A DNA stretch of 64,000 nt from Olivibacter domesticus. GTDB lineage: Bacteria; Bacteroidota; Bacteroidia; Sphingobacteriales; Sphingobacteriaceae. The first letter of the stretch is position 1; every line of letters begins with the position of its first letter. Below, one piece after another: positions 1 to 64,000 of the stretch. The DNA lies in assembly GCF_900109575.1 (NCBI RefSeq), contig NZ_FOAF01000001.1, positions 496,001 through 560,000 on the forward strand, read 5' to 3'. The notes under the pieces were generated by a model that saw nothing but the letters and a program-made list of their open reading frames with translations, was not told where the DNA came from and searched no databases. The position numbers were made by a program, and so were the translations under genes.

Positions 1-524
1 TTTATGGAACCTCTTGCTCCTCTTAGTCGTATCGTTGGATTTGTTCCTAGATTACCGCTCGGAGTGGTAATGGTAAGCCCTGGTACAGTACCTTGTAAAG
101 CGCGTACGGGGTCGGTTACCGGTCGGGTTTCAAATGTCTTTTGGACATCAACAGTAGATACGGCGCCGGTTAAGTTCGCCCTCTTTTGTGTGCCAAAGCC
201 AACTACAACAACTTCGTTAAGTGAAGTTTCGTTTAAGTTCAGTTGAACATTGATGGTATTTTCCCTGCCTACCACGATTTCTCTTGTAGTTGAACCAATA
301 TAGGAAAATACCAATGTCTGGCCTTCCTTGGCATTTATGGAATAAGAGCCGGCATCATTGGTTGTAACACCTTGATTTGCCTCTTTGATTTTTACAGATA
401 CACCTGGAAGGGGAAGTTTGTCGGTCGCAGAGGAGACTCTTCCTGTGATGTTTCTTTCTTGCGCAAGCGTGACGGCCGACGCAAAAGATAATCCCATAAA
501 AAACAGGAGTAGTTTTTTTTTCAT
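1..524 (-). CDS. SusC/RagA-family TonB-dependent receptor, N-terminal part (cut by window edge)
   Basis: The reading frame opens at the ATG complementary to 522-524 and runs off the window start after 174 codons. The protein begins with a signal peptide (MKKKLLLFFMG, then a hydrophobic run ending in TLAQ). A carboxypeptidase-regulatory-like (CNA-B) domain follows at about residues 22-100, then the start of the TonB plug (NEVVVVGFGTQKR; RALQGTVPGL). These are hallmarks of SusC proteins, which import oligosaccharides or peptides across the outer membrane with a SusD lipoprotein. The signal peptide closely resembles that of the SusC at 2882-5965, which suggests a paralogue. It lies downstream of a complete SusC-SusD pair on the same strand but has its own roughly 700-bp upstream region. 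The substrate cannot be told. Confidence 0.93.
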   Translation of the reverse strand, partial: MKKKLLLFFMGLSFASAVTLAQERNITGRVSSATDKLPLPGVSVKIKEANQGVTTNDAGSYSINAKEGQTLVFSYIGSTTREIVVGRENTINVQLNLNETSLNEVVVVGFGTQKRANLTGAVSTVDVQKTFETRPVTDPVRALQGTVPGLTITTPSGNLGTNPTIRLRGARGSI

Positions 525-729
525 TTCGGGTTGATTTTGATGATTAATAAATAAGAATAATTCAAGTTCATATGATAGTGAAATAGTTTGCAGCAATAAT
601 CAAAAGCGGTTTAAATGCTTATGTGCCATAAATAATATCCCTTATCTGCTTAATCGGTTACGGGGCCGCATAAACATGTGGCCTAATAATTGGCTATTCC
701 GTACAATGATAATCAATATATTGATTTAT

Positions 730-745
730 TGCAACTTTATGCATT
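730..745. promoter_or_regulatory. Candidate operator, TGCAACTTTATGCATT
   Basis: This 16-base sequence matches the pattern TGCAANNNTATGCATT, which recurs at 793-808 and at 6159-6174, in each case upstream of a SusC gene. The two copies here start 63 bases apart, close to six helical turns. Binding by a regulator is inference. Confidence 0.45.
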
Positions 746-792
746 TTTATTACTACTTACTTTATAAATACGTCATAATTCAACTACTTTAT

Positions 793-808
793 TGCAATAG
801 TATGCATT
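793..808. promoter_or_regulatory. Candidate operator, TGCAATAGTATGCATT
   Basis: Second copy of the TGCAANNNTATGCATT pattern in the region upstream of the partial SusC gene, in the same orientation as the copy at 730-745. Only the three central bases differ between copies. Confidence 0.45.
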
Positions 809-1176
809 ATTTATTTTGTTTGTATGTTGTTTGTGTTACCGTTTTATTAAATAACTAACGGGTAGCCACTAAGCAGGATACAAATAAAGTTTGTAAGACG
901 GATGTGCTCGAATTTATCACACAGATTATCTAAAAGGGCGGGAGAGGGGGGAGCTTTTTCGGGTGTATATTTGCTTAGATATTGAAATCAGTTGCTATTT
1001 TTTTAGTCTGTACCTTTCAATTGTAAATCTGCAATTCGTTTGCGATACGTGATGGGCTTATCTATAATTCTGAATGTTTGCTTGGCGCAATTAGAACAGA
1101 AAACAACAATTAAAATAGATGCCCGGATAGTGAAATATTTCATCTTTTAATCACTTTATAGTTTCTTTCAAATGTA

Positions 1177-1205
1177 TAAGAGGGCGTTTTTTAACGTCCC
1201 TCTTA
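1177..1205 (-). terminator. Hairpin after the SusC-SusD operon
   Basis: The arms TAAGAGGGCGTT (1177-1188) and AACGTCCCTCTTA (1193-1205) pair over 12 bases with a single-base bulge and a 4-base loop. The hairpin sits 25 bases beyond the SusD stop at 1230. There is no strong U-tract after it on the minus strand, so termination is probable rather than certain. Confidence 0.55.
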
Positions 1206-1229
1206 ATTCTATTATAGATTTCTAAAGTA

Positions 1230-2864
1230 TTAAGGTTGGTCCCACCAAACGGGTTCATTTAAGTAAATAGGGCTCGATGCATTTGGATTTGCTTTTATTA
1301 CTTGTTCTATATTGTAGTTGATTTCATAACTAGGTACAGCAAACCTTCTTGGCCAATCCGTTTGGCTTGGATAGGCTTCTACAAATGTATGGGATGGTCT
1401 CTTAAAACCTTTATATATTCCTATAGTTTCATTATATGCACCGGAGGCGTCAGTGCAATAATTCATTCTACGAAGATCTGACCAAACTTCGGGGGAATAA
1501 GATAGTGCTATATACTTTTGAATCATGATGTGACTCAGCGTTAGATTACCCGAGTTTTGCACAACGGATGTGCTATTCAGAAACTGTTCAGTAAGTTCTG
1601 CGTTAATTTCCATAAGGTTCATGTGTGAACGGATTCCTGCTTTGTAAGCGGCTAAAGCTTCAGCGGATTGACCAAGGCGTAATCTGACCTCTGCTTCGAT
1701 AAAACGCATTTCTGCATTCGTTAATAAGAGCCCTTTACCTCCCCGTTTTGTGTACCAGGAGCCTGTAGACAAAATGCGATTGCCTGCTTGAGGCTGAGCG
1801 GGATCCCTTCTGAGCTGAACATAAACAGAATCTTTATTTGAAAAACTGTTTGAACTACTAATATATGAATAACTACTAGGGCCCGTTTTTGGCAAATCGG
1901 ACGACATGTCTACCAATTGTGTGGTTATTAGAACGCCCTCTTTGTTTTGCATGCTAGGAATAAGTAAATCTATCCGCGGATCTGCTACATTGTTATTTCC
2001 ATTGGGAGCACCTAAATAATTGTTACTTAGATAATCATGGTATAATTTTGTGATGCGGCCGGTCGACCCAATATTTACATATTGTAATGATGCTTTACTA
2101 TTGTCGACAACCCCCTCCTCATCAACATATTGAATAACCGAACTTTGGTCATCTGTTTGCGGGGCTGCAGCTAATGCGTCTAGAACAGCTTGAGGATTAT
2201 AGTCAGATTTCTTTGTCAAATGATTTAAAAATCTGGCTTTCAGACCGTAAGCTAAACGGATCCAGTTATCTACTTTTCCATTATTCAGAATATCACCTTC
2301 AGCTAGATCCGGTGCTGTAACTTCCTGTGTTTTTTGTAGGTCTGTAATTGCTTCATCTAATAGCGCCAGGATTTTCTCCTGAACATATGCGCCATCGTCA
2401 AATTTTGGAGTTAGATTACCAGCCACATCAAACTCATCGTAAGGAAGCATGCCATAGAAGTCAGCCAGATAGCCGAAACCCCATGCTTTCATTATTTTTG
2501 CCGCACCAACATAGTGGTAAGCACCCACTTTTTCGGAAGCATCGATTAAGGGTTGTATATTAACGGCAGTATTTACGTACCAGGATTGCCAAGGCCAATT
2601 AGCGCTTGAAACATTTGAGTACCATCTAGTAAGGTTCCAGTTGTTATTGTTTGCGTAAGTAACTGCCAGCTGTTGGGCAATAAATGCTACACGTGTACCA
2701 GCGCTTTCATAACCGTCTGCAAACTGAGCAATAATAGGAGGGAGGCGTTGTTCTGGAGTAGGTACAGTTGAATTTGCGCTACTTGGATTTTCATTGATAT
2801 CAAGCCACTTTTTACAGGAGGTAAAAATTAGCGAAATTAGGAGGATATATATCGTCTTTTTCAT
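1230..2864 (-). CDS. SusD/RagB-family outer-membrane lipoprotein
   Basis: This 544-residue protein is predicted to be a surface lipoprotein that caps its partner SusC porin and binds substrate. It starts with a type II signal peptide and a lipobox (LIFTSC, Cys about 17). The following KKWLDINENPSSAN stretch is typical of the SusD-like (PF12771-type) branch of the family, whose fold is built from TPR-like helices. Length is normal. The start lies 17 bases after the stop of the SusC gene at 2882-5965, so the two are co-transcribed. A hairpin follows the gene. No glycoside hydrolase is adjacent, so the nutrient cannot be inferred; SusD-like_2 proteins also occur in peptide and glycan systems. 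Confidence 0.93.
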   Translation of the reverse strand: MKKTIYILLISLIFTSCKKWLDINENPSSANSTVPTPEQRLPPIIAQFADGYESAGTRVAFIAQQLAVTYANNNNWNLTRWYSNVSSANWPWQSWYVNTAVNIQPLIDASEKVGAYHYVGAAKIMKAWGFGYLADFYGMLPYDEFDVAGNLTPKFDDGAYVQEKILALLDEAITDLQKTQEVTAPDLAEGDILNNGKVDNWIRLAYGLKARFLNHLTKKSDYNPQAVLDALAAAPQTDDQSSVIQYVDEEGVVDNSKASLQYVNIGSTGRITKLYHDYLSNNYLGAPNGNNNVADPRIDLLIPSMQNKEGVLITTQLVDMSSDLPKTGPSSYSYISSSNSFSNKDSVYVQLRRDPAQPQAGNRILSTGSWYTKRGGKGLLLTNAEMRFIEAEVRLRLGQSAEALAAYKAGIRSHMNLMEINAELTEQFLNSTSVVQNSGNLTLSHIMIQKYIALSYSPEVWSDLRRMNYCTDASGAYNETIGIYKGFKRPSHTFVEAYPSQTDWPRRFAVPSYEINYNIEQVIKANPNASSPIYLNEPVWWDQP

Positions 2865-2881
2865 TGTAAAATTATTAAGGA

Positions 2882-5800
2882 TTAAAACCTAACATTTAAG
2901 CCCAAAGCGAAACCAGCGGTTGCCGGTACACCAGCGTAGTCAATTCCAACCGAACCTGAGCCAACAACACCCGCCCCAGCAGCACTGGTTTCCGGATCCA
3001 TACCTGAATAATTGGTGAACAATAATAAATTAGTACCGGTCGCGGTGATTGTTGCTCCCTTTAGCCAGCTAGCCTTATTTAATAGGCTTTGAGGTAACGA
3101 GTACGCTAATGAGATCGACCTCAAACGTAGCCAGTTTACATTTTCTATAAAGTGAGGAACGTTGTTTGCATAAATGTCTCTATAATATTTTTCGCTTGCA
3201 ATGACCTCTCTTGATACCGCTTCGTATTGGCCGGTTTCCGGATTCAGAGATTGGCCTGTAAAGGTTACTGTGTTTCCTCTGTTCTCAGTTAATTTACTGA
3301 TGCCATTTACCGTCATTAAATATTCGGTAGCATTGTAAATATCGCCGCCTTTACGGAAATCGAAAAGAAAGGAGAAATTCCAGTTTTTAAAGGTGAAATT
3401 ATTGTTAAAACCGCCAATAAAATCCGGTTCTCGATTTCCGATATATGTAGTCGTTAATGTGCTGGTTAGCGGATATCCAGTATTCCAGTCAAGTAAAATA
3501 TTTCCATTAGCATCCGTTTGCCATTTTGAACCGCTTATACCCATAAAGTCACCATTGCCAAAAGAAGCTGCTTTACCATTCCCCACTTGGACGTCCGTCA
3601 CATATAAAATGGGCAGTGAGCCCGGTAGTTCCTTTACGATGCCATTATTATGGGAAAAGTTAATCGTGGCATCCCATTGAAAATTATCTCGTTTTATGGG
3701 TGTCGTATTTAGAGTGATCTCGATTCCTCGATTTTCTAGTACACCCGTGTTAACGGAACTCAGAATATAGCCGGTTGCATTACTTACGCGTGGAGTTAAT
3801 ATTTGGTCAACACTTTTGTTTTTATAATAAGTGAAATCAAGTCCAATCCTGTCTTTTAGAAATCTTAAATCGGTTCCAAACTCAATGGAAGTCGTCGTTT
3901 CTGGCTTTAACAAGTCATTCCCACGAGACCAATAGTTCCTATAGCCACCCCCAATTGTTAATTCAGGGCCAAAGAGATAAGTTGCTGTTTGATAAGCCGC
4001 CGCATCTTTTCCTACTTGCGCGTATGATGCTCTTACTTTTCCAAAAGATAAAACATCGTTTTTAGGAAGGAGTTCGGTAAATACAAAACTTCCGCTTATT
4101 GCAGGATAAAAGAAAGATCGGTTCTGCAAAGGTAAAGTTGACGACCAGTCGTTCCTACCTGTGAATCCCAGGTAAACCATGTTCTTATAGGATAATCTAA
4201 AATCACCATAAACGCCAAGTAACCGTTTTCTGTTAATACTTTGTGAGTAATATTTGTTTTCGTTGGATGCGTTGTTAATATCAATAAAAGTTGGGATTTC
4301 AAATTGTTCTGCCCGCCTGGAATTAGAGGTTAATTTAGTGTCTTCAGTTGTTGTTCCCAAAACGACGTTAGCATCCCAAACATCGTTAAATGTTTTATGA
4401 AAATTTAACATTAAGTTGGAATTAATGTAATTGTAAGCACGGTCCGTTTCAGACAACATTCCTTTTTGCCAAGCAAGTTTAACGCTTGATCCAGGAGAGA
4501 TAAGACTACTGAAATTAGTCGTGTAATTATCTATCCCTAGTCGGTAGGTTGCATCAAACCAATCCGTGATTTTAACATTTGTGTAAGCTGTAGCAATGAA
4601 GCGATTATTACGATCGCTTTGCGGGTTTTTATTTATGATCCAGTAAGGATTGTCGGTATTATCTTCTAAGGCAACATTAGGAAGAAGTAGGTTGTTCGAC
4701 CCATCTGCACTAAGCCAGTTTTTCATATTGTTATTTCGTGGCCATGATAAGATACTTTCCATGTAGCCACTACCGCTTGATCCCCAGAGGCCGCTGCCTG
4801 TTAGTGTTTTCTGCGACTTACTTACTGCATAGGATGCATTGACTCCAAAAGTGAAAACGCCAACTTTCTGCTCACCATTAAAACGTACAGTCGACCTTTT
4901 AAAATTAGTAGTCGGTACAACCCCCGATTGATTAAGGTTGGATGCTGAAAGGAAGAAGTTGTTTTTAGCGGTGCCGCCCGAGATATTAAAGCTATTATCG
5001 TAAGCATGCGCCGTTTCAAAAAAGTCACCCAGGTTATCATACATTGTTTCACCAGTTTCAAACTTATCGCCCCAGGAAAGGGCGGTTTGGTCAGTAAAGT
5101 TGCCGTTATAATAAGAGCCTTGTTTGTAAAGGCTCTGTTGATCAGGTAGCCGATTCACCCAATTAGACATAAATCTGGATGTAACAGAAGCTGTTGCTGC
5201 GCCTTCTTTCCCTTTCTTTGTCGTAATAATAATGGCCCCCGCTGCTGCTCTCAGCCCGTACAGGGCGGCTGCAGCGGGTCCTTTTAATACAGAGATCGAC
5301 TCAATGTCTTCTGGGTTAATATCCATTGCTCTATTGCTGTTGGTAGTAGAAATGTTTACAGAACCATCAAAAGCGCTGTTATCACCTTGGCCAGTGGAAT
5401 TATCCATCGGCATGCCGTCGATTACAAATAGAGGTTGATTATCTCTTTCCAGCGAGGTACCTCCGCGTAGAACAATAGAAGCGGAAGCGCCGGGTGCTCC
5501 TCCGGAATTAGTAACATTAACACCGGCAATTTTACCGTTTAAGGAGTTAACGATATTTGGATCTTTGTTTTTTAATAGTTCATCAGATTTGATGTCTTGA
5601 GCGGAATAGCCAAGACTTCTAACCTCGCGTTTTATTCCCATCGCTGTAACGACTACTTCGTCCAGATTCGACGAAGAGGGTTGGAGGCTTGCATTGATAA
5701 TGCTATTTGATCCTACTGTTATTTCAAGTGGATCCGAACCAATATAAGTAAAAAGCAAAGTTTCACCTTGGCTCGTTTGAATGTTATATAATCCTTCGCT

Positions 5801-5965
5801 ATTTGTTTGCGTTCTGACGGAGGTACCTTTTACCGAAACCGTAACACCGGGGATGGGTTGGCCAGCACTGTCTGTTACCTTTCCCGCAATTGTCTTTTGT
5901 TGCGCCAGCACATGGGCTGATACAAAAAGCATTCCCATAAAGAATAGGAGTAGTTTTCTTCTCAT
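2882..5965 (-). CDS. SusC/RagA-family TonB-linked outer-membrane receptor
   Basis: This 1027-residue protein is a TonB-dependent porin that imports a nutrient together with the SusD lipoprotein encoded 17 bases downstream. A signal peptide (MRRKLLLFFMG to VLAQ) is followed by a CNA-B/carboxypeptidase-regulatory-like domain (about 24-100) and the plug with the SusC signatures PLFVIDGMPMD (about 175-190) and AAALYGLRAAAGAIIITTKK (about 230-250). The remainder is a beta-barrel ending in an aromatic-terminated strand (GLNVRF). Length is typical. The region upstream (5966-6352) carries a TGCAANNNTATGCATT site shared with the neighbouring SusC genes. No anti-sigma-interacting N-terminal extension (STN domain) is seen, which argues against FecIR-type trans-envelope signalling. 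Confidence 0.95.
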   Translation of the reverse strand: MRRKLLLFFMGMLFVSAHVLAQQKTIAGKVTDSAGQPIPGVTVSVKGTSVRTQTNSEGLYNIQTSQGETLLFTYIGSDPLEITVGSNSIINASLQPSSSNLDEVVVTAMGIKREVRSLGYSAQDIKSDELLKNKDPNIVNSLNGKIAGVNVTNSGGAPGASASIVLRGGTSLERDNQPLFVIDGMPMDNSTGQGDNSAFDGSVNISTTNSNRAMDINPEDIESISVLKGPAAAALYGLRAAAGAIIITTKKGKEGAATASVTSRFMSNWVNRLPDQQSLYKQGSYYNGNFTDQTALSWGDKFETGETMYDNLGDFFETAHAYDNSFNISGGTAKNNFFLSASNLNQSGVVPTTNFKRSTVRFNGEQKVGVFTFGVNASYAVSKSQKTLTGSGLWGSSGSGYMESILSWPRNNNMKNWLSADGSNNLLLPNVALEDNTDNPYWIINKNPQSDRNNRFIATAYTNVKITDWFDATYRLGIDNYTTNFSSLISPGSSVKLAWQKGMLSETDRAYNYINSNLMLNFHKTFNDVWDANVVLGTTTEDTKLTSNSRRAEQFEIPTFIDINNASNENKYYSQSINRKRLLGVYGDFRLSYKNMVYLGFTGRNDWSSTLPLQNRSFFYPAISGSFVFTELLPKNDVLSFGKVRASYAQVGKDAAAYQTATYLFGPELTIGGGYRNYWSRGNDLLKPETTTSIEFGTDLRFLKDRIGLDFTYYKNKSVDQILTPRVSNATGYILSSVNTGVLENRGIEITLNTTPIKRDNFQWDATINFSHNNGIVKELPGSLPILYVTDVQVGNGKAASFGNGDFMGISGSKWQTDANGNILLDWNTGYPLTSTLTTTYIGNREPDFIGGFNNNFTFKNWNFSFLFDFRKGGDIYNATEYLMTVNGISKLTENRGNTVTFTGQSLNPETGQYEAVSREVIASEKYYRDIYANNVPHFIENVNWLRLRSISLAYSLPQSLLNKASWLKGATITATGTNLLLFTNYSGMDPETSAAGAGVVGSGSVGIDYAGVPATAGFALGLNVRF

Positions 5966-6158
5966 GTTGGATAATATTAGTGGTTGATATATAAAGATTA
6001 ATTAAGTTCATGTTTTTACTGCATTAGTATGATGGCTGTAATACCCCATAGTACAGCTCTTATACTTAAAAATACCCGAACAGTTTATTGGTTTATTTTT
6101 TGCTCTTTATACAGAGAAATTGGTTATTAGTACAAGATTATCAATAATAATTAGAATA

Positions 6159-6206
6159 TGCAAATTTATGCATTATGATTTTATATTTAACGCACAAACG
6201 TGCATT
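6159..6206. promoter_or_regulatory. Candidate operator pair upstream of SusC
   Basis: TGCAAATTTATGCATT at 6159-6174 matches the TGCAANNNTATGCATT pattern found twice before the next SusC gene (730-808). A weaker copy, CGCACAAACGTGCATT, starts 32 bases later at 6191, about three helical turns. The recurrence at independent SusC promoters is what supports a regulatory role. Confidence 0.45.
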
Positions 6207-6303
6207 ACAAAACAGTTAGTTATATCCAAAAATGCTTGTTTTACCTATTTTAGCATTTTTATATTTGATAAAATAATAAAAAATTTGGATTTATTGAGAT
6301 GTG

Positions 6304-6347
6304 AAAAATAAGCAGATCGAATAGAACTTCTCGACCTGCTTATTTTT
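6304..6347 (-). terminator. Terminator of the 7689-10772 / 6353-7666 SusC-SusD operon
   Basis: A perfect 12-base stem pairs AAAAATAAGCAG (6304-6315) with CTGCTTATTTTT (6336-6347). On the minus strand it lies just past the SusD stop at 6353 and ends in a U-rich arm, as expected for an intrinsic terminator. Confidence 0.75.
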
Positions 6348-6352
6348 AATTC

Positions 6353-7666
6353 CTAAAAGACAGGGTCACTTGGTGTATTCGTATTATTATCCCGTTCAAC
6401 AAATGGGTAAGGGAAGAAATTACGTTTCATTTCATTCTGTGGCCGATTAAATCTACGCATGTCTTCGAGTTTCAACCCAGACATAAATAGCTCGATACAT
6501 CTATTTCTATAAATTTGAGTCAAAAGCTCTTCATTGCTGATGCTAGTCAGTGCGGGTAAATCGGCCCCTACACCAAAGATATCTTGACCAGGCATTTTGG
6601 TAATGACTTTATTTAACTCAACTAGGGCCAGATCGTATCGGGAAGTACGAGCATAAGCTTCTGCTTTAATAAGAAGCATCTCTCCAGGCAAGTAAACAGG
6701 TATACGGGAGGTTGGCGTAAATGCAAAACCTTTAATACGCACAGCTGGCGGGATAGGGTTGTCATTTTGTATATAAAATAAAACCCGTTTGTCTGCCATT
6801 TCGGGATATAAGCCTTGCGGAAGCCCTAAATTGACGTCCTTCGGTTGAAAGACATTATTCGTGGAGGTAGCAAAGGTGTATATGGGATTGGACGAAACGT
6901 TATCGTAAGCGAACATTGATTTTTTTGTCAAATCAACAGCATTTGCAGCTATCAAAGCATTTTCATAGTCTCCAACATATAGCGAATAACGCGCTTTAAG
7001 CGCATTCAATGTATTTAGAATATTAATGCTACTATCTGGAAGATTTATTAGAAATGCATTGCTTATTTCATCGGTGGCCGTATAATTTAAAGCGCTATCA
7101 ATGCTTTTTATGGCTTCCTTGTATCCGTCCATTCTGTCTATAAAGGGTATATTTCTGCCAATACCTACGGGTACTTTTTCCCAGTACATTGATAGGTTTC
7201 CCATTGATAAAGCTTTGGAAATAGTGGCATATGCAATTAAGCCGCTTGCAAGGTTTTTATCACTTAAGTTCTTGGCGTTTGCAATTACCAAGTTAGCGTC
7301 ATAGATAATTTTATTACTACTGGTCCACAAACCTGCTAAAACTGTATTTGTTCCATCTACAGTGGCCCCCCCTGTACTCAGTTGCAGCTCAGGAATATTT
7401 CCTTCATTTCGTAGCAGTAGTTCATTTGTCACAAATCCATTAGCTGTTACATAGTTATAAATATTACTGGTTCTTTCAAAGCTGTATCTCCTTTGGAGAC
7501 CAATACTGATAGTTGTTAAGCCTTGAGGTGATGATAGTGCATCATCATCCAACGCCCTCGAAGGATCGATGTAATCTTTCGTACATGAAAAATTGATATA
7601 AGTAAGCGCTAGGCAACATAATATAGTTAACGCTCGTTGTATGTTAATTCTGTTCATCTCGGTCAT
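6353..7666 (-). CDS. SusD/RagB-family outer-membrane lipoprotein
   Basis: A 437-residue SusD homologue with a lipoprotein signal (LTYINFSC, Cys about 28) followed by TKDYIDPSRALDDDAL. The C-terminal part has the usual SusD/RagB block with helices reading LPGEMLLIKAEAYART and RNRCIELFMSGLKLEDMRRF (about 325-415). It is somewhat short for the family (often 450-550). The start lies 22 bases after the SusC gene at 7689-10772, so the two form an operon that ends in the terminator at 6304-6347. A second ATG three codons in (MNRINIQ) is an equally good start. Substrate unknown. Confidence 0.92.
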   Translation of the reverse strand: MTEMNRINIQRALTILCCLALTYINFSCTKDYIDPSRALDDDALSSPQGLTTISIGLQRRYSFERTSNIYNYVTANGFVTNELLLRNEGNIPELQLSTGGATVDGTNTVLAGLWTSSNKIIYDANLVIANAKNLSDKNLASGLIAYATISKALSMGNLSMYWEKVPVGIGRNIPFIDRMDGYKEAIKSIDSALNYTATDEISNAFLINLPDSSINILNTLNALKARYSLYVGDYENALIAANAVDLTKKSMFAYDNVSSNPIYTFATSTNNVFQPKDVNLGLPQGLYPEMADKRVLFYIQNDNPIPPAVRIKGFAFTPTSRIPVYLPGEMLLIKAEAYARTSRYDLALVELNKVITKMPGQDIFGVGADLPALTSISNEELLTQIYRNRCIELFMSGLKLEDMRRFNRPQNEMKRNFFPYPFVERDNNTNTPSDPVF

Positions 7667-7688
7667 TTTTGAGGTTTGCTAATTAAAT

Positions 7689-10600
7689 TTATAATTTCAC
7701 CTGAATACCTAATGTAAATGTTCTAGGGATTGGAATGGCACCAAAATCTATTCCTCTGAGTATGGTCGACTGTCCTCCTGCATTGACTTCAGGGTCGTAA
7801 CCTTTATATTTGTCGAAGGAGAGTAGATTTCTGCCGCTGGCATTGATGGTCAAGTCTTTGAAAAATTTAACCTTGCCGAAGTTATAACTTAAAGAAACTT
7901 CTCTCAGCTTTACATAAGAACCGTTATCAACGCGCCATTCTTCAACAGCGTATGCACCTGCAATATAACCCCTAGGTAGCTCGCCCATTTGTTCTTGCTG
8001 TGCCATTAATCCATTTCCCACGCCCTGTCTGGTTCTCCAATCAGCATTCCAAACATCAACACCTCGTACAGCATCAAATTGAAGGTGCAGGGATAGTTTT
8101 TTATACGTGAAATCGTTCACAAAGGTTAATGTATAATCTGGATTTGGATCACCAATTACCTTACGCAAAGGGGTTCCGGTAGGCATGCCGTTTTCATCAC
8201 GTTGTGGGGTTATCTCGATGCCGTTTTGAGTTCCGCGCTCAATCATTGGGATTCCTTGTGCATTTGTTAATAAGCTCCCATCAGAATTTCTCGCAAAAAA
8301 TGTCCCATAAAATACACCGATTGGTTGTCCGTCAATAATAGCAACTGGTGCCCCCGGGTTGGTAGTGAATAAGCGTAAACCGCCAACATCCAGGGCTTTA
8401 TTGCGATTGCGACTGTAAATAACAGAGGTGTTCCACGAGAAATTAGTGTTTTTGACAGGAGCGCCATTCAGTACTAATTCAATACCTCGGTTCTGCAAGG
8501 AACCAACATTATCCAAAAAACTGGAGAATCCTACTGTAGGTGCTTCCACCCTGGATATCAATAAATCAGTTACTTTTTTATTGTACCAGTTGAAGCTCAA
8601 ACCTAAGCGATTGCTAAAAAACGACAGATCAGTTCCCAACTCAAGCTCTGCCTGTCTCTCGGGTTTTACATTTTCATTTGCTAGTGTAGCGCTTGAGAAT
8701 AACGATACTCTACTTAAGAAAGTTTGAGAAGAATAAGCATTGTAACGATCGTAAGCTCCTATTCCTGTTAAGTTTCCGGATTGTCCATATGCAGCTCGGA
8801 CCTTAAATAAATCCCACCATTTGCTCATAGCAGCGTTTTTCCAGAAATCTGCGGACGACAATACATAGCTACCACTTCCTTTTAGGTAAACTTGTCGGCG
8901 GTTATCTTTACCAAAAACGGATGACTCGTCCACCCTAATTGCACCTGTAAGAAATAACTGGTCCCTGTACTTAAAGTTTTGTTGAAAGTAAGCTCCGCTT
9001 ACGGAATATTCCGTCCGGGCATCCATACCCGGTAAAATAGCACTAGCAGCATTCACTGTTTCAATGAAAGGTGCTAACCCTCTTCCATTCAGCATATTAT
9101 ATTTTGATTTTTCATACTGATAAGAAAAACCCAATTGAGAGGTCGAAGAAATTAAATCTGAAATATCTGCCGTAAAGGTGGCGTTAAATTCGTTATTGAT
9201 GAGAAAAGCAGAGTTGCTTGCAGTACTGGTATAGCCGTTGAGTGTGGGAGCTAGGTTTGCACCACCTCCCCAGAAATCTGGATTAGCATTGTAGGTATAA
9301 GGTGGAATATAGGTAGTACCCGTTTGGCCAGTATTATCTACACCCACTGTAAAATCAAGTGATAAGTTTTCAATGGGAGTGAGCTTTAACCCTAAGTTTC
9401 CTAACACACGGTTTACTTCTTGGCGTTGCTTGATATCTTCAATAACTGACACCGGGTTTATTCTTCCTCTTTCACCTACCGATTTTAAATTGCCATCTGC
9501 GTCCCGTGTAAAGATGTCATGGTAATTCGCTATGATATTGATTGAATTGAGCGGTGAGTAAAATGAGTTTCCATCTGGTTTCTCGTCTGCGCCACTATTT
9601 GTATAGTTCAGCCCGGCTGTAAAGCTTATCCAGTCGGCAAGTTTCTGATCAATATTGGTACGTAAACTGAACCTTCTAAAATTTGTATTTCTAACAATTC
9701 CCTGATTGTTAAAATACGATGCGGAAACATAATACTTGGTGTCGTCTTTTCCCCCTGCAACCGAAACATTGTTATCCGTGCCACTAGCATTTCTGAAAAT
9801 GTAATCTTGATAGTCATAGCGGTTAACTGGAGAAGTTGTCGTAAGCGCTGTATTCAGTACATCTTGCGTTTCTAAGTCGACCGAACCCCCAAATTTTACG
9901 GGCGACTGGTTTACTGCTACTTTTTTCCGTAAGTTGCTATTCATGTAGTTGGTAGAAAAACTAACTACTGGAGCACCCAACGAACCTCTTTTAGTAAAGA
10001 TCTGTACAACCCCGGCATTTGCCCGTGAACCATAAATTGCAGCTGCTGCTGCACCGTTCAATACTTCAATTCGTTCAATGTCTGCAGGGTTAATATCAAC
10101 TAGGCGATTTTGACCGATACTTCCAACGAAGTTGCCGCCGTCATAACCGGGCTGTGTATTAGTAACGCGTGTGGTGTTATTATTTACGATAATACCATCT
10201 ACAATGTAAAGCGGTTCGGAAGACGAATTCACAGAACTTATCCCTCTTAATCGCACAGAAATCCCGCCTGCGGGGTCTCCAGAATTTTGCGAGATTTGAG
10301 CACCTGCTGTTTTTCCTTGCAAGGATGATAACACATTTCCACTTCTTCCTTTGGTAAGGTCGTCACCCTTTATAGAACTGATGTAACTTCCCAGTTGTTT
10401 CCGTGTGGTTCCGGCAGAGGTGCCTGTTACAATTACCTCATCCAGGCCTACCAGATCAGCGCTTAATTCGCAATTTAATACGTTGTTGCCTGTCGCAAGA
10501 GCAATGTTTTTGGTTTCGGTTTTATATCCCGTATAGGAGAATATAATTTCCTGTTGTTTTACAGATTCATTTAAGCTGAGCGTAAATTTTCCATCCACAT

Positions 10601-10772
10601 CGGTGGAAGTGCCTAAATTAGAATTTTTTATTTTCACAGATACACCTACTAAGGCTTCCTGCGTGTTTCGGTCTGTTACACGACCGGAGATAGTTGTCTG
10701 TTGTGCCTGCGCAATCTGGCAGCAAAACAGACAACCGATTAGTAATAAATAAATCGATTTGGCCATAAACAA
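7689..10772 (-). CDS. SusC/RagA-family TonB-linked outer-membrane receptor
   Basis: A 1027-residue TonB-dependent receptor with a signal peptide ending at AQAQ (about residue 24), a CNA-B/carboxypeptidase-regulatory-like domain (about 26-110), a plug with PLYIVDGIIVNNNTT (about 190-205) and AAAIYGSRANAGVVQIFTKR (about 240-260), and a 22-strand-type barrel. It is first in an operon with the SusD gene at 6353-7666. It is divergent from the DeoR-type regulator at 11088, which is the obvious candidate regulator. The sequence is clearly diverged from the SusC at 2882-5965, so a different ligand is likely. An ATG two codons in (MAKSIYLL) could also be the start. Confidence 0.95.
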   Translation of the reverse strand: MFMAKSIYLLLIGCLFCCQIAQAQQTTISGRVTDRNTQEALVGVSVKIKNSNLGTSTDVDGKFTLSLNESVKQQEIIFSYTGYKTETKNIALATGNNVLNCELSADLVGLDEVIVTGTSAGTTRKQLGSYISSIKGDDLTKGRSGNVLSSLQGKTAGAQISQNSGDPAGGISVRLRGISSVNSSSEPLYIVDGIIVNNNTTRVTNTQPGYDGGNFVGSIGQNRLVDINPADIERIEVLNGAAAAAIYGSRANAGVVQIFTKRGSLGAPVVSFSTNYMNSNLRKKVAVNQSPVKFGGSVDLETQDVLNTALTTTSPVNRYDYQDYIFRNASGTDNNVSVAGGKDDTKYYVSASYFNNQGIVRNTNFRRFSLRTNIDQKLADWISFTAGLNYTNSGADEKPDGNSFYSPLNSINIIANYHDIFTRDADGNLKSVGERGRINPVSVIEDIKQRQEVNRVLGNLGLKLTPIENLSLDFTVGVDNTGQTGTTYIPPYTYNANPDFWGGGANLAPTLNGYTSTASNSAFLINNEFNATFTADISDLISSTSQLGFSYQYEKSKYNMLNGRGLAPFIETVNAASAILPGMDARTEYSVSGAYFQQNFKYRDQLFLTGAIRVDESSVFGKDNRRQVYLKGSGSYVLSSADFWKNAAMSKWWDLFKVRAAYGQSGNLTGIGAYDRYNAYSSQTFLSRVSLFSSATLANENVKPERQAELELGTDLSFFSNRLGLSFNWYNKKVTDLLISRVEAPTVGFSSFLDNVGSLQNRGIELVLNGAPVKNTNFSWNTSVIYSRNRNKALDVGGLRLFTTNPGAPVAIIDGQPIGVFYGTFFARNSDGSLLTNAQGIPMIERGTQNGIEITPQRDENGMPTGTPLRKVIGDPNPDYTLTFVNDFTYKKLSLHLQFDAVRGVDVWNADWRTRQGVGNGLMAQQEQMGELPRGYIAGAYAVEEWRVDNGSYVKLREVSLSYNFGKVKFFKDLTINASGRNLLSFDKYKGYDPEVNAGGQSTILRGIDFGAIPIPRTFTLGIQVKL

Positions 10773-11087
10773 TTAGGTTAAGTGTTAAAATGGGACATTG
10801 GAATGCTGTGCATAATGTAATGCTGATTAGTTTTTCAGTATTAATTCCCCAGAGTTTAAGAGATGCGCTCAGCACGTTTTTCAGTTTTAAATTGGATAAT
10901 ACAAGTATAGGAAAAAAAATTATGTTTGCAATATTTTGCGTTTTTTATTTAAACTAATACCTAAAAACGCATATCTAATGATTTCCTTTTAAAACGCTCG
11001 GTATTTCAGGAGTTGTTAAGCAATGTTAAGCAGCTATTTGAAATCATGATAAAACCATTATATTTACCTTTAATTAATCAATTCCTT
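10773..11087. promoter_or_regulatory. Divergent promoter region, SusC / DeoR-type regulator
   Basis: About 315 bases lie between two divergent starts. The region holds TGCAATATTTTGCGTT (10927-10942), a two-mismatch relative of the motif found before the other SusC genes. An inverted half-copy, AAAACGCAT, lies about 35 bases away (about 10974-10982). The frame of the DeoR gene is open from 11013, but its conserved sequence starts at 11088. Confidence 0.4.
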
Positions 11088-11831
11088 ATGTTAAAAGAAG
11101 AAAGACAGGCATTTATTATCCATGAAGTTAACTTACACAATAAAGTGTTATCATCCGATTTAAGTGTACAGCTTAATGTTTCTGAAGATACTATCCGGAG
11201 AGATTTGAATGAACTTGCTGAAAGTGGAAAGGTGCTTAAAGTATATGGGGGTGCATTATCCAAGTCATTTCAATACCCCTTTCAAGACAATGAAGTATAT
11301 GCCCGGGAATCAAAGAAAACAATCGCAGAAAAAGCAATAACACTTATTCAGGATGGCATGACGCTTTTGTTAGGGGGAGGAACCACCATGCTGGAGCTTG
11401 CACGTATGATTCCGGAGAAAATGCAATGTACCTTTTTTACCATTAGCCCGTTGGTAGCATTAGAACTAGCTGAACGTTCTAATGATGATGTGATTTTAAT
11501 AGGAGGGAAGTTGGCAAGAAGTACTAACATCACGATTGGTTCTCAAGTGATTAATCAACTATCAGAAATAAGGGTCGACCTTTGCTTACTAGGGACGAAT
11601 AGCTTATCGGTAGAAGATGGAGTTACAGATTCTGATTGGGAAGTAGTACAGATAAAAAAAGCAATGTTGCGTTGTTCACAGAAGACTGCTATTCTCAGTA
11701 TAGTAGAGAAATTAAATTCAGTCCAAAAAATGAAAGTTTGTAATATAAATGCAATTGATTTTCTTGTAACCGACCTTGATCCTTCACATAATAGCCTAAC
11801 GAGGTTTTCGCAGGTGGTAAAAGTCATTTAA
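11088..11831 (+). CDS. DeoR/GlpR-family transcriptional regulator
   Basis: A 247-residue sugar-metabolism repressor of the DeoR type. The N-terminus MLKEERQAFIIHEVN leads into a winged helix-turn-helix (VLSSDLSVQLNVSEDTIRRD, about 20-40). The C-terminal domain is a phosphosugar-sensing DeoRC domain with LLGGGTTMLELARMIP (about 95-110) and ILIGGKLARSTN, related to ribose-5-phosphate isomerase. I chose the ATG at 11088 over an in-frame ATG at 11013 because family members begin at M-x-K-E-E-R just before the HTH and the extra 25 residues look non-coding. It is divergent from the SusC at 7689-10772, whose expression it may control through a phosphorylated sugar. The effector is unknown. Confidence 0.9.
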   Translation: MLKEERQAFIIHEVNLHNKVLSSDLSVQLNVSEDTIRRDLNELAESGKVLKVYGGALSKSFQYPFQDNEVYARESKKTIAEKAITLIQDGMTLLLGGGTTMLELARMIPEKMQCTFFTISPLVALELAERSNDDVILIGGKLARSTNITIGSQVINQLSEIRVDLCLLGTNSLSVEDGVTDSDWEVVQIKKAMLRCSQKTAILSIVEKLNSVQKMKVCNINAIDFLVTDLDPSHNSLTRFSQVVKVI

Positions 11832-11987
11832 TTGACATATCTAATATGTTTTTAATGAGCTTTTAATGTAAAGCTTGTAAATTAGGTTTAAAATATCTTC
11901 TTGTAACAGCTTTATTTCCTGTTATCCTTGAGGATATACGCCAGATTATTTAATATTGTTATAATAATCAACTAAAAAACTAAAACA

Positions 11988-12272
11988 ATGGATGCTATGA
12001 ATACAATCGTTGCCGAATTAATTAATAAAGAGGATATTAAGAATCATAAAATAATTGATGCACCTGAAAGTCATGTGAATGAGCTGAGGTATAAACTACA
12101 AAGTGCAGTAAGGTTGGGTAACGAATTTAAGTCAAAATCAGTCATTACTTTTAACACAACAGATGGGGCTAAAAGGGTGGAAACAACTGTATGGATGTTA
12201 GCCGAAAATTATCTTCAACTAAAGAACGGTATTATGATACCCTTAAGTAGTTTGTTGGATCTTGACTACTAA
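11988..12272 (+). CDS. Small protein of unknown function (94 aa)
   Basis: I do not recognise this protein. It is soluble and mixed alpha/beta: an N-terminal helix (MDAMNTIVAELINKEDI), a charged middle, and a C-terminal half with alternating hydrophobic residues (KSVITFNTTDGAKRVETTVW and NGIMIPLSSLLDLD) that suggests a small beta-barrel. It has no signal peptide. It stands alone between the DeoR regulator and an S41 protease, with a hairpin terminator just after it, so it is probably monocistronic. Codon use and an upstream A-rich leader (AAAAACTAAAACAATG) look like those of genuine genes here. Function unknown. Confidence 0.7.
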   Translation: MDAMNTIVAELINKEDIKNHKIIDAPESHVNELRYKLQSAVRLGNEFKSKSVITFNTTDGAKRVETTVWMLAENYLQLKNGIMIPLSSLLDLDY

Positions 12273-12294
12273 ATACAAATTTTCCTTAAACGCG

Positions 12295-12336
12295 TTGTAG
12301 GCTTTAGTGTATATCTTTTAATGCTAAAGTCTACAA
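12295..12336 (+). terminator. Hairpin after the 94-aa gene
   Basis: The arms TTGTAGGCTTTAG (12295-12307) and CTAAAGTCTACAA (12324-12336) pair over 13 bases with one G-U pair and a 16-base loop. The hairpin begins 22 bases after the stop codon. It lacks a strong U-tract. Confidence 0.55.
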
Positions 12337-12501
12337 AATAATGATATCCGCTGATTTTTGTTCAGAATTTCTCAGATTCTGATAGTCTCCTGCACAAGTG
12401 CACAACAAGCAATCGTCAATTTTGTTAAACTTTTCATTAAGTACCCAAATAATTTTTAGTTGTTGTATATTGCAGCTGTTTTATTGCTTACGCAAGTATA
12501 T

Positions 12502-14124
12502 ATGAATTCAAGATCATTCAACCAATTGATTCAGTATGCGCTTTTCTGTTTTGTATTTTTAAGTGCATGTAAGAAAGATTCTCCAAATCTGGGTAACACG
12601 AAGCAAACCCCAACAACAGACAGGGTAGCACTTACCAATGATTCCATTTTTTTGTACGCAAAAGAAATTTATTATTGGAATGACAATCTCCCTAGCTACG
12701 ACGATTTTAATCCGAGGCAATATACCGCTGGCAGTACGGATTTGGCTAAGTATGAAATAAATCTATTAAATATTGCTGGATACTCTTCTTCAAATAAGTA
12801 TGATATTCTAAGCAGTAATAATAAGGACGAAACCAAGTTTTCATACATAGAGGATGTTTCAGGGAATGGCGGAGTAAGCGCTGGTATAAGAAATCTCACA
12901 AGCAGCGTTAACTTACAGGGAGAGGGGAATGATATAGGGATCTATTTTGTCGGAGCCTACGGCCCAAGCGACAATGATTATAAAGTGTTTATCCAGGCAG
13001 TCTATCCTGGATCACCTGCCGCTAAAGCTGGTCTTACTAGAGGGGCTACAATTACAAAAATAGGTAATGAAGTAATAGGCGATAATTTTGATCTTGATCA
13101 GAACGCTATTAATCAATTATTGAATGATCCATTTTCCATAAGAATTGAAGGTGAAAAGGTTGACGGAACTGCTTATGCGGTTAGCTTAGCAAAAACGACC
13201 TATGATAGCAGTCCGATTTATAAGGATACTGTCTTATCTGCAGGAGGCAAAAAAATAGGTTACCTTGCTTATGCCCGTTTTTCGAATGATGATAATTCCT
13301 TGGAACCACTGAACAATGTCTTTCAGAAATTTGCTACACAGGGGGTGCAGGATCTTGTTATTGATTTAAGATACAATGGTGGAGGATATGTGACAACGGC
13401 GCAGCATCTGGCAAATTTAATAGTGCCTACTGGAACCACAGGAACGATGTTCGTGGAGCAGTATAATACGACGATGCAACAGGGTAAAGCTACCATACTA
13501 AAGAATCAGCCAGTACGCAATTCGAATGGTGATATTATTGGAAGGGATACTTATGGCGACTATGGCTATGATCTTAAAACAAATACAAAACCGTTTGAAA
13601 AGAAAGGGAATTTAACTGGTGTAAAAAATGTAGTCTTTTTGGTCACCGGTAGCACAGCGTCCGCAAGTGAATTAGTCATAAATTCCTTAAGGGCTGTTCC
13701 GTCTCTTACTGTTAAGCTTGTTGGAACAACTACCTATGGTAAACCAGTGGGTTTTTTTCCTGTTAGATTAGAAGGAATCTACGATCTATACCTGGCAAGT
13801 TTTTCGACAAAGAATGCTAATGGTGAGGGAGATTATTATGATGGCCTTACCCCTGGTAACCAGATTGCAGGTAAAATTATGTTGGATGGTCAACAGCAAG
13901 ATCTAGATACTTTCAGTGATTATGACTTTGGTGATACACATGAGCTTTATTTGGCAGAAGCCCTTAACCAGCTTGGTGTAGTGTCTAGTACCTCTACCAG
14001 TAATACAGTGATGAGTGTCAGGACAAAGCAGGGGGGTACTTCACCAGCATTAAATCTAATGAAAGGAACAGCGAAAAAGAAAGAGTTTAAGGGGATGATA
14101 GAAACGAGAATAGGAAAAAACTAG
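12502..14124 (+). CDS. S41-family (C-terminal-processing-type) serine protease, lipoprotein
   Basis: A 540-residue secreted peptidase. The N-terminus has a lipoprotein signal (FVFLSACKKD, Cys about 23). A PDZ-like domain follows (about 145-230, including YPGSPAAKAGLTRGATITKI), then the S41 core with the strand-turn DLVIDLRYNGGGYV. The catalytic Ser lies in TASASE (about 387-389) and the general-base Lys in TTYGKPVGF (Lys414). It probably degrades or trims proteins in the periplasm or at the outer membrane. The ATG at 12502 is preferred over an upstream TTG at 12460 because it places the signal peptide directly at the N-terminus. It converges with the M28 peptidase gene. The C-terminal roughly 50 residues are low in recognisable features. 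Confidence 0.9.
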   Translation: MNSRSFNQLIQYALFCFVFLSACKKDSPNLGNTKQTPTTDRVALTNDSIFLYAKEIYYWNDNLPSYDDFNPRQYTAGSTDLAKYEINLLNIAGYSSSNKYDILSSNNKDETKFSYIEDVSGNGGVSAGIRNLTSSVNLQGEGNDIGIYFVGAYGPSDNDYKVFIQAVYPGSPAAKAGLTRGATITKIGNEVIGDNFDLDQNAINQLLNDPFSIRIEGEKVDGTAYAVSLAKTTYDSSPIYKDTVLSAGGKKIGYLAYARFSNDDNSLEPLNNVFQKFATQGVQDLVIDLRYNGGGYVTTAQHLANLIVPTGTTGTMFVEQYNTTMQQGKATILKNQPVRNSNGDIIGRDTYGDYGYDLKTNTKPFEKKGNLTGVKNVVFLVTGSTASASELVINSLRAVPSLTVKLVGTTTYGKPVGFFPVRLEGIYDLYLASFSTKNANGEGDYYDGLTPGNQIAGKIMLDGQQQDLDTFSDYDFGDTHELYLAEALNQLGVVSSTSTSNTVMSVRTKQGGTSPALNLMKGTAKKKEFKGMIETRIGKN

Positions 14125-14163
14125 TTAATCTCGCTAAGGTTACAGCTTCCCTTGATGAAAAAC

Positions 14164-15114
14164 TTATTTCATAATTTTGTTCTTGTCGATCTGTATTTTA
14201 CTGGAAAGTTTCCCATCAATATTCTTAATCACTGCTAGAATTGCTTTTGTGGCACCTACAAAAAAATCCTGATTAATATTTTCAAAGTCATCAGTGGGCT
14301 GATGGTAGTCCTTATGGTCTTCTACTCCGAAGTAAATGAAGGGAATGTTTTTAGCATTAAAGGCACCCTGATCACTTTGATTGGTCCAATCATCATGGCC
14401 AGTTTTAGGATCATCGTGACCTAAAGTGATTTTTATACTTTCATGATCGGTGATAATGTATTTCTTTAGTTCGGGATGTGTAAAAGTACCGCAGGCGTAA
14501 AGTTCATTTTTATCATTGTGTGCGATCATATCCATATTGATGTTTAATTTTATCTGGTGTAAAGCAACAGGTGGCGCATCAACAAAGGCCTTGGCACCTT
14601 TTAATCCCATTTCCTCTGCATCGAATGCAGCAAATATTAACGTAAAGTTGGGTGGATTTTTTGAGAAATATTCAGCGAAATGTAGTAATGCTGCAACGCC
14701 GGAGGCATTATCATCTGCTCCATTATAGATCTTATTTCCTTCTGTTCCCAAGTGGTCGTAATGCGCAGAGATAACGATACATTCCTTTAATTTGCCTGGA
14801 ATATAACCAAGCACATTTTGTCCTGTGAACTGTTTGCTATCTTTCGCTTGAAACATAAACGGTTGCAAGTAGTTAGACTGATCAGGAAATGGCTTGATAC
14901 CTAGCTTTGTAAAACGCTCTGTAATGTAAGCGCGTGCTTTTTCTGCACCGGCAGTACCTGTTTTTCTTCCCTCATAATTATCTGAAGATAAGGTTTTTAT
15001 ATCGTTTAAAAGTGTTGTATGCAGCTGTCGGTCATCCTGTTGTTTAACACTTGCGCAGCAACTCATCGCAAAAAGCAAAAATGCAAATGGAATTTTCTTT
15101 AAGATAGTAGGCAT
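14164..15114 (-). CDS. M28-family zinc metallopeptidase, secreted
   Basis: A 316-residue aminopeptidase-like enzyme exported as a likely lipoprotein (LLFAMSCCASVKQ near the N-terminus). The two-zinc ligands typical of M28 are visible in order: His and Asp in SAHYDHLGTEGN, Asp in NGADDNASGV, the Glu pair in AAFDAEEMGLKGA, Asp in NINMDMIAHND and the final His in DHKDYHQPTDDF. It should remove N-terminal residues from peptides in the periplasm. I chose the ATG at 15112-15114 because it gives a clean signal peptide; an upstream in-frame ATG at 15135 adds seven residues. It may share a transcript with smc upstream on the same strand (gap about 55 bases), though a functional link is not implied. 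Confidence 0.9.
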   Translation of the reverse strand: MPTILKKIPFAFLLFAMSCCASVKQQDDRQLHTTLLNDIKTLSSDNYEGRKTGTAGAEKARAYITERFTKLGIKPFPDQSNYLQPFMFQAKDSKQFTGQNVLGYIPGKLKECIVISAHYDHLGTEGNKIYNGADDNASGVAALLHFAEYFSKNPPNFTLIFAAFDAEEMGLKGAKAFVDAPPVALHQIKLNINMDMIAHNDKNELYACGTFTHPELKKYIITDHESIKITLGHDDPKTGHDDWTNQSDQGAFNAKNIPFIYFGVEDHKDYHQPTDDFENINQDFFVGATKAILAVIKNIDGKLSSKIQIDKNKIMK

Positions 15115-15168
15115 TTGTCGTCGTTTATATAACAAACATAATAATTTTTATGATGTTTAGCTACCTAA

Positions 15169-18100
15169 TTAAACTTGACGCATATCGACTGCCACTACAC
15201 GCGATACACCTTGTTCTACCATCGTAACACCATAGATGATGTCTGTGCTGGCAATGGTACGCTTATTATGCGATACAACAATAAATTGGGACTGATTAGA
15301 GAATTTGCGTATAATATTGTTGAATTTATCAATATTGGTGTCGTCTAATGGTGCATCTACCTCATCGAAAATGCAAAAAGGTGCTGGTTTCAATAGATAG
15401 AGCGAAAATAAGAGAGCTGTTGAGGTCAATGTTTTTTCTCCACCTGACAATTGATTGATAGATAAAGGACGTTTCCCTTTAGGACGGGCCATAATTTCAA
15501 TATCTGATTCCAAAGGGGCATCGGGATTGCTTAACACCAGGTCGCAAGAATCTTCTTCATTGAAAAGTGATCGAAAGACTGTAATAAAATGTTCACGCAC
15601 TTGAATAAATGCTCCCATGAATTTATCACGCGCATTGTCATCAATTTCTTTAATGGTTTCCAACAGGGATGTTTTGGCATCGAAAAGATCTTGTTTTTCC
15701 TTTTGGATGAACGTATAACGTTCGTTCATTTCTTGATAGGCTTCCATAGCCATAGAATTAATGGAGCCAAATTCCTCTAATTGTCTTTTTAGTTTTTCTG
15801 TTCGGCTTTTCAACTCTTCTTCAGTGCCAATATCGTCTGCTAATTCATTCTCCAATAAATCATTGATATCAATACTGAATTCGACCGATAAACGCTCTTT
15901 TAAGGCATTTAGATCTAATTTTAAGTTAGTTTTCTTGTCTTTGATTTCATTCGTTAATACTTCTACCAGTTCCTTACGCTTGCGTAATTCCGTGATTTCT
16001 TCTTCTTTTTTATTGGTTTCACCCCGCATGGCATAATACTGCTGCTCTGCCTCTTGTAATGCTTTCTCAAATGCATCTTTCTGCGCATACATGGCGATCA
16101 AATCCTCGTCAGAATGGTCTACGTGCTGCAAAGTGTCTTGTATAGCAAGCTTTACGGATTCATATTCTGTGGTGTATTGTGTAATCCTTTTTTCGAGATT
16201 CTCTTGCTGGCTTTCTCTATATTCAAGATCCTTGTTTATACCCGCTACTTTATTCTGCTGCTGGTGAAATTTAATGTTTTCTTGATTATAAGCAGACGAA
16301 ACGATCGTTAAACGTTCAGATAACTCACCATAATTTTCCTGAAACTGATGTAGCGCCTGGGCCTTATCTAGTTTTTGAAAATTGAGTGTTTCTAGTTTTG
16401 GTTCGGCTGCCAGCAGGTCGGCCGAAATACTTTTAATTTTCTCTTCTATGTCTTGTTTACGATTCTGACTGTTCTGTATGAAGGAAACGTACTGTTCCTG
16501 TTTTGTTTTTACAGAGATTAATTCATTACTTAAGCGATTTAATTGTTGCTTCGTTTCTTCTAAATGCGCTTTTTTTGTAGTTGTCTTCAGATCATTTAGC
16601 AGCACTGTTTCAAGATTAATGTCTTGTTGAACCTTTTCTAACGAAAGGCTAAGTTGTTTAATCTCCTTATTTAAATTATCAAGATTTTTGGCCCTTCCTA
16701 TGCGTTTTCCTTCGAATAAACCTACTGAACCACCACTCATGCCTACACGGAATTTTGAAAATTTACCGGTTTTATGAAGGATCGTTATCAGCGCATCAGG
16801 TAGATTGGTTTCCAGATCGTTCTCATCGGTCGTTTTTAAGATATAAACGTTGTTTAACAGCAGTTGAATGAGTGGAAGATACCGCGCTTCTGTATCGATT
16901 ACCGAAAGTGCAGGAATGAGTTTCTCCTCATCATAACTTTCCGGCTTTATTGTTTGTTTGTCGATAGCTTCTAATACGAAAAAGCCTGCGCGGCCTCTTG
17001 AGGCATCTCCTAGTAGCTTAATAGCTTTTACCGCTTCTAGTCTTTCATTTACCACATAGTGATTCATGACCGGTTCTAAGAAGTTTTCTATTGCGACCCG
17101 ATACTCCTCTTTACAGAAAAGAATATCCGACAAAAGCGGAAATGGTTTTGTCCAGCCCGCATTTTTTCTTAGAAAACGAATTGATTCTGGAAAACCTTCT
17201 AAATTATCAACTAGCGACTTTGTTAAGTTATATTCGTTTTGCTTAGCGTCTAATGTCCTATTGTCACGAATCGTCTGATCTTTATAAGCTTGTATAAGCG
17301 ACTCTTTAGCGGCAATTTGCACGGTTAGCTCTTCTTCAAAAGCAAATGTATCATCATACGCTTCTTGAAGCGTTTCTACTCGATTTTCTAAATCTACTAC
17401 TACCTTAACGAACTCGTTTAATTCTGTTTCTTTTGCCTCTGTGTCTACCACATTGCGCTGACTTTCCTGAGCCAAGGCATCTTTTTGAATATGTAGTACG
17501 GCAATGTCCTTCTCTAGTTTATAAATTTCGTTTTGCAGTTCATTCGTTTCAAGTGTAAAAGCGTCCAGTTTTGCCTTTGCAGTTTGTTGCTGCCCTCTCA
17601 ATTCATCTACTTCTTGCTTTTGTTCATCTAGGGAAGTTTTGACCTCTTCTAACTTGGTTTGTTCAGAAAGCTGTTCTTCATGAAGCCTCTTAATGTTGTA
17701 AAGTACGTGGTTAATTTGCTGCTTATCGTTCGCTAATTCTTTGCTGAGACGTTCTTCTTTGTCATTAAGGTTTCTTAACTGCTCGTTTTTTACTTTTTTT
17801 TCACTTTCGTAAGCCCTGATTTTTGAAGTATATTCATTGGCCGCTTTCTGCTGAACGGAAAGGTTTTTTTCCTCAATAAGGCAGTCTTGTTTCAATTTCT
17901 GCAAAGCAACTTCCAGCGCGTCTAATTGGGCATTGATGGCGTTTTTTTCCTTATCTTGTAATTCCTGTTGTTCATCAAGCCGTTCCAGGGATTCTCTAAA
18001 ATTTACAATGCGGAAGGAGGCTAACGATACGCTTAGTTCCTTATACTGATCCTTGAGCTTATAATATCTTTCGGCTTTTTTGGCTTGGTTTTCTAAGGTT

Positions 18101-18708
18101 TTGAGATTTTTTTCAATTTCAAAAAGTAAATCTTCTACACGACTAAGATCGGTCTCTGTTTCCTTTAACTTGCTTAATGTTTGTTTTTTACGTACTTTAT
18201 ATTTAGATATTCCGGAGGCTTCTTCAAAGAGCGCTCTCCTGGAATTTTCCTTGTTGTTGATAATTTCATCAATCATTTTTAGTTCAATGATTGAATAAGA
18301 GTCGTTTCCAATACCGGTGTCTAAAAATAAATCGGTAATATCTTTTAAACGACATTGAACATCATTTAATCTATATTCGCTCTCACCTGTTCGATAGAGC
18401 TTTCGTGTAATCGTTACTTGCGAAAACTCTGTCGGTAAAATGTTCTGTGTATTGTCGAATGATAATGAAACCTCAGCTAGATTAGCCGATTTACGTGTTT
18501 TTGTTCCATTAAAAATAATGTTTTCCATCTTTTCAGAACGGAGATTTTTTGTCTTCTGTTCTCCAAGAACCCATCTTATTGCATCGACGACGTTAGACTT
18601 ACCACACCCGTTAGGTCCAACAATAGCCGTTACACCCTCGTTAAAATTGATGGTTATCTTATCGCCAAAACTTTTAAACCCTTTTATCTCTAAGCGCGTC
18701 AGTTGCAT
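15169..18708 (-). CDS. smc: Chromosome segregation ATPase SMC
   Basis: An 1179-residue SMC protein that works with ScpA and ScpB to compact and segregate the chromosome. The N-terminal Walker A is GPNGCGKSN (31-39). Two long coiled-coil arms (about 165-500 and 680-1000) flank a hinge at about 505-680 (FPESIRFLRKNAGWTKPF onward, with GDASRGRAGFFVLEAI). The C-terminal head carries the ABC signature LSGGEKT (1087-1093) and Walker B with the catalytic Glu in FCIFDEVDAPLDD (about 1111-1123). All elements are intact and the length is normal. The scpAB genes are not in this window. The conserved N-terminus MQLTRLEIKGFKSFGDK fixes the start. Confidence 0.97.
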   Translation of the reverse strand: MQLTRLEIKGFKSFGDKITINFNEGVTAIVGPNGCGKSNVVDAIRWVLGEQKTKNLRSEKMENIIFNGTKTRKSANLAEVSLSFDNTQNILPTEFSQVTITRKLYRTGESEYRLNDVQCRLKDITDLFLDTGIGNDSYSIIELKMIDEIINNKENSRRALFEEASGISKYKVRKKQTLSKLKETETDLSRVEDLLFEIEKNLKTLENQAKKAERYYKLKDQYKELSVSLASFRIVNFRESLERLDEQQELQDKEKNAINAQLDALEVALQKLKQDCLIEEKNLSVQQKAANEYTSKIRAYESEKKVKNEQLRNLNDKEERLSKELANDKQQINHVLYNIKRLHEEQLSEQTKLEEVKTSLDEQKQEVDELRGQQQTAKAKLDAFTLETNELQNEIYKLEKDIAVLHIQKDALAQESQRNVVDTEAKETELNEFVKVVVDLENRVETLQEAYDDTFAFEEELTVQIAAKESLIQAYKDQTIRDNRTLDAKQNEYNLTKSLVDNLEGFPESIRFLRKNAGWTKPFPLLSDILFCKEEYRVAIENFLEPVMNHYVVNERLEAVKAIKLLGDASRGRAGFFVLEAIDKQTIKPESYDEEKLIPALSVIDTEARYLPLIQLLLNNVYILKTTDENDLETNLPDALITILHKTGKFSKFRVGMSGGSVGLFEGKRIGRAKNLDNLNKEIKQLSLSLEKVQQDINLETVLLNDLKTTTKKAHLEETKQQLNRLSNELISVKTKQEQYVSFIQNSQNRKQDIEEKIKSISADLLAAEPKLETLNFQKLDKAQALHQFQENYGELSERLTIVSSAYNQENIKFHQQQNKVAGINKDLEYRESQQENLEKRITQYTTEYESVKLAIQDTLQHVDHSDEDLIAMYAQKDAFEKALQEAEQQYYAMRGETNKKEEEITELRKRKELVEVLTNEIKDKKTNLKLDLNALKERLSVEFSIDINDLLENELADDIGTEEELKSRTEKLKRQLEEFGSINSMAMEAYQEMNERYTFIQKEKQDLFDAKTSLLETIKEIDDNARDKFMGAFIQVREHFITVFRSLFNEEDSCDLVLSNPDAPLESDIEIMARPKGKRPLSINQLSGGEKTLTSTALLFSLYLLKPAPFCIFDEVDAPLDDTNIDKFNNIIRKFSNQSQFIVVSHNKRTIASTDIIYGVTMVEQGVSRVVAVDMRQV

Positions 18709-18756
18709 TTAAACAGAACATTTTTTTGTGGGTGCGAATTTAATGAATTGAACCAA

Positions 18757-18945
18757 TTAATCTACCTTTCTTGTTTTTTTTCTAACGGAATTATTAGATG
18801 GCTCAACTAAACCTGCTTCGTCTGCAAGGGCGTAAGGAGCGTTTAAAGCATTGGTTAATAGCCTGCTTACATTTACCAAGATGTTTGTTAGACAGAGATA
18901 TAGATAGGATAGGTTATTAAACGTTTTCATATACTTGATTTTCAT
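18757..18945 (-). CDS. Possible small protein (62 aa), doubtful
   Basis: A 62-codon frame upstream of smc on the same strand. The N-terminal half is hydrophobic and AT-rich in codons; the C-terminal half (APYALADEAGLVEPSNNS, then a basic tail) looks more protein-like. I know of no family for it and it may be a chance frame or a decayed gene end. The 18709-19039 interval otherwise holds only AT-rich spacer. Confidence 0.2.
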   Translation of the reverse strand: MKIKYMKTFNNLSYLYLCLTNILVNVSRLLTNALNAPYALADEAGLVEPSNNSVRKKTRKVD

Positions 18946-19039
18946 AATAAAGGGATGCTAAATTAAAAAAAATAAAGTAATCCTTAGCTATTAAGCATAT
19001 AGCTAGGAGATTTGATAATTATTTATTAAGTTTATACCC

Positions 19040-19444
19040 ATGGAGACAATTTTTCCTTTTGTAATTGCTGCACTATATTTTGCTTTTCAGATTTATTCAA
19101 ATTTTAAAAAAGAGCAAGAAAAAGCAAAAAAACGTGATCCTTCGCAAAGACCTGTGGGTGAGCAATCGCCTACGTATAAGGAAAAGCGCGATTGGGATAA
19201 GGCGTTACAACAAAAAGAGGTTGTTTTAAGTGAAACGCCTAAGATTTCAAAATATGAAGACTTTACCGGACTAGTTGAAGAAGTGGAAGAAGTGCGACGA
19301 TCAAAAGAAGTGCACAGGTCTCATAAGCATAATAACCGATCATTTGAACCCAATCTGCAACCAATGGAGGAAAATCCCTATAGTGATTTTGACCTTCGAG
19401 ATGCCGTCATTAAGGCTGCTATATTAGAGAGACCGTATAAGTAG
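19040..19444 (+). CDS. Membrane-anchored protein of unknown function (134 aa)
   Basis: The protein has one N-terminal transmembrane helix (FPFVIAALYFAFQIYSNF, residues 5-22) followed by a highly charged, probably disordered cytoplasmic tail. The tail includes KKEQEKAKKRDPSQRPVGEQ and a Glu-rich stretch (LVEEVEEVRRSKEV). The C-terminal segment FDLRDAVIKAAILERPY looks like a short conserved helix, perhaps a partner-binding motif. It has the layout of small single-pass proteins common in Sphingobacteriaceae. Its function is unknown. It is followed directly by an intergenic repeat island and is not clearly in an operon. Confidence 0.65.
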   Translation: METIFPFVIAALYFAFQIYSNFKKEQEKAKKRDPSQRPVGEQSPTYKEKRDWDKALQQKEVVLSETPKISKYEDFTGLVEEVEEVRRSKEVHRSHKHNNRSFEPNLQPMEENPYSDFDLRDAVIKAAILERPYK

Positions 19445-19455
19445 TCGTAGGTTTA

Positions 19456-19486
19456 GTATCAAGACATAAGTAGCAAGTATCAAGAT
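19456..19486. repeat. Intergenic word-repeat island (copy 1)
   Basis: A short stretch made of the words GTATCAAGA, ACATAAGTA and GCAAGTATCAAGAT. The same words occur, mostly as reverse complement, at 25654-25684, 27600-27640, 33585-33625 and 37891-37912. It lies between convergent genes. Confidence 0.6.
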
Positions 19487-19508
19487 TCGCCAAAACTCAT
19501 ATAGACAG

Positions 19509-20294
19509 TTAATCCGCAATAATTACTTTATCAGCATCTTGAAGAAAAGGGAGTTTCTCCCTGATTTTTTTTAGATCATCTGGATAAAGTGTGAAGGTAT
19601 ATAGATCTTCGTCTTCCGGTTTATAATAGACCACTCCGCCATCGGGAGCAACGCAGGTGGAAGCACCTGAATGGTATACTTGATTTCCATCATAGCCAAC
19701 CCGATTTACTCCAATAGCATACGACTGGTTTTCTATCGCTCTGGCAGGGATCAATGCCCTCCAATGAGAGATACGTGCATCGGGCCAACTTGCAACGTAA
19801 AGCAGAATATCATATACATTATTAATATTTCTACTGAATGCAGGAAACCTTAGGTCGTAACAGGTTTGTAGACATACACGCCAGCCTTTAATTTCTACAA
19901 TAACTCGTTTTTTGCCAGGAGTGAAAACCTTATCCTCTCCGGCCATAGAAAACAAATGACGCTTGTCATATTTATGAAATGAGCCGTCAGGCTTCATCCA
20001 AATAAGACGGTTATAATAATACCCGTCCTCTTCAACAATTAAACTGCCTGTCACAATACAATTGTATTTTTTTGCTTGTTCCAGCATCCAATAGATCGTT
20101 TTACCATCCATTCTCTCGGCGCATTTATTAACGTCCATTGTAAAGCCCGTATTAAACATCTCAGGTAGTATAATAAGGTCCGTTTTTTCTTTAAGAGAGG
20201 ATAACCGCAAGGCTAAATTCGATAAATTTTTTTCTGTATTTTCCCAAAAAAGATATGCTTGAAATATAGTAATTTTTAAAGGTGTCATGTTCAT
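19509..20294 (-). CDS. Omega-amidase / nitrilase-superfamily hydrolase
   Basis: A 261-residue carbon-nitrogen hydrolase. The catalytic triad of the family is visible: Glu45 in LPEMFNTGF, Lys111 in KYDKRHLFSM and Cys145 in LQTCYDLRFP. Sequence style and length match the omega-amidase (YafV/Nit2-like) branch, which hydrolyses 2-oxoglutaramate or 2-oxosuccinamate. It lies directly downstream, on the same strand, of a methionine/glutamine-type aminotransferase (gap about 100 bases with a hairpin). This supports a coupled transamination and deamidation role, in which removal of the oxo-acid amide pulls methionine salvage forward. A second ATG two codons in is equally plausible. It is cytosolic. 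Confidence 0.88.
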   Translation of the reverse strand: MNMTPLKITIFQAYLFWENTEKNLSNLALRLSSLKEKTDLIILPEMFNTGFTMDVNKCAERMDGKTIYWMLEQAKKYNCIVTGSLIVEEDGYYYNRLIWMKPDGSFHKYDKRHLFSMAGEDKVFTPGKKRVIVEIKGWRVCLQTCYDLRFPAFSRNINNVYDILLYVASWPDARISHWRALIPARAIENQSYAIGVNRVGYDGNQVYHSGASTCVAPDGGVVYYKPEDEDLYTFTLYPDDLKKIREKLPFLQDADKVIIAD

Positions 20295-20339
20295 TTAACT
20301 AAAGTAAACCAAAAGTTTATTAATCTAAGTTTAAGATTG

Positions 20340-20378
20340 TCTTCGGCTTATATAATGCTATGTCTTATAAGCCGAAGA
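20340..20378. terminator. 13-bp perfect inverted repeat between aminotransferase and amidase genes
   Basis: TCTTCGGCTTATA (20340-20352) pairs exactly with TATAAGCCGAAGA (20366-20378) around a 13-base loop. It sits 15 bases after the aminotransferase stop (minus strand). No U-tract follows on that strand, so it may be an attenuating or mRNA-stabilising hairpin rather than a full terminator. Confidence 0.5.
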
Positions 20379-20393
20379 TACAAAATTGTTTTC

Positions 20394-21545
20394 TTAAATT
20401 TTTATCTTCATTAATGATTCAATAGCTTTTTCTAGCGTTTCGCGTTTCTTAGCAAAACAGAATCTGATCAGATGTTTATCAGTTTTGTTTTTATAAAATG
20501 TTGATAAAGGAACTGCAGCAACGCCATGCTTAATAATAAGTTCTTTTGTGAAATCTAAATCGTTCAGCTGACTTATACTGTCATAATTTGCTAACAGAAA
20601 ATAAGAACCTTCTGCGGGAAGTGCTTTAAAAGACGTTGCTTTCAATGCTTCAAAGAAATAGTCGCGTTTTTCTTGAAAGAAGTTTTTCAATGAGAGGTAT
20701 TCGTCTTGGTCCTCCAAAAAGTCTGCCAAAGCATACTGGATGGGTGTGTTGACACTAAATACTAAATATTGGTGCACTTTCCTGAATTCGGCTGTTAGCT
20801 TTTCTGGGGCTAGGCAATACCCCACCTTCCAACCGGTAATATGGAACATTTTACCGAAGGAGGAAACAACAAAGCTTCGTTCACGCAGTTCAGGGTAACT
20901 GGAAACACTGATATGCTTTTTATTGTCAAAAATCACCTTATCATACACCTCATCACTTATAATGAAAATATCTGTTCCATTGGTAAGTTTAATAAGCTGT
21001 TGCATGTCCTGATCGGTAAAGATTCTAGCTGTTGGATTTTGTGGCGTATTAATAATAATAAGTTTTGTTTTATGCGAAAAAACCTTCTTTACATCTTCCC
21101 AGTTAATAGCAAAATCGTTTGGTAGCAATGTTACCGTCTTTACCATGCCCCCACATAAATCTATGGCCGGAGCATAGCTGTCGTATACCGGGTCAAAACA
21201 GATAACCTCATCATCTGGTCTGATAATACTTGCAATAGCAGTGAATATAGCCTGCGTAGCACCAGTAGTAATGGTAATTTCATTGTCGGGATGGTAGACA
21301 GATTGATGCAGATCTTCGGTCATCTCGGCAATTTTCTCCCTTAATGTATTTATTCCCTGCATAGGTGCATACTGGTTGTAACCTTTTTTCATATAGGTGT
21401 GCACCAGATTAATCAGTTTTGGTGAACAGTCAAAATCAGGAAATCCCTGCGATAGATTGATAGCACCGTACTCATTTGCCAAAGCGGTCATGGTGCTAAA
21501 AATGGAATTTTGGATATTTGGAAGTTTAGACAGAACGTTGATCAT
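20394..21545 (-). CDS. PLP-dependent methionine/glutamine-type aminotransferase
   Basis: A 383-residue fold-type I class I/II aminotransferase. The early motif INLSQGFPDFDCSPKL is characteristic of the YbdL/KAT group, which uses methionine, glutamine and aromatic amino acids. PLP-binding elements are visible: TGATQAIF, the Asn in NTPQNPTARIF, Asp198 in ISDEVYD and the Schiff-base Lys232 in SSFGKMFHITGWKVGY. I chose the ATG at 21545 (MINVLSKLPNIQ); a 13-residue upstream extension has no family support. The omega-amidase follows on the same strand, so the pair probably converts 2-oxo-4-methylthiobutanoate to methionine at the expense of glutamine. Cytosolic. Confidence 0.88.
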   Translation of the reverse strand: MINVLSKLPNIQNSIFSTMTALANEYGAINLSQGFPDFDCSPKLINLVHTYMKKGYNQYAPMQGINTLREKIAEMTEDLHQSVYHPDNEITITTGATQAIFTAIASIIRPDDEVICFDPVYDSYAPAIDLCGGMVKTVTLLPNDFAINWEDVKKVFSHKTKLIIINTPQNPTARIFTDQDMQQLIKLTNGTDIFIISDEVYDKVIFDNKKHISVSSYPELRERSFVVSSFGKMFHITGWKVGYCLAPEKLTAEFRKVHQYLVFSVNTPIQYALADFLEDQDEYLSLKNFFQEKRDYFFEALKATSFKALPAEGSYFLLANYDSISQLNDLDFTKELIIKHGVAAVPLSTFYKNKTDKHLIRFCFAKKRETLEKAIESLMKIKI

Positions 21546-21780
21546 AGATTTTATGTATATACCTAAAATAATAAACTTTTGCATGTATTGAACACGATGC
21601 TTATATTTCCTCTAAATATCAGTTAGAAAGAAAAGAGGTCTGCTCTACCGAATGAGAACGGACTGAAATTGTAAATAAACACAATTTTTTATAAGTTTAA
21701 TTGTTCAATTTTTTATTTGGCGTTGAATTTGTCAAGTCTATCGTATATTCTTGTAAATTGCAACTCATTAATAAACATCA

Positions 21781-22752
21781 ATGATTTATAACAGAATTTT
21801 ATCGGTATTATTGTTGTCACTCGGACTTTTATCCTGCAATAGCTCAAAAAGAGATAGGGGAGTCCCAACTGTTGGTTTTATCGAAGCTTTTGAGGATGCT
21901 ACAATAACTGATGCACGGAAAGGATTTATGGATGCCCTGGCCAAGGAAGGATATAGTGAGAAGAAAAAATCTATAGCGGTTATACATAGAAACGCACAAG
22001 GCGACATGAATACTATGAATCAGATTGTGAGCTTTATGCAGTCGGAAGGGGTCGATTGTATAGGAACAAGCACCACGTTGTCGACTTTATCAGCCGTACA
22101 GCGCATAAAAGATATTCCTATATTTATGTGTGTAACGGCTATGCCCAAAATACTCGGACTTGAAGATGAGAAAGGGAAAAAGCCGGCCAATCTTTCTGGT
22201 GTGGGGGAGAACCTCAATTATATCGATACATCGTTCGCCATTATCAAGCACATTGTTAAACCACGAAAGAAACAATTACGGATAGGTATGATCTATAATC
22301 AAGCAGAACCTCAATCGGTTGATGCCTTTAATAGACTCGAAAAACTAGCGAAAGAACAGCAAGTTGATTTGATTGCTTTACCATTAAACACATCTGCAGA
22401 TGCACAACTTGTTGTAAGAGGGTTGCTAAATAGACGAATAGATGCATTTTTTGCCAATCCTGACAATACTGTCTTTGCTGCTTTTGAGACAATTTTGAAT
22501 AACTGTGATAAAAACAATGTGCCTGTTTTTACAAGTGAGGTAGGATTAGTGAAACGTGGTGCAGTAGCAGCATATGGTGCAGATATATATCAATGGGGAT
22601 ATCAGGCTGGTGAAATGGCAGCTAGTTTTTTAAAAAAAGGTAAACGTGCTGATCTGAAAGTGGAGGAAGTAAGGATTAGAAAACGTGTATATAACGAAGA
22701 AGTTGCTAAGCGATATGGGTTTAAATTCGATAATAATTTTGAAAGCCTTTAA
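21781..22752 (+). CDS. ABC transporter substrate-binding lipoprotein (TrpX/ABC_sub_bind type)
   Basis: A 323-residue lipoprotein (signal LLLSLGLLSCNSS, Cys about 20) of the periplasmic-binding-protein-like family PF04392. It begins GVPTVGFIEAFEDATITDAR and has the two-lobed Rossmann-type pattern of that family (CIGTSTTLSTLSAVQ; RIGMIYNQAEPQSVDAF; FANPDNTVFAAFETI; AYGADIYQWGYQAGEMAA). Such proteins feed three-part importers of the COG2984/COG4120/COG1101 type, one of which (TrpXYZ) has been linked to tryptophan. The permease and ATPase follow immediately, so this is the first gene of a transport operon. The ligand cannot be told from sequence. Confidence 0.9.
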   Translation: MIYNRILSVLLLSLGLLSCNSSKRDRGVPTVGFIEAFEDATITDARKGFMDALAKEGYSEKKKSIAVIHRNAQGDMNTMNQIVSFMQSEGVDCIGTSTTLSTLSAVQRIKDIPIFMCVTAMPKILGLEDEKGKKPANLSGVGENLNYIDTSFAIIKHIVKPRKKQLRIGMIYNQAEPQSVDAFNRLEKLAKEQQVDLIALPLNTSADAQLVVRGLLNRRIDAFFANPDNTVFAAFETILNNCDKNNVPVFTSEVGLVKRGAVAAYGADIYQWGYQAGEMAASFLKKGKRADLKVEEVRIRKRVYNEEVAKRYGFKFDNNFESL

Positions 22753-22765
22753 ATTTCTGTCTTAA

Positions 22766-23641
22766 ATGGATTTTTATCTGGCGGCAATCTTGCAAGCGTT
22801 ATGCTTTACACCCATGTGCCTTGGGATATATATAACACTCAAAGTGTTTAATTTCCCCGATATCACTACCGATGGAAGTTATACTTTAGGAGCTGTTGTA
22901 TGCGCTTTAGGAATAAGTAACAGCTTGCCTTTGATAGTTATTGTACCTGTTATTTTAATAAGTGGTGCTTTAGCGGGGATCGCTACAGCGTTAATACACA
23001 CTAAATTAAAAGTTAATGCACTGCTTTCCGGTATATTGGTGATGACGGCTCTTTATTCTGTTAATCTCTCTTTAATGGGACGTTCTAATATACCTCTATT
23101 AAATAGACCGACTTTTTTTTCATTTTCTATCATACCAGATACAGAACTCAACATATTTCTTATAACAATATTAATCATATCAATACTCATCGTTGGGTTA
23201 AATTACCTGTTAAAAAGTGATTTTGGTTTGGCCATGCGCGCAACAGGAAATAATGAATTAATGATCCGATCTTTAGGTGTGAATACAGCGAGTATCAAAA
23301 TAATAGGGCTGGCGATCACTAATTCTTTAGTAGCTTTTAGTGGCGCTTTGGTAGCGCAATTCCAAGGATTTACAGATATAAATATGGGAATAGGGATTGT
23401 AATCAGTGGTTTGGGGGCCGTGATGATTGCTGAAACAGTTATTCGTCTCTTTCGTATTGAGAGTATGGTTCTGAATTTATGTTGCATCATCATTGGCGTA
23501 TGTTTGTTTCAACTGGTTTTGGCATTCACACTTAGCATCGGAATTGACGCCAATCTGTTAAAGTTATTAACCTCATGTTTTGTTTTATTCATTGTTGCCC
23601 TTCCAAATAGTAAATGGTTTAAATTCTTAAACGTTAAGTAA
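22766..23641 (+). CDS. ABC transporter permease (COG4120 / TrpY type)
   Basis: A 291-residue integral membrane protein with about eight to nine hydrophobic segments, of the branched-chain-amino-acid-like permease fold. Family features include FPDITTDGSYTLGAVV near the N-terminus, LIHTKLKVNALLSGILVMTALY in the middle and DFGLAMRATGNNELMIRSLGV (about 150-170), the cytoplasmic loop that couples to the ATPase. It starts 13 bases after the binding-protein gene and ends one base before the ATPase start. It therefore forms the channel of this importer. Confidence 0.9.
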   Translation: MDFYLAAILQALCFTPMCLGIYITLKVFNFPDITTDGSYTLGAVVCALGISNSLPLIVIVPVILISGALAGIATALIHTKLKVNALLSGILVMTALYSVNLSLMGRSNIPLLNRPTFFSFSIIPDTELNIFLITILIISILIVGLNYLLKSDFGLAMRATGNNELMIRSLGVNTASIKIIGLAITNSLVAFSGALVAQFQGFTDINMGIGIVISGLGAVMIAETVIRLFRIESMVLNLCCIIIGVCLFQLVLAFTLSIGIDANLLKLLTSCFVLFIVALPNSKWFKFLNVK

Positions 23642-23642
23642 G

Positions 23643-24398
23643 ATGTTGACGCTGCAGAATGTTACGAAAGTGTTTTTTAAAGATAAACCTAATGAAATTA
23701 TTGCTTTAGATAGTTTTTCTATAACAATGCACCAAGGTGAATTTATAACAGTTGTGGGCGCAAATGGATCGGGGAAAAGTACTTTGCTTAATGTTATATC
23801 GGGCAGTGAAATAATAGATGACGGTGAATTATTATTGAATGAAAAATCGATAGAGACCTTACCAGACTATAAGCGTAGTAAATGGATTGCCCGTGTATTT
23901 CAAAATCCGCTTCAGGGAACCGCTTCGGAGCTTAGCATTTTGGATAATTTCAGATTAGCTTCTTTAAGAGGTAAATCTAAAACGTTAAAAATTGGCGTTG
24001 ATGATAAATTTAAATCTCATGTAAAGGAACATCTACTTTTATTGGGTATGGGACTTGAAAACAAGATAAACCAGCCAATGGGTGTACTCAGCGGTGGCCA
24101 ACGACAGGCATTAACCATGTTAATGACCGTTATGAGCGACGTAAAAGTACTTCTATTAGATGAACCAACAGCAGCGCTAGATCCACGATCTGCTGCTAAG
24201 GTAATGGAACTTGCAGATCAACTCATAAACGAATATAGATTGACCGTTGTATTTATAACCCATAATATGAAGGAAGCAACTATTTATGGTGATCGGCTTA
24301 TACAATTATCACATGGAAAACTAAAACGTGATCTGGGAAAGGACGAAAAAAGGGAGCTAAAACCTCAAGATTTGTATGAGTGGTTCAATGAGGATTAA
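23643..24398 (+). CDS. ABC transporter ATP-binding protein (COG1101 / TrpZ type)
   Basis: A 251-residue ATPase that powers the importer encoded by the two preceding genes. Walker A is GANGSGKST (39-47), the signature LSGGQRQAL starts at about 149, and Walker B is [13 protein letters not shown], followed by the H-loop in [11 protein letters not shown]. Length and motifs are normal. It starts one base after the permease stop, showing tight coupling. The next ATPase gene, 23 bases downstream, belongs to a different subfamily. Confidence 0.92.
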
Positions 24399-24421
24399 AG
24401 AAAACTTGTATATTCGCTCCC

Positions 24422-25072
24422 ATGTTAAGCGCAAAAGGAATACATAAGTCGTACGGAAGCTTACAGATTTTAAAAGGTGTCGATCTGGAGGTTGAGAAGG
24501 GGGAAATTATCAGTATCGTTGGTGCTTCTGGAGCTGGAAAAAGTACCTTTTTGCATATTCTAGGCTCCTTGGATATGCCTGATAACGGAAGTGTTCTGTT
24601 AAATGGTACAGATCTAGCTAAACTTTCTACTAATAAATTGAGTGCTTTCAGGAACGAACATATTGGTTTTATATTTCAGTTTCATCATTTGTTGCCAGAG
24701 TTCACTGCCCTTGAAAATGTGTGCATTCCTGCGTTTATTGCTGGAAAAGGAAGGTCTGAAAGCGAAAAACGTGCTCAATACTTGCTCGGACTACTTGGAT
24801 TAAGCAATAGATCACATCATAAGCCATCAGAACTTTCTGGCGGTGAACAGCAGCGCGTCTCTGTAGCTAGAGCACTGATGAATAGTCCTTCAATCGTATT
24901 GGCAGACGAACCCTCAGGAAATCTTGATTCTGAAAATGCTAATGCCCTGCATCATCTATTTGTGGAGCTTCGCGAGACCTTAAAACAGACATTTGTTATT
25001 GTTACACATAATGAACACCTTGCTGAGATATCTGATAGAACTGTTCATATGAAGGATGGACTTGTGATTTAA
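24422..25072 (+). CDS. LolD/MacB-type ABC ATPase
   Basis: A 216-residue ATPase of the LolD/MacB/FtsE branch. Walker A is GASGAGKST (34-42). The sequence [20 protein letters not shown] is typical of LolD proteins, which release lipoproteins from the inner membrane. [15 protein letters not shown] and [15 protein letters not shown] are the signature and Walker B. A LolCE-type permease is not adjacent; in Bacteroidota the ATPase is often separate from it. It lies 23 bases after the TrpZ-like ATPase and may share its transcript. Assignment to lipoprotein export rather than another MacB-like machine is probable, not certain. Confidence 0.82.
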
Positions 25073-25082
25073 TGGATTTTTA

Positions 25083-25568
25083 ATGAAGAACATATTAATT
25101 ACAAGTGGAACACATGCTTTTGCACAACGGGTAGCACGTACACTTTCTCCTGCAGATAGCGTGGTATTTGGTGACTCAAATGCACTCCCGGAAATTATGA
25201 TTAAAGGTGGTAAGTATTTTAATTTGCCAAAACCTGTCAGCACGTCATTTAGCCACGAGTTACTAAGCTTAGCCTTAGATAATGATTTCGGCATTATCAT
25301 TCCGTTAAAACTTAGTGAAATCAAACAGCTAGCTGCTTGTCGCGATTTATTTGAAGAATACGGCATACATGTAGCAGTGCCTTCTATTAATACATTGGAT
25401 GAAATAGATTTCGTTGTAAACCCAGCTAAAGACTTTTTGCCAGCTGTATTTCTAAATGGTAAACCGCTCAGTCAAACAACCGATGAAACAATATCAGATA
25501 AGTATTCTGGCGTATGCTTGGTTTCAGATTCAGGTGAAGAAGTATTATTTTGTTGTATAGAGGGGTGA
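25083..25568 (+). CDS. Orphan pre-ATP-grasp-like protein (161 aa)
   Basis: I do not recognise a named family. The N-terminus MKNILITSGTHAFAQRVART and the pattern of strands (SVVFGDSN; FGIIIPLKLSEIKQLAA; YGIHVAVPSINTLDEIDF) resemble the Rossmann-like pre-ATP-grasp domain that precedes the catalytic part in PylC/CarB-type ligases. The protein stops where the ATP-grasp domain would begin. It could therefore be a stand-alone binding or regulatory domain, or the remnant of a ligase. It starts 10 bases after the LolD-like gene and is probably co-transcribed. A repeat island follows it. Confidence 0.65.
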   Translation: MKNILITSGTHAFAQRVARTLSPADSVVFGDSNALPEIMIKGGKYFNLPKPVSTSFSHELLSLALDNDFGIIIPLKLSEIKQLAACRDLFEEYGIHVAVPSINTLDEIDFVVNPAKDFLPAVFLNGKPLSQTTDETISDKYSGVCLVSDSGEEVLFCCIEG

Positions 25569-25599
25569 TAAGAAGTTTTAAAGCTGGTGATGAGTGATG

Positions 25600-25715
25600 A
25601 TCTATGAATGATGAATATCTTACGCGCAAAACTCGCAACTAATAACCCATATTATCTTGATACTCATGTCTTGCTACTTGATACCAACAACTAAGAACCA
25701 ATAACGAACAACCAA
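25600..25715. repeat. Intergenic word-repeat island (copy 2)
   Basis: Non-coding stretch containing AACTCGCAACTAATAACC, then ATCTTGATACTCATGTC, TTGCTACTTGATACC and AACCAATAACGAACAACC. Its words match those at 19456, 27600, 29336, 33585, 37785 and 48180, in either orientation. Confidence 0.6.
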
Positions 25716-25721
25716 TAGTTT

Positions 25722-26345
25722 ATGTTAACATATAAAGATCTAGATAAAACGAAAAAGGCGTTTATTTTTGAATTGGATGATGTGCTATATCCTCAAAAAG
25801 ATTATTTATTACAAGTTTACTATCTTTTTGCTAATTTTTTGGAATACACTGAAACAGTTCCTCCTGCAAATGAATTGATTTCTTTCTTCAAAAAAGCTTA
25901 TGAACATCATGGTACTGCAAATATATTTGAAAGAGCAGCTGAAGCCTTTGCGATTGACCTGAAATATCTTGAAAATTTTAACAGAGTGCATGTGAATGCC
26001 AAATTGCCGTTAAAGTTATTATTGTTTGAAGAAGTGAAAGAACTATTATATGAAATTGTTAACGACAACAAAGATATTTTTGTGTTAACAAAAGGCAACC
26101 CTTTAATGCAATTAAATAAAATAAAACAAATTGAATGGGGAAAACTCGGGCAAAAGGTAAAGGCCTATTTTTACGATGAACTATTTCTTCAGGGGCATGA
26201 ACAACCCTTAACTTTTCTCTTGCAAGAGAATGATCTAACTTTAAAAGATGTTTTAATTTTTAATCGATCAAACGAATATCAAAAAGAAGAAAAAGAAAGG
26301 CAAATAGATTATATTTCTATTGATTTGTTGCTTACAAGTAAATAG
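25722..26345 (+). CDS. HAD-superfamily protein with degenerate active site
   Basis: A 207-residue protein with the HAD hydrolase layout. Motif I reads FELDDVLYP (about 15-23), where the usual nucleophilic first Asp of FDxDDTLY is Glu. A helical cap follows (about 30-90), then motif II as FVLTKGNPL (about 123-131). The expected motif IV region reads VLIFNRSNEY (about 185-195), without the GDSxxD acidic pair that holds magnesium. It therefore resembles the pyrimidine-nucleotidase-like HAD group but is probably not a phosphatase. It stands alone between a repeat island and a LacI regulator. Confidence 0.72.
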   Translation: MLTYKDLDKTKKAFIFELDDVLYPQKDYLLQVYYLFANFLEYTETVPPANELISFFKKAYEHHGTANIFERAAEAFAIDLKYLENFNRVHVNAKLPLKLLLFEEVKELLYEIVNDNKDIFVLTKGNPLMQLNKIKQIEWGKLGQKVKAYFYDELFLQGHEQPLTFLLQENDLTLKDVLIFNRSNEYQKEEKERQIDYISIDLLLTSK

Positions 26346-26523
26346 CTGTAAAAGAGAAAAAGATTTTGTAAATTGCAGCTGATTAGGAAACAAAGCTATT
26401 GGATAATAATTACTGTTTCCCAGTAAAATGGGCTATTTCTCTTTTTGTATATCTCCATTTAGTATCGTCTGTCGATAGGCGTGTGTGCCGTTTTAAAATA
26501 AGTTAAAAAATAATTTTTTACGG

Positions 26524-27561
26524 ATGAATAAAAGCAAGCAACCAACTATAAAAGAAATTGCTAAACGATTAAAGATTTCGACTTCTACTGTTTCAAGAGC
26601 TCTTAATAACCACCCAAGTATAGGATTAGTAACTACTATGAGGGTGAAAAAATTGGCTGAAGAGCTTAATTATGAGCCGAATAGAACCGCCATTTTTTTT
26701 AAACAGCGAAAAACTTTTACGATAGGTGTTATTCTTCCAAGTTTATCTGAGGCATTTTTTTCAGCTGCAATCAGTGAAATAGAAAATTATGCGAACAGTA
26801 AAAATTACACAGTAATTCTTGGGCAATCATTAGACGATCCTGAAAGGGAATTGAAAATTATCAATACCATGAAAACTCACCGGGTAGATGGTATTATACT
26901 TTCTTCTGCTAAGAATACCCGGGAATTTGACTATATTGATGTGTTAAAAAATGCGGGTATTCCAATAGTATTTTTTGATTGTGTCCCAGATATACCTAAT
27001 ATAAATGCCATTGTAAGTAATCTAAAAACGGGTATGTTACAGGCGATCGATACGTTTGTTTCTTGTGGGCATCAGTCCATTGCCTTTATCAATGGGCCAG
27101 GGCACTTGCCGGCAAGTAAAGAACGTGAAGGCGCTTTTATAAAAGGTCTAACTAATAATAATATTCCTATAAATAGAGATTATATCGTTTACACTGATTT
27201 ATCCGAACAGGGTAACGAAGACGCAATCATAAAACTTGTAAACTTGATTGATAGACCTTCTGCCGTGGTTTCCTTTAATGATTACGTGACATTAGATGCT
27301 ATGAATGCAGTGAGGAAAAAAGGATTAATCGTTAATCAGGATATCTATTTTATAAGCTACGCGAACTATCCAATATGGAAATATATGGAAAATCCTCCTA
27401 TGGCATCCATTGAACAATTACCTGGCGAGCAGGGAGCAAAGGCATCTCAAATGCTTTTTGATTTAATAGATATAAATGTAGAAGGAGATAGTGATGATAA
27501 AAGTGCAATACAAGGTCAGAAAATAGTACTCGAATCCAAATTAGTAAATCAGCACCTTTAA
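26524..27561 (+). CDS. LacI-family transcriptional regulator
   Basis: A 345-residue repressor with an N-terminal helix-turn-helix (PTIKEIAKRLKISTSTVSRA, 7-26) and hinge helix (MRVKKLAEELNYEPNRTA). A periplasmic-binding-protein-like sensor domain (about 60-340) follows, with TIGVILPSLSEAFFSAAISE, VDGIILSSAKN and IAFINGPGHLPASKEREGAF. In Bacteroidota such proteins control sugar use. No sugar gene is adjacent (next is an acyl-CoA carboxylase subunit), so its target is unclear. The closest LacI-type operators I see are 9 kb away at 35843-35886, but linking them to this protein is speculation. Confidence 0.92.
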   Translation: MNKSKQPTIKEIAKRLKISTSTVSRALNNHPSIGLVTTMRVKKLAEELNYEPNRTAIFFKQRKTFTIGVILPSLSEAFFSAAISEIENYANSKNYTVILGQSLDDPERELKIINTMKTHRVDGIILSSAKNTREFDYIDVLKNAGIPIVFFDCVPDIPNINAIVSNLKTGMLQAIDTFVSCGHQSIAFINGPGHLPASKEREGAFIKGLTNNNIPINRDYIVYTDLSEQGNEDAIIKLVNLIDRPSAVVSFNDYVTLDAMNAVRKKGLIVNQDIYFISYANYPIWKYMENPPMASIEQLPGEQGAKASQMLFDLIDINVEGDSDDKSAIQGQKIVLESKLVNQHL

Positions 27562-27599
27562 CATAAACAAGCGCTCTATCAAGAATGATATTTTTTTAT

Positions 27600-27705
27600 C
27601 TTATGTCTTGATACTTGTGTCTTGCTACCTTACAACTAATAACGAATAACCAACAACTAGTAACGAATAACCAACAACTAGTAACGAATAAGCTAGTAAC
27701 CAAAT
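27600..27705. repeat. Intergenic word-repeat island (copy 3)
   Basis: Contains TTATGTCTTGATACTTG, then three copies of a 22-base unit built on ACTAATAACGAATAACCAAC (27630-27690). The words are shared with the other islands. It ends directly before the carboxylase start at 27709, so the leader of that mRNA probably includes part of it. Confidence 0.65.
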
Positions 27706-27708
27706 AAT

Positions 27709-29337
27709 ATGAACCTTGATTTTAATAAAAACGAAGATATCAACAAACAATTAGTTTACGAGCTGAAAAATAAGCTAAAAAAAGTTTTTTTAGGTGGGGG
27801 AGAAATTGCTAGGAAGAAGCAACATGAAAGAGGTAAAATGCTTGCACGCGAACGTATTCAATACCTTTTGGATCCAGATACGGAGTGGCTGGAAATAGGG
27901 GCATTAACAGCCGACGACTGTTATATAGAACATGGTGGGTGCCCCTCAGCTGGCGTGGTAACGGGAATTGGTAATGTTTCCGGTAGGCAGTGTGTTATTG
28001 TTGCTAATGACGCTACAGTCAAAGCCGGCGCATGGTTCCCCTTAACTGCAAAGAAAAACCTCCGTGCGCAAGAGATTGCAATGGAAAATCGTTTGCCTAT
28101 TGTTTACCTAGTAGATTCTGCGGGGGTTTATCTCCCCTTGCAAGATGAGATTTTTCCCGATAAGGAGCATTTTGGAAGAATATTCAGAAATAACGCACGC
28201 ATGAGTAGTGAAGGAATTGTGCAGATTGCAGCCATAATGGGGTCCTGTGTAGCAGGAGGCGCTTATTTGCCAATTATGAGTGATGAAGCCATGATTGTCG
28301 ATGGAACAGGTTCTGTTTTCTTAGCAGGCTCATATTTGGTGAAGTCTGCCATTGGTGAAGAAGTAGATAATGAAACCTTAGGCGGGGCAACTACTCACTG
28401 CGAAATTTCGGGAGTTACTGACTATAAACATCCCGATGATAAAAGTTGTTTAGATAGTATTCGCGGAATTTTGGATAAAATAGGAGCACCATTAAATGCA
28501 GGATTTAGTAGAATAGCATCCAAGCCACCTAAATTAGATGAAAAGGAAATATATGGTATTTTACCGAGCTCCCGAGAAAAACCCTATGATATGATGGATA
28601 TAATATCCAGGCTTGTAGACGATTCACTATTTGAAGAATATAAAGCATTGTATGGTAAAAGTATTCTTTGTGGATTGGCAAGAATTGATGGTTGGGCCGT
28701 GGGGATCGTAGCAAACCAGCGGAAGATTGTTAAGAACAAAAAAGGGGAAATGCACATAGGGGGCGTAATTTATTCGGATTCGGCAGATAAGGCTACTAGA
28801 TTTATTATGAACTGTAACCAGAAGAAAATCCCATTGGTGTTCTTACAAGATGTTACGGGTTTCATGGTAGGAAGTAAATCAGAACAGGGGGGAATAATAA
28901 AAGACGGTGCTAAAATGGTAAACGCTGTGGCGAACTCAGTTGTGCCTAAGTTTACGATAGTTATAGGTAATTCATATGGAGCTGGCAATTATGCGATGTG
29001 TGGCAAGGCCTATGACCCGCGCTTAATTTACGCATGGCCTTCGGCAAAAATAGCCGTTATGGGAGGGGAACAAGCTGCAAAAACATTGCTCCAGATACAA
29101 AAGGCAGCTTTAAAAGCGAAAGATGAAAACCTTGATGAACAGCGAGAAACCGTTTTGCTGAATGAAATAATGGATCGTTATAATAAACAGACCACGCCCT
29201 ATTATGCCGCGGCAAGATTATGGATAGATGGTGTTATCGATCCCTTGGAAACGAGAAAAGTGATTTCGATGGGAATTAAAGCAGCAAATCAAAACCCGAT
29301 TACGACTCCTTTTAATGTTGGTGTAATACAAACTTAG
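27709..29337 (+). CDS. Acyl-CoA carboxylase, carboxyltransferase (beta) subunit
   Basis: A 542-residue biotin-dependent carboxyltransferase that moves carboxyl from biotin to an acyl-CoA. The two crotonase-like halves are visible: the N-terminal half with VYLVDSAGVYLPLQDEIFPD and MGSCVAGGAYLPIMSDEAMI (about 140-200), and the C-terminal half with FLQDVTGFMVGSKSEQGGII and GNSYGAGNYAMCGKAYDPR (about 380-440). The sequence is closest in style to methylcrotonyl-CoA carboxylase beta subunits, but propionyl- or geranyl-CoA remain possible. The biotin carboxylase/BCCP subunit is not nearby. It is flanked by repeat islands on both sides, so it is probably a single-gene unit. Confidence 0.9.
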   Translation: MNLDFNKNEDINKQLVYELKNKLKKVFLGGGEIARKKQHERGKMLARERIQYLLDPDTEWLEIGALTADDCYIEHGGCPSAGVVTGIGNVSGRQCVIVANDATVKAGAWFPLTAKKNLRAQEIAMENRLPIVYLVDSAGVYLPLQDEIFPDKEHFGRIFRNNARMSSEGIVQIAAIMGSCVAGGAYLPIMSDEAMIVDGTGSVFLAGSYLVKSAIGEEVDNETLGGATTHCEISGVTDYKHPDDKSCLDSIRGILDKIGAPLNAGFSRIASKPPKLDEKEIYGILPSSREKPYDMMDIISRLVDDSLFEEYKALYGKSILCGLARIDGWAVGIVANQRKIVKNKKGEMHIGGVIYSDSADKATRFIMNCNQKKIPLVFLQDVTGFMVGSKSEQGGIIKDGAKMVNAVANSVVPKFTIVIGNSYGAGNYAMCGKAYDPRLIYAWPSAKIAVMGGEQAAKTLLQIQKAALKAKDENLDEQRETVLLNEIMDRYNKQTTPYYAAARLWIDGVIDPLETRKVISMGIKAANQNPITTPFNVGVIQT

Positions 29338-29380
29338 TTATGAGTTGTGAGTTGCGAGTTTTGAGCATTAAGTTATCCAT
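29336..29380. repeat. Intergenic word-repeat island (copy 4)
   Basis: A short stretch reading AGTTATGAGTTGTGAGTTG and GCGAGTTTTGAGCATTAAG. It is the reverse-complement form of the ACTCACAACT/ACTCGCAACT words seen in other islands. Confidence 0.5.
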
Positions 29381-29435
29381 TCCTATTGAGAATATAAATT
29401 TACAAATGGCTAACCTAATACTTTATAAGAATAGT

Positions 29436-29443
29436 TATTTTTG
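29436..29443 (+). promoter_or_regulatory. Probable -7 element for trxB (TATTTTTG)
   Basis: TATTTTTG matches the Bacteroidota -7 consensus TAnnTTTG and lies 19 bases before the trxB start. No clear -33 TTG is seen at the right distance, so confidence is moderate. Confidence 0.5.
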
Positions 29444-29462
29444 CATTCAAATTATTTAATAC

Positions 29463-30428
29463 ATGGCAGAAGAAATAGAACACGTTAAGTGCTTGATTAT
29501 AGGGTCTGGACCTGCGGGTTATACAGCAGCGATATATGCTGCTCGGGCAGATTTGAAACCCGTTATGTATACCGGTATTGTTCCCGGTGGACAATTAACC
29601 CAAACAACTGATGTAGAAAACTTTCCTGGATATCCTAGCGGAATAATGGGGCCGGAGATGATGGAAGATTTTAGGAAGCAAGCAGAAAGATTTGGTACGG
29701 ATATTCGTTTTGGTTATGCTACTGGTGTAGACTTTTCAGGACCTGTGCATAAGGTTGTTATTGATGAGATTAAAACTGTTAGTGCCGATACTGTAATAAT
29801 TGCTACTGGAGCCACAGCAAAATGGCTGGGTTTAGAAAGTGAACAGAAATATAATGGTTTCGGTGTTTCGGCTTGCGCTGTTTGTGACGGTTTTTTCTTT
29901 AAAGGACAGGATGTTGCTATAGTTGGTGCTGGAGATACTGCAGCTGAAGAGGCTACTTATCTTGCTAAATTGTGTAGAACGGTTCATATGTTAGTGAGGA
30001 GGGATGAATTTAGGGCTTCAAAGGCGATGCAACATCGGGTATTTAATACCCCGAACATTATTATTCATTATAATACAGAAGCTGAAGAAATTTTGGGTGA
30101 TGGTAAGGTTGTTAACGGTTTGCGTGTATTTAACAATCAAACAAAAGAACACCAAATAGTAGATGTAACAGGCTTTTTTGTTGCAATCGGTCATAAACCA
30201 AATACAGAGATCTTTACTAATTGGTTGGAGATGGACGAATCAGGTTATTTAATAACAAAATCTGATAGTACCCAAACTAATGTTGAGGGGGTCTTTGCGG
30301 CAGGAGATGTGCAAGATCATATATTTAGGCAAGCCGTAACGGCTGCTGGAAGTGGCTGTATGGCGGCCCTAGAGGCGGAAAGGTATTTAGCTGCTAAGGA
30401 GCATGTTATAACATTGGAATCGGAATAA
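29463..30428 (+). CDS. trxB: Thioredoxin-disulfide reductase
   Basis: A 321-residue flavoprotein that reduces thioredoxin with NADPH. The FAD site is LIIGSGPAGYTAAIYAARA (11-29), the redox-active disulfide is CAVC (138-141), the NADPH site is VAIVGAGDTAAEEATYL (151-167), and the second FAD motif GVFAAGDVQD lies near 285. All are intact and length is normal. It is cytosolic. It has its own promoter-like element and a strong terminator, so it is probably a single-gene unit. Confidence 0.96.
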   Translation: MAEEIEHVKCLIIGSGPAGYTAAIYAARADLKPVMYTGIVPGGQLTQTTDVENFPGYPSGIMGPEMMEDFRKQAERFGTDIRFGYATGVDFSGPVHKVVIDEIKTVSADTVIIATGATAKWLGLESEQKYNGFGVSACAVCDGFFFKGQDVAIVGAGDTAAEEATYLAKLCRTVHMLVRRDEFRASKAMQHRVFNTPNIIIHYNTEAEEILGDGKVVNGLRVFNNQTKEHQIVDVTGFFVAIGHKPNTEIFTNWLEMDESGYLITKSDSTQTNVEGVFAAGDVQDHIFRQAVTAAGSGCMAALEAERYLAAKEHVITLESE

Positions 30429-30475
30429 GGCACCATTTGCTAAGGGTCTTTCTAATATCATTGTAGATTAAATTT

Positions 30476-30516
30476 AAAAAAAGAACGACGTTGATTAAAA
30501 ACGTCGTTCTTTTTTT
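30476..30516. terminator. Bidirectional intrinsic terminator (trxB / SMR exporter)
   Basis: A long stem pairs 30476-30492 with 30500-30516 (core AAGAACGACGTT / AACGTCGTTCTT) around a 7-base loop. It has an A-tract on the left and a T-tract on the right, so it can stop transcription from both convergent genes. Confidence 0.9.
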
Positions 30517-30556
30517 ATCCTTCTTTCACATTGAGGAGGATTGGTGATGCTATACA

Positions 30557-30889
30557 CTATTTAGAAACCACTTTTAAGCCAATAATCGAGGCTATGAGTG
30601 TGAAGATAAAGAATAATCGCAAAAAGTCTGACGGTTCTTTATAAAGGATAATACCAATCAATACTGTTCCTACAGCTCCTATTCCTGTCCATACTGCATA
30701 GCCTGTTCCAATGGGGATGTCCTGTATAGCCTTATTTAACAATAAAAAACTAACTGTAATACAAATGAAGAATCCAATGGACCACTTCAAATTCGTAAAA
30801 TTATTTGATAATTTTAGACATGAAGTAAAACCCACTTCAAATAATCCCGCAATAATTAAATAAATCCAAGCCATAACTTTTTTTTTCAC
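30557..30889 (-). CDS. SMR-family small multidrug/guanidinium exporter (SugE/Gdx-like)
   Basis: A 110-residue protein with four transmembrane helices. The essential membrane Glu is in AWIYLIIAGLFEVGF; it is residue 13 if translation starts at the second ATG (MAWIYL), which matches the family and suggests that start. Later motifs GTGYAVWTGIGAVGTVLIG and LRLFFIFTLIASIIGLK are also typical. The short SugE-like N-terminus is consistent with a guanidinium exporter, though I see no guanidine riboswitch in the 64 bases upstream. It acts as an antiparallel dimer in the inner membrane. It converges with trxB at a shared terminator. Confidence 0.88.
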   Translation of the reverse strand: MKKKVMAWIYLIIAGLFEVGFTSCLKLSNNFTNLKWSIGFFICITVSFLLLNKAIQDIPIGTGYAVWTGIGAVGTVLIGIILYKEPSDFLRLFFIFTLIASIIGLKVVSK

Positions 30890-30953
30890 GACAAATATCT
30901 GAATTTAATGAGGGTTATTTTTTTACAAATGTTAAAAAATGGTCTTTAGCTAT

Positions 30954-31520
30954 TTATTGTTTGGCTCTTATTCTACTCAAGGTAACTTGACTAATTCCTA
31001 AATATGACGCTATATATCCTAATTGAACGCGCTGTACAATGGATGGATTAGAAGAAAGAAGGTCTATATATCGTTCACTGGCTGTTTTAGATTGTACACT
31101 TATAAGTCTTTCTTCTGTTTTTACTAATTCTAACCCGATAACTTTATTAAAAAAGTTAGCAATTTTTATGTCTTGCGAACAAAGTTCTTTGATCTTTTTA
31201 TGACTTATTTTCAATAAGGTACTATTCTCTAAAAGTTCAATATTTTCATAACCGGGCATTTGATTGAAATAACTATTATATGATAAAATGACATCAGTTT
31301 CTGCGCAAAAACAAAAAGTTATTTCTTTTTCCGATTTAAGGTATACACGTGCTATCCCTTGTACGATAAAATAAAGGTAATGTTCTTTCCTTCCCGCCTG
31401 TATAACATGTTTTCCCTTTTTGAAATCAACTTTTTCTAGGGTACTCCAAAATAGTTCAAATGAATGGTTTGTTAAACCCATTGCAAATATCTTTTCCTGT
31501 AATTCCTTGTTATTTGACAT
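30954..31520 (-). CDS. Crp/Fnr-family transcriptional regulator
   Basis: A 188-residue regulator with an N-terminal cyclic-nucleotide-binding-like beta-barrel (about 15-110; KKGKHVIQAGRKEHYLYFIV) and a C-terminal winged helix (about 145-188; IASYLGISQVTLSRIRAKQ). The HTH begins late and the wing is truncated, as in many short Bacteroidota Crp-like proteins. I place the start at 31520 (MSNNKELQEKIF). A longer in-frame reading to 31673 would overlap the OmpA-type gene by more than 160 bases and adds residues without family likeness. The chosen start overlaps the end of that upstream gene by 11 bases (ATGTCAAATAA), which suggests translational coupling. Confidence 0.88.
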   Translation of the reverse strand: MSNNKELQEKIFAMGLTNHSFELFWSTLEKVDFKKGKHVIQAGRKEHYLYFIVQGIARVYLKSEKEITFCFCAETDVILSYNSYFNQMPGYENIELLENSTLLKISHKKIKELCSQDIKIANFFNKVIGLELVKTEERLISVQSKTASERYIDLLSSNPSIVQRVQLGYIASYLGISQVTLSRIRAKQ

Positions 31521-33492
31521 AATCAATGGCCAGTATTTTAAAATCCGTTCGTCTATTTTTTTGTTTTCCCTCTTCTGTCTCATTGCTAGCAATCGGCTTG
31601 CCTTGTCCATATCCCTTATATTCCATTCTGCCACGTTCAATTCCTTTTGACAAGAGATAACGATAAACAGCAAATGCCCTCTTTTCAGATAATATTTGGT
31701 TGTTCTCTTTCTGCCCGGTATTATCTGTATGTCCCGATATCTCTATTTTTACTTTTTTGTTAATATTCATAAAATGAACCAATTCCATTAAATCTGCTTG
31801 CGATAAAGGAAGTAAATTATATCCATTTATAGGAAAGAAGATATTATTTAATGTAACCGTATTACCAGGATTCATCTCAGCTAAAGGAATTTCAATCTGG
31901 TAAAAGTCCTTCATAGATACGCTATTATTGAATGTAATATGCTGGGTGAAGAAGAGATAGGATGGATGTGATATATGTAAGGCATACTGATTATTCAATG
32001 GAAGAGGAGCTAAAAAAGTGCCATCAGTATAATCTGCCACCGTTTTGAATATTATTTGATTATTGTTAAGATTAGTCAAGCTTATTTCGGCAGCCAGCGT
32101 TTGTCCCGTGCGCTTATTGTATACCTTTCCTTTTACAAAGCCCATTGGTTTAGGTCTTATTACCCGGGGAAGTTGAAAGGTATAGATATCTAATCCACCA
32201 AAACCATTCGATATCTCGGTGGCAAAGAACGCTTCTTGTCCATCCATACTAACTGTTAACGCTCGCTGCTCTAAATGGTTATTTATTGGCGAACCTAAAT
32301 TTATAGGTGTTATGCGATCGCCTGAGCTGTCTAATTTACTAACAAATAAATCTTTGTTGCCAAAACCGGGCCAGCCATTTGATGAAAAATATAGTGTTTC
32401 CTGATCGGCATGAATAAAGGGGGTACCCTCATCATACGGAGTATTAATTTGGGGGCCGAGATTGATAGGAGCAGACCATTTGCCTCCTTCAGTTAGTGTG
32501 CTACACCAAATGTCGTTTCCACCATACCCGCCTTTACGATTGCTTACGAAATAAAGCTTATTTCCGTCTGCATTGATAGCCGGTTGTGCCTCCCATCCAT
32601 TTGTATTAATCGGAGTCCCCAGATTGTGAGGGGTTCCCCATTGATCATCTTCTAAATGTGACACATAAATATCACAACTACCGATACCCTCGGGCTTATT
32701 GCACCCCGTAAAAAATAAATACTTGCCGTCTGGCGAGATACAATGCGCACCTTCACTGTAAGAATCAGTATTCACATCACCAGGAATAGGTACGGCCATA
32801 TTCCAATCATTACGATGGTGCTCACTCATGAAAATATATTCTAGTTTTCCACTCGCCTGCCTTGTAAATAGAATAGCGTTCTTATCTGCCGTTAACATGG
32901 GGAAATATTCGTCTGCTGTTGAGTTGACACCTTTTCCCATGTTTACGATTTTGATGTCTTGTTTATCTTTTATTGCCTGTATACTAAAATTACAATCTTT
33001 TAAATATTTTTCTACCAATAGTTTTTTTGGCGTATTCTGCGAACTTATTTTTGTTAAATAAACTAGTAAGGCACTTTTCGCTTCTTCATATTTCCCCAGA
33101 TTCAAAGCACTTTCGCCAAGCCCAAACCATGTTGAAGTGGTTAGATTTGGTGCTAAGGCTGAGACATTTTTATAATATTTTAAGGCTTTATCATACTCTT
33201 TTTGGCGTAAATAGATATCCGCCAACTGCTGATGTGCTACAACAAACAAACTGTCGTGCACTAATACTTCCTGCAAAGAAACAATGGCCTGCTTATAATC
33301 ATTTCTGTCTAAACATCGTTTAGCTGTTTCAAAAGCTTTTCTTGATTTATTGTTGATAGGAGTAAGCTGTTGTGCGGCGGTCTGCAAAAAAAAAGAAGTA
33401 CCAATTGAGAAACTTAAGTAAAGGAAAAATGCGCGTAGAGCAATAAAGTATTGCGACGGGTAGTACGAGGTTACATTTTTTACTATATACAT
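31510..33492 (-). CDS. TPR - PD40 propeller - OmpA peptidoglycan-binding protein (PorE-like)
   Basis: A 660-residue envelope protein. After a signal segment come tetratricopeptide repeats (about 45-145; DSLFVVAHQQLADIYLRQKE). A WD40-like/PD40 beta-propeller follows (about 185-425; repeated blades such as SPDGKYLFFTGCN and NADGNKLYFVSNRKGGYGG), then a carboxypeptidase-regulatory-like domain (about 440-530) and an OmpA C-terminal domain (about 545-655; ISGHTDNTGQKENNQILSEK and NRRTDFKIL) that binds peptidoglycan. This domain order is the one reported for the type IX secretion component PorE, but many Bacteroidota have several paralogues, so the role is not proven. Its 3' end overlaps a Crp/Fnr-type regulator. 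Confidence 0.88.
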   Translation of the reverse strand: MYIVKNVTSYYPSQYFIALRAFFLYLSFSIGTSFFLQTAAQQLTPINNKSRKAFETAKRCLDRNDYKQAIVSLQEVLVHDSLFVVAHQQLADIYLRQKEYDKALKYYKNVSALAPNLTTSTWFGLGESALNLGKYEEAKSALLVYLTKISSQNTPKKLLVEKYLKDCNFSIQAIKDKQDIKIVNMGKGVNSTADEYFPMLTADKNAILFTRQASGKLEYIFMSEHHRNDWNMAVPIPGDVNTDSYSEGAHCISPDGKYLFFTGCNKPEGIGSCDIYVSHLEDDQWGTPHNLGTPINTNGWEAQPAINADGNKLYFVSNRKGGYGGNDIWCSTLTEGGKWSAPINLGPQINTPYDEGTPFIHADQETLYFSSNGWPGFGNKDLFVSKLDSSGDRITPINLGSPINNHLEQRALTVSMDGQEAFFATEISNGFGGLDIYTFQLPRVIRPKPMGFVKGKVYNKRTGQTLAAEISLTNLNNNQIIFKTVADYTDGTFLAPLPLNNQYALHISHPSYLFFTQHITFNNSVSMKDFYQIEIPLAEMNPGNTVTLNNIFFPINGYNLLPLSQADLMELVHFMNINKKVKIEISGHTDNTGQKENNQILSEKRAFAVYRYLLSKGIERGRMEYKGYGQGKPIASNETEEGKQKNRRTDFKILAIDYVK

Positions 33493-33582
33493 TTATAATT
33501 GAAAAATATCTAAGTAAAGGTTAACATCTTTATACTAAGATAAGAAATTATATATGTATTTTTTTGACACCAATCTTTTTCT

Positions 33583-33655
33583 TTAAGTAGCAAGACATAA
33601 GTATCAAGATTATATTAGTTGTGAGTTGCCAGTTGTGGGTTATGGTAAACTAATA
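33583..33655. repeat. Intergenic word-repeat island (copy 5)
   Basis: Contains AAGTAGCAAGACATAAG, TATCAAGATTATATTAG and TTGTGAGTTGCCAGTTGTG, words shared with the other islands. It lies between the PorE-like gene's upstream region and the 3' end of queE. Confidence 0.6.
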
Positions 33656-33659
33656 TAAT

Positions 33660-34283
33660 TTATGGAATGTTAAGATATTTATGTGTTTGAAGCGATATCT
33701 CCCATTTAGGGTTTGCCTTTACATACTCGATAATCAAGGGTGTCATTTGGGCTGCTTTAGACCATTCAGGTTGTAAATACAATTTACGCCCTATGGGAAT
33801 TTGAGCAGCATATTGTTCAGCCCAATCGAAGTCACTTTTATTAAATACAATAACTTTAAGTTCACCTGCAGCGGCTATAACATCTGGTCTAGCTTCTTTA
33901 AATTTTTTAGGAGATAAACAAATCCAGTCCCAAAAACCACTTAACGGATATGCGCCAGACGTTTCCATAAATGTTTTTATGCCGGCTTCTTGCAATCCTT
34001 TTGTAAGATAATCGAGATTGTATATTAACGGCTCGCCACCGGTAATAACAACAGTTTTTGCCGGATGCCTAGTGGCATGTTCTATGATCGTATCGGCCTT
34101 TGTGAGTGGGTGAAGATCGGCATCCCAGCTCTCTTTTACATCACACCAATGGCACCCCACATCACAGCCCCCTAGCCGAATGAAATAAGCAGCTTTACCT
34201 GTGTGATACCCTTCTCCCTGTATTGTATAAAATTCCTCCATTAACGGTAGGAGCGTGCCATCTGCTGGAACCTGATTCGACAT
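33660..34283 (-). CDS. queE: 7-carboxy-7-deazaguanine synthase (radical SAM)
   Basis: A 207-residue radical-SAM enzyme that converts 6-carboxytetrahydropterin to 7-carboxy-7-deazaguanine in queuosine precursor synthesis. The cluster motif is CDVGCHWC (Cys40, 44, 47), preceded by the family-specific EEFYTIQGEGYHTGKAAYFI. VVITGGEPLIYNL (about 80-92) forms part of the SAM site. I chose the ATG at 34281-34283, since upstream in-frame residues overlap the GH109 terminator and are not protein-like. The other que genes are not in the window. It is transcribed separately from the GH109 gene upstream because a strong terminator lies between. Confidence 0.92.
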   Translation of the reverse strand: MSNQVPADGTLLPLMEEFYTIQGEGYHTGKAAYFIRLGGCDVGCHWCDVKESWDADLHPLTKADTIIEHATRHPAKTVVITGGEPLIYNLDYLTKGLQEAGIKTFMETSGAYPLSGFWDWICLSPKKFKEARPDVIAAAGELKVIVFNKSDFDWAEQYAAQIPIGRKLYLQPEWSKAAQMTPLIIEYVKANPKWEISLQTHKYLNIP

Positions 34284-34338
34284 AATGGTGCAAAGGTAGC
34301 GATTTTTTGATTTTGAGCTGTCACAATGTGGTAAGAAG

Positions 34339-34370
34339 ATAAAAAAGGCTGTGAAGTTTCCCTCACAGCC
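34339..34370 (-). terminator. Intrinsic terminator of the GH109-like gene
   Basis: GGCTGTGA (34347-34354) pairs with TCACAGCC (34363-34370). On the minus strand the stem is followed directly by a run of six or more U residues. It lies 25 bases past the GH109 stop and just before queE. Confidence 0.88.
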
Positions 34371-34395
34371 CAACCAATTATCCAAACACTATGGC

Positions 34396-35745
34396 CTAGA
34401 AGCCACTATCGTCTAATGCGAACACAGCTTTGCGTTCTTTCCATTTTCCATTTGTAAAGTCTGGTATTTCAACCGATTTATTACCTTCTGCTAGAGAAAT
34501 TGTAGAGAGTGGTGTAATTACACTCATGGTGACAGAATCATATACGTCAATTGGTGTTTGCTTCTGTTGTTTTACCGATTCAATGAAGGCATTAAAAACA
34601 AACCAATCCATTCCACCATGACCGGCGCCCGCAGCATCATTTGCATATTTTGCCCATAGCGGGTGATCGTATTTTTTAAACCATTCAGCAGCATCATCCC
34701 AAACATGTGGTTTAGCAGATTTGCCTTCTATATAAAGTCCGTTATTAAGATCCATCCATATGCCCTCTGTTCCTTGTACTCTAAAACCTATTGAATAGGG
34801 TCTTGGCAAATGAACATCATGCGATAATAAAAGAGTTTCGCCATTCGCACAATTAATTAAGGTGGTGTTAACATCTCCACTCTTATATTTAATCTTTGCA
34901 TTCGGATGTCCTGGAGAAGTTTTTTCAACGTAGTCAGCTAGGCCTCTTGCTTTGCTAGAAAAAGTGACCATATTTGTTAGTCTATTTCCATGATTAATAT
35001 TGGCGTAATGCATTAAAGGACCTAAACCATGGGTAGGATATAAATCACCATCCTGATCAATATTGAATTGTGTACGCCATTGTGCCTCACTCATTGCTTT
35101 CGGACCGTATTCAACACCTCCGCCATAGGGGTGTTTACCATCGTTGAAGAGTACTTCTCTCAAATCATGTTGATAACCACCTTCTAAATGTATGAGTTCT
35201 CCAAACAAATCCTGTCTCACCATATTCAGAACAGCCATCACGTCTCGACGGTAGCAAACGTTTTCAAGTGTCATATAAGGCTTGCCGGTTTGCTCGGATG
35301 TTTTTACAACTTCCCAATGGTCCTCAACGGTTAAGCCAGCTATTACTTCACAGCCTACATATAAACCGGCTTTCATAGCGTCTACAGCCTGATCCTTATG
35401 AAATTGCCAGGGAGTAGCTATAACTACTGCATCCAGTTTTTCTTTTTCGAGTAATTTTTTATAAGCATCAATACCTCCTGTATATTCCTTAGGTAGCTTT
35501 TTATTTGCTTTTTGAAATTGTTTTCTACAACTAGCCAATGGCTCTTCCTGCGTATCGCAAATAGCTACTACATCAATGTCGTCACGTCCAAGAGCTAATG
35601 CCACGTGGTTTCTACCACGCAATCCTACCCCTATAAATGCAAGGCGTATCTTTTTCTTTTCTTGCGCAAAAACATTAGAGTTAGGTAGTACGCTAGTTGC
35701 CGCAGCAGCTAAAGAACCCGATTTAATGAAATTTCTTCTATTCAT
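34396..35745 (-). CDS. Gfo/Idh/MocA-fold glycosidase, GH109-like (alpha-N-acetylgalactosaminidase type)
   Basis: A 449-residue NAD-dependent enzyme with a twin-arginine signal (MNRRNFIKSGSLAAAATSV), hence periplasmic and exported folded with its cofactor. The nucleotide fold is RLAFIGVGLRGRNHVALAL (about 34-52). The block YMTLENVCYRRDVMAVLNMV followed by GGYQHDLREVLF (about 155-200) is typical of GH109 enzymes, which use an NAD-dependent oxidation-elimination mechanism to release GalNAc. Other substrates in this fold are possible. It is divergent from a sugar kinase and a CBM9-like gene across a region with two LacI-type operators, which supports a sugar-catabolic role. Confidence 0.85.
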   Translation of the reverse strand: MNRRNFIKSGSLAAAATSVLPNSNVFAQEKKKIRLAFIGVGLRGRNHVALALGRDDIDVVAICDTQEEPLASCRKQFQKANKKLPKEYTGGIDAYKKLLEKEKLDAVVIATPWQFHKDQAVDAMKAGLYVGCEVIAGLTVEDHWEVVKTSEQTGKPYMTLENVCYRRDVMAVLNMVRQDLFGELIHLEGGYQHDLREVLFNDGKHPYGGGVEYGPKAMSEAQWRTQFNIDQDGDLYPTHGLGPLMHYANINHGNRLTNMVTFSSKARGLADYVEKTSPGHPNAKIKYKSGDVNTTLINCANGETLLLSHDVHLPRPYSIGFRVQGTEGIWMDLNNGLYIEGKSAKPHVWDDAAEWFKKYDHPLWAKYANDAAGAGHGGMDWFVFNAFIESVKQQKQTPIDVYDSVTMSVITPLSTISLAEGNKSVEIPDFTNGKWKERKAVFALDDSGF

Positions 35746-35810
35746 TAGGTGTTGTTTTGATTATTAGTAATATGGGATTGAAATACAGAATCAATCCCAT
35801 CTATTGAAAC

Positions 35811-35818
35811 AAACATAT
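35811..35818 (-). promoter_or_regulatory. Possible -7 element for the GH109-like gene
   Basis: On the minus strand this reads TATGTTTG, matching TAnnTTTG, 65 bases before the start. A LacI-type operator (35843-35854) lies just upstream of it. No well-placed -33 TTG is seen. Confidence 0.35.
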
Positions 35819-35842
35819 AAAAACAATTTAATAAAAAACTAT

Positions 35843-35854
35843 GCAACCGATTGC
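35843..35854. promoter_or_regulatory. LacI-type operator GCAACCGATTGC
   Basis: A 12-base near-palindrome with a central CG (GCAANCGNTTGC pattern), the form recognised by many LacI-family proteins. A second site lies 32 bases downstream. It is placed between the divergent GH109-like and kinase genes. Confidence 0.65.
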
Positions 35855-35874
35855 CTAATTTTTAAAAAAATTGC

Positions 35875-35886
35875 GCAATCGGTTGT
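35875..35886. promoter_or_regulatory. LacI-type operator GCAATCGGTTGT
   Basis: Second site of the GCAANCGNTTGC pattern. It is close to the reverse complement of the first, and the start-to-start distance of 32 bases (about three helical turns) would allow two dimers on one face of the DNA. The strand orientation matters little because the site is palindromic. Confidence 0.65.
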
Positions 35887-36002
35887 GTTTTCAATTATGT
35901 ATGAAATTATTCTTCAATTTTGCATATTGCGAGAAATTATAGAAATTCATATTTTATAAATTTTCTATTGAATTGTCAGCTTAAATTTTATAAGTAATTT
36001 TA

Positions 36003-37133
36003 ATGATCGATACAGATAACACCAAGGCAATCGCTTATTTACCTATAGTGGATTTTTTTGCAATAGAGGGCCAACCTTCTAGTATTGAGCCTTTTGGTTC
36101 AGGCCATATTAACGATACCTATAAGATTGTTACAAATTTAACAAACCGGCCAAACTATATGTTGCAGCGTATTAATAACAACGTTTTTAAAAACGTTGAT
36201 TATTTAATGACCAATTTAGCAATCGTTTGCAATCATATTAAAGAGAAATTGGAAACAATGGGAGAAGATAACATAGAAGGCAAAGTGCTCACACCTATCT
36301 CTACTCTTGATGGCCAATTATACTACAAGGATGTGCATAATAATTATTGGAGAATGTTTATTCTCATTGAAGGCACCAAAACATATGATATAGTTGAAAC
36401 TACTCGACAAGCAAAAGAAGGCGGCAAAGCTTTCGGAAGGTTTCAAGCCATGCTGGCCGATTTAAATCCTCATGACATACAGGAAGTTATTCCTAACTTT
36501 TTGAATATAGCGAGTCGCTTGCGTGATTTTAAAGAAGCTGTTAGTAGAAATGTCGCCAATAGACTAGAAAAAGTGGGGGCAGAGATTGAGTTTATTCTTG
36601 CACGTGAGAATAAAATGAATACGGTGCTCGACATGGCTTCAAAATCACAAATACCGCTTCGTATAACACATAATGATACTAAATTTAATAACGTACTATT
36701 AAATAAGGCCGATGAAGCACAGTGTGTTATTGATTTAGATACGGTCATGCCAGGATATGTAGCTTACGATTTTGGTGATGCTATACGCACAATAATCAAC
36801 GCTGCTGCAGAGGATGAAGAAGATCTAAGTAAAGTAACGCTCAATATACCTTTATTTGAAGCCTACACCGCTGGCTATTTAGAAAGTGCCCATCATTTCT
36901 TATATCCCATGGAAGTAAAGTCGCTAGTAGATGGCGTATTGCTTTTACCTTACATGCAGGTGGTGAGATTTTTGACAGATTATCTTAACGGTGATACTTA
37001 TTATAAAGTTAATCATGCTGAACATAATTTACAGCGTACAAAAGCGCAAATAAAACTGGTGATTGAAATAGAACAATATGAAGACGAATTAAGATCGATA
37101 GTTGAGAAAGAAGCGCATACTTATTCTATATAA
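36003..37133 (+). CDS. APH-fold sugar kinase, N-acetylhexosamine 1-kinase-like
   Basis: A 376-residue phosphotransferase of the aminoglycoside phosphotransferase/choline kinase fold. The catalytic loop is THNDTKFNNVL (His about 223, Asp 225, Asn 230), followed by the metal-binding VIDLDTVMPGYVAYDFGD. The N-terminal lobe has FGSGHINDTYKI. The arrangement and length fit NahK-type N-acetylhexosamine kinases, which make GalNAc/GlcNAc 1-phosphate. That fits its position opposite a GH109-like enzyme that would release GalNAc. It lacks a signal peptide and is cytosolic. A CBM9-like gene follows 16 bases downstream. Confidence 0.82.
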   Translation: MIDTDNTKAIAYLPIVDFFAIEGQPSSIEPFGSGHINDTYKIVTNLTNRPNYMLQRINNNVFKNVDYLMTNLAIVCNHIKEKLETMGEDNIEGKVLTPISTLDGQLYYKDVHNNYWRMFILIEGTKTYDIVETTRQAKEGGKAFGRFQAMLADLNPHDIQEVIPNFLNIASRLRDFKEAVSRNVANRLEKVGAEIEFILARENKMNTVLDMASKSQIPLRITHNDTKFNNVLLNKADEAQCVIDLDTVMPGYVAYDFGDAIRTIINAAAEDEEDLSKVTLNIPLFEAYTAGYLESAHHFLYPMEVKSLVDGVLLLPYMQVVRFLTDYLNGDTYYKVNHAEHNLQRTKAQIKLVIEIEQYEDELRSIVEKEAHTYSI

Positions 37134-37149
37134 TACAGTGTCTTGAAAA

Positions 37150-37782
37150 ATGAAAAAAATAAAAATAGGATATATTTCTCCAGTTAATGATATCGCTAAT
37201 CAGCAGTTCGATGCGGCGATGCGGGATATTAAACCCAATTTAATAGATATTGTTAATTGGAAGGAGTATGATTATGTTCCTGAGGCGGTTTTTAAAATTG
37301 CTTATACAGACGATGCTATTTTATTGAGATATGCCGTTAAGGAGAAATATATAAGAGCGAACTATTTGTTCCCTAATGATCCGGTATATAAGGATAGTTG
37401 TGTCGAATTTTTTATTTCTTTTGATGGGAAAAAGTACTACAATTTTGAATTTAACTGTATAGGTACAACCTTGGCTTCGTATGGCAACTCAAATAAAGAA
37501 ACAAGAATGCGTCTCTCGGCGGCGTTAATTGATACGATTCAGACAAATAGTAAAATCCAGTGTCAGCGTCTTAACTCTTCTTGGGAGCTATCAGTTAAGA
37601 TACCAATCAACATTTTTAATGAAACGGGTATTAAATCGTTGAAAGGAATAGAAGCCACGGCAAATTTTTATAAATGTGGCGATGATTTGCCCTTACCGCA
37701 CTTTCTATCATGGAATGAAATTAATCATCCCTCGCCGAACTTTCATTTGCCAGCATTTTTTGGAGAAATAGTGTTTGATTAG
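37150..37782 (+). CDS. Carbohydrate-binding family 9-like protein
   Basis: A 210-residue protein with the CBM9-like beta-sandwich pattern: FKIAYTDDAILLRYAVKEKY, DPVYKDSCVEFFISFDGKKY and the terminal PNFHLPAFFGEIVF. It has no clear signal peptide, so it may be cytosolic despite the carbohydrate-binding fold; stand-alone CBM9-like proteins of this sort are common in Bacteroidota and poorly understood. It follows the NahK-like kinase by 16 bases and should be co-transcribed. A plausible role is binding of the sugar or glycan handled by this locus. That is inference. Confidence 0.78.
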   Translation: MKKIKIGYISPVNDIANQQFDAAMRDIKPNLIDIVNWKEYDYVPEAVFKIAYTDDAILLRYAVKEKYIRANYLFPNDPVYKDSCVEFFISFDGKKYYNFEFNCIGTTLASYGNSNKETRMRLSAALIDTIQTNSKIQCQRLNSSWELSVKIPINIFNETGIKSLKGIEATANFYKCGDDLPLPHFLSWNEINHPSPNFHLPAFFGEIVFD

Positions 37783-37784
37783 TT

Positions 37785-37960
37785 GGTTGTCAGTTATTGG
37801 TTATTAGTTATTAGCAAGTTTTGATTTTTCTAAATTAGAGATCACTACTCAACTATTTAACCATTTAACTACTCAGCTATTTAACCACTTAAGACATAAG
37901 TATCAAGACATCTTCAACTATTTCTCTACTTGACCATTCAACTATTTAACCACTTAACTG
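37785..37960. repeat. Intergenic word-repeat island (copy 6)
   Basis: A long non-coding island rich in AACTATTTAACCATTTAACT-type words (37851-37965), with GTTATTGGTTATTAGTTATT at the start and AAGACATAAGTATCAAGAC inside. The AACTATTTAACC words are the reverse complement of the GGTTAAATAGTT / TAGTTGAATAGTTAAG words in the island at 48054-48172. Confidence 0.65.
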
Positions 37961-37965
37961 CTCAC

Positions 37966-38427
37966 TTATTTTCCGTTTTCCATTTCAAAAACTGAATCAA
38001 TTTTATGATTGAGTTTGTCTTTACCTGCTTGAACGGCCAATACATCACACCGTTCATTTTCAGGGTGTCCGGCATGTCCTTTCACCCATATAAATTTTAC
38101 ATTATGCAATTTATACACCTGCAAGAAACGTAACCATAAATCTTTATTTTTCTTTCCTGCAAACCCCTTTTTCAGCCATCCGAAAACCCATTTTTTCTCA
38201 ATTGCATCGATAACATATTTTGAATCTGAATAAATAGTAACCTCATATCCAGGCTTCTTTAATGCTTCTAAAGCTACAATAACTGCAAGTAATTCCATGC
38301 GGTTATTAGTGGTTTTACGAAATCCTTCAGAAAGTTCTTTATAATATTTTCCGGCTCGAAGAATAACCCCGTATCCTCCTGGGCCAGGATTGCCGCTGGA
38401 TGCGCCATCGGTGAATATCTCAATCAT
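37966..38427 (-). CDS. rnhA: Ribonuclease HI
   Basis: A 153-residue nuclease that cuts RNA in RNA-DNA hybrids. The four acidic catalytic residues are visible: Asp in FTDGASSGNPG, Glu in NNRMELLAVI, Asp in IYSDSKYVIDAI and Asp in the C-terminal NERCDVLAVQ. The basic handle WVFGWLKKGFAGKKNKDLW is present and the GHAGHPENE loop is intact. Length is normal. It stands alone, bounded by a repeat island downstream. Confidence 0.95.
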   Translation of the reverse strand: MIEIFTDGASSGNPGPGGYGVILRAGKYYKELSEGFRKTTNNRMELLAVIVALEALKKPGYEVTIYSDSKYVIDAIEKKWVFGWLKKGFAGKKNKDLWLRFLQVYKLHNVKFIWVKGHAGHPENERCDVLAVQAGKDKLNHKIDSVFEMENGK

Positions 38428-38492
38428 CAGGGCAAAGATATAAGCTATTTGCGAAAATTAATGTTCTTTATTAGATTTCTCCCGTTGATGAG

Positions 38493-39089
38493 CTATCCCG
38501 AAAATTGATCTTTTAAATTTTTTAATTTACCAATAAGCTCCTCCAATTTTTCACTTTCCTTCTTAATATATACTTTCATTAAAATGAAATAACATATTAA
38601 GAACCAAGCGATAGTGGCTACTGCAAAAATGGCAAGTGCAATAGCTGAAACATAAAACGACATTTCAATCAAATAAAGCCCAATGGCTATGGATAAACAG
38701 ATTGTATATATTTTATAATTTCGGGTATTCAATTTATATCGATGATGTTTATAAATTGTAAGGTAAGAAATGTATTCTTCTGGCTTATTGAGTAGGTTCT
38801 CACTTTTGTTAATAGCCTGGTAATCCTTTATCTGCACAATCATGTAATATATGAGGCATATAATTACAATGAACATAGAAAGTTGCGTAGTCCATGTATA
38901 AAATGGAACAGTGACAAAAATGTATAAGGTCATCAACACTATAATAATAATACTGATTACATGCGTTAAGAGCTTACTGGTGTATTTGTTTTTTGTATGT
39001 CTAATGGTACTTAGTATAGCATCGTAGCTAACACCTTCGTTTTCTTGCTGCACATGCCAAAGCTGTTTTAATTCATTAAAATCTTTCAT
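38493..39089 (-). CDS. Membrane protein paired with an ECF sigma factor (putative anti-sigma)
   Basis: A 198-residue protein with a soluble N-terminus (about 1-35; DFNELKQLWHVQQENEGVSY) and four transmembrane segments in two pairs (about 40-85 and 125-172), ending in a charged helix. The gene overlaps the ECF sigma gene by 14 bases, the usual arrangement for a sigma/anti-sigma pair, so it may hold the sigma factor at the membrane. It has no zinc-binding anti-sigma (HxxxCxxC) motif. The assignment rests on context. Confidence 0.7.
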   Translation of the reverse strand: MKDFNELKQLWHVQQENEGVSYDAILSTIRHTKNKYTSKLLTHVISIIIIVLMTLYIFVTVPFYTWTTQLSMFIVIICLIYYMIVQIKDYQAINKSENLLNKPEEYISYLTIYKHHRYKLNTRNYKIYTICLSIAIGLYLIEMSFYVSAIALAIFAVATIAWFLICYFILMKVYIKKESEKLEELIGKLKNLKDQFSG

Positions 39090-39573
39090 GGCGATTATAA
39101 ATTTCTGTTAGCTTGTTTTTAATTCGATGTATTTTCACTCTTAGGTTACCCTCAGATATACCTGATATTTCTGCTATTTCTTGATAGGGAACTTCATCTA
39201 ATACCATAGTGATTATAATCCTTTCATTTTCTTCTAATTGTGCGATACATTTATATAGCTGATTTACCTGTTCCTGCTTATCAGAAACTTCATCTGCCTT
39301 TGTTTCGATTATTCGCTCGTTTATTTCATCAGTAACTTTTCTCTTTTCTACCCTTAAGTAAGATAGGCAGGTATTTACTGCTATACGATAAATCCATGTG
39401 GAAATTTGGGATTGATTTCTGAATTTATCTAGGTTTTGCCAGACTTTTATAAACGTTTCTTGCATTAAGTCATTTGCCGCATCGCTATCGCCCGTATAAC
39501 CATAACATAGGTGGTATACTTTTCTATTATTTCGATCGAAAATACTTTTGAATAGTGCCTCGTTTTGCGTCAT
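39076..39573 (-). CDS. ECF-type RNA polymerase sigma factor
   Basis: A 165-residue sigma-70 family factor. Region 2 spans about 10-80 (DAANDLMQETFIKVWQNLDKF and STWIYRIAVNTCLSYLR). Region 4 is at about 110-160 (EVPYQEIAEISGISEGNLRV followed by KIHRIKNKL). It directs RNA polymerase to a dedicated set of promoters. Its 3' end overlaps the start of a four-helix membrane protein that is the likely regulator. No target can be named from the window, and no FecR-type or TonB-receptor signalling partner is adjacent. Confidence 0.93.
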   Translation of the reverse strand: MTQNEALFKSIFDRNNRKVYHLCYGYTGDSDAANDLMQETFIKVWQNLDKFRNQSQISTWIYRIAVNTCLSYLRVEKRKVTDEINERIIETKADEVSDKQEQVNQLYKCIAQLEENERIIITMVLDEVPYQEIAEISGISEGNLRVKIHRIKNKLTEIYNRHERF

Positions 39574-39755
39574 TTCTATTAACCTAGGTTTTAGACAAGC
39601 TTTACAGGATGATGTTACAGGTGTTTTGTAATATTAGTTTTCGCGTAAGTGTTATCTCAAACTTAGATAAAATTGTAATGATATGCAATTCAACCTAAAA
39701 AATCTGAAATAAGTGATATCAACAAAAAGAAATATTGTAAAAAAGCAGGTATTTG

Positions 39756-39785
39756 TTGTGAGCTTAAGCTAAATAGTTATTTTTG
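39756..39785 (+). promoter_or_regulatory. Promoter of the dicarboxylate/amino-acid symporter gene
   Basis: TTG at 39756-39758, 19 bases of spacer and TATTTTTG at 39778-39785 fit the Bacteroidota TTG-N19-TAnnTTTG promoter. It lies 27 bases before the start codon. Confidence 0.7.
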
Positions 39786-39812
39786 TAGAATTCGCACTGC
39801 ACAAAACATTAT

Positions 39813-41219
39813 ATGAAGTCAAAGTTTGCTATAATTTTCACGATATCTACGCTTAGCCTTGCTGCTTTATTATACACTTTAGATTTTATTTTCAATATCG
39901 TTCCTGAAAATCTCCTCTTTTTTTCTAGATGGCTTGCTGTTGTGGGGCTGATACTATATGGTTTAAGAAAAAGAACGTTAACAACATGGATACTGATATC
40001 ATTAGTTATTGGTGCTAGTGTAGGACATGACTGGCCACAAGTTGGTATAAGCATGCAAGTGGCAAGTAAGGCCTTCTTAAAACTAATTAAAACAATCGTA
40101 TCTCCGCTTATATTTGCTACATTAGTTTATGGCATTGCAGGTCACTCTGATATAAAACAAGTTGGAAGGATGGGCTGGAAGTCGCTACTTTATTTTGAAG
40201 TGGTTACTACCATTGCGCTTTTTATCGGTTTGGCTGCCATCAATATTAGTAAGGCTGGCATGGGAATTATACCTCCTGCAAATCAGCATGAAGGGCTACC
40301 GGATGTTAAACCCCAAACAGCCAGCGATATTATCTTACATATCTTTCCGGAAAACATAGCTAAATCAGTCGCAGAAGGCGAGGTGCTCCAAGTAGTAATC
40401 TTTAGTGTTATTTTTGGGCTAGCGCTCATTATGGTGCCCGAAAAGAAGCGTCGTCCGATGGTTAATTTCACCGAAAGTATGTCGGAAACTATGTTTAAGT
40501 TTACGAATATTGTTATGTATTTTGCTCCTATTGGAGTGGGTGCGGCAATGGCGTATACCGTTGGACATATGGGATTAGGCGTATTGGTGAACTTGTTTCA
40601 GTTATTGGCAACGCTGTATGTCTCTCTTATTGCATTTATTTTATTGGTATTCTTACCTATAGGATTGATCATTGGATTACCAATTAAAAGATTCATCAAG
40701 GCGGTTGGAGAGCCTGTTTCCATAGCTTTTGCCACAACGAGTTCCGAGGCAGCGTTACCGCGTGCTATGGAGGCCATGGAAAGCATTGGTGTACCTCGAA
40801 AGATAGTTGCCTTTGTGATGCCAACAGGCTATAGTTTTAATTTAGATGGAACTACACTATACCTCTCTTTAGCAAGTGTTTTTGTTGCACAGGCTGCAGG
40901 AATTCATTTGTCGTTCGGAGAACAAGTGTTGATGGTTTTTACGTTGATGATTACCAGTAAGGGGGTTGCCGGTATTCCACGCGCATCTTTGGTGATATTA
41001 ATGGGTACTGCTGCTTCATTCGGGCTCCCTGTATGGCCTATTTTTATTATACTCGGAATAGATGAATTAATGGATATGGCTAGGACCTCCGTTAATGTGT
41101 TAGGTAATTGTTTAGCGGCTGTTGTAATAGCTAAGTGGGAAAATGAATTCGATCCAAATGCTGTAAATGAGGAACTATTGAATGCTAAAATTCCAGACAA
41201 CGAACATCTTCCGAAATAA
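39813..41219 (+). CDS. Dicarboxylate/amino-acid:cation symporter (DAACS family)
   Basis: A 468-residue secondary transporter of the GltP/DctA family with about eight transmembrane helices and two re-entrant loops. The family's serine-rich hairpin FATTSSEAALPRAMEAM and the NLDGTTLYLSLASVFVAQ segment (about 345-362) are intact. They bind substrate (glutamate, aspartate or C4-dicarboxylates) and Na+ or H+. An extra N-terminal stretch of about 60 residues with two hydrophobic segments precedes the core. The histidine-utilisation operon that ends in glutamate lies 0.5 kb away on the other strand, so a link through glutamate is possible but unproven. Confidence 0.92.
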   Translation: MKSKFAIIFTISTLSLAALLYTLDFIFNIVPENLLFFSRWLAVVGLILYGLRKRTLTTWILISLVIGASVGHDWPQVGISMQVASKAFLKLIKTIVSPLIFATLVYGIAGHSDIKQVGRMGWKSLLYFEVVTTIALFIGLAAINISKAGMGIIPPANQHEGLPDVKPQTASDIILHIFPENIAKSVAEGEVLQVVIFSVIFGLALIMVPEKKRRPMVNFTESMSETMFKFTNIVMYFAPIGVGAAMAYTVGHMGLGVLVNLFQLLATLYVSLIAFILLVFLPIGLIIGLPIKRFIKAVGEPVSIAFATTSSEAALPRAMEAMESIGVPRKIVAFVMPTGYSFNLDGTTLYLSLASVFVAQAAGIHLSFGEQVLMVFTLMITSKGVAGIPRASLVILMGTAASFGLPVWPIFIILGIDELMDMARTSVNVLGNCLAAVVIAKWENEFDPNAVNEELLNAKIPDNEHLPK

Positions 41220-41256
41220 GATAAAAGCTTTAAATCTTTATTCCCATTAATCTTTT

Positions 41257-41264
41257 TAATTTTG
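41257..41264 (+). promoter_or_regulatory. Probable -7 element (TAATTTTG) for the 166-aa membrane protein
   Basis: TAATTTTG matches TAnnTTTG 14 bases before the start codon. A -33 TTG is not evident. Confidence 0.4.
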
Positions 41265-41278
41265 TATAATAACTTCTT

Positions 41279-41779
41279 ATGAATGAGCGGTCAAAAAAAA
41301 TCTTCCTCTATGTATGCATTGTTGTTCCCTTTCTAGGCTATTGTATTTTTTATTATAGCAATATGATAAAAAATGCCCCGTTTAGATTTGCTGATTTTGA
41401 ATCGATTGAATTTAATTACGGAGCAACAGCTAATATGAATAATAAATTTGATTCAAAAACCAGTAAATATCAATACGTTAACAAAAGGGATTCATTGATT
41501 CAAACGTCATTAAAGCTTCGAAAAGACGATCTCCTATATCTTCATAGGAAAGCAACCGAGTATGGTTTCTGGAATTTTCCAGATGAGATGATATCAACTG
41601 GCGTTGTCGACACTGCAAAAAATAACGTTCGTTTCTTTCTGAAATTCAATTATAAGGAAAAGAGTAAACAGATGTTGTTTGATACCGATTTCAAGGGTGA
41701 TCCTAAATTATATGACGCGGCAAAGACGATGGTCGCTGAAGTGCAGCGTGTATTAAATGATGCTGAAGATAGGCATTAA
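41279..41779 (+). CDS. Membrane-anchored protein of unknown function (166 aa)
   Basis: One N-terminal transmembrane helix (IFLYVCIVVPFLGYCIFYY, about 9-27) is followed by a soluble domain of about 130 residues outside the cytoplasm. The pattern of the domain (FESIEFNYGATANMNNKFDS; LHRKATEYGFWNFPDEM; KMVAEVQRVL near the end) resembles small secreted domains found widely in Bacteroidota without assigned function. I do not recognise it further. Its stop codon overlaps the hutG stop by 3 bases on the opposite strand. Confidence 0.75.
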   Translation: MNERSKKIFLYVCIVVPFLGYCIFYYSNMIKNAPFRFADFESIEFNYGATANMNNKFDSKTSKYQYVNKRDSLIQTSLKLRKDDLLYLHRKATEYGFWNFPDEMISTGVVDTAKNNVRFFLKFNYKEKSKQMLFDTDFKGDPKLYDAAKTMVAEVQRVLNDAEDRH

Positions 41780-42777
41780 TTGCCTATCATTTCTACTATT
41801 TCAAAAAGAATAGTGGCTGCCAGCTTGGCTGTTCGTTTGTCAATGTCTAATTCGGGGTTTAACTCCGCAATATCAATACTGACAACCTTCTTACTATGGA
41901 TAAGTAATCTTAGACAATCAAAAAATATGTTGTCAGGTAGAATGCCGTTATAGGCAGGAGCACTTACTCCCGGCGCATACGGCGCAGCAAAGACATCCAT
42001 ATCAATTGTAAGATAAATAGAGTCATTTAATGCTATAAACGATGTCAAGGCATTTTGTAAAGAATTGTTAGTGGTAGCAGAAAAGTCATTTACTGATTGA
42101 TAGGTTACACCTAAGGAACGAGCAATATTAAAAAGCTGTGCCGTATTGCTGGTTTTCTGTATGCCTAAAGCTAAATAATTAAATGGAATCCCCTCACGTT
42201 GACATTCTTGGGCTATCTGCCAAAAGCCTGTTCCTGAGGTGCTCATATTGTTTTCTACCGGCCTAAGATCAAAGTGGGCATCAAAGTTCACGATCCCGAC
42301 TTTCTTATCTTTAATTGGCTGTAGAAAACTTTTAATCCCTTGGTAATGACCATATGTTATTTCATGTCCACCGCCTAATACGATTGGGAAATTTCCTGAC
42401 AGAAGTACGTTTTTTACTGCATCTGCCAATTGCATTTGTGCTTCCTCCAATGTTTCATTTATGCAAAGAATGTTCCCGATATCGTATATTTTTTTTGCAT
42501 AACCAAAAACAGGTAAGTTACTACATGTTTGACGTATGGCTCTAGGAGCTTCTGCCGCACCTATCCTTCCTTTGTTGCGCCTAACCCCCTCATCACAGCA
42601 AAATCCTATGAAAACCAATGCGTTGTGCTGTTCAATCACTGTTAGGTTGTCGATATGTAAAAGCTCTATCCATTGATGCCAGCGAAGCTGTTCTTGTTGA
42701 TCCCCGTCAACTCTACCGCTCCACCACTCTTTTTCTGCTGGTAAATAACCCGTATAACCTTTATACTTGTTGTCCAT
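41776..42777 (-). CDS. hutG: Formimidoylglutamase (arginase family)
   Basis: A 333-residue arginase-fold enzyme catalysing the last step of histidine breakdown, N-formimidoyl-glutamate to glutamate and formamide. The binuclear manganese ligands are present: His138 in GGGHEITYGH, Asp166, His168 and Asp170 in NFDAHFDLRP, Asp259 and Asp261 in TIDMDVFAAPYAPG. The active-site loop and the downstream SIDIAELNPELD are typical. The gene overlaps hutI by 17 bases and is last in the hut operon. Arginase or agmatinase activity is the alternative for the fold, but the context settles the call. Confidence 0.92.
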   Translation of the reverse strand: MDNKYKGYTGYLPAEKEWWSGRVDGDQQEQLRWHQWIELLHIDNLTVIEQHNALVFIGFCCDEGVRRNKGRIGAAEAPRAIRQTCSNLPVFGYAKKIYDIGNILCINETLEEAQMQLADAVKNVLLSGNFPIVLGGGHEITYGHYQGIKSFLQPIKDKKVGIVNFDAHFDLRPVENNMSTSGTGFWQIAQECQREGIPFNYLALGIQKTSNTAQLFNIARSLGVTYQSVNDFSATTNNSLQNALTSFIALNDSIYLTIDMDVFAAPYAPGVSAPAYNGILPDNIFFDCLRLLIHSKKVVSIDIAELNPELDIDKRTAKLAATILFEIVEMIGN

Positions 42778-43987
42778 TTTTCCAAACTTTTTGAGGTTTT
42801 AGACTTCCTTGGTAATAAAAAATATCTTTGTAATCTTTCGTATGATAAGCCTGTAAGTCGGCTATGTAACCTTTATCTATTATACCCCTGTCTGCTAAGT
42901 TTAATGCTTTTGCCGCTCTATAGGTGAGGGCGGCCAATGTCTCAGCAATGGTAAGCTTTTCATAGGCTCCTAAAATTGAAGCTTGCGTTAAAAGCTGCCC
43001 CATAGGGGCCGATCCCGGGTTCCAATCGCTCGCAATAGCAACACAAGCACCATTATCTAACAATTTTCGTGCGGGCGCATAAGCCATTCCTAGCCCGATG
43101 GATGCGCCTGGCAAGGCTACTGCGACCGTATCTGAATTTGCTAAGCGATGTATTTCATGATGCGAACTACTCTCCAAATGATCTGCCGATAAAGCACCTA
43201 CTAACAGGGCCACTTCCGAACCACCCACACTAAATTGATCGGCATGTACCGTAATATCATACCCTAGCTGTTTAATATGCTGTAGATAGTGTAGAGCAGA
43301 TTTTCTATCAAAGGCCGATTTTTCTATAAATATATCAAATCTACGGGTCAGTTTTTCTTTTTGTATGGTCGGTAATAATTGGGTTATTATGTAGTCCAGG
43401 TAGTCGACTTCATTTCCGTTAAAGTCTTTAGGAAGCATATGCGCTGCTAAACAGGTGCTTATTAAGTCGGATGTCGTAAATTGGTTTGCTTTTTTTATCG
43501 CGCGAAGCATGCGAAGTTCAGCGGCCGTTTCTAAACCATAACCACTTTTAATTTCAATAGTTGTTATACCGGCATGTAGGTGTTTCTCTGCACGCTTTAT
43601 TATTTCTTCCATTAAATCATGCTCAGAAGCGAGCCTTGTTTGCCTCACTGTATCCCAGATACCGCCGCCCGACTGGGCGATTTCTAGATAAGTTTTACCC
43701 GAAACACGGAGTGCATAATCATTGGCCCTTGAACCGGCAAAGCAAAGATGTGTATGACAGTCTATAAATCCGGGAACAAGTGTGAGCTCATCGTGTATAT
43801 GCTCAATGGCGGCCGCGGGAAAATTTTTATGAAGTTTATCAAATGTGTCAACAGTCTTCACAATAGCGCCATCTACTAACACGGCTCCATCCACCACAAC
43901 ATCTAAAAGGTTGTCGCTTAAGCTACCTTTAAGTGGCATGCCCCTTAAGGTTACTATTTGGGAAAAAGGTCCTATTATCTTCATCAC
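42761..43987 (-). CDS. hutI: Imidazolonepropionase
   Basis: A 408-residue amidohydrolase that opens the ring of 4-imidazolone-5-propanoate to give formimidoyl-glutamate. The zinc site is started by GFIDCHTHLCFAGSRANDY (His78, His80); later ligands lie in TVHADQFSVGGS (His) and VAIASDWNPGSAPMG (Asp). Length is normal. It is third in the hut operon, separated from hutU by about 105 bases and overlapping hutG. An ATG one codon in is an equivalent start. Confidence 0.95.
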   Translation of the reverse strand: MMKIIGPFSQIVTLRGMPLKGSLSDNLLDVVVDGAVLVDGAIVKTVDTFDKLHKNFPAAAIEHIHDELTLVPGFIDCHTHLCFAGSRANDYALRVSGKTYLEIAQSGGGIWDTVRQTRLASEHDLMEEIIKRAEKHLHAGITTIEIKSGYGLETAAELRMLRAIKKANQFTTSDLISTCLAAHMLPKDFNGNEVDYLDYIITQLLPTIQKEKLTRRFDIFIEKSAFDRKSALHYLQHIKQLGYDITVHADQFSVGGSEVALLVGALSADHLESSSHHEIHRLANSDTVAVALPGASIGLGMAYAPARKLLDNGACVAIASDWNPGSAPMGQLLTQASILGAYEKLTIAETLAALTYRAAKALNLADRGIIDKGYIADLQAYHTKDYKDIFYYQGSLKPQKVWKNGQQV

Positions 43988-44092
43988 AATGGTTTATTTA
44001 GGCAATCCGTTAATGAGGGGGTAAGTTGTAATTCACTTCTTCTATTCTGATAACCCAATTGTTAAAATAATGTTGACAGATTTGAAAAAAAA

Positions 44093-45766
44093 TTACCACA
44101 TTTTTAACTTGAAATGCTCGTTCCATTCTTGTGCCTTTTCATATCCTGCATCAAGATGTCGGAAAATACCCATTGCAGGATCGTTATGAAGCACTCTTTT
44201 TAAGCATGCTGCTGCATTATCTGTTCCATCCGCAACAATCACCATACCTGCATGTTGAGAGTATCCAATTCCAACCCCTCCACCATGATGAAAAGAAACC
44301 CAGGTAGCTCCGCCTGCAGTATTACTCATCAGATTCAAGAGCGGCCAGTCCGAAACAGCATCAGAACCATCGAGCATGCCTTCCGTTTCTCGATTTGGGG
44401 AAGCAACAGACCCGCAATCGAGATGGTCACGTCCAATGACAATGGGTGCTTTCACTTTTTTAGTTCGCACAAGCTCATTGAACAATAAACCTGCTTTTTC
44501 TCTATCACCCATACCTAACCAGCAAATGCGTGCGGGAAGCCCCTGAAAGGACACTTGTTTTTGCGCTTTCATAAGCCAATTGTGGAGCGCTAAATCGTTT
44601 GGAAAAGCTTCCATAAGAGCGCTATCGGTAACATAAATGTCTTCCGGATCGCCAGAAAGCGCCACCCATCGGAAAGGGCCTTTGCCTTCACAAAATAAAG
44701 GACGGATAAAGGCGGGTGTAAAACCGGGAAAGTCATAGGCATTTTTTTCACCTCCTACTTTCGCAAACTCCCTAAGATTATTTCCATAGTCAAAAGTAAC
44801 AGCGCCTTTCTTTTGCATCTCGAGCATAAAGTGAACATGCCTTGCCATGCTTTCATAAGAGCGTTTTTTATAATCAGCTGGGTCTTGCTTCCGTAATGTA
44901 ATAGCCTCTTCTATACGCAGTCCATTTGGTATATATCCATTGAGCGGGTCATGCGCGGATGTTTGATCCGTGAGTATATCCGGGATAATATTTTTTTCTA
45001 ATAATTTCTGAAGCATATCGCCGGCATCACTTACCAAACCTATAGATAGTGCCTTCTTTTCAGTTTGCGCTTCCTTGACCCACTGCAATGCTTCTTCAAA
45101 AGAATAAGTCATCCTATCTATATATTTAGTGTCCAATCGCTTTTTGATCCTAGAAGCGTCCACGTCTGCCCCAAGAAAAACTGCATCAGCCATTGTTGCT
45201 GCCAACGGTTGCGCACCCCCCATGCCCCCTAAACCAGCCGTTACCAATAGTTTTCCAGCTAAATTCCCTCCAAAATGTTGTTTGCCACATGCTACAAATG
45301 TTTCATACGTCCCTTGTAATATACCCTGCGTACCGATATAGATCCAACTTCCAGCAGTCATTTGCCCATACATCATTAGGCCCTTACTCTTGAGGTCATT
45401 AAAATGATCCCAAGTAGCCCAAGCCGGTACCAAGTTACTATTAGCGATAAGTACCCTTGGCGCTTGTATATGTGTTCTAACAATTCCTACGGGTTTACCT
45501 GATTGAATAAGCAATGATTGATCGTTTTCAAGCTCCAATAAAAGGGAGATGATCTGTCGTAAGTCGTCCTGACTGCGTGCCGCTTGTCCGATACCGCCGT
45601 AAACTACTAATTCATTAGGATTTTCCGCAACTTCAGCATCTAAATTGTTCAAGAGCATACGTAAAGCGGCTTCCGTTTGCCAATTTTTTGCATGTAAAAT
45701 GCTACCTCTTGGCGCTTTGTAATTGGGATGCTTAGCGTATTGGCTAAGAAAGTTGGAATGCTTCAT
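44093..45766 (-). CDS. hutU: Urocanate hydratase
   Basis: A 557-residue NAD-dependent enzyme that hydrates urocanate. The family signature [16 protein letters not shown] begins at residue 408 with the active-site Cys415, and the NAD-binding glycine-rich segment [14 protein letters not shown] is at 176-189. Both are intact and the length is normal. The 5' end overlaps hutH by 23 bases, so translation is probably coupled. Cytosolic. Confidence 0.96.
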
Positions 45767-47306
45767 ATTCTTTACTAGTTAAGTCTATTTGGTTTTCGTC
45801 TGCCTTTTTATTAGCAATTTTCACTAACTCACCGTCAGAAATAAATTTTCGCAGTTTATTGATGTCGTAAGAAAATATCCGGTCTTCACTGGCATAAGGA
45901 ACAACCTTTCGCACTGCACTATGGCATGCTTCTAGGATAGGGGTTGATTGAATAGGATGTCTAAAATCCAGCGCTTGTGTAGCATATAAGAGTTCCACGG
46001 CAAGTATATTTTCCAGATTATCAATAATTCTATTTAGTTTCCTTCCACCTATTGAACCCATAGAAACATGATCCTCCTGACCAAGTGATGTGGGTATACT
46101 ATCTGCACTCGCCGGAAAGCATAAACCTTTGTTTTCTGAAACCAAGGCCGCAGTAGTATATTGTGGTATCATAAAGCCCGAATTAAGCCCTGCATCTTTA
46201 ATCAATAATTTAGGTAGGCCATACCTTCCTTCTATAATTAGATAGCTTCTTCTGTCTGAAATATTACCCAACTCTGCCGCTGCAACGGATGCATAATCCA
46301 GCGGAATGGCTAGCGGTTGGCCATGAAAATTCCCACCGCTTATTGTATCAAGTGAGCCTAAGATGATTGGATTGTCTGTGACGGAATTTAACTCGATTTC
46401 AGTAAGTTCCTTGAGGTGTAACCAGGCGGTTCTAGAAGCACCATGTACTTGGGGCATGCATCTTAAGGAATAAGGATCTTGTACACGATTGCAGTTAACA
46501 TGTGCATGAATAATTTCCGAATCTTTAAGTAAAGTCCATAGCCTATTAGCCACATACTGATTTCCAGGAAATGGTCTTATTTTATGTAATCGTGGGTCAA
46601 ATGGCGCTGCTGAGCCCATTAAACCCTCCAATGACATGGCGCCAATGATGTCTGCCGCATCCAGGGCATTATGTAAGCGCTGTAGGGCTATTACTGCATG
46701 TGCTGCAATAAATTGCGTACCATTAATGAGTGCAAGCCCTTCTTTCGGGCCTAAACATAAGGCTTGTATTTGCTCCTTCTGGAGCACTTCTGCCGTTGGT
46801 GTAATGACTCCTTTATAATAAACTTCACCCATGCCTATAAGAGGTAAAAATAGGTGGGAGAGGGGCGCAAGATCTCCAGATGCACCTACCGAACCTTGTT
46901 CCGGTACGCAGGGAATAATCTCTTGCTCGATGAACCATAGTATACGCTGGACGGTGGCCGGTCGTATGCCAGAAAAGCCCAAACACAATGCATGAAGTTT
47001 AATAATGAGCATTATTTTAGCAATTTCCGGTGAAATAAGGTTACCAACGCCTACTGAATGGCTCATCAGCAAATTGTGCTGGAGTTTTGTCGTATCAGTA
47101 GAAGAAATTAATGTGTCACATAAGGGGCCGAACCCAGTATTGATCCCATACACTACTTTCCCTTCGTGTACTATTTCCTCCACGAAGGAACAGCTATTCT
47201 GTACTTTTTCCAACGCAGCAGCGTTTATAGTGGCCTTTAATGTTCGGTGTGCAATAGCCAAAACCTTGGCCGTTGTCAGTTTATCTATACCATATTTAAA
47301 GTTCAT
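45744..47306 (-). CDS. hutH: Histidine ammonia-lyase
   Basis: A 520-residue lyase that converts histidine to urocanate and ammonia. The MIO cofactor triad Ala-Ser-Gly (142-144) lies in [14 protein letters not shown], and the active-site Tyr53 is in [12 protein letters not shown]. Length and motifs are normal. It starts 8 bases after the MarR-type gene, with which it is presumably co-transcribed, and overlaps hutU. Loss of ammonia here commits histidine to glutamate. Confidence 0.96.
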
Positions 47307-47314
47307 CCTTGTTT

Positions 47315-47818
47315 TTAGTTAAACTGCACATCACTTTTAGCGAGTAGTTCTAAAATGAGCGTAGATAGTGGTTGCTTTTTAAGTTCTACTTCTAAAGTTG
47401 ACAAAGTATTTAATAATGGTTCTACAGTTGGATTTTCTTGTTCTATAATGGATAAGCTTTCCCCGATAGCCAACCAAACTGGTTGGATTCTTTCTAAAAG
47501 AAATATTCCCTCAGGAGTAAGTTTTACAAGTTGCTTTCTTGCATCGTCTTTCGCTTTAATAGTTTTGACTAATTTTTTTTGCTTAAGATTATTGATCATT
47601 TGACTAACAGACGAATGTGATATTTGTAGCCGATTAGATAAATCAACGAGCGAGACCTCTTTTGTAGTGGAAAAAATATAAAAAAAAGGAAACCAACTTG
47701 TATCAAAGGGAATATCTAAGGTTTGATATACTTTGTTCAGTTCTCCAATGTAATATTCGCTTAGCCGTCTAAGTCTGCTGCCAAATATGAGGTATCCTAA
47801 TGATTGATAAAAATCCAT
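47315..47818 (-). CDS. MarR-family regulator of the hut operon
   Basis: A 167-residue winged-helix regulator. The recognition region is VSLVDLSNRLQISHSSVSQM (about 54-73) and the wing is at LVKTIKAKDDARKQLVKLTP (about 85-104). It is first in the operon marR-hutH-hutU-hutI-hutG, 8 bases before hutH. It probably represses its own operon in response to histidine or urocanate, which is the role HutC plays elsewhere with a different fold. Two ATAAGTG-containing sites just upstream are candidate operators. The ligand is inference. Confidence 0.88.
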   Translation of the reverse strand: MDFYQSLGYLIFGSRLRRLSEYYIGELNKVYQTLDIPFDTSWFPFFYIFSTTKEVSLVDLSNRLQISHSSVSQMINNLKQKKLVKTIKAKDDARKQLVKLTPEGIFLLERIQPVWLAIGESLSIIEQENPTVEPLLNTLSTLEVELKKQPLSTLILELLAKSDVQFN

Positions 47819-47827
47819 AATAAATAT

Positions 47828-47857
47828 ATAAGTGCTTATACAATAATAAGTGAATAT
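47828..47857. promoter_or_regulatory. Twin candidate operators upstream of marR-hut
   Basis: ATAAGTGCTTAT (47828-47839) is a near-palindrome, and ATAAGTGAATAT (47846-47857) repeats its first half 18 bases on. They lie 10-39 bases upstream of the marR start, where binding would block transcription. Regulation by the adjacent MarR protein is inference. Confidence 0.5.
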
Positions 47858-48053
47858 TTAGTAAAAAGCAAGAGGTATTGTATATTTCCTCTATAACAAT
47901 AAGCTCCAAATGGCAGAGGAGAGACCAATAAACTGCTTTTATATGCCAGACGATTATATTGCATATAAAAAGCAATTTATCTAAGTTTGATGCGTAGAAC
48001 ATGGAGTTGGTGATGAATGAGTGATGATCGATGAGTGATGAATTATTAATAGA

Positions 48054-48172
48054 TAGTTAAGTAGGGAAGTAGTTGAATAGTCAAGTAGGAAAGCAGTTGA
48101 ATAGTTAAGTAGGGAAGTAGTTGAATAGTTAAGTAGGGAAGTAGTTGAATAGTCAATAGGAAAGTAGTTGAA
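48054..48172. repeat. Tandem repeat array, five units of 23-24 bases
   Basis: The unit has the form TAGTTAAGTAGGGAAGTAG plus TTGAA. Units lie at 48054, 48078, 48102, 48126 and 48150; units 1, 3 and 4 are identical and units 2 and 5 differ by a few bases. There are no spacers, so it is not a CRISPR array. It grades into the word-repeat island that continues to 48255. Confidence 0.85.
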
Positions 48173-48255
48173 TAGTCGAATATGTCTTGCTACTAATAAT
48201 GCTCGTAACTCACAACTGGCAACTCACAACTAATAACCAATAACCAATAACCAAT
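48173..48255. repeat. Intergenic word-repeat island (copy 7)
   Basis: Contains ATGTCTTGCTACTAATAAT, ACTCACAACTGGCAACTC and repeated AACCAATAACCAATAACC. The words match the other islands in the window. Confidence 0.65.
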
Positions 48256-48260
48256 CCCCC

Positions 48261-48291
48261 TTGCAAGTTTCAAATATAAAGTATATCTTTG
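48261..48291 (+). promoter_or_regulatory. Promoter of rplU-rpmA
   Basis: TTG at 48261-48263, 20 bases of spacer and TATCTTTG at 48284-48291 match the Bacteroidota promoter TTG-N19/20-TAnnTTTG. It lies 44 bases before the rplU start, in good agreement with a highly expressed ribosomal operon. Confidence 0.8.
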
Positions 48292-48334
48292 CGCTTCATT
48301 TTTTAAACAATTTAATTATTTTAAACAATTAACA

Positions 48335-48646
48335 ATGTACGCAATAGTAAATATAGCCGGACAGCAATTTAAAGTTGCAAAAGACCAATATCTTTTTGTA
48401 CACCGTTTACAGGGAGATGAAGGCGCTAGTATTGAATTTGACAATGTATTGTTAGCAGAAGATGGTGGCAAGTTTACAGTTGGAACTCCAAGTGTAGCTG
48501 GTGCTAAAGTTTCGGCTAAAATTTTGTCACATTTAAAGGGAGATAAGGTAATCGTTTTCAAAAAGAAACGTCGTAAAGGATATAAAAAGAAAAACGGACA
48601 CCGTCAACAATTTTCTAAGATCCAAATTACTGGTATTACTTTATAA
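48335..48646 (+). CDS. rplU: 50S ribosomal protein L21
   Basis: A 103-residue ribosomal protein. The start [20 protein letters not shown] and the C-terminal basic stretch [19 protein letters not shown] with KIQITGI are diagnostic. L21 binds 23S rRNA near L20. It is followed 48 bases later by rpmA, the usual gene order. Length normal. Confidence 0.97.
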
Positions 48647-48694
48647 TTTTGATTTTAAATGAGATAGGTTAGCCTATCATAAACAAGATAAAAC

Positions 48695-48961
48695 ATGGCT
48701 CATAAAAAAGGTGCGGGTAGTTCTAAAAACGGCCGCGAATCGCATAGCAAAAGATTAGGTGTTAAAATTTTTGGTGGTCAAGAAGCGATTGCTGGAAATA
48801 TCATAGTACGTCAAAGAGGTACTAAACACCACCCAGATAAAAATGTTGGTTTAGGAAGAGATCACACTTTATTTGCATTAGTTGACGGAAAAGTAGTTTT
48901 TCGTAAAAAAGCAGATAATAAGTCGTATGTTTCTGTAGTTCCTGCAGAAGTGAAGGCTTAG
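48695..48961 (+). CDS. rpmA: 50S ribosomal protein L27
   Basis: An 88-residue ribosomal protein with the conserved N-terminus [19 protein letters not shown], which reaches towards the peptidyl-transferase centre. [20 protein letters not shown] and the Phe-Ala-Leu block are typical. There is no cleavable N-terminal extension of the Firmicutes type. It is co-transcribed with rplU and ends at a clear terminator. Confidence 0.97.
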
Positions 48962-48980
48962 AAAATAATATTATGGATTT

Positions 48981-49016
48981 AAAGCCGCAAATACCGAGTG
49001 TATTTGTGGCTTTTTT
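48981..49016 (+). terminator. Intrinsic terminator after rpmA
   Basis: AAAGCCGCAAATAC (48981-48994) pairs with GTATTTGTGGCTTT (49000-49013) through 14 bases with one G-U pair and a 5-base loop. The T-run extends to 49016. Confidence 0.88.
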
Positions 49017-49099
49017 ATTGTCATTTCTTTACAAATGAGCTATCTTACAACGGTAATTGATAGTTATAATACGCTCACCCATCAAATACTGGTGAAATT

Positions 49100-50137
49100 A
49101 TGAAATATTTAAGTTTGTTGTTGGTTTCCTTTATAAGTATGCAATATGTAAACGGTCAGGTTACAAAAGATACTAATTTAGAACGTGAACAAGAACACTT
49201 TATTTTTTCTGATGCCCCCTTTGAAAGCTGTCATGCGGCAACAATTGAAGATGTAGGAGATGGAGAGCTTTTGACTGCGTGGTTTGGCGGGAAACAGGAG
49301 GGAAGCAAAGATGTGTGTATTTGGATAGCTAGGTATAAAGATGGCTGGACGAAACCAACGAAGGTAGCAAGTGGGTATGATGATAAAGGAAACCCAATTG
49401 CCTGCTGGAATCCTGTGTTATTTAAAACGAGAGCCGGTACACTGTTTCTACATTATAAGGTTGGCCCGTCTCCCAGAGAATGGTGGGCAGAAGTATTGAC
49501 ATCCCATGACAATGGATTGACTTGGGGAGAACCAGTGAGGCTTCCAACGAACATGTTGGGGCCAATAAAGAACAAACCGATTCAGCTAAAGAATGGCGAT
49601 ATCCTTTATCCATCCAGTACCGAAAGTTTAGATGAGAAAACATGGACAGTCCATTTAGAAAAAAGCGATAGTACTGGTCATAATTGGACGAAGATAGCTA
49701 TAGATAATGCAGGCTTTGATGCGATCCAGCCGAGTATACTCATGCATGGAAACAATATTCTCCAGCTACTTTGTAGAAGCAGGAACAACAGGATCGTGAC
49801 TTCCTGGTCTTTTGATGATGGTTCTAACTGGACACCTTTAGAAGCGACAGAACTTCCAAATCCCAACGCTGGATCAGACGCAGTTAGCTTGACGGATGGC
49901 AGGCATCTTTTGGTTTACAATCCTCTATTAGCAGGCAAAGAATGGTGGGAGGGGCGTTCGGTTTTGCAGTTAGCAATATCTAATGATGGCAAGAGATGGA
50001 CGAATATTAATACCCTGGAGGAAAAAAAAGAAGGTGAATACAGCTATCCTGCAATTATTCAGTCGAAAGACGGTTTTATTCATATTGTATATACTTACAA
50101 AAGAAAGTGTATTAAGTACATTAAGTTTAAGCTCTGA
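49100..50137 (+). CDS. Sialidase-like (BNR/Asp-box) exported protein
   Basis: A 345-residue protein with a signal peptide (KYLSLLLVSFISMQYVNGQ) and a six-bladed beta-propeller pattern of the sialidase superfamily (COG4692-like). Asp-box motifs are visible at SHDNGLTWGEP (about 135) and SFDDGSNWTPL (about 235). The C-terminal GEYSYPAIIQSKDGFIHIVY is typical of this group. The Arg triad of true GH33 sialidases cannot be confirmed by eye, so the enzyme could act on another glycan. It stands alone between rpmA and asnB, without sialic-acid genes nearby. Periplasmic or surface location is likely. Confidence 0.78.
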   Translation: MKYLSLLLVSFISMQYVNGQVTKDTNLEREQEHFIFSDAPFESCHAATIEDVGDGELLTAWFGGKQEGSKDVCIWIARYKDGWTKPTKVASGYDDKGNPIACWNPVLFKTRAGTLFLHYKVGPSPREWWAEVLTSHDNGLTWGEPVRLPTNMLGPIKNKPIQLKNGDILYPSSTESLDEKTWTVHLEKSDSTGHNWTKIAIDNAGFDAIQPSILMHGNNILQLLCRSRNNRIVTSWSFDDGSNWTPLEATELPNPNAGSDAVSLTDGRHLLVYNPLLAGKEWWEGRSVLQLAISNDGKRWTNINTLEEKKEGEYSYPAIIQSKDGFIHIVYTYKRKCIKYIKFKL

Positions 50138-50332
50138 TAAACAATGTTTTGCATACTTTTTTTCTGAATTGCGTGCTTTTATTTCTGAATTAAAACTATA
50201 TGTTTTTTCAACAAAATGTAATAATCGTTATTAAAATTGTTAAAAAGTCATAAAAACTTTGCAAATATGGAATAATATTTCGTTAATTTGTAAACATTTA
50301 TAATATTAGATTAAGCTAAAACAAATAAATTT

Positions 50333-52024
50333 ATGTGTGGAATTATTGGTGCATTTGATTTAAAAGTTAAGTCGGAGGATCTGCGTGCCCAAGTATTGGA
50401 GATGTCGAAGAAAATCCGTCATCGTGGACCAGATTGGTCCGGCATATATAGCTCAGATAAAGCCATTTTGGCGCATGAGCGTCTGGCGATTGTAGATCCC
50501 CAATCGGGGCAACAGCCTTTGTATAGTGAAGATGGTACCGTTGTATTGGCGGTTAATGGGGAGATTTATAATCATCGTGAACTTCGTGAAAAACTGCCAA
50601 ACTATAATTTTTCCACTAATTCTGACTGCGAAGTAATTCTAGCGCTTTATAAAGAAAAAGGCATCGGTTTCTTAGAAGATCTGAATGGCATTTTTGCATT
50701 TGCTCTTTATGACATAGCTAATGATGTATACCTTATTGCCAGAGATCATATAGGTATTATTCCTTTCTATATGGGATGGGACAAAAAGGGGAATTTTTAC
50801 GTTTCTTCAGAGCTAAAATCTCTGGAAGGTGTATGCAATAGGATTCAGGAGTTTAAACCAGGGCATTATATATACAGTAAGCATGGGCAGGATTTCCAAC
50901 CATGGTATAAAAGAGAATGGGAAAGCTACGACGAAGTAGCAGATAATATATCTGATATTGGTGCATTGAAAAAAGGATTAGAAGACGCTGTGCATCGTCA
51001 AATGATGTCGGATGTTCCATATGGTGTTTTATTGTCCGGTGGACTAGATTCTTCTATTATTGCTGCAATTACCAAGAAATTTTCATCTAAACGCATAGAA
51101 TCCGGTGATAAAGAGAATGCTTGGTATCCGTCCTTACATTCTTTCGCGGTGGGCCTCAAGGGGTCCCCAGATTTGGCAGCAGCACAAAAGGCGGCAAACC
51201 ACATAGGCACCATTCATCATGAGATACATTTTACCATTCAAGAGGGACTCGACGCTATAAGAGATGTTATATACCATTTGGAAACATACGATGTAACAAC
51301 TATCAGGGCGTCTACACCCATGTATTTACTAGCACGGGTTATTAAATCAATGGGAATAAAGATGGTTTTGAGTGGAGAGGGATCCGATGAGCTGTTTGGT
51401 GGTTATCTTTATTTTCATAAAGCACCTAACCCGCAAGCCTTCCATGAAGAGACTGTTCGTAAACTTGGAAAGCTTCACCTATACGATTGTCTTCGTGCCA
51501 ATAAATCTTTAGCAGCATGGGGTATTGAAGGCCGAGTGCCATTTTTGGATAAAGAATTCATGGATATCGCGATGCGACTAAATCCCGCGGATAAAATGGC
51601 GGGTGATGGTAAAATGGAAAAATGGATTCTTCGTAAAGCATTTGAAGACTATCTACCGGAAAGCATTGCTTGGCGTCAAAAGGAACAATTCTCAGATGGC
51701 GTAGGGTATAACTGGATTGATACTTTAAAGGAACAAGCTACCAAGGCTGTTTCTGATGAAGAACTGGCTAATGCAAGTTATCGTTTTCCAGTCAATCCTC
51801 CGATGTCTAAAGAAGAGTATTTATATAGAAGTATTTTTAGCGAACATTTCCCATCAGATTCGGCCGCATCATGCGTTCCTTCTGTCAAATCAGTAGCTTG
51901 CAGCACACCTGAGGCATTGGCATGGGATGCTTCTTTTCAAAATCTTAACGATCCTTCTGGAAGAGCCGTATCTAGTGTTCACAACGAAAGTTACGATAAA
52001 GAAAAAGAAAAGGTTGTATTATAG
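50333..52024 (+). CDS. asnB: Asparagine synthase (glutamine-hydrolysing)
   Basis: A 563-residue two-domain enzyme making asparagine from aspartate, glutamine and ATP. Cys2 of MCGIIGAFD is the glutaminase nucleophile once Met1 is removed, which fixes the start. The first domain includes LAIVDPQSGQQPLYS and AVNGEIYNHRELR. The synthetase domain carries the PP-loop LSGGLDSSIIAAI (about 233-245) and SGEGSDELFGGY. The C-terminus is the usual AsnB tail (ASCVPSVKSVACSTPEALAW). Length normal. It appears to be a single-gene unit with a strong terminator. Confidence 0.96.
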   Translation: MCGIIGAFDLKVKSEDLRAQVLEMSKKIRHRGPDWSGIYSSDKAILAHERLAIVDPQSGQQPLYSEDGTVVLAVNGEIYNHRELREKLPNYNFSTNSDCEVILALYKEKGIGFLEDLNGIFAFALYDIANDVYLIARDHIGIIPFYMGWDKKGNFYVSSELKSLEGVCNRIQEFKPGHYIYSKHGQDFQPWYKREWESYDEVADNISDIGALKKGLEDAVHRQMMSDVPYGVLLSGGLDSSIIAAITKKFSSKRIESGDKENAWYPSLHSFAVGLKGSPDLAAAQKAANHIGTIHHEIHFTIQEGLDAIRDVIYHLETYDVTTIRASTPMYLLARVIKSMGIKMVLSGEGSDELFGGYLYFHKAPNPQAFHEETVRKLGKLHLYDCLRANKSLAAWGIEGRVPFLDKEFMDIAMRLNPADKMAGDGKMEKWILRKAFEDYLPESIAWRQKEQFSDGVGYNWIDTLKEQATKAVSDEELANASYRFPVNPPMSKEEYLYRSIFSEHFPSDSAASCVPSVKSVACSTPEALAWDASFQNLNDPSGRAVSSVHNESYDKEKEKVVL

Positions 52025-52032
52025 TATTAAAT

Positions 52033-52078
52033 AAAAAAAACGGGCAGCATTATTAATAACGCTGCCCGTTTTTTTTTA
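52033..52078. terminator. Bidirectional intrinsic terminator (asnB / acyl-CoA ligase)
   Basis: AAAAACGGGCAGC on the left (ending 52048) pairs with GCTGCCCGTTTTT on the right (from 52061) around a 12-base loop. An A-tract before and a T-tract after let it work on both strands, ending both convergent genes. Confidence 0.9.
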
Positions 52079-52083
52079 TTTAT

Positions 52084-53988
52084 CTACTCGGCAGTCTCGT
52101 AAAGCTCATCAATATTTTTAGCATATATTTTTTCTATTACTTTACGTTTTGCCTTAAGCGTGGGGGTTAGCTCTCCGGTTTCAATACTAAAGGGCTTTCT
52201 TTTGATTTTAAATGATCGAATCCGTTCAAATTTTGCTAATTCGTTAGAAAGGCGTTTAATATCTTGTTCTATCCAATCAATAATTGCAATATCGTAGATG
52301 AAAGGATCTTCTTGGTTAAAGTAAGTATCCTTGAGATTAAAGGTTTCTTTAAGTAGTTCTTGGTTTGGAATAATAAGCGCTGTCAGATACTCGCGGTTAT
52401 CCCCAATAAGGAAAATTTGTTCTATCTTCTTACTTTTTAGATAGGTATTTTCAACAGGAGTAGGATATACATTTTTTCCATACGCATTTACGATCATGTT
52501 TTTTAAACGATCTGTAATTTTAAGGTTTCCCTTGTAAAATTTGCCGATATCCCCCGTATGAAACCATCCATCTGTATCTATTGCATTCTTTGTCTCTTCA
52601 GGTTTATTCCAATATCCTTTCATGATGCAATGCCCACGAATAATGATTTCACCTTCTTCTGTTGTTAAATCGGGATTAAAGCTCTCATGAGTTTGGATAG
52701 TATGTATCTTTTGGCTATCAATATCTTGTATAGCTATTTCAATGCCTGGTAAGATTCTTCCAACGGTGCCATATACTTGTCTGTAAAACTCCGTTACGGC
52801 TACTACTGGAGATGTTTCCGTTAATCCATATCCCTCTAAAACTTTTAAACCGATGTTTCCGAAAAATTCACCCACATTTTGGGGCAGCGCACCTCCGCCG
52901 GAAATCATGAATTTCAATCTTCCTCCGGTTTTTTCTTTTATCTTACTGAAAACTAGTTTTTCTGCTAAATTATGCTGAAAAGTTAGTATAGGCCCCGGTT
53001 TTTTACCAGATTCCACCTTCTCTCTGTAGGCCTGTCCCTTTGCTAATGCCCATTTAAATATCTTTGCCTTTGGCCCTCCGTTCTGCGTTGCATTTTTTAT
53101 AGCTTTATCATGTATCTTTTCTAATAATCTTGGAACGGCGCATATTACAGTTGGTTTTACGTCATACATGTTCTTGGCTAATAGATCAATGCTTTGCGCA
53201 AACGCAATTTTCGCGCCTAGTGCTAGACAGACATGATAAGTGGCCGTGCGTTCAAAAACGTGTGATAGCGGTAAAAAAGACAGAAAGGTATCATCCTTGT
53301 CAACCACCGGAATCTGATCTAAGCAAGCGCTAACATTTTTTGTCAAGTTTGAGTGTGTTAACATAACGCCCTTTGGAGTACCAGTAGTACCGCTCGTATA
53401 GATCAAAGTTGATAGATCAGACATTAAGATGCCTTCGCGAGCACTTATTATATCTTTTGCATACTGTTGAGTTAATTGCTTACCTTCTTCAATAACTTTT
53501 GCAAAAGGCACTACTCCAGCCTGTAATGATAAGTTTTCCGAATACTTTTGATAACCATCAAAAGTTGGTATAATTCGTATCAGAGAAGGACAATTGTTTG
53601 CTATTTTTAGAATTTTCCTGAACAAAAAGGGTGTATTGACGATAATGATACGGGCACCTGAATCATTTATAATATACTCGGTGTCAGATTCAGGTAAGGT
53701 TGGATAAATAGATACATTAATGCCACCAAGCTGTTGTAAACCTTGGTCAAAATATACGTAATCCGGACTGTTCTCAAGCAATAGGGCTGCCCGATCTCCC
53801 TTTTTTAGACCGATGGAAAGTAAATAAGAGGAAACGGCATCAATGTTTATCAATGCGTTTTTATAAGATATTTGCTCCCAGCGATTGTTCTGAAAATCAA
53901 TCAGAAAAGTGTTGGAGTCTGGATGAATATTCTCTAAGACATTCCTCAATAGATCGGGAACGGTCATATCAGTGTGGATCGGATTCAT
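52084..53988 (-). CDS. Long-chain fatty-acid-CoA ligase (AMP-forming)
   Basis: A 634-residue adenylating enzyme that activates fatty acids to acyl-CoA. The AMP-binding motif LIYTSGTTGTPKGVMLTH spans 195-212; YGLTETSP and the hinge region GWFHTGDIGKF / ITDRLKNMIVNAYGKNVYP are intact. Length and the FACL-type linker (FLPLSHVFERTATYHVCLAL) fit the long-chain FadD-like group. It is a single-gene unit converging on asnB. No beta-oxidation gene is adjacent. Cytosolic or membrane-associated. Confidence 0.92.
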   Translation of the reverse strand: MNPIHTDMTVPDLLRNVLENIHPDSNTFLIDFQNNRWEQISYKNALINIDAVSSYLLSIGLKKGDRAALLLENSPDYVYFDQGLQQLGGINVSIYPTLPESDTEYIINDSGARIIIVNTPFLFRKILKIANNCPSLIRIIPTFDGYQKYSENLSLQAGVVPFAKVIEEGKQLTQQYAKDIISAREGILMSDLSTLIYTSGTTGTPKGVMLTHSNLTKNVSACLDQIPVVDKDDTFLSFLPLSHVFERTATYHVCLALGAKIAFAQSIDLLAKNMYDVKPTVICAVPRLLEKIHDKAIKNATQNGGPKAKIFKWALAKGQAYREKVESGKKPGPILTFQHNLAEKLVFSKIKEKTGGRLKFMISGGGALPQNVGEFFGNIGLKVLEGYGLTETSPVVAVTEFYRQVYGTVGRILPGIEIAIQDIDSQKIHTIQTHESFNPDLTTEEGEIIIRGHCIMKGYWNKPEETKNAIDTDGWFHTGDIGKFYKGNLKITDRLKNMIVNAYGKNVYPTPVENTYLKSKKIEQIFLIGDNREYLTALIIPNQELLKETFNLKDTYFNQEDPFIYDIAIIDWIEQDIKRLSNELAKFERIRSFKIKRKPFSIETGELTPTLKAKRKVIEKIYAKNIDELYETAE

Positions 53989-54129
53989 TAGTAATTAGCG
54001 CTTTGCTTGTTTAAGCCAACGGTTCTAAATCTTTACAGTGATTATAATTTATTGCCTATTGTTGGTATTTAGCTTTATAACAAGAACGCAATAATACGGA
54101 AACTTACACAAATTTAATAATGCGCAAAT

Positions 54130-54627
54130 CTATTTTTTATGTGTCGTATCACAGTTTATTTTATTATAAATAATAGTAAAAGCAGATTTGTCGTCGGTGA
54201 TTTGCCTGCCATTTTTTGGATCAACAGAAAAGGGTTTCTGTTTCAGCTGCTCGCCTTTTAATAAAAAGACCGTTCTCAACGTATCTTTCATCCCTTCTTG
54301 CATAAATTCCCAGACTACGTCAAGGGTATCGCCTTTCTTGGTTCCAGCTATGGAACCTGTTCTACCATCCTTTTCAAAGGGAACCCAGCTATGTTTTCCA
54401 ACTATCTTGTCACCCAAAATAGAAAGGCTAACAAATGACGAATCTTTGTTATTGCCACTTAAACCCATAAAACATAGCTCTTGTGAGGTATCTTGTACTG
54501 CTGTATCACTTTTAAACGCTGTGTCCACCCAATTGGCATGTTTTTTTCGTTGTTCTTGTTGGTTACAAGCATTCAATAATAGACATGCTGCAACAGTTAT
54601 TAAGACAGATGCAATTGTTCTTTTCAT
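54130..54627 (-). CDS. Lipoprotein of unknown function (165 aa)
   Basis: A lipoprotein signal (MKRTIASVLITVAACLLLNAC, Cys about 21) is followed by a short linker and a small beta-rich domain (ELCFMGLSGNNKDSSFVSLS, KIVGKHSWVPFEKDGRTGSI and DTLDVVWEFMQEGMKDTLRT). The last pattern suggests a lipocalin-like barrel of the kind seen in many Bacteroidota lipoproteins. I chose the ATG at 54627, which starts a clean signal; a longer frame to 54666 is not supported. Function unknown. It is divergent from the alpha/beta hydrolase gene. Confidence 0.78.
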   Translation of the reverse strand: MKRTIASVLITVAACLLLNACNQQEQRKKHANWVDTAFKSDTAVQDTSQELCFMGLSGNNKDSSFVSLSILGDKIVGKHSWVPFEKDGRTGSIAGTKKGDTLDVVWEFMQEGMKDTLRTVFLLKGEQLKQKPFSVDPKNGRQITDDKSAFTIIYNKINCDTTHKK

Positions 54628-54781
54628 TTGAATATAAATAAGACGAATGCTAATATTAGAAAGCATTACTACAATATTAGTGAATTTTATAAATCAACAC
54701 GTTGAATTTTATTTTTGTTTGACATTACTTTCTATGTATCCCTATCCCTAACATTTATCTTTGGTCTTTGATAAGGGACAA

Positions 54782-55630
54782 ATGAGAAAGATTAAGCAAA
54801 TGGCAGACCATCTAGGTACTTTGGTCGCACGTAATAGTGAAGAATTGAGTGCTCCTTTGTTCGATTATTTATTCTATTCCCCTAAACTTCCATTACGTCA
54901 ACATCAGCAGGGTTTATTAAATTCGGCAAGAAATGAGCAAGTGGAAGTTTTTGATGAGTATTTTGAAAACAAGACGCTTAAAATGAATGTCTTTATTTGG
55001 GGTCAAGGCAATGAAATTATCCTACTGACACATGGCTGGGCATCTAAAGCGGCAGATTTTTCTGAGCTAGTTGATAGCCTAATGCAACATACAGTATATA
55101 CAATAATTGCCTTCGATGCCCCTGGAAATGGTTCCTCCGAAGGTGGTCTAACTAATTTAATGTTATATGTAGGCACCATTTACAAAATTGTTGAAAAATA
55201 TGGTTATCCAACAACCCTTATTGGGCATTCATTAGGGGCTATGGCAAATATTATAGCGTATAAAAATTTGAAGAAAAAACCGAAGACGCTCATTAGCCTC
55301 GCACCATTGATTCAGTTAGATGACTATTTTAGGACTGAGATGACTCAAATAAATATTCCCAATGCTTTTATAGATCAGTTTTTTATCGACTTTTTCCAGT
55401 ATTTTAATGTAGAAGCGGATGCTTTCGACCTAAATAAATTATATAGTTACACGTGCGAAAACCATTGGTTGTTTTGTGATGATAATGATAAAATTTCTCC
55501 ATATAAGCTAACGGAAAATTTTTTAGGCCGAAAAAGAGACATAAAGTCGAAATTATTTAAGGATGTAGGCCACCAGCATATGATCAGAAATAAGCAAGTC
55601 ATTGCCGAAATAATCGAGTTAGTTAAATAA
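54782..55630 (+). CDS. Alpha/beta-hydrolase
   Basis: A 282-residue alpha/beta-fold hydrolase. The oxyanion strand LLTHGWASKAADF (about 83-95) precedes the nucleophile elbow GHSLGAM (Ser150). The acid is probably an Asp in CDDNDKISPYK and the base His lies in DVGHQHMIR near the C-terminus. It has no signal peptide and about 60 extra N-terminal residues. I chose the ATG at 54782; the frame is open to a TTG at 54761. Substrate unknown. It is two genes from the biotin operon, so a BioH-like (pimeloyl-ACP methyl ester esterase) role is conceivable, but it is not in that operon and no bioC is present. Confidence 0.82.
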   Translation: MRKIKQMADHLGTLVARNSEELSAPLFDYLFYSPKLPLRQHQQGLLNSARNEQVEVFDEYFENKTLKMNVFIWGQGNEIILLTHGWASKAADFSELVDSLMQHTVYTIIAFDAPGNGSSEGGLTNLMLYVGTIYKIVEKYGYPTTLIGHSLGAMANIIAYKNLKKKPKTLISLAPLIQLDDYFRTEMTQINIPNAFIDQFFIDFFQYFNVEADAFDLNKLYSYTCENHWLFCDDNDKISPYKLTENFLGRKRDIKSKLFKDVGHQHMIRNKQVIAEIIELVK

Positions 55631-55637
55631 GCATGAC

Positions 55638-57125
55638 TTAGAATGATTCTTCTATTGAAATTTTTAAAATCTGTATCGCTTCAGTTAATTCGTCTATAGT
55701 TAAATTTCCAAATCCTAAACGCATAGCCGTAGTCAGCTCATTTTGATAAAGCAGGGTGGATGGTAAATGCAACCGATGCTTTAAACAATTCTTACTAACA
55801 CGCATGAGGTTCAGCTCTTTTTTCCATGTTGACCATAAGGCTAAGCCCCCTGGGGGAGATTTAAACTTTACATAGTCATCTAGATGCTCTTTTAATAAAG
55901 AAGAAAGATGTAAAGAACGCTGTTCATAAATTTTTAATGCTTTTTTAAGATGTCGATGAATCTCTCCGTCCACCAGAAGCTCTCCTAAAGCTTGTTCCAT
56001 AAGCATATCACTTTGCCTATCAACAATCCGCCTATATCTTCCAATTTCTTCAATCAGGTTTTGAGGCGCCACAATATATCCCGAACGTAGGCCAGGGGCT
56101 AAGGTTTTGCAAAATGATCCGATATATACCACCATGCCCATACTGTCGGCACTAGCTAGCGGAAGAACGGGACTACTGGTATAGTGGAAGTCGTAGTCAT
56201 AGTCATCCTCCAATATAATAAATCCATACTTACTGGAAAGGTTTAGTAATTCTATGCGTCGCTCCGCACTAAGTGTAACAGTGGTAGGATAATGATGGTG
56301 AGGGGTAATATATACGATACGTACTTTCTGTTTCTCACAAAGGTTTTTTATTGCTTCTACGGAAATCCCTTCATGATCTACGGGAACAGCATGTATTTGA
56401 GCTCCCGCTTGTTGAAAAATCATGTTGGCAATATAATAACTTAGATTGCCTACTACGACTAAGTCTCCGGAAGAAATCAATACACCCGAGGCTAAGAATA
56501 TGCCCATATGAACGCCTCTTGTGGTGAGTATATTTTTTTTTGAAATATGCAAACCGCGCGTATTATTCAAATAATAAGCCAAACTTTCCCTGTAGAATTC
56601 ATTGCCTTCGATGTGAGAATACCCTAAGTGCTGGCGGCTGGTCTTTCGTCTTAACACCCCCCCATATATTTTACCTAACTTATCAAGAGGCGCTATCCGA
56701 ATATCTGGAAGACCGTCGGTAAATGCTAAGCGGTTATCAGATAAAGTTGGCGGATTATCCAAAAGAATGTTTCTTTTAAAATGAAAACCAGCTTTTTCGG
56801 GATAACTTGCTAAATAAGTGCTGTCATACTTTAATGGGTCAGGATTCCCTTTATTAGATTGATTAGAAATAAACGTGCCTTTATTCGGTATAATGGATGT
56901 CCAGCCCTGTGTGTACAATTCCTCGTAAGCAGCTATGATCGTTTTCCGATGTATTCCTAACTCCTCACTCAATGATCTTGTACCTGGGAGCTGTATCTCT
57001 GTCACTAATACTCCTCTTTGTATGGCATTAATCAACTGTCGTGCAATTTGAAGATATAAAGGTGTACTGCTCTGCTTGTTTAAAACAATTAAACTTTTAA
57101 AGGGAATTTTTACCGGACTACTCAT
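55638..57125 (-). CDS. MocR-type regulator (GntR winged helix + aminotransferase-like domain)
   Basis: A 495-residue fusion. The N-terminal GntR winged helix is at about 15-90 (TRSLSEELGIHRKTIIAAYE). The C-terminal fold-type I aminotransferase-like domain (about 115-490) carries the PLP Lys340 in GSFCKTLAPGLRSGY and Asp308 in ILEDDYDYDF. It is divergent from the biotin operon (77-base gap with a near-palindrome), so it is the likely regulator. Its sensor fold is related to BioF and BioA, both PLP enzymes, which would suit sensing of a biotin-pathway amine or of PLP. That link is inference; PdxR-type control of vitamin B6 genes is the alternative, but no pdx gene is adjacent. Confidence 0.9.
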   Translation of the reverse strand: MSSPVKIPFKSLIVLNKQSSTPLYLQIARQLINAIQRGVLVTEIQLPGTRSLSEELGIHRKTIIAAYEELYTQGWTSIIPNKGTFISNQSNKGNPDPLKYDSTYLASYPEKAGFHFKRNILLDNPPTLSDNRLAFTDGLPDIRIAPLDKLGKIYGGVLRRKTSRQHLGYSHIEGNEFYRESLAYYLNNTRGLHISKKNILTTRGVHMGIFLASGVLISSGDLVVVGNLSYYIANMIFQQAGAQIHAVPVDHEGISVEAIKNLCEKQKVRIVYITPHHHYPTTVTLSAERRIELLNLSSKYGFIILEDDYDYDFHYTSSPVLPLASADSMGMVVYIGSFCKTLAPGLRSGYIVAPQNLIEEIGRYRRIVDRQSDMLMEQALGELLVDGEIHRHLKKALKIYEQRSLHLSSLLKEHLDDYVKFKSPPGGLALWSTWKKELNLMRVSKNCLKHRLHLPSTLLYQNELTTAMRLGFGNLTIDELTEAIQILKISIEESF

Positions 57126-57137
57126 TAAGTTAAAACT

Positions 57138-57155
57138 GGACTATATATGTCGTCC
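57138..57155. promoter_or_regulatory. Near-palindrome in the mocR / bio divergent region
   Basis: GGACTATATATGTCGTCC matches its reverse complement at 14 of 18 positions, with GGAC/GTCC outer arms. It lies 13 bases from the mocR start and 11 bases upstream of a -7-like TACTTTTG, so a bound protein could affect both genes. Confidence 0.45.
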
Positions 57156-57165
57156 GGCAAGATAC

Positions 57166-57173
57166 TACTTTTG
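57166..57173 (+). promoter_or_regulatory. Probable -7 element of the biotin operon (TACTTTTG)
   Basis: TACTTTTG matches TAnnTTTG and lies 29 bases before the first gene of the operon. No clear TTG is found 19-20 bases upstream, as might be expected of an activator-dependent promoter. Confidence 0.5.
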
Positions 57174-57202
57174 GCCCATAAGACTAAAAAAAATAATCTA
57201 TT

Positions 57203-57847
57203 ATGTATTCACTTCACCATAAAAACGAGGAAAAGCTTTATTCGCTATTTAAAAATATCGTGGCTGACGACAAGATACACGCTAAATTTTTAAATACTTT
57301 GTCTTTGTTAGAGAACACCGGAGCACGAAAAATTTCTGCCTCTGAAGATATGGAAGTAGTAACGTTAATGATGCTAAAGCATGCAGCAGAAGAACATCGA
57401 CATGCGTTTTATTTAAAGAAACAGATCCAAAAATTGCGGGTTGAATCGTGCCAGACTTACACCAAGACGGACCTTTTAGCCCCTCAGTCAAGTTTACAAT
57501 ACTTGAATAGGCTTGACATGCATACTAGTAAATATTTAAAGAACATATTGGGTTTGTCGGGTAGTAAGCTTCGATTTGCAGCTTATTTATTAGTCACCTA
57601 TGCGATAGAGCTAAGGGCCGATCAATTGTATCCAATTTACCAAAAGGTACTTCATACAGCTTTAAGTAAAGTGAGTGTGAAGTCAATCATTTTTGAAGAA
57701 CAAGGGCATTTAGAAGAGATGGTTTCACAGCTAAAGGAGTTTTCATCTAATTGGCAGGAGCATGCGGGAAAGATCCAAAAAATTGAAGAAGAACTTTTTT
57801 ATCAGTGGATAAATCATTTAAACGTTTCTGTAAATGATCGAAATTAA
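57203..57847 (+). CDS. Ferritin-like diiron protein heading the biotin operon
   Basis: A 214-residue, almost wholly helical protein that I cannot assign to a named family. It shows the full diiron ligand pattern of ferritin-like oxygenases: Glu37, then Glu64-x-x-His67 in AAEEHRHAFYLKK, Glu136 in YAIELRADQ, then Glu166-x-x-His169 in FEEQGHLEEM. Spacings of 27, 72 and 30 residues fit a four-helix bundle. The 3' end overlaps bioF by 14 bases, so translation is coupled and a biotin-linked role is likely. No bioC, bioH, bioI, bioW or bioZ is nearby. An oxidative step towards the pimeloyl precursor is one possibility, but function is inference. An iron-storage or rubrerythrin-like role is less likely given the operon. 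Confidence 0.8.
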   Translation: MYSLHHKNEEKLYSLFKNIVADDKIHAKFLNTLSLLENTGARKISASEDMEVVTLMMLKHAAEEHRHAFYLKKQIQKLRVESCQTYTKTDLLAPQSSLQYLNRLDMHTSKYLKNILGLSGSKLRFAAYLLVTYAIELRADQLYPIYQKVLHTALSKVSVKSIIFEEQGHLEEMVSQLKEFSSNWQEHAGKIQKIEEELFYQWINHLNVSVNDRN

Positions 57848-58946
57848 TATGCTTTTGGAGGCTAAGGTAAGACAGCGTGAAACGATGGGATCATCGAGGA
57901 AACTGATACTTCAGCCAAACTTAGTCGACTTTTCGTCGAATGATTATTTTGGGTGGGCGCGTTCTCCGGAAATGAAGACATACCTAAAGTCAATAACTCA
58001 AGAAAACACACATTTAACGGTAGGTTCCACAGGATCTAGATTACTCACCGGAAATAGCGAGCTAGCGCTGGATATTGAAGAAGAAATTGCTGCATATCAC
58101 CAAGTGGAAGCCGCGCTACTGATGTCTTCAGGTTATTTAGCAAATCAAGGCTTACTAGCTGCTTTGGGGGTAAAAGGGAGCAATATTATTCGAGATGAAT
58201 ACGTGCACGCCTCTTTTATTGATGGTTGCCGCTTAAGTTTTGCCAGAAACCTGCATTTTAAGCACAATGATGTAGCTGATCTTCAGTTTAAATTGGATCA
58301 ATGTAAAGGCTTATGTTATGTGGTAGTAGAAAGTCTTTACTCTATGGATGGTGATTTTGCTCCATTGACTGATTTGGCCCGTCTGTGCAAAGAAAAAGGT
58401 GCTTTGCTGATTGTTGATGAAGCACACGCCTTAGGCGTATACGGTGCAGGAATCGTCCAATCAGGATACCTACAGAGCAATGTCTTTGCCCGTACAATAA
58501 CCTTTGGTAAGGCTTTAGGCGGCCAAGGCGCCGCTATATTGGGAAGTCGCACATTGAAAAGGTTCCTAATTAATTTCTGTCGCCCTTTAATCTTTAGTAC
58601 TGCGATGTCTTTCCCCCAATTATTTGCTATAAAAGCAGGATATCATCTGCTAAAGAAGAATAATGAAATAGCAGAACTGCTCCAGCGAAAATGCAACTTG
58701 TTTGTTGAAGAGATGGGATTTCCACAACAAAATGTTCTTCTGAGTCCGATACAAGCTGTTAAAATAGCCGGAAATGCGGCAGTTGACCATGCTGCTTCTA
58801 TCTTGAAAAGTGAAGGTTTTGATGTCAGACCTATAAAGAGTCCTAGTGTTCCCAAAGGTGGAGAACGTTTAAGAATATGCATACATGTATTTAATAGGGA
58901 TGAAGAAATTATTGCATTGACTAAGCTTCTGCGATCAATTTTATAA
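57834..58946 (+). CDS. bioF: 8-amino-7-oxononanoate synthase
   Basis: A 370-residue PLP enzyme that joins pimeloyl-ACP or -CoA with alanine in biotin synthesis. The Schiff-base Lys226 is in TFGKALGGQGAA, Asp195 and His198 are in VDEAHALGVYG, and the substrate-binding GSTGSRLLTGN lies at 64-74. It begins inside the 3' end of the diiron-protein gene (overlap 14 bases). A second ATG at 57849 is possible. Glycine C-acetyltransferase is the near relative, but the bio context decides. Confidence 0.94.
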   Translation: MIEINMLLEAKVRQRETMGSSRKLILQPNLVDFSSNDYFGWARSPEMKTYLKSITQENTHLTVGSTGSRLLTGNSELALDIEEEIAAYHQVEAALLMSSGYLANQGLLAALGVKGSNIIRDEYVHASFIDGCRLSFARNLHFKHNDVADLQFKLDQCKGLCYVVVESLYSMDGDFAPLTDLARLCKEKGALLIVDEAHALGVYGAGIVQSGYLQSNVFARTITFGKALGGQGAAILGSRTLKRFLINFCRPLIFSTAMSFPQLFAIKAGYHLLKKNNEIAELLQRKCNLFVEEMGFPQQNVLLSPIQAVKIAGNAAVDHAASILKSEGFDVRPIKSPSVPKGGERLRICIHVFNRDEEIIALTKLLRSIL

Positions 58947-58954
58947 AAACAAGC

Positions 58955-59587
58955 ATGCGAGAAAAAAAAAGCATAAAACCATTATTTATCACCGGTATCG
59001 GTACCGACGTGGGGAAGACTATTATCTCTGCCATCATTACGGAACAGCTAAAAGGAGATTACTGGAAACCTGTGCAAGCAGGAGACTTAGCTAACAGTGA
59101 TAGCGACCGAGTGAAATCTTTAATCTCCAACAGTTATTCAAGAGTCCACCCAGAGCAGTTTAAGCTAAAACTGGCGGCTTCACCCCATAAAGCAGCATCT
59201 TTGGAGGGGATAGAGATCAAACCAGTAGATTTTATTGTTCCTAAAACGAATAATCGCCTTATCATAGAAGGAGCCGGTGGATTAATGGTACCATTGTCGG
59301 CTAATTTTTTTATGATAGATCTTATAAAATTAGTAAATGCCGACGTGGTACTAGTTGTTAGGAATTATTTGGGATGCATCAACCATACACTCTTATCGTA
59401 TGAGTTGTTACGCATGAAAGGGTGCACGGTTAGGGGCCTGGTTTTTAATGGCCTTATGGACGAAGCTAGTAAATTGGCCATCTGTAATTATGTGTCCGAT
59501 GAAGTAAAAACGTACTGTATACCCGAAATATCTCCCCTTACGAAACAGACCATTAGTCAACTAAAATTCTTTTTTAATCATATATAA
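58955..59587 (+). CDS. bioD: Dethiobiotin synthetase
   Basis: A 210-residue ATP-dependent carboxylase closing the ureido ring. The P-loop is GIGTDVGKT (14-22) and the second conserved block IIEGAGGLMVPL is at about 104-115. The Lys in YWKPVQAG (about 35-42) is also conserved. It lies 8 bases after bioF and 9 bases before bioB. Length normal. Confidence 0.95.
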   Translation: MREKKSIKPLFITGIGTDVGKTIISAIITEQLKGDYWKPVQAGDLANSDSDRVKSLISNSYSRVHPEQFKLKLAASPHKAASLEGIEIKPVDFIVPKTNNRLIIEGAGGLMVPLSANFFMIDLIKLVNADVVLVVRNYLGCINHTLLSYELLRMKGCTVRGLVFNGLMDEASKLAICNYVSDEVKTYCIPEISPLTKQTISQLKFFFNHI

Positions 59588-59596
59588 AAAATTACG

Positions 59597-60568
59597 GTGA
59601 ATAACATTGAACAAATCCGCAATGATTGGTCGATAGAAGAAATAAAACTATTGTACCATGAACCCCTATTAGAGCTCGTTTATAAAGCAGCAACTGTTCA
59701 TAGAACTTGGCATAGTTCATCAGCAGTGCAGGTATGTACCTTACTTTCTATAAAGACTGGAGGTTGTACTGAAGATTGTGCTTACTGTGGTCAAGCAGCT
59801 CGTTATCATACCAATATAACAGTAAAGGCCTTAATGGATAAAGAGGAAGTACTTTCCATTGCCGCTCGAGCAAAAGCATCGGGGTCGTCACGTTTCTGTA
59901 TGGCCGCAGCTTGGCGCGAGGTACGTGATAACAAGGACTTTGAACGCGTATTGGAAATGGTAAAAGGAATAAACGCATTAGGTCTAGAGGTTTGTTGCAC
60001 TCTAGGTATGTTAACGGAAACTCAAGCCGAGCGATTGCAAGCAGCTGGGCTATATGCTTATAACCATAATTTGGATTCTTCTGAACGCTATTATGATGAA
60101 ATTATTAGTACTCGTATATATGGCGACCGGTTAAATACCTTAAATAATGTTCGTAAGGCCGGTATATCAGTATGTTGTGGTGGTATAATTGGATTAGGAG
60201 AAACACATGAAGATAGAATTGGCATGTTACATACCTTATCAAATTTACCTCAACATCCCGAATCTGTGCCTATCAACGCACTGGCAAGAGTGCCTGGAAC
60301 ACCATTGCAAGATTTAACGAAGGTAGATGTTTGGGATATGGTACGAATGATTGCTGTTGCTAGGATTCTAATGCCAAAAGCAATGGTTAGATTAAGTGCA
60401 GGTCGGTCAGAAATGAGTACCACGGAACAGGCCTGGTGCTTCATGGCGGGAGCTAATTCTATTTTTACCAGTGAAAGTGAAGAGTTACTGGTGACACCTA
60501 ATCCGAAGCTGGATGAAGATCGTGCAATGTTTGAATTGTTGGGTTTAACCCCATTAAGTAATAAATAA
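59597..60568 (+). CDS. bioB: Biotin synthase (radical SAM)
   Basis: A 323-residue enzyme that inserts sulfur into dethiobiotin. The SAM-cluster Cys57, 61 and 64 are in CTEDCAYC; ligands of the sacrificial 2Fe-2S cluster lie in [21 protein letters not shown] and [11 protein letters not shown], with Arg in VRLSAGR. The start is a GTG at 59597, chosen because the family N-terminus extends there and no ATG fits. It lies 9 bases after bioD and 24 before bioA. Confidence 0.96.
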
Positions 60569-60592
60569 TAATTTCATACTGTTAATTTTCAT

Positions 60593-61864
60593 ATGTCAAC
60601 TAATTTGTCCGAAAGAGACGCCGAGGTAATTTGGCATCCTTATACGCAAATGAAGAATAACATGCCCGCGATTCCTATTGTAAGGGGAGAAGGTGCCTAT
60701 GTTTATGGCGAGGATGGTCAGCGTTATATCGACGCAATTTCTTCTTGGTGGGTAAATATCCATGGTCATGCTCATCCTTATATTGCAAATAAAGTCTTTG
60801 CTCAATTTAAAAAATTGGAACACATGATGTTTGCGGGTTTTACGCATTCACCTGCCGTGGAGCTTGCTGAACGATTGCTAGACCTACTTCCTTCTTCACA
60901 AAAGAAAGTGTTTTACTCTGATAATGGCTCTACTGCCGTAGAAGTAGCACTAAAGATGTGTGTACAATATTGGTATAATAAAGGGCAGGCGCGTAAGAAA
61001 ATCATCGCATTTAAAAATAGCTATCACGGAGATACCTTTGGGGCGATGGCGGTAAGTGGCCGGAGTGTTTGGACTGCACCTTTTGAAGGATTAATGTTCG
61101 ATGTGCATTATATAGAAACACCAAATAGAAATAATATTACTCAATTACTGGAAGAAATTAGTCAGATACATCAGGAAGTCGCTTGTTTTATTTATGAACC
61201 GATTGTTCAGGGTTCGGCAGGCATGCTAAGCTATGAAGCAGCACTCTTAGATAAATTGATGAGTCACTGCAGCACATTAAATGTTTTATTGATACAAGAT
61301 GAAGTCTTTACCGGCTTTGGGAGAACAGGTAAGTTATTCGCTGCGAATCATCTTCAGCAACAGCCAGATTTTATGTGTTTTTCCAAAGGACTTACAGGTG
61401 GCGCTTTACCCTTGGGAATAACTAGCTGTGCACAATATATTTATGATATGTTTCTTTCAGATGATTCCTATAAAACATTATTTCATGGGCATTCTTTCAC
61501 TGCTAACCCACTTTGCTGCGCCGCAGCGCTGGCAAGTTTAGACCTGCTATTAACAGAAGAAACGCAGCAAAATATACAACGTATTTGTTTACAACATAAA
61601 GGGTATATGGAACGGATAAGCTTGCATCCTAAAATAAAGGGGATACGCTGTATAGGAACGATTTTGGCATTAGAATGGGAAACAGGAGAAGAAACTTCTT
61701 ATTTTAGTAAAAATAGAGATAAACTTTATAAATACTTTATTAACAAAGGTATTATACTTAGACCATTAGGTAATGTTATTTATGTTTTACCACCTTATTG
61801 TATCCGCTATGATGATCTTAATTATATCTACGATGTGATAAGTAGTGCACTTGAGAAAATCTGA
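60593..61864 (+). CDS. bioA: Adenosylmethionine-8-amino-7-oxononanoate aminotransferase
   Basis: A 423-residue class III aminotransferase that makes 7,8-diaminopelargonic acid with SAM as amino donor. The opening block IWHPYTQMKN, the Tyr in NSYHGDTFGAMAVSGR (about 142-157), Asp236 in LIQDEVFTGFGRTG and the PLP Lys265 in CFSKGLTGGALPLG are all BioA-like. Length is normal. Last gene of the operon. Confidence 0.95.
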   Translation: MSTNLSERDAEVIWHPYTQMKNNMPAIPIVRGEGAYVYGEDGQRYIDAISSWWVNIHGHAHPYIANKVFAQFKKLEHMMFAGFTHSPAVELAERLLDLLPSSQKKVFYSDNGSTAVEVALKMCVQYWYNKGQARKKIIAFKNSYHGDTFGAMAVSGRSVWTAPFEGLMFDVHYIETPNRNNITQLLEEISQIHQEVACFIYEPIVQGSAGMLSYEAALLDKLMSHCSTLNVLLIQDEVFTGFGRTGKLFAANHLQQQPDFMCFSKGLTGGALPLGITSCAQYIYDMFLSDDSYKTLFHGHSFTANPLCCAAALASLDLLLTEETQQNIQRICLQHKGYMERISLHPKIKGIRCIGTILALEWETGEETSYFSKNRDKLYKYFINKGIILRPLGNVIYVLPPYCIRYDDLNYIYDVISSALEKI

Positions 61865-61982
61865 GTGGAGTAGAATATTGTAAAACTTTCTGTGAATTAT
61901 GTAAATTCTTCAGGCATCTTTTTTAGAGATTTGGACTACCTTTACAGGAGATTATATGTAATAAGGTAAATTTCTGGATGAT

Positions 61983-62552
61983 ATGACTTTATACGTAAAA
62001 AATATGGTATGCAACCGTTGTATAATGGTTGTCAAACAAATTTTAGATGAATTAAATATAAGCTATACTTCTGTAGCTCTTGGAGAAATAAATAGGCAGA
62101 ATGAGTTACCTAAAGCTGTTCATGAGCAATTAAGAGAAAAGTTAGGAGCGGTTGGGTTTGAGTTACTGGATGATCGTAGACATAAATTGGTTGAGAAAGT
62201 GAAAAACATTCTGATTGAACGTCTCTACGGAACAGAAGGAATGTCAATAAAAATAAATTTTTCTACCTTCCTGCAGCAGGAATTAAATATCGACTATAAT
62301 TATTTAAGCAACCTGTTTTCACAAACAGAAGGTGTGACGATAGAGCAGTTCGTTATCATGCAACGTATTGAACGGGCAAAGGAATTGCTTGTGTATGATG
62401 AACTTACGTTGAGCGAAATCGCTTACAAATTAGATTATAGCAGTGTACAGCATTTGTCTACACAATTCAAGAAAATAACCGGGCTAACGCCTTCGCATTT
62501 CAAATCTATTAAAGAAAAGAAACGGAAACCTATAGATAACCTTCAAGGTTAA
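61983..62552 (+). CDS. AraC-type regulator with N-terminal HMA-like domain
   Basis: A 189-residue protein. The first part reads MTLYVKNMVCNRCIMVVKQI, a ferredoxin-like heavy-metal-associated fold with a CxxC (Cys10, Cys13), about 65 residues long. A short linker leads to an AraC-type helix-turn-helix domain (about 110-175; AKELLVYDELTLSEIAYKLD and SSVQHLSTQFKKITGLTPSH). Such HMA-AraC proteins are common in Bacteroidota and poorly characterised; metal sensing is plausible but unproven. It stands alone, with an 18-bp perfect inverted repeat after it. Confidence 0.85.
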   Translation: MTLYVKNMVCNRCIMVVKQILDELNISYTSVALGEINRQNELPKAVHEQLREKLGAVGFELLDDRRHKLVEKVKNILIERLYGTEGMSIKINFSTFLQQELNIDYNYLSNLFSQTEGVTIEQFVIMQRIERAKELLVYDELTLSEIAYKLDYSSVQHLSTQFKKITGLTPSHFKSIKEKKRKPIDNLQG

Positions 62553-62586
62553 TAAGGTCACTGCACTTGGGTGCAATATGTTGTAT

Positions 62587-62640
62587 AATTTGTTAAAGTA
62601 TTGATGTAAATGTTCAAGTATTTCAATACTTTAACAAATT
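62587..62640. terminator. 18-bp perfect inverted repeat between convergent genes
   Basis: AATTTGTTAAAGTATTGA (62587-62604) pairs exactly with TCAATACTTTAACAAATT (62623-62640) around an 18-base loop. It lies between the convergent AraC-type and 87-aa genes and could stop transcription of both, though it has no U-tract outside the stem. Confidence 0.6.
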
Positions 62641-62649
62641 ATGTTGATA

Positions 62650-62913
62650 TTACAATGCTGATGATAAGTCTTCATCAGGTAATACGACGACACCATTAAA
62701 GGTCAATTCGTCTTCATGAAGCAATAGTTCGTCAATTATCAAAAAATTATCTTCATGTAAAGGAGCATTTGGCCCTTTGCTCTGAAGCTCTTCGACTGGA
62801 TAATTTGTAATAGCAAAAACTGGCGCATGATTGCGCTCGCTTTTTGGTATTAGGGCTGTGTATCCATGCAATTTGAGCCTTCTAAGTAAATCGATGCTAA
62901 GCAATTGTTCCAT
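62650..62913 (-). CDS. Small protein of unknown function (87 aa)
   Basis: A soluble 87-residue protein with an acidic C-terminal half (LIIDELLLHEDELTFNGVVV then LPDEDLSSAL) and an N-terminal helix (LLSIDLLRRLKLHG). I do not recognise it. The mix of alpha and beta and the good codon use suggest a real gene. It lies alone, divergent from the EcsC-type gene. Confidence 0.6.
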   Translation of the reverse strand: MEQLLSIDLLRRLKLHGYTALIPKSERNHAPVFAITNYPVEELQSKGPNAPLHEDNFLIIDELLLHEDELTFNGVVVLPDEDLSSAL

Positions 62914-62997
62914 AACCTAGTTCTTTTACTATATAACCGGAAAACCATTAAAAAGTTTGTAATTTGTGTTGTTATTACTTGATAAAAGATATATCAA

Positions 62998-63735
62998 ATG
63001 AGCATGGATAGTTATGAAAATAAAGTCTTTAAGGAAATGGTTCAATGGAATGAAAAAATGCTGCGATCACCTTCTAAGGGCAATCGTTTCACTAAGGGAA
63101 TCCAGGACCGAATTAATAATATGATACCCGAAAAAGCGCATCAAATAATTACCTTAACTATCGAGAAGATGGTTAAAGCTGTCTTGTTCAGTTCAAAATA
63201 CATTACTACTCCTTTAAGAAAAGAAGGCTCTTTACAGATCAGAGAGGCTTACATTAAACGTACTATAAGACACTATAAAAATGCAGCCACCGTTGAAGGT
63301 GCGATTACAGGTGCGGGTGGTATATTAATGGGATTTGCAGATTTTCCGGCATTTTTGGCCATTAAAATCAAGATGCTGTTTGAAATTGCCGCATTATACG
63401 GCTTTAATGTTAAAGACTATAGAGAACGCCTTTTTATTCTTCATATTTTCCAAATTTCCTTTTGCAGTCAACAAAAACGGAATAAACAGGTTGAAAAAAT
63501 TGAAAATTGGAAGTCCTACAGCGATTCACTTCCTGCCGATGTGGATGATTTTGACTGGCGGAGCTTCCAACAGGAGTATCGAGACTATATAGACCTGGCA
63601 AAAATGGCGCAGTTAATACCCGTGATAGGTGCTGTTGTGGGAGCCATAGCCAATAACAAGTTAACTGAACAGTTAGGGCAAACCGCCTTAAACTGCTACC
63701 GAAATCGGTATTTTAAGCAAGATAAGCTGGATTAA
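62998..63735 (+). CDS. EcsC-family protein
   Basis: A 245-residue protein of the EcsC family (PF12787-type). The family glycine-rich hydrophobic block EGAITGAGGILMGFADFPAF is at about 98-117 and a second Gly/Ala-rich block IPVIGAVVGAIANNKLTEQL is at about 205-224. They are probably membrane-interacting. EcsC proteins are widespread in bacteria; the role is unknown, and the name comes from a gene next to an ABC transporter in Bacillus. Length is normal. No partner is in view. Confidence 0.85.
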   Translation: MSMDSYENKVFKEMVQWNEKMLRSPSKGNRFTKGIQDRINNMIPEKAHQIITLTIEKMVKAVLFSSKYITTPLRKEGSLQIREAYIKRTIRHYKNAATVEGAITGAGGILMGFADFPAFLAIKIKMLFEIAALYGFNVKDYRERLFILHIFQISFCSQQKRNKQVEKIENWKSYSDSLPADVDDFDWRSFQQEYRDYIDLAKMAQLIPVIGAVVGAIANNKLTEQLGQTALNCYRNRYFKQDKLD

Positions 63736-63749
63736 AGGTATAGGACGAT

Positions 63750-63956
63750 TTATCTTTTATTACTTAACAAATAAGTAATCACACCAATGGCTACTATCCC
63801 TATTGCAGATTCAGTAGAGTGAAAGAACATAAGGTAAAGAAGAAAAGATACTCCAAGAAGGAAACAAATAAATAAAACTCCTTTTTTTACCCCCATACCA
63901 AAAGCCACAATAAGTGCCATGATATAAATAGGTGCGGCCATTAAATAGACTGTCAT
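63750..63956 (-). CDS. Small membrane protein of unknown function (68 aa)
   Basis: A 68-residue protein with three hydrophobic segments (YLMAAPIYIMALIVAFGMGV; GVLFICFLLGVSFLLYLMFF; AIGIVAIGVITYLL) and a short basic tail. It has no recognisable motif. It converges on the EcsC gene with a 14-base gap. It is probably real given the clean three-helix pattern. The last 44 bases of the window show nothing. Confidence 0.55.
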   Translation of the reverse strand: MTVYLMAAPIYIMALIVAFGMGVKKGVLFICFLLGVSFLLYLMFFHSTESAIGIVAIGVITYLLSNKR

Positions 63957-64000
63957 GCTGCAATAATACAGACTTCTTGTTAAATCAATGTTAACTTTAT

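Follow-up and report, generated by a model that had tools for sequence, protein, structure and literature searches.

A probable bioE gene for a ferritin-like diiron oxygenase in the biotin gene run of Olivibacter domesticus, divergent from a putative bioL repressor gene

A recent paper (Adv Sci 2025; PMC12915131) describes a way to the pimeloyl part of biotin that bypasses the BioC-BioH route: BioE, a diiron oxygenase of the ferritin-like kind, cleaves long-chain acyl-ACP/CoA between C7 and C8 to yield pimeloyl-ACP/CoA. The same source credits the discovery of BioE to a 2025 study in PNAS (doi 10.1073/pnas.2501226122) and describes the action of the enzyme in Elizabethkingia and Chlamydia, with O2-dependent cleavage, iron and the rescue of E. 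coli bioC/bioH mutants. The BioE mutants and assays in print demonstrate pimeloyl production, and the BioF of Elizabethkingia (EmBioF) accepts pimeloyl-CoA alone in vivo (PMC12915131). BioI, a P450 from Bacillus subtilis, does the same job of converting acyl-ACP to pimeloyl-ACP (PMC12915131) but is a haem protein from another family than BioE. The bioE gene is repressed by BioL, a MocR-family protein studied as EmBioL and said to sense 8-amino-7-oxononanoate; mutation of either R50 or K340 (the PLP lysine) of EmBioL gives a bioL phenotype (PMC12915131). Among the matches listed in a literature search on BioE and BioL, PMC12915131 was the only paper devoted to BioE.

We analyzed a 64,000-nucleotide stretch of an O. 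domesticus contig (NZ_FOAF01000001.1), hereafter the window, which carries the following features:

55638..57125, minus strand: bioL, putative MocR-family repressor gene (GntR HTH plus PLP aminotransferase-like domain; Pfam GntR and Aminotran_1_2), divergent from bioE
57136..57167, plus strand: candidate BioL operator CTGG-N14-CCGGCAANATANTA, proposed from its conservation in bioL-bioE gaps
57166..57173, plus strand: -7-box-like TACTTTTG, identical in 18 of 22 gaps (counted by eye)
57203..57847, plus strand: probable bioE, ferritin-like diiron oxygenase, 214 aa, ATG start (ORF, ligands, paper-named residues and AF2 model)
57834..58946 (alternative start 57849), plus strand: bioF, 8-amino-7-oxononanoate synthase (TIGR00858 the best family)
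58955..59587, plus strand: bioD, dethiobiotin synthase (TIGR00347, above cut-off)
59597..60568, plus strand: bioB, biotin synthase (TIGR00433, above cut-off)
60593..61864, plus strand: bioA, adenosylmethionine-8-amino-7-oxononanoate transaminase (TIGR00508, above cut-off)

The ORF list and family scores confirm the initial annotation of a 214-aa, all-helical protein encoded directly 5' of bioF in a bioF-D-B-A run. The match of bioF to TIGR00858 (306.9 bits) is below the cut-off of 426.45. The 14-base overlap that had been described between bioE and bioF holds if bioF starts at 57834 and disappears if it starts at 57849, where an ATG in frame with bioF follows the bioE stop immediately. Where relatives carry bioL, bioE and bioF together (18 loci), the candidate bioF starts include positions that overlap bioE slightly and others a few bases past it, so tight linkage of the two genes recurs whether or not the exact overlap is kept. 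All five genes are in one run in the window, whereas Elizabethkingia has separate bioEFD and bioBA promoters (PMC12915131). The bioL gene adjoining bioE was missing from the initial annotation. Aminotransferase-family matches with the same score and frame length were also noted on two contigs (G000:C8:23105-24142 and G000:C22:16204-17241), a pair that stems either from recent gene duplication or from the assembly itself.

The ligands assigned initially to the window protein (E37, E64xxH67, E136 and E166xxH169) are all present and conserved among its relatives. Residues E37, E64, H67, E136, E166 and H169 are invariant in 14/14 sequences of one set (A1) and 47/47 of another (A2), both of which include the window protein. 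We compared the protein to BioE from Elizabethkingia meningoseptica (EmBioE) and Chlamydia psittaci (CpBioE) at the residues named in the available part of PMC12915131, using one fixed offset for each rather than a full-sequence alignment. The ligands of EmBioE (E26, E53, H56, E125, E155 and H158) and CpBioE (E41, E68, H71, E140, E170 and H173) (PMC12915131) have the same 27/3/69/30/3 spacing as those of the window protein, which matches 6/6 ligands in each case. In total, 13 of the 18 residues named for EmBioE and 16 of the 23 named for CpBioE are identical. The match extends to the four acyl-pocket residues of EmBioE that were mutated in inhibitor work (L22, Y117, I124 and L131; 4/4 identical), and a further docking residue (M25) is replaced by L36 (PMC12915131). 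The acyl channel of CpBioE is identical at 9 of 11 positions, the exceptions being W33 (F29 in the window protein, a residue found in 14/47 A2 sequences) and L205 (Q201). The window gene also shares with the genes for EmBioE and CpBioE a biotin gene context with bioF. Because the six ligands, their spacing, the acyl channel and the gene context all match, the gene preceding bioF is very probably bioE.

This assignment bears on the proposal in the initial annotation that a diiron oxygenase takes the place of BioI and supplies BioF by cutting an acyl chain. The mechanism was a good guess, as it is the published role of BioE in Elizabethkingia and Chlamydia and the gene very probably matches that enzyme. 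Its description as an undescribed biotin-pathway enzyme does not stand: BioE is already in print, with the window's family (Sphingobacteriaceae) named among the carriers (PMC12915131).

Within the phylum, 14 of the 395 genomes sampled have a bioE homologue, as do 3 of 5 genomes of the window's genus, counting in both cases the window's own genome. The 13 relatives are 54–62% identical to the window protein by the search and 53–61% by the alignment. A scan of a species-genome collection yielded 506 confirmed bioE stretches, the best 80 of which were retained; these are mostly from Mucilaginibacter or Pedobacter, and records close to the window's genome were possibly excluded. E37, E64 and H67 are present in 80/80 retained loci, and E136, E166 and H169 were checked in the 46 that entered A2. 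As homologues occur in 14/395 phylum genomes and in 506 confirmed stretches, the conservation of the predicted bioE ORF is not due to chance. For comparison, the BioE search in PMC12915131 required >40% identity to EmBioE with 85% coverage. Plasmid records contained no BioE match. PDB sequence searches retrieved no homologue with the BioE profile or with the single protein, which gave two weak matches (E values of 0.28 and 1.2), and NCBIfam has no family for the protein at E≤0.1.

The AlphaFold2 model of BioE, built with 47 sequences, predicts seven helices with a mean pLDDT of 91.5 and a pTM of 0.89. Foldseek returned 0 matches to the PDB at E≤0.001. Realignment of the Foldseek list with VIA-align placed an ADO-type protein first (5ux1_C; Z of 16.9, 2.4 Å over 178 residues) and MiaE second (2itb_B; Z of 16.4), although helical bundles may reach such Z scores from their arrangement alone. 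Cyanobacterial ADO crystal structures scored between 13.7 and 13.9, level with TenA/haem-oxygenase-like proteins (12–14). The comparison with ferritin-like folds suggested in the initial annotation predicts a ferritin-like fold with ADO-type proteins and MiaE as the nearest neighbours, a likeness of fold only. ADO-type proteins and the MiaE tRNA hydroxylase share this fold with BioE at 13–14% identity but have other substrates and reactions. The ADO-type neighbours of the predicted model agree with, but do not prove, the cADO comparison in PMC12915131.

We also examined other routes to pimeloyl in the genome (6.78 Mb; completeness 100, contamination 4.17). The genome-wide search covered BioC, BioH, BioG, BioW and P450. 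The genome had no match to the pimeloyl-CoA synthetase domain of BioW and none to cytochrome P450, and therefore no BioI. BioG was also absent; the control set was silent, yet 82 of 395 phylum genomes have a BioG match to this model. The best genome matches to BioC (78.5 bits) and BioH (85.4 bits) were below their cut-offs of 184.95 and 206.95, respectively. The initial observation that no pimeloyl-making gene lies nearby thus extends to the whole genome for BioG, BioW and P450 and, with none above cut-off, for BioC and BioH. BioC was also above cut-off in 0/26 further genomes (15 with bioE, 11 without). The absence of BioC thus does not set bioE genomes apart and, because all 11 bioE-less genomes were also below cut-off, the BioC model may miss members here. 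The 14 BioE genomes and the 82 BioG genomes have no overlap, but 80 of the latter belong to one family (f18), so we attribute this apparent mutual exclusion mostly to kinship. An alpha/beta hydrolase gene adjoins bioL in the window (54761-55630). As a BioH candidate it was rejected, with 34 bits versus the cut-off of 206.95.

The product of the gene divergent from bioE (55638-57125) has PdxR (NCBIfam NF052282) as its nearest family, with 308.6 bits and a cut-off of 320. It shares with EmBioL the GntR and PLP domains, as known here from sequence, and the bioE neighbour, and it has the same residues with the same numbers at R50 and K340 (PMC12915131). The protein is very probably BioL, a putative repressor. 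To define its candidate operator, the pattern CTGG-N14-CCGGCAANATANTA was derived from 22 divergent bioL-bioE gaps. It is present in 22/22 of these gaps (12 with 0, 9 with 1 and 1 with 3 mismatches), a match that shows conservation and is not an independent test. At ≤2 mismatches the pattern was found in 0 of the 73 other loci, 11 of which have scattered 3-mismatch copies. The window site (57136-57167) is the single exact copy in the 6.78-Mb genome, and 2-mismatch sites occur elsewhere 4 times compared with 1 for the reversed control. A repeat finder detected in the operator a 9-base direct repeat, a 71% inverted repeat and two 6-base palindromes. The block runs into TACTTTTG (57166..57173), which resembles the Bacteroidetes -7 box, TAnnTTTG. 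If TACTTTTG is such a box, the operator would overlie the promoter. We infer that CTGG-N14-CCGGCAANATANTA is the BioL operator. The site may already be known, as the published EMSA probes were described as ~50-bp palindromic promoter sequences (PMC12915131).

Gene neighbourhoods were compared across 95 loci (L039-L133) with score thresholds applied, some of the stretches being short. The loci are not independent; L039 and L060, and likewise L040 and L072, are apparently the same contig under two ids. The stretch contained bioL or another bio gene in 90/95 loci. The most frequent arrangement was bioA followed by bioE with no bioB in the stretch (64/95). The full order of the window (bioL, bioE, F, D, B, A) was found in 16/95 loci. 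The other arrangements were bioL-bioE-bioB (4/95), bioA-bioE with bioD/bioF beyond (3/95), bioL-bioE-F-D (2/95, both short and from the window's own genus), bioE-bioF (1/95) and bioE alone (5/95). The bioA-bioE pairs (e.g., L072 6729-8606) are mostly from Mucilaginibacter and have neither an adjacent bioL nor a candidate site. Among 5 genomes of group g4, a bioL match (E≤1e-60) was missing in 3 and was located elsewhere in the genome, with 43–44% identity, in 2. When the ORFs of five reference loci were compared to the 95 loci, no dedicated electron-transfer partner recurred beyond bio genes and general Mucilaginibacter neighbours.

Three related genomes have no BioE match. In one from the window's genus (G397), the matching locus (L139; G397:C93:68000-86000, 7654-11002) retains the hydrolase gene, bioL (77%), the candidate operator without a mismatch, bioB (74%) and an AraC gene, and bioE, bioF, bioD and bioA were not found there. 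The retained hydrolase is 49% identical to that of the window. The AraC-type regulator gene lies 3' of bioA in the window (61983-62552) and 3' of bioB in L139, where the next gene resembles, by eye, one for a heavy-metal ATPase. In a genome from the window's family (G359), bioL (48%) adjoins bioB. The operator scan identified no site in this bioL-bioB gap, which, judged by eye, contains a comparable block whose spacer is shorter.

The third genome (G396) is also from the window's genus. At its locus (L140; G396:C35:48000-64000, 7277-10721), a gene for a 52% BioL-like MocR protein is divergent from a TonB-dependent receptor gene, and a candidate operator site (1 mismatch) stands where the receptor gene starts, at the junction with the BioL-like gene. 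The BioL-like protein retains R50, and its PLP lysine was unplaced by a motif search. In this arrangement, BioL may control the uptake of biotin or of a precursor. The operator copies in L139 (exact) and L140 (1 mismatch) come from later loci outside the derivation set and are independent support for the candidate operator. Because the site and bioL precede bioB alone in G397, and the site lies between a BioL-like gene and the TonB-dependent receptor gene in G396, we tentatively suggest, with more doubt than confidence, that BioL and CTGG-N14-CCGGCAANATANTA make up a regulon that persists after the loss of BioE and that BioL may switch cells from the making to the importing of biotin or a precursor, with the bioA-bioE pairs of Mucilaginibacter operating without an adjacent BioL.

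Could the ferritin-like protein instead protect the oxygen-sensitive BioB, as the initial annotation had considered, or scavenge iron or peroxide in the manner of a ferritin or rubrerythrin? The predicted fold is ferritin-like, the protein has a weak match to Rubrerythrin (Pfam PF02915; 17.9 bits, E=0.0041) that is below the Pfam cut-off of 22.8, and bioE lies directly with bioB in the 4 bioL-bioE-bioB loci. However, G397 and G359 keep bioB beside bioL with no BioE match, which argues that BioE is not needed for bioB and led us to reject the role of BioB protector. The 64 loci that pair bioA and bioE with no bioB in the stretch also speak against this role, as does the pimeloyl production by published BioE (PMC12915131). 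We consider a protective or scavenging function extremely unlikely. The distribution fits a pimeloyl supplier better than a BioB guardian: BioE accompanies the early steps and is dispensable where bioB stands alone.

A BioE-family enzyme with a shifted substrate or cut (e.g., another carrier or chain length) was also weighed, as the charged carrier surface differs. Most of the paper-named residues that are not identical in the window protein belong to this carrier-binding surface, formed by F24, R31, K32, K46, R87, Q88 and H91 in EmBioE and F39, K46, K47, K102, Y103 and D106 in CpBioE, and rescue by CpBioE is lost when any one of its six is changed (PMC12915131). Only 3/7 of the EmBioE and 1/6 of the CpBioE surface residues are identical in the window protein, positions that are variable in close relatives too. 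At the position of EmBioE R87 and CpBioE K102, the window protein has a leucine (residue 98; 57494-57496), where 12/14 (A1) and 44/47 (A2) sequences have K or R. Yet the protein keeps all ligands, the EmBioE acyl-pocket residues and the equivalents of three EmBioE surface residues (R42, K43 and Q99 in window numbering), and its L35 and N102 are the norm among relatives (45/47 and 44/47 in A2). Moreover, the carrier surfaces of EmBioE and CpBioE themselves differ (PMC12915131). A shift in substrate or cut is, in our estimation, very unlikely.

We regard it as highly probable that 57203-57847 is bioE, supplying pimeloyl to BioF, with BioL as the divergent repressor. Counting against this reading are the empty Foldseek result at E≤0.001, the cADO crystal structures that score no better than TenA-type proteins, the few identities on the carrier surface and the substitutions at CpBioE W33 and L205 and EmBioE M25. 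BioE would bind two irons in its ferritin-like helical core, accommodate long-chain acyl-ACP or acyl-CoA in a hydrophobic channel and use O2 and an electron donor to cleave the chain between C7 and C8 to pimeloyl-ACP/CoA. BioF would then join pimeloyl to alanine, and BioA, BioD and BioB would complete biotin. BioL would repress the operon from the site between bioL and bioE and respond to the product of BioF. Our evidence consists of gene order, ligands, residue matches, predicted fold, route absences and a conserved intergenic site; cleavage, the need for O2, iron and repression were shown in other species, and by analogy the window orthologue would do the same as EmBioE and CpBioE.

PMC12915131 counts BioE as a fourth way in which the pimeloyl moiety of biotin is made, and the authors of that paper regard the enzyme as a drug target. 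To this our analysis adds the candidate operator, the BioE-less genus-mate locus and the bioA-bioE pairs without adjacent bioL. The window locus, as one more probable case of BioE in the Sphingobacteriaceae, is useful for comparing enzymes with differing carrier surfaces and for testing the predicted BioL operator.
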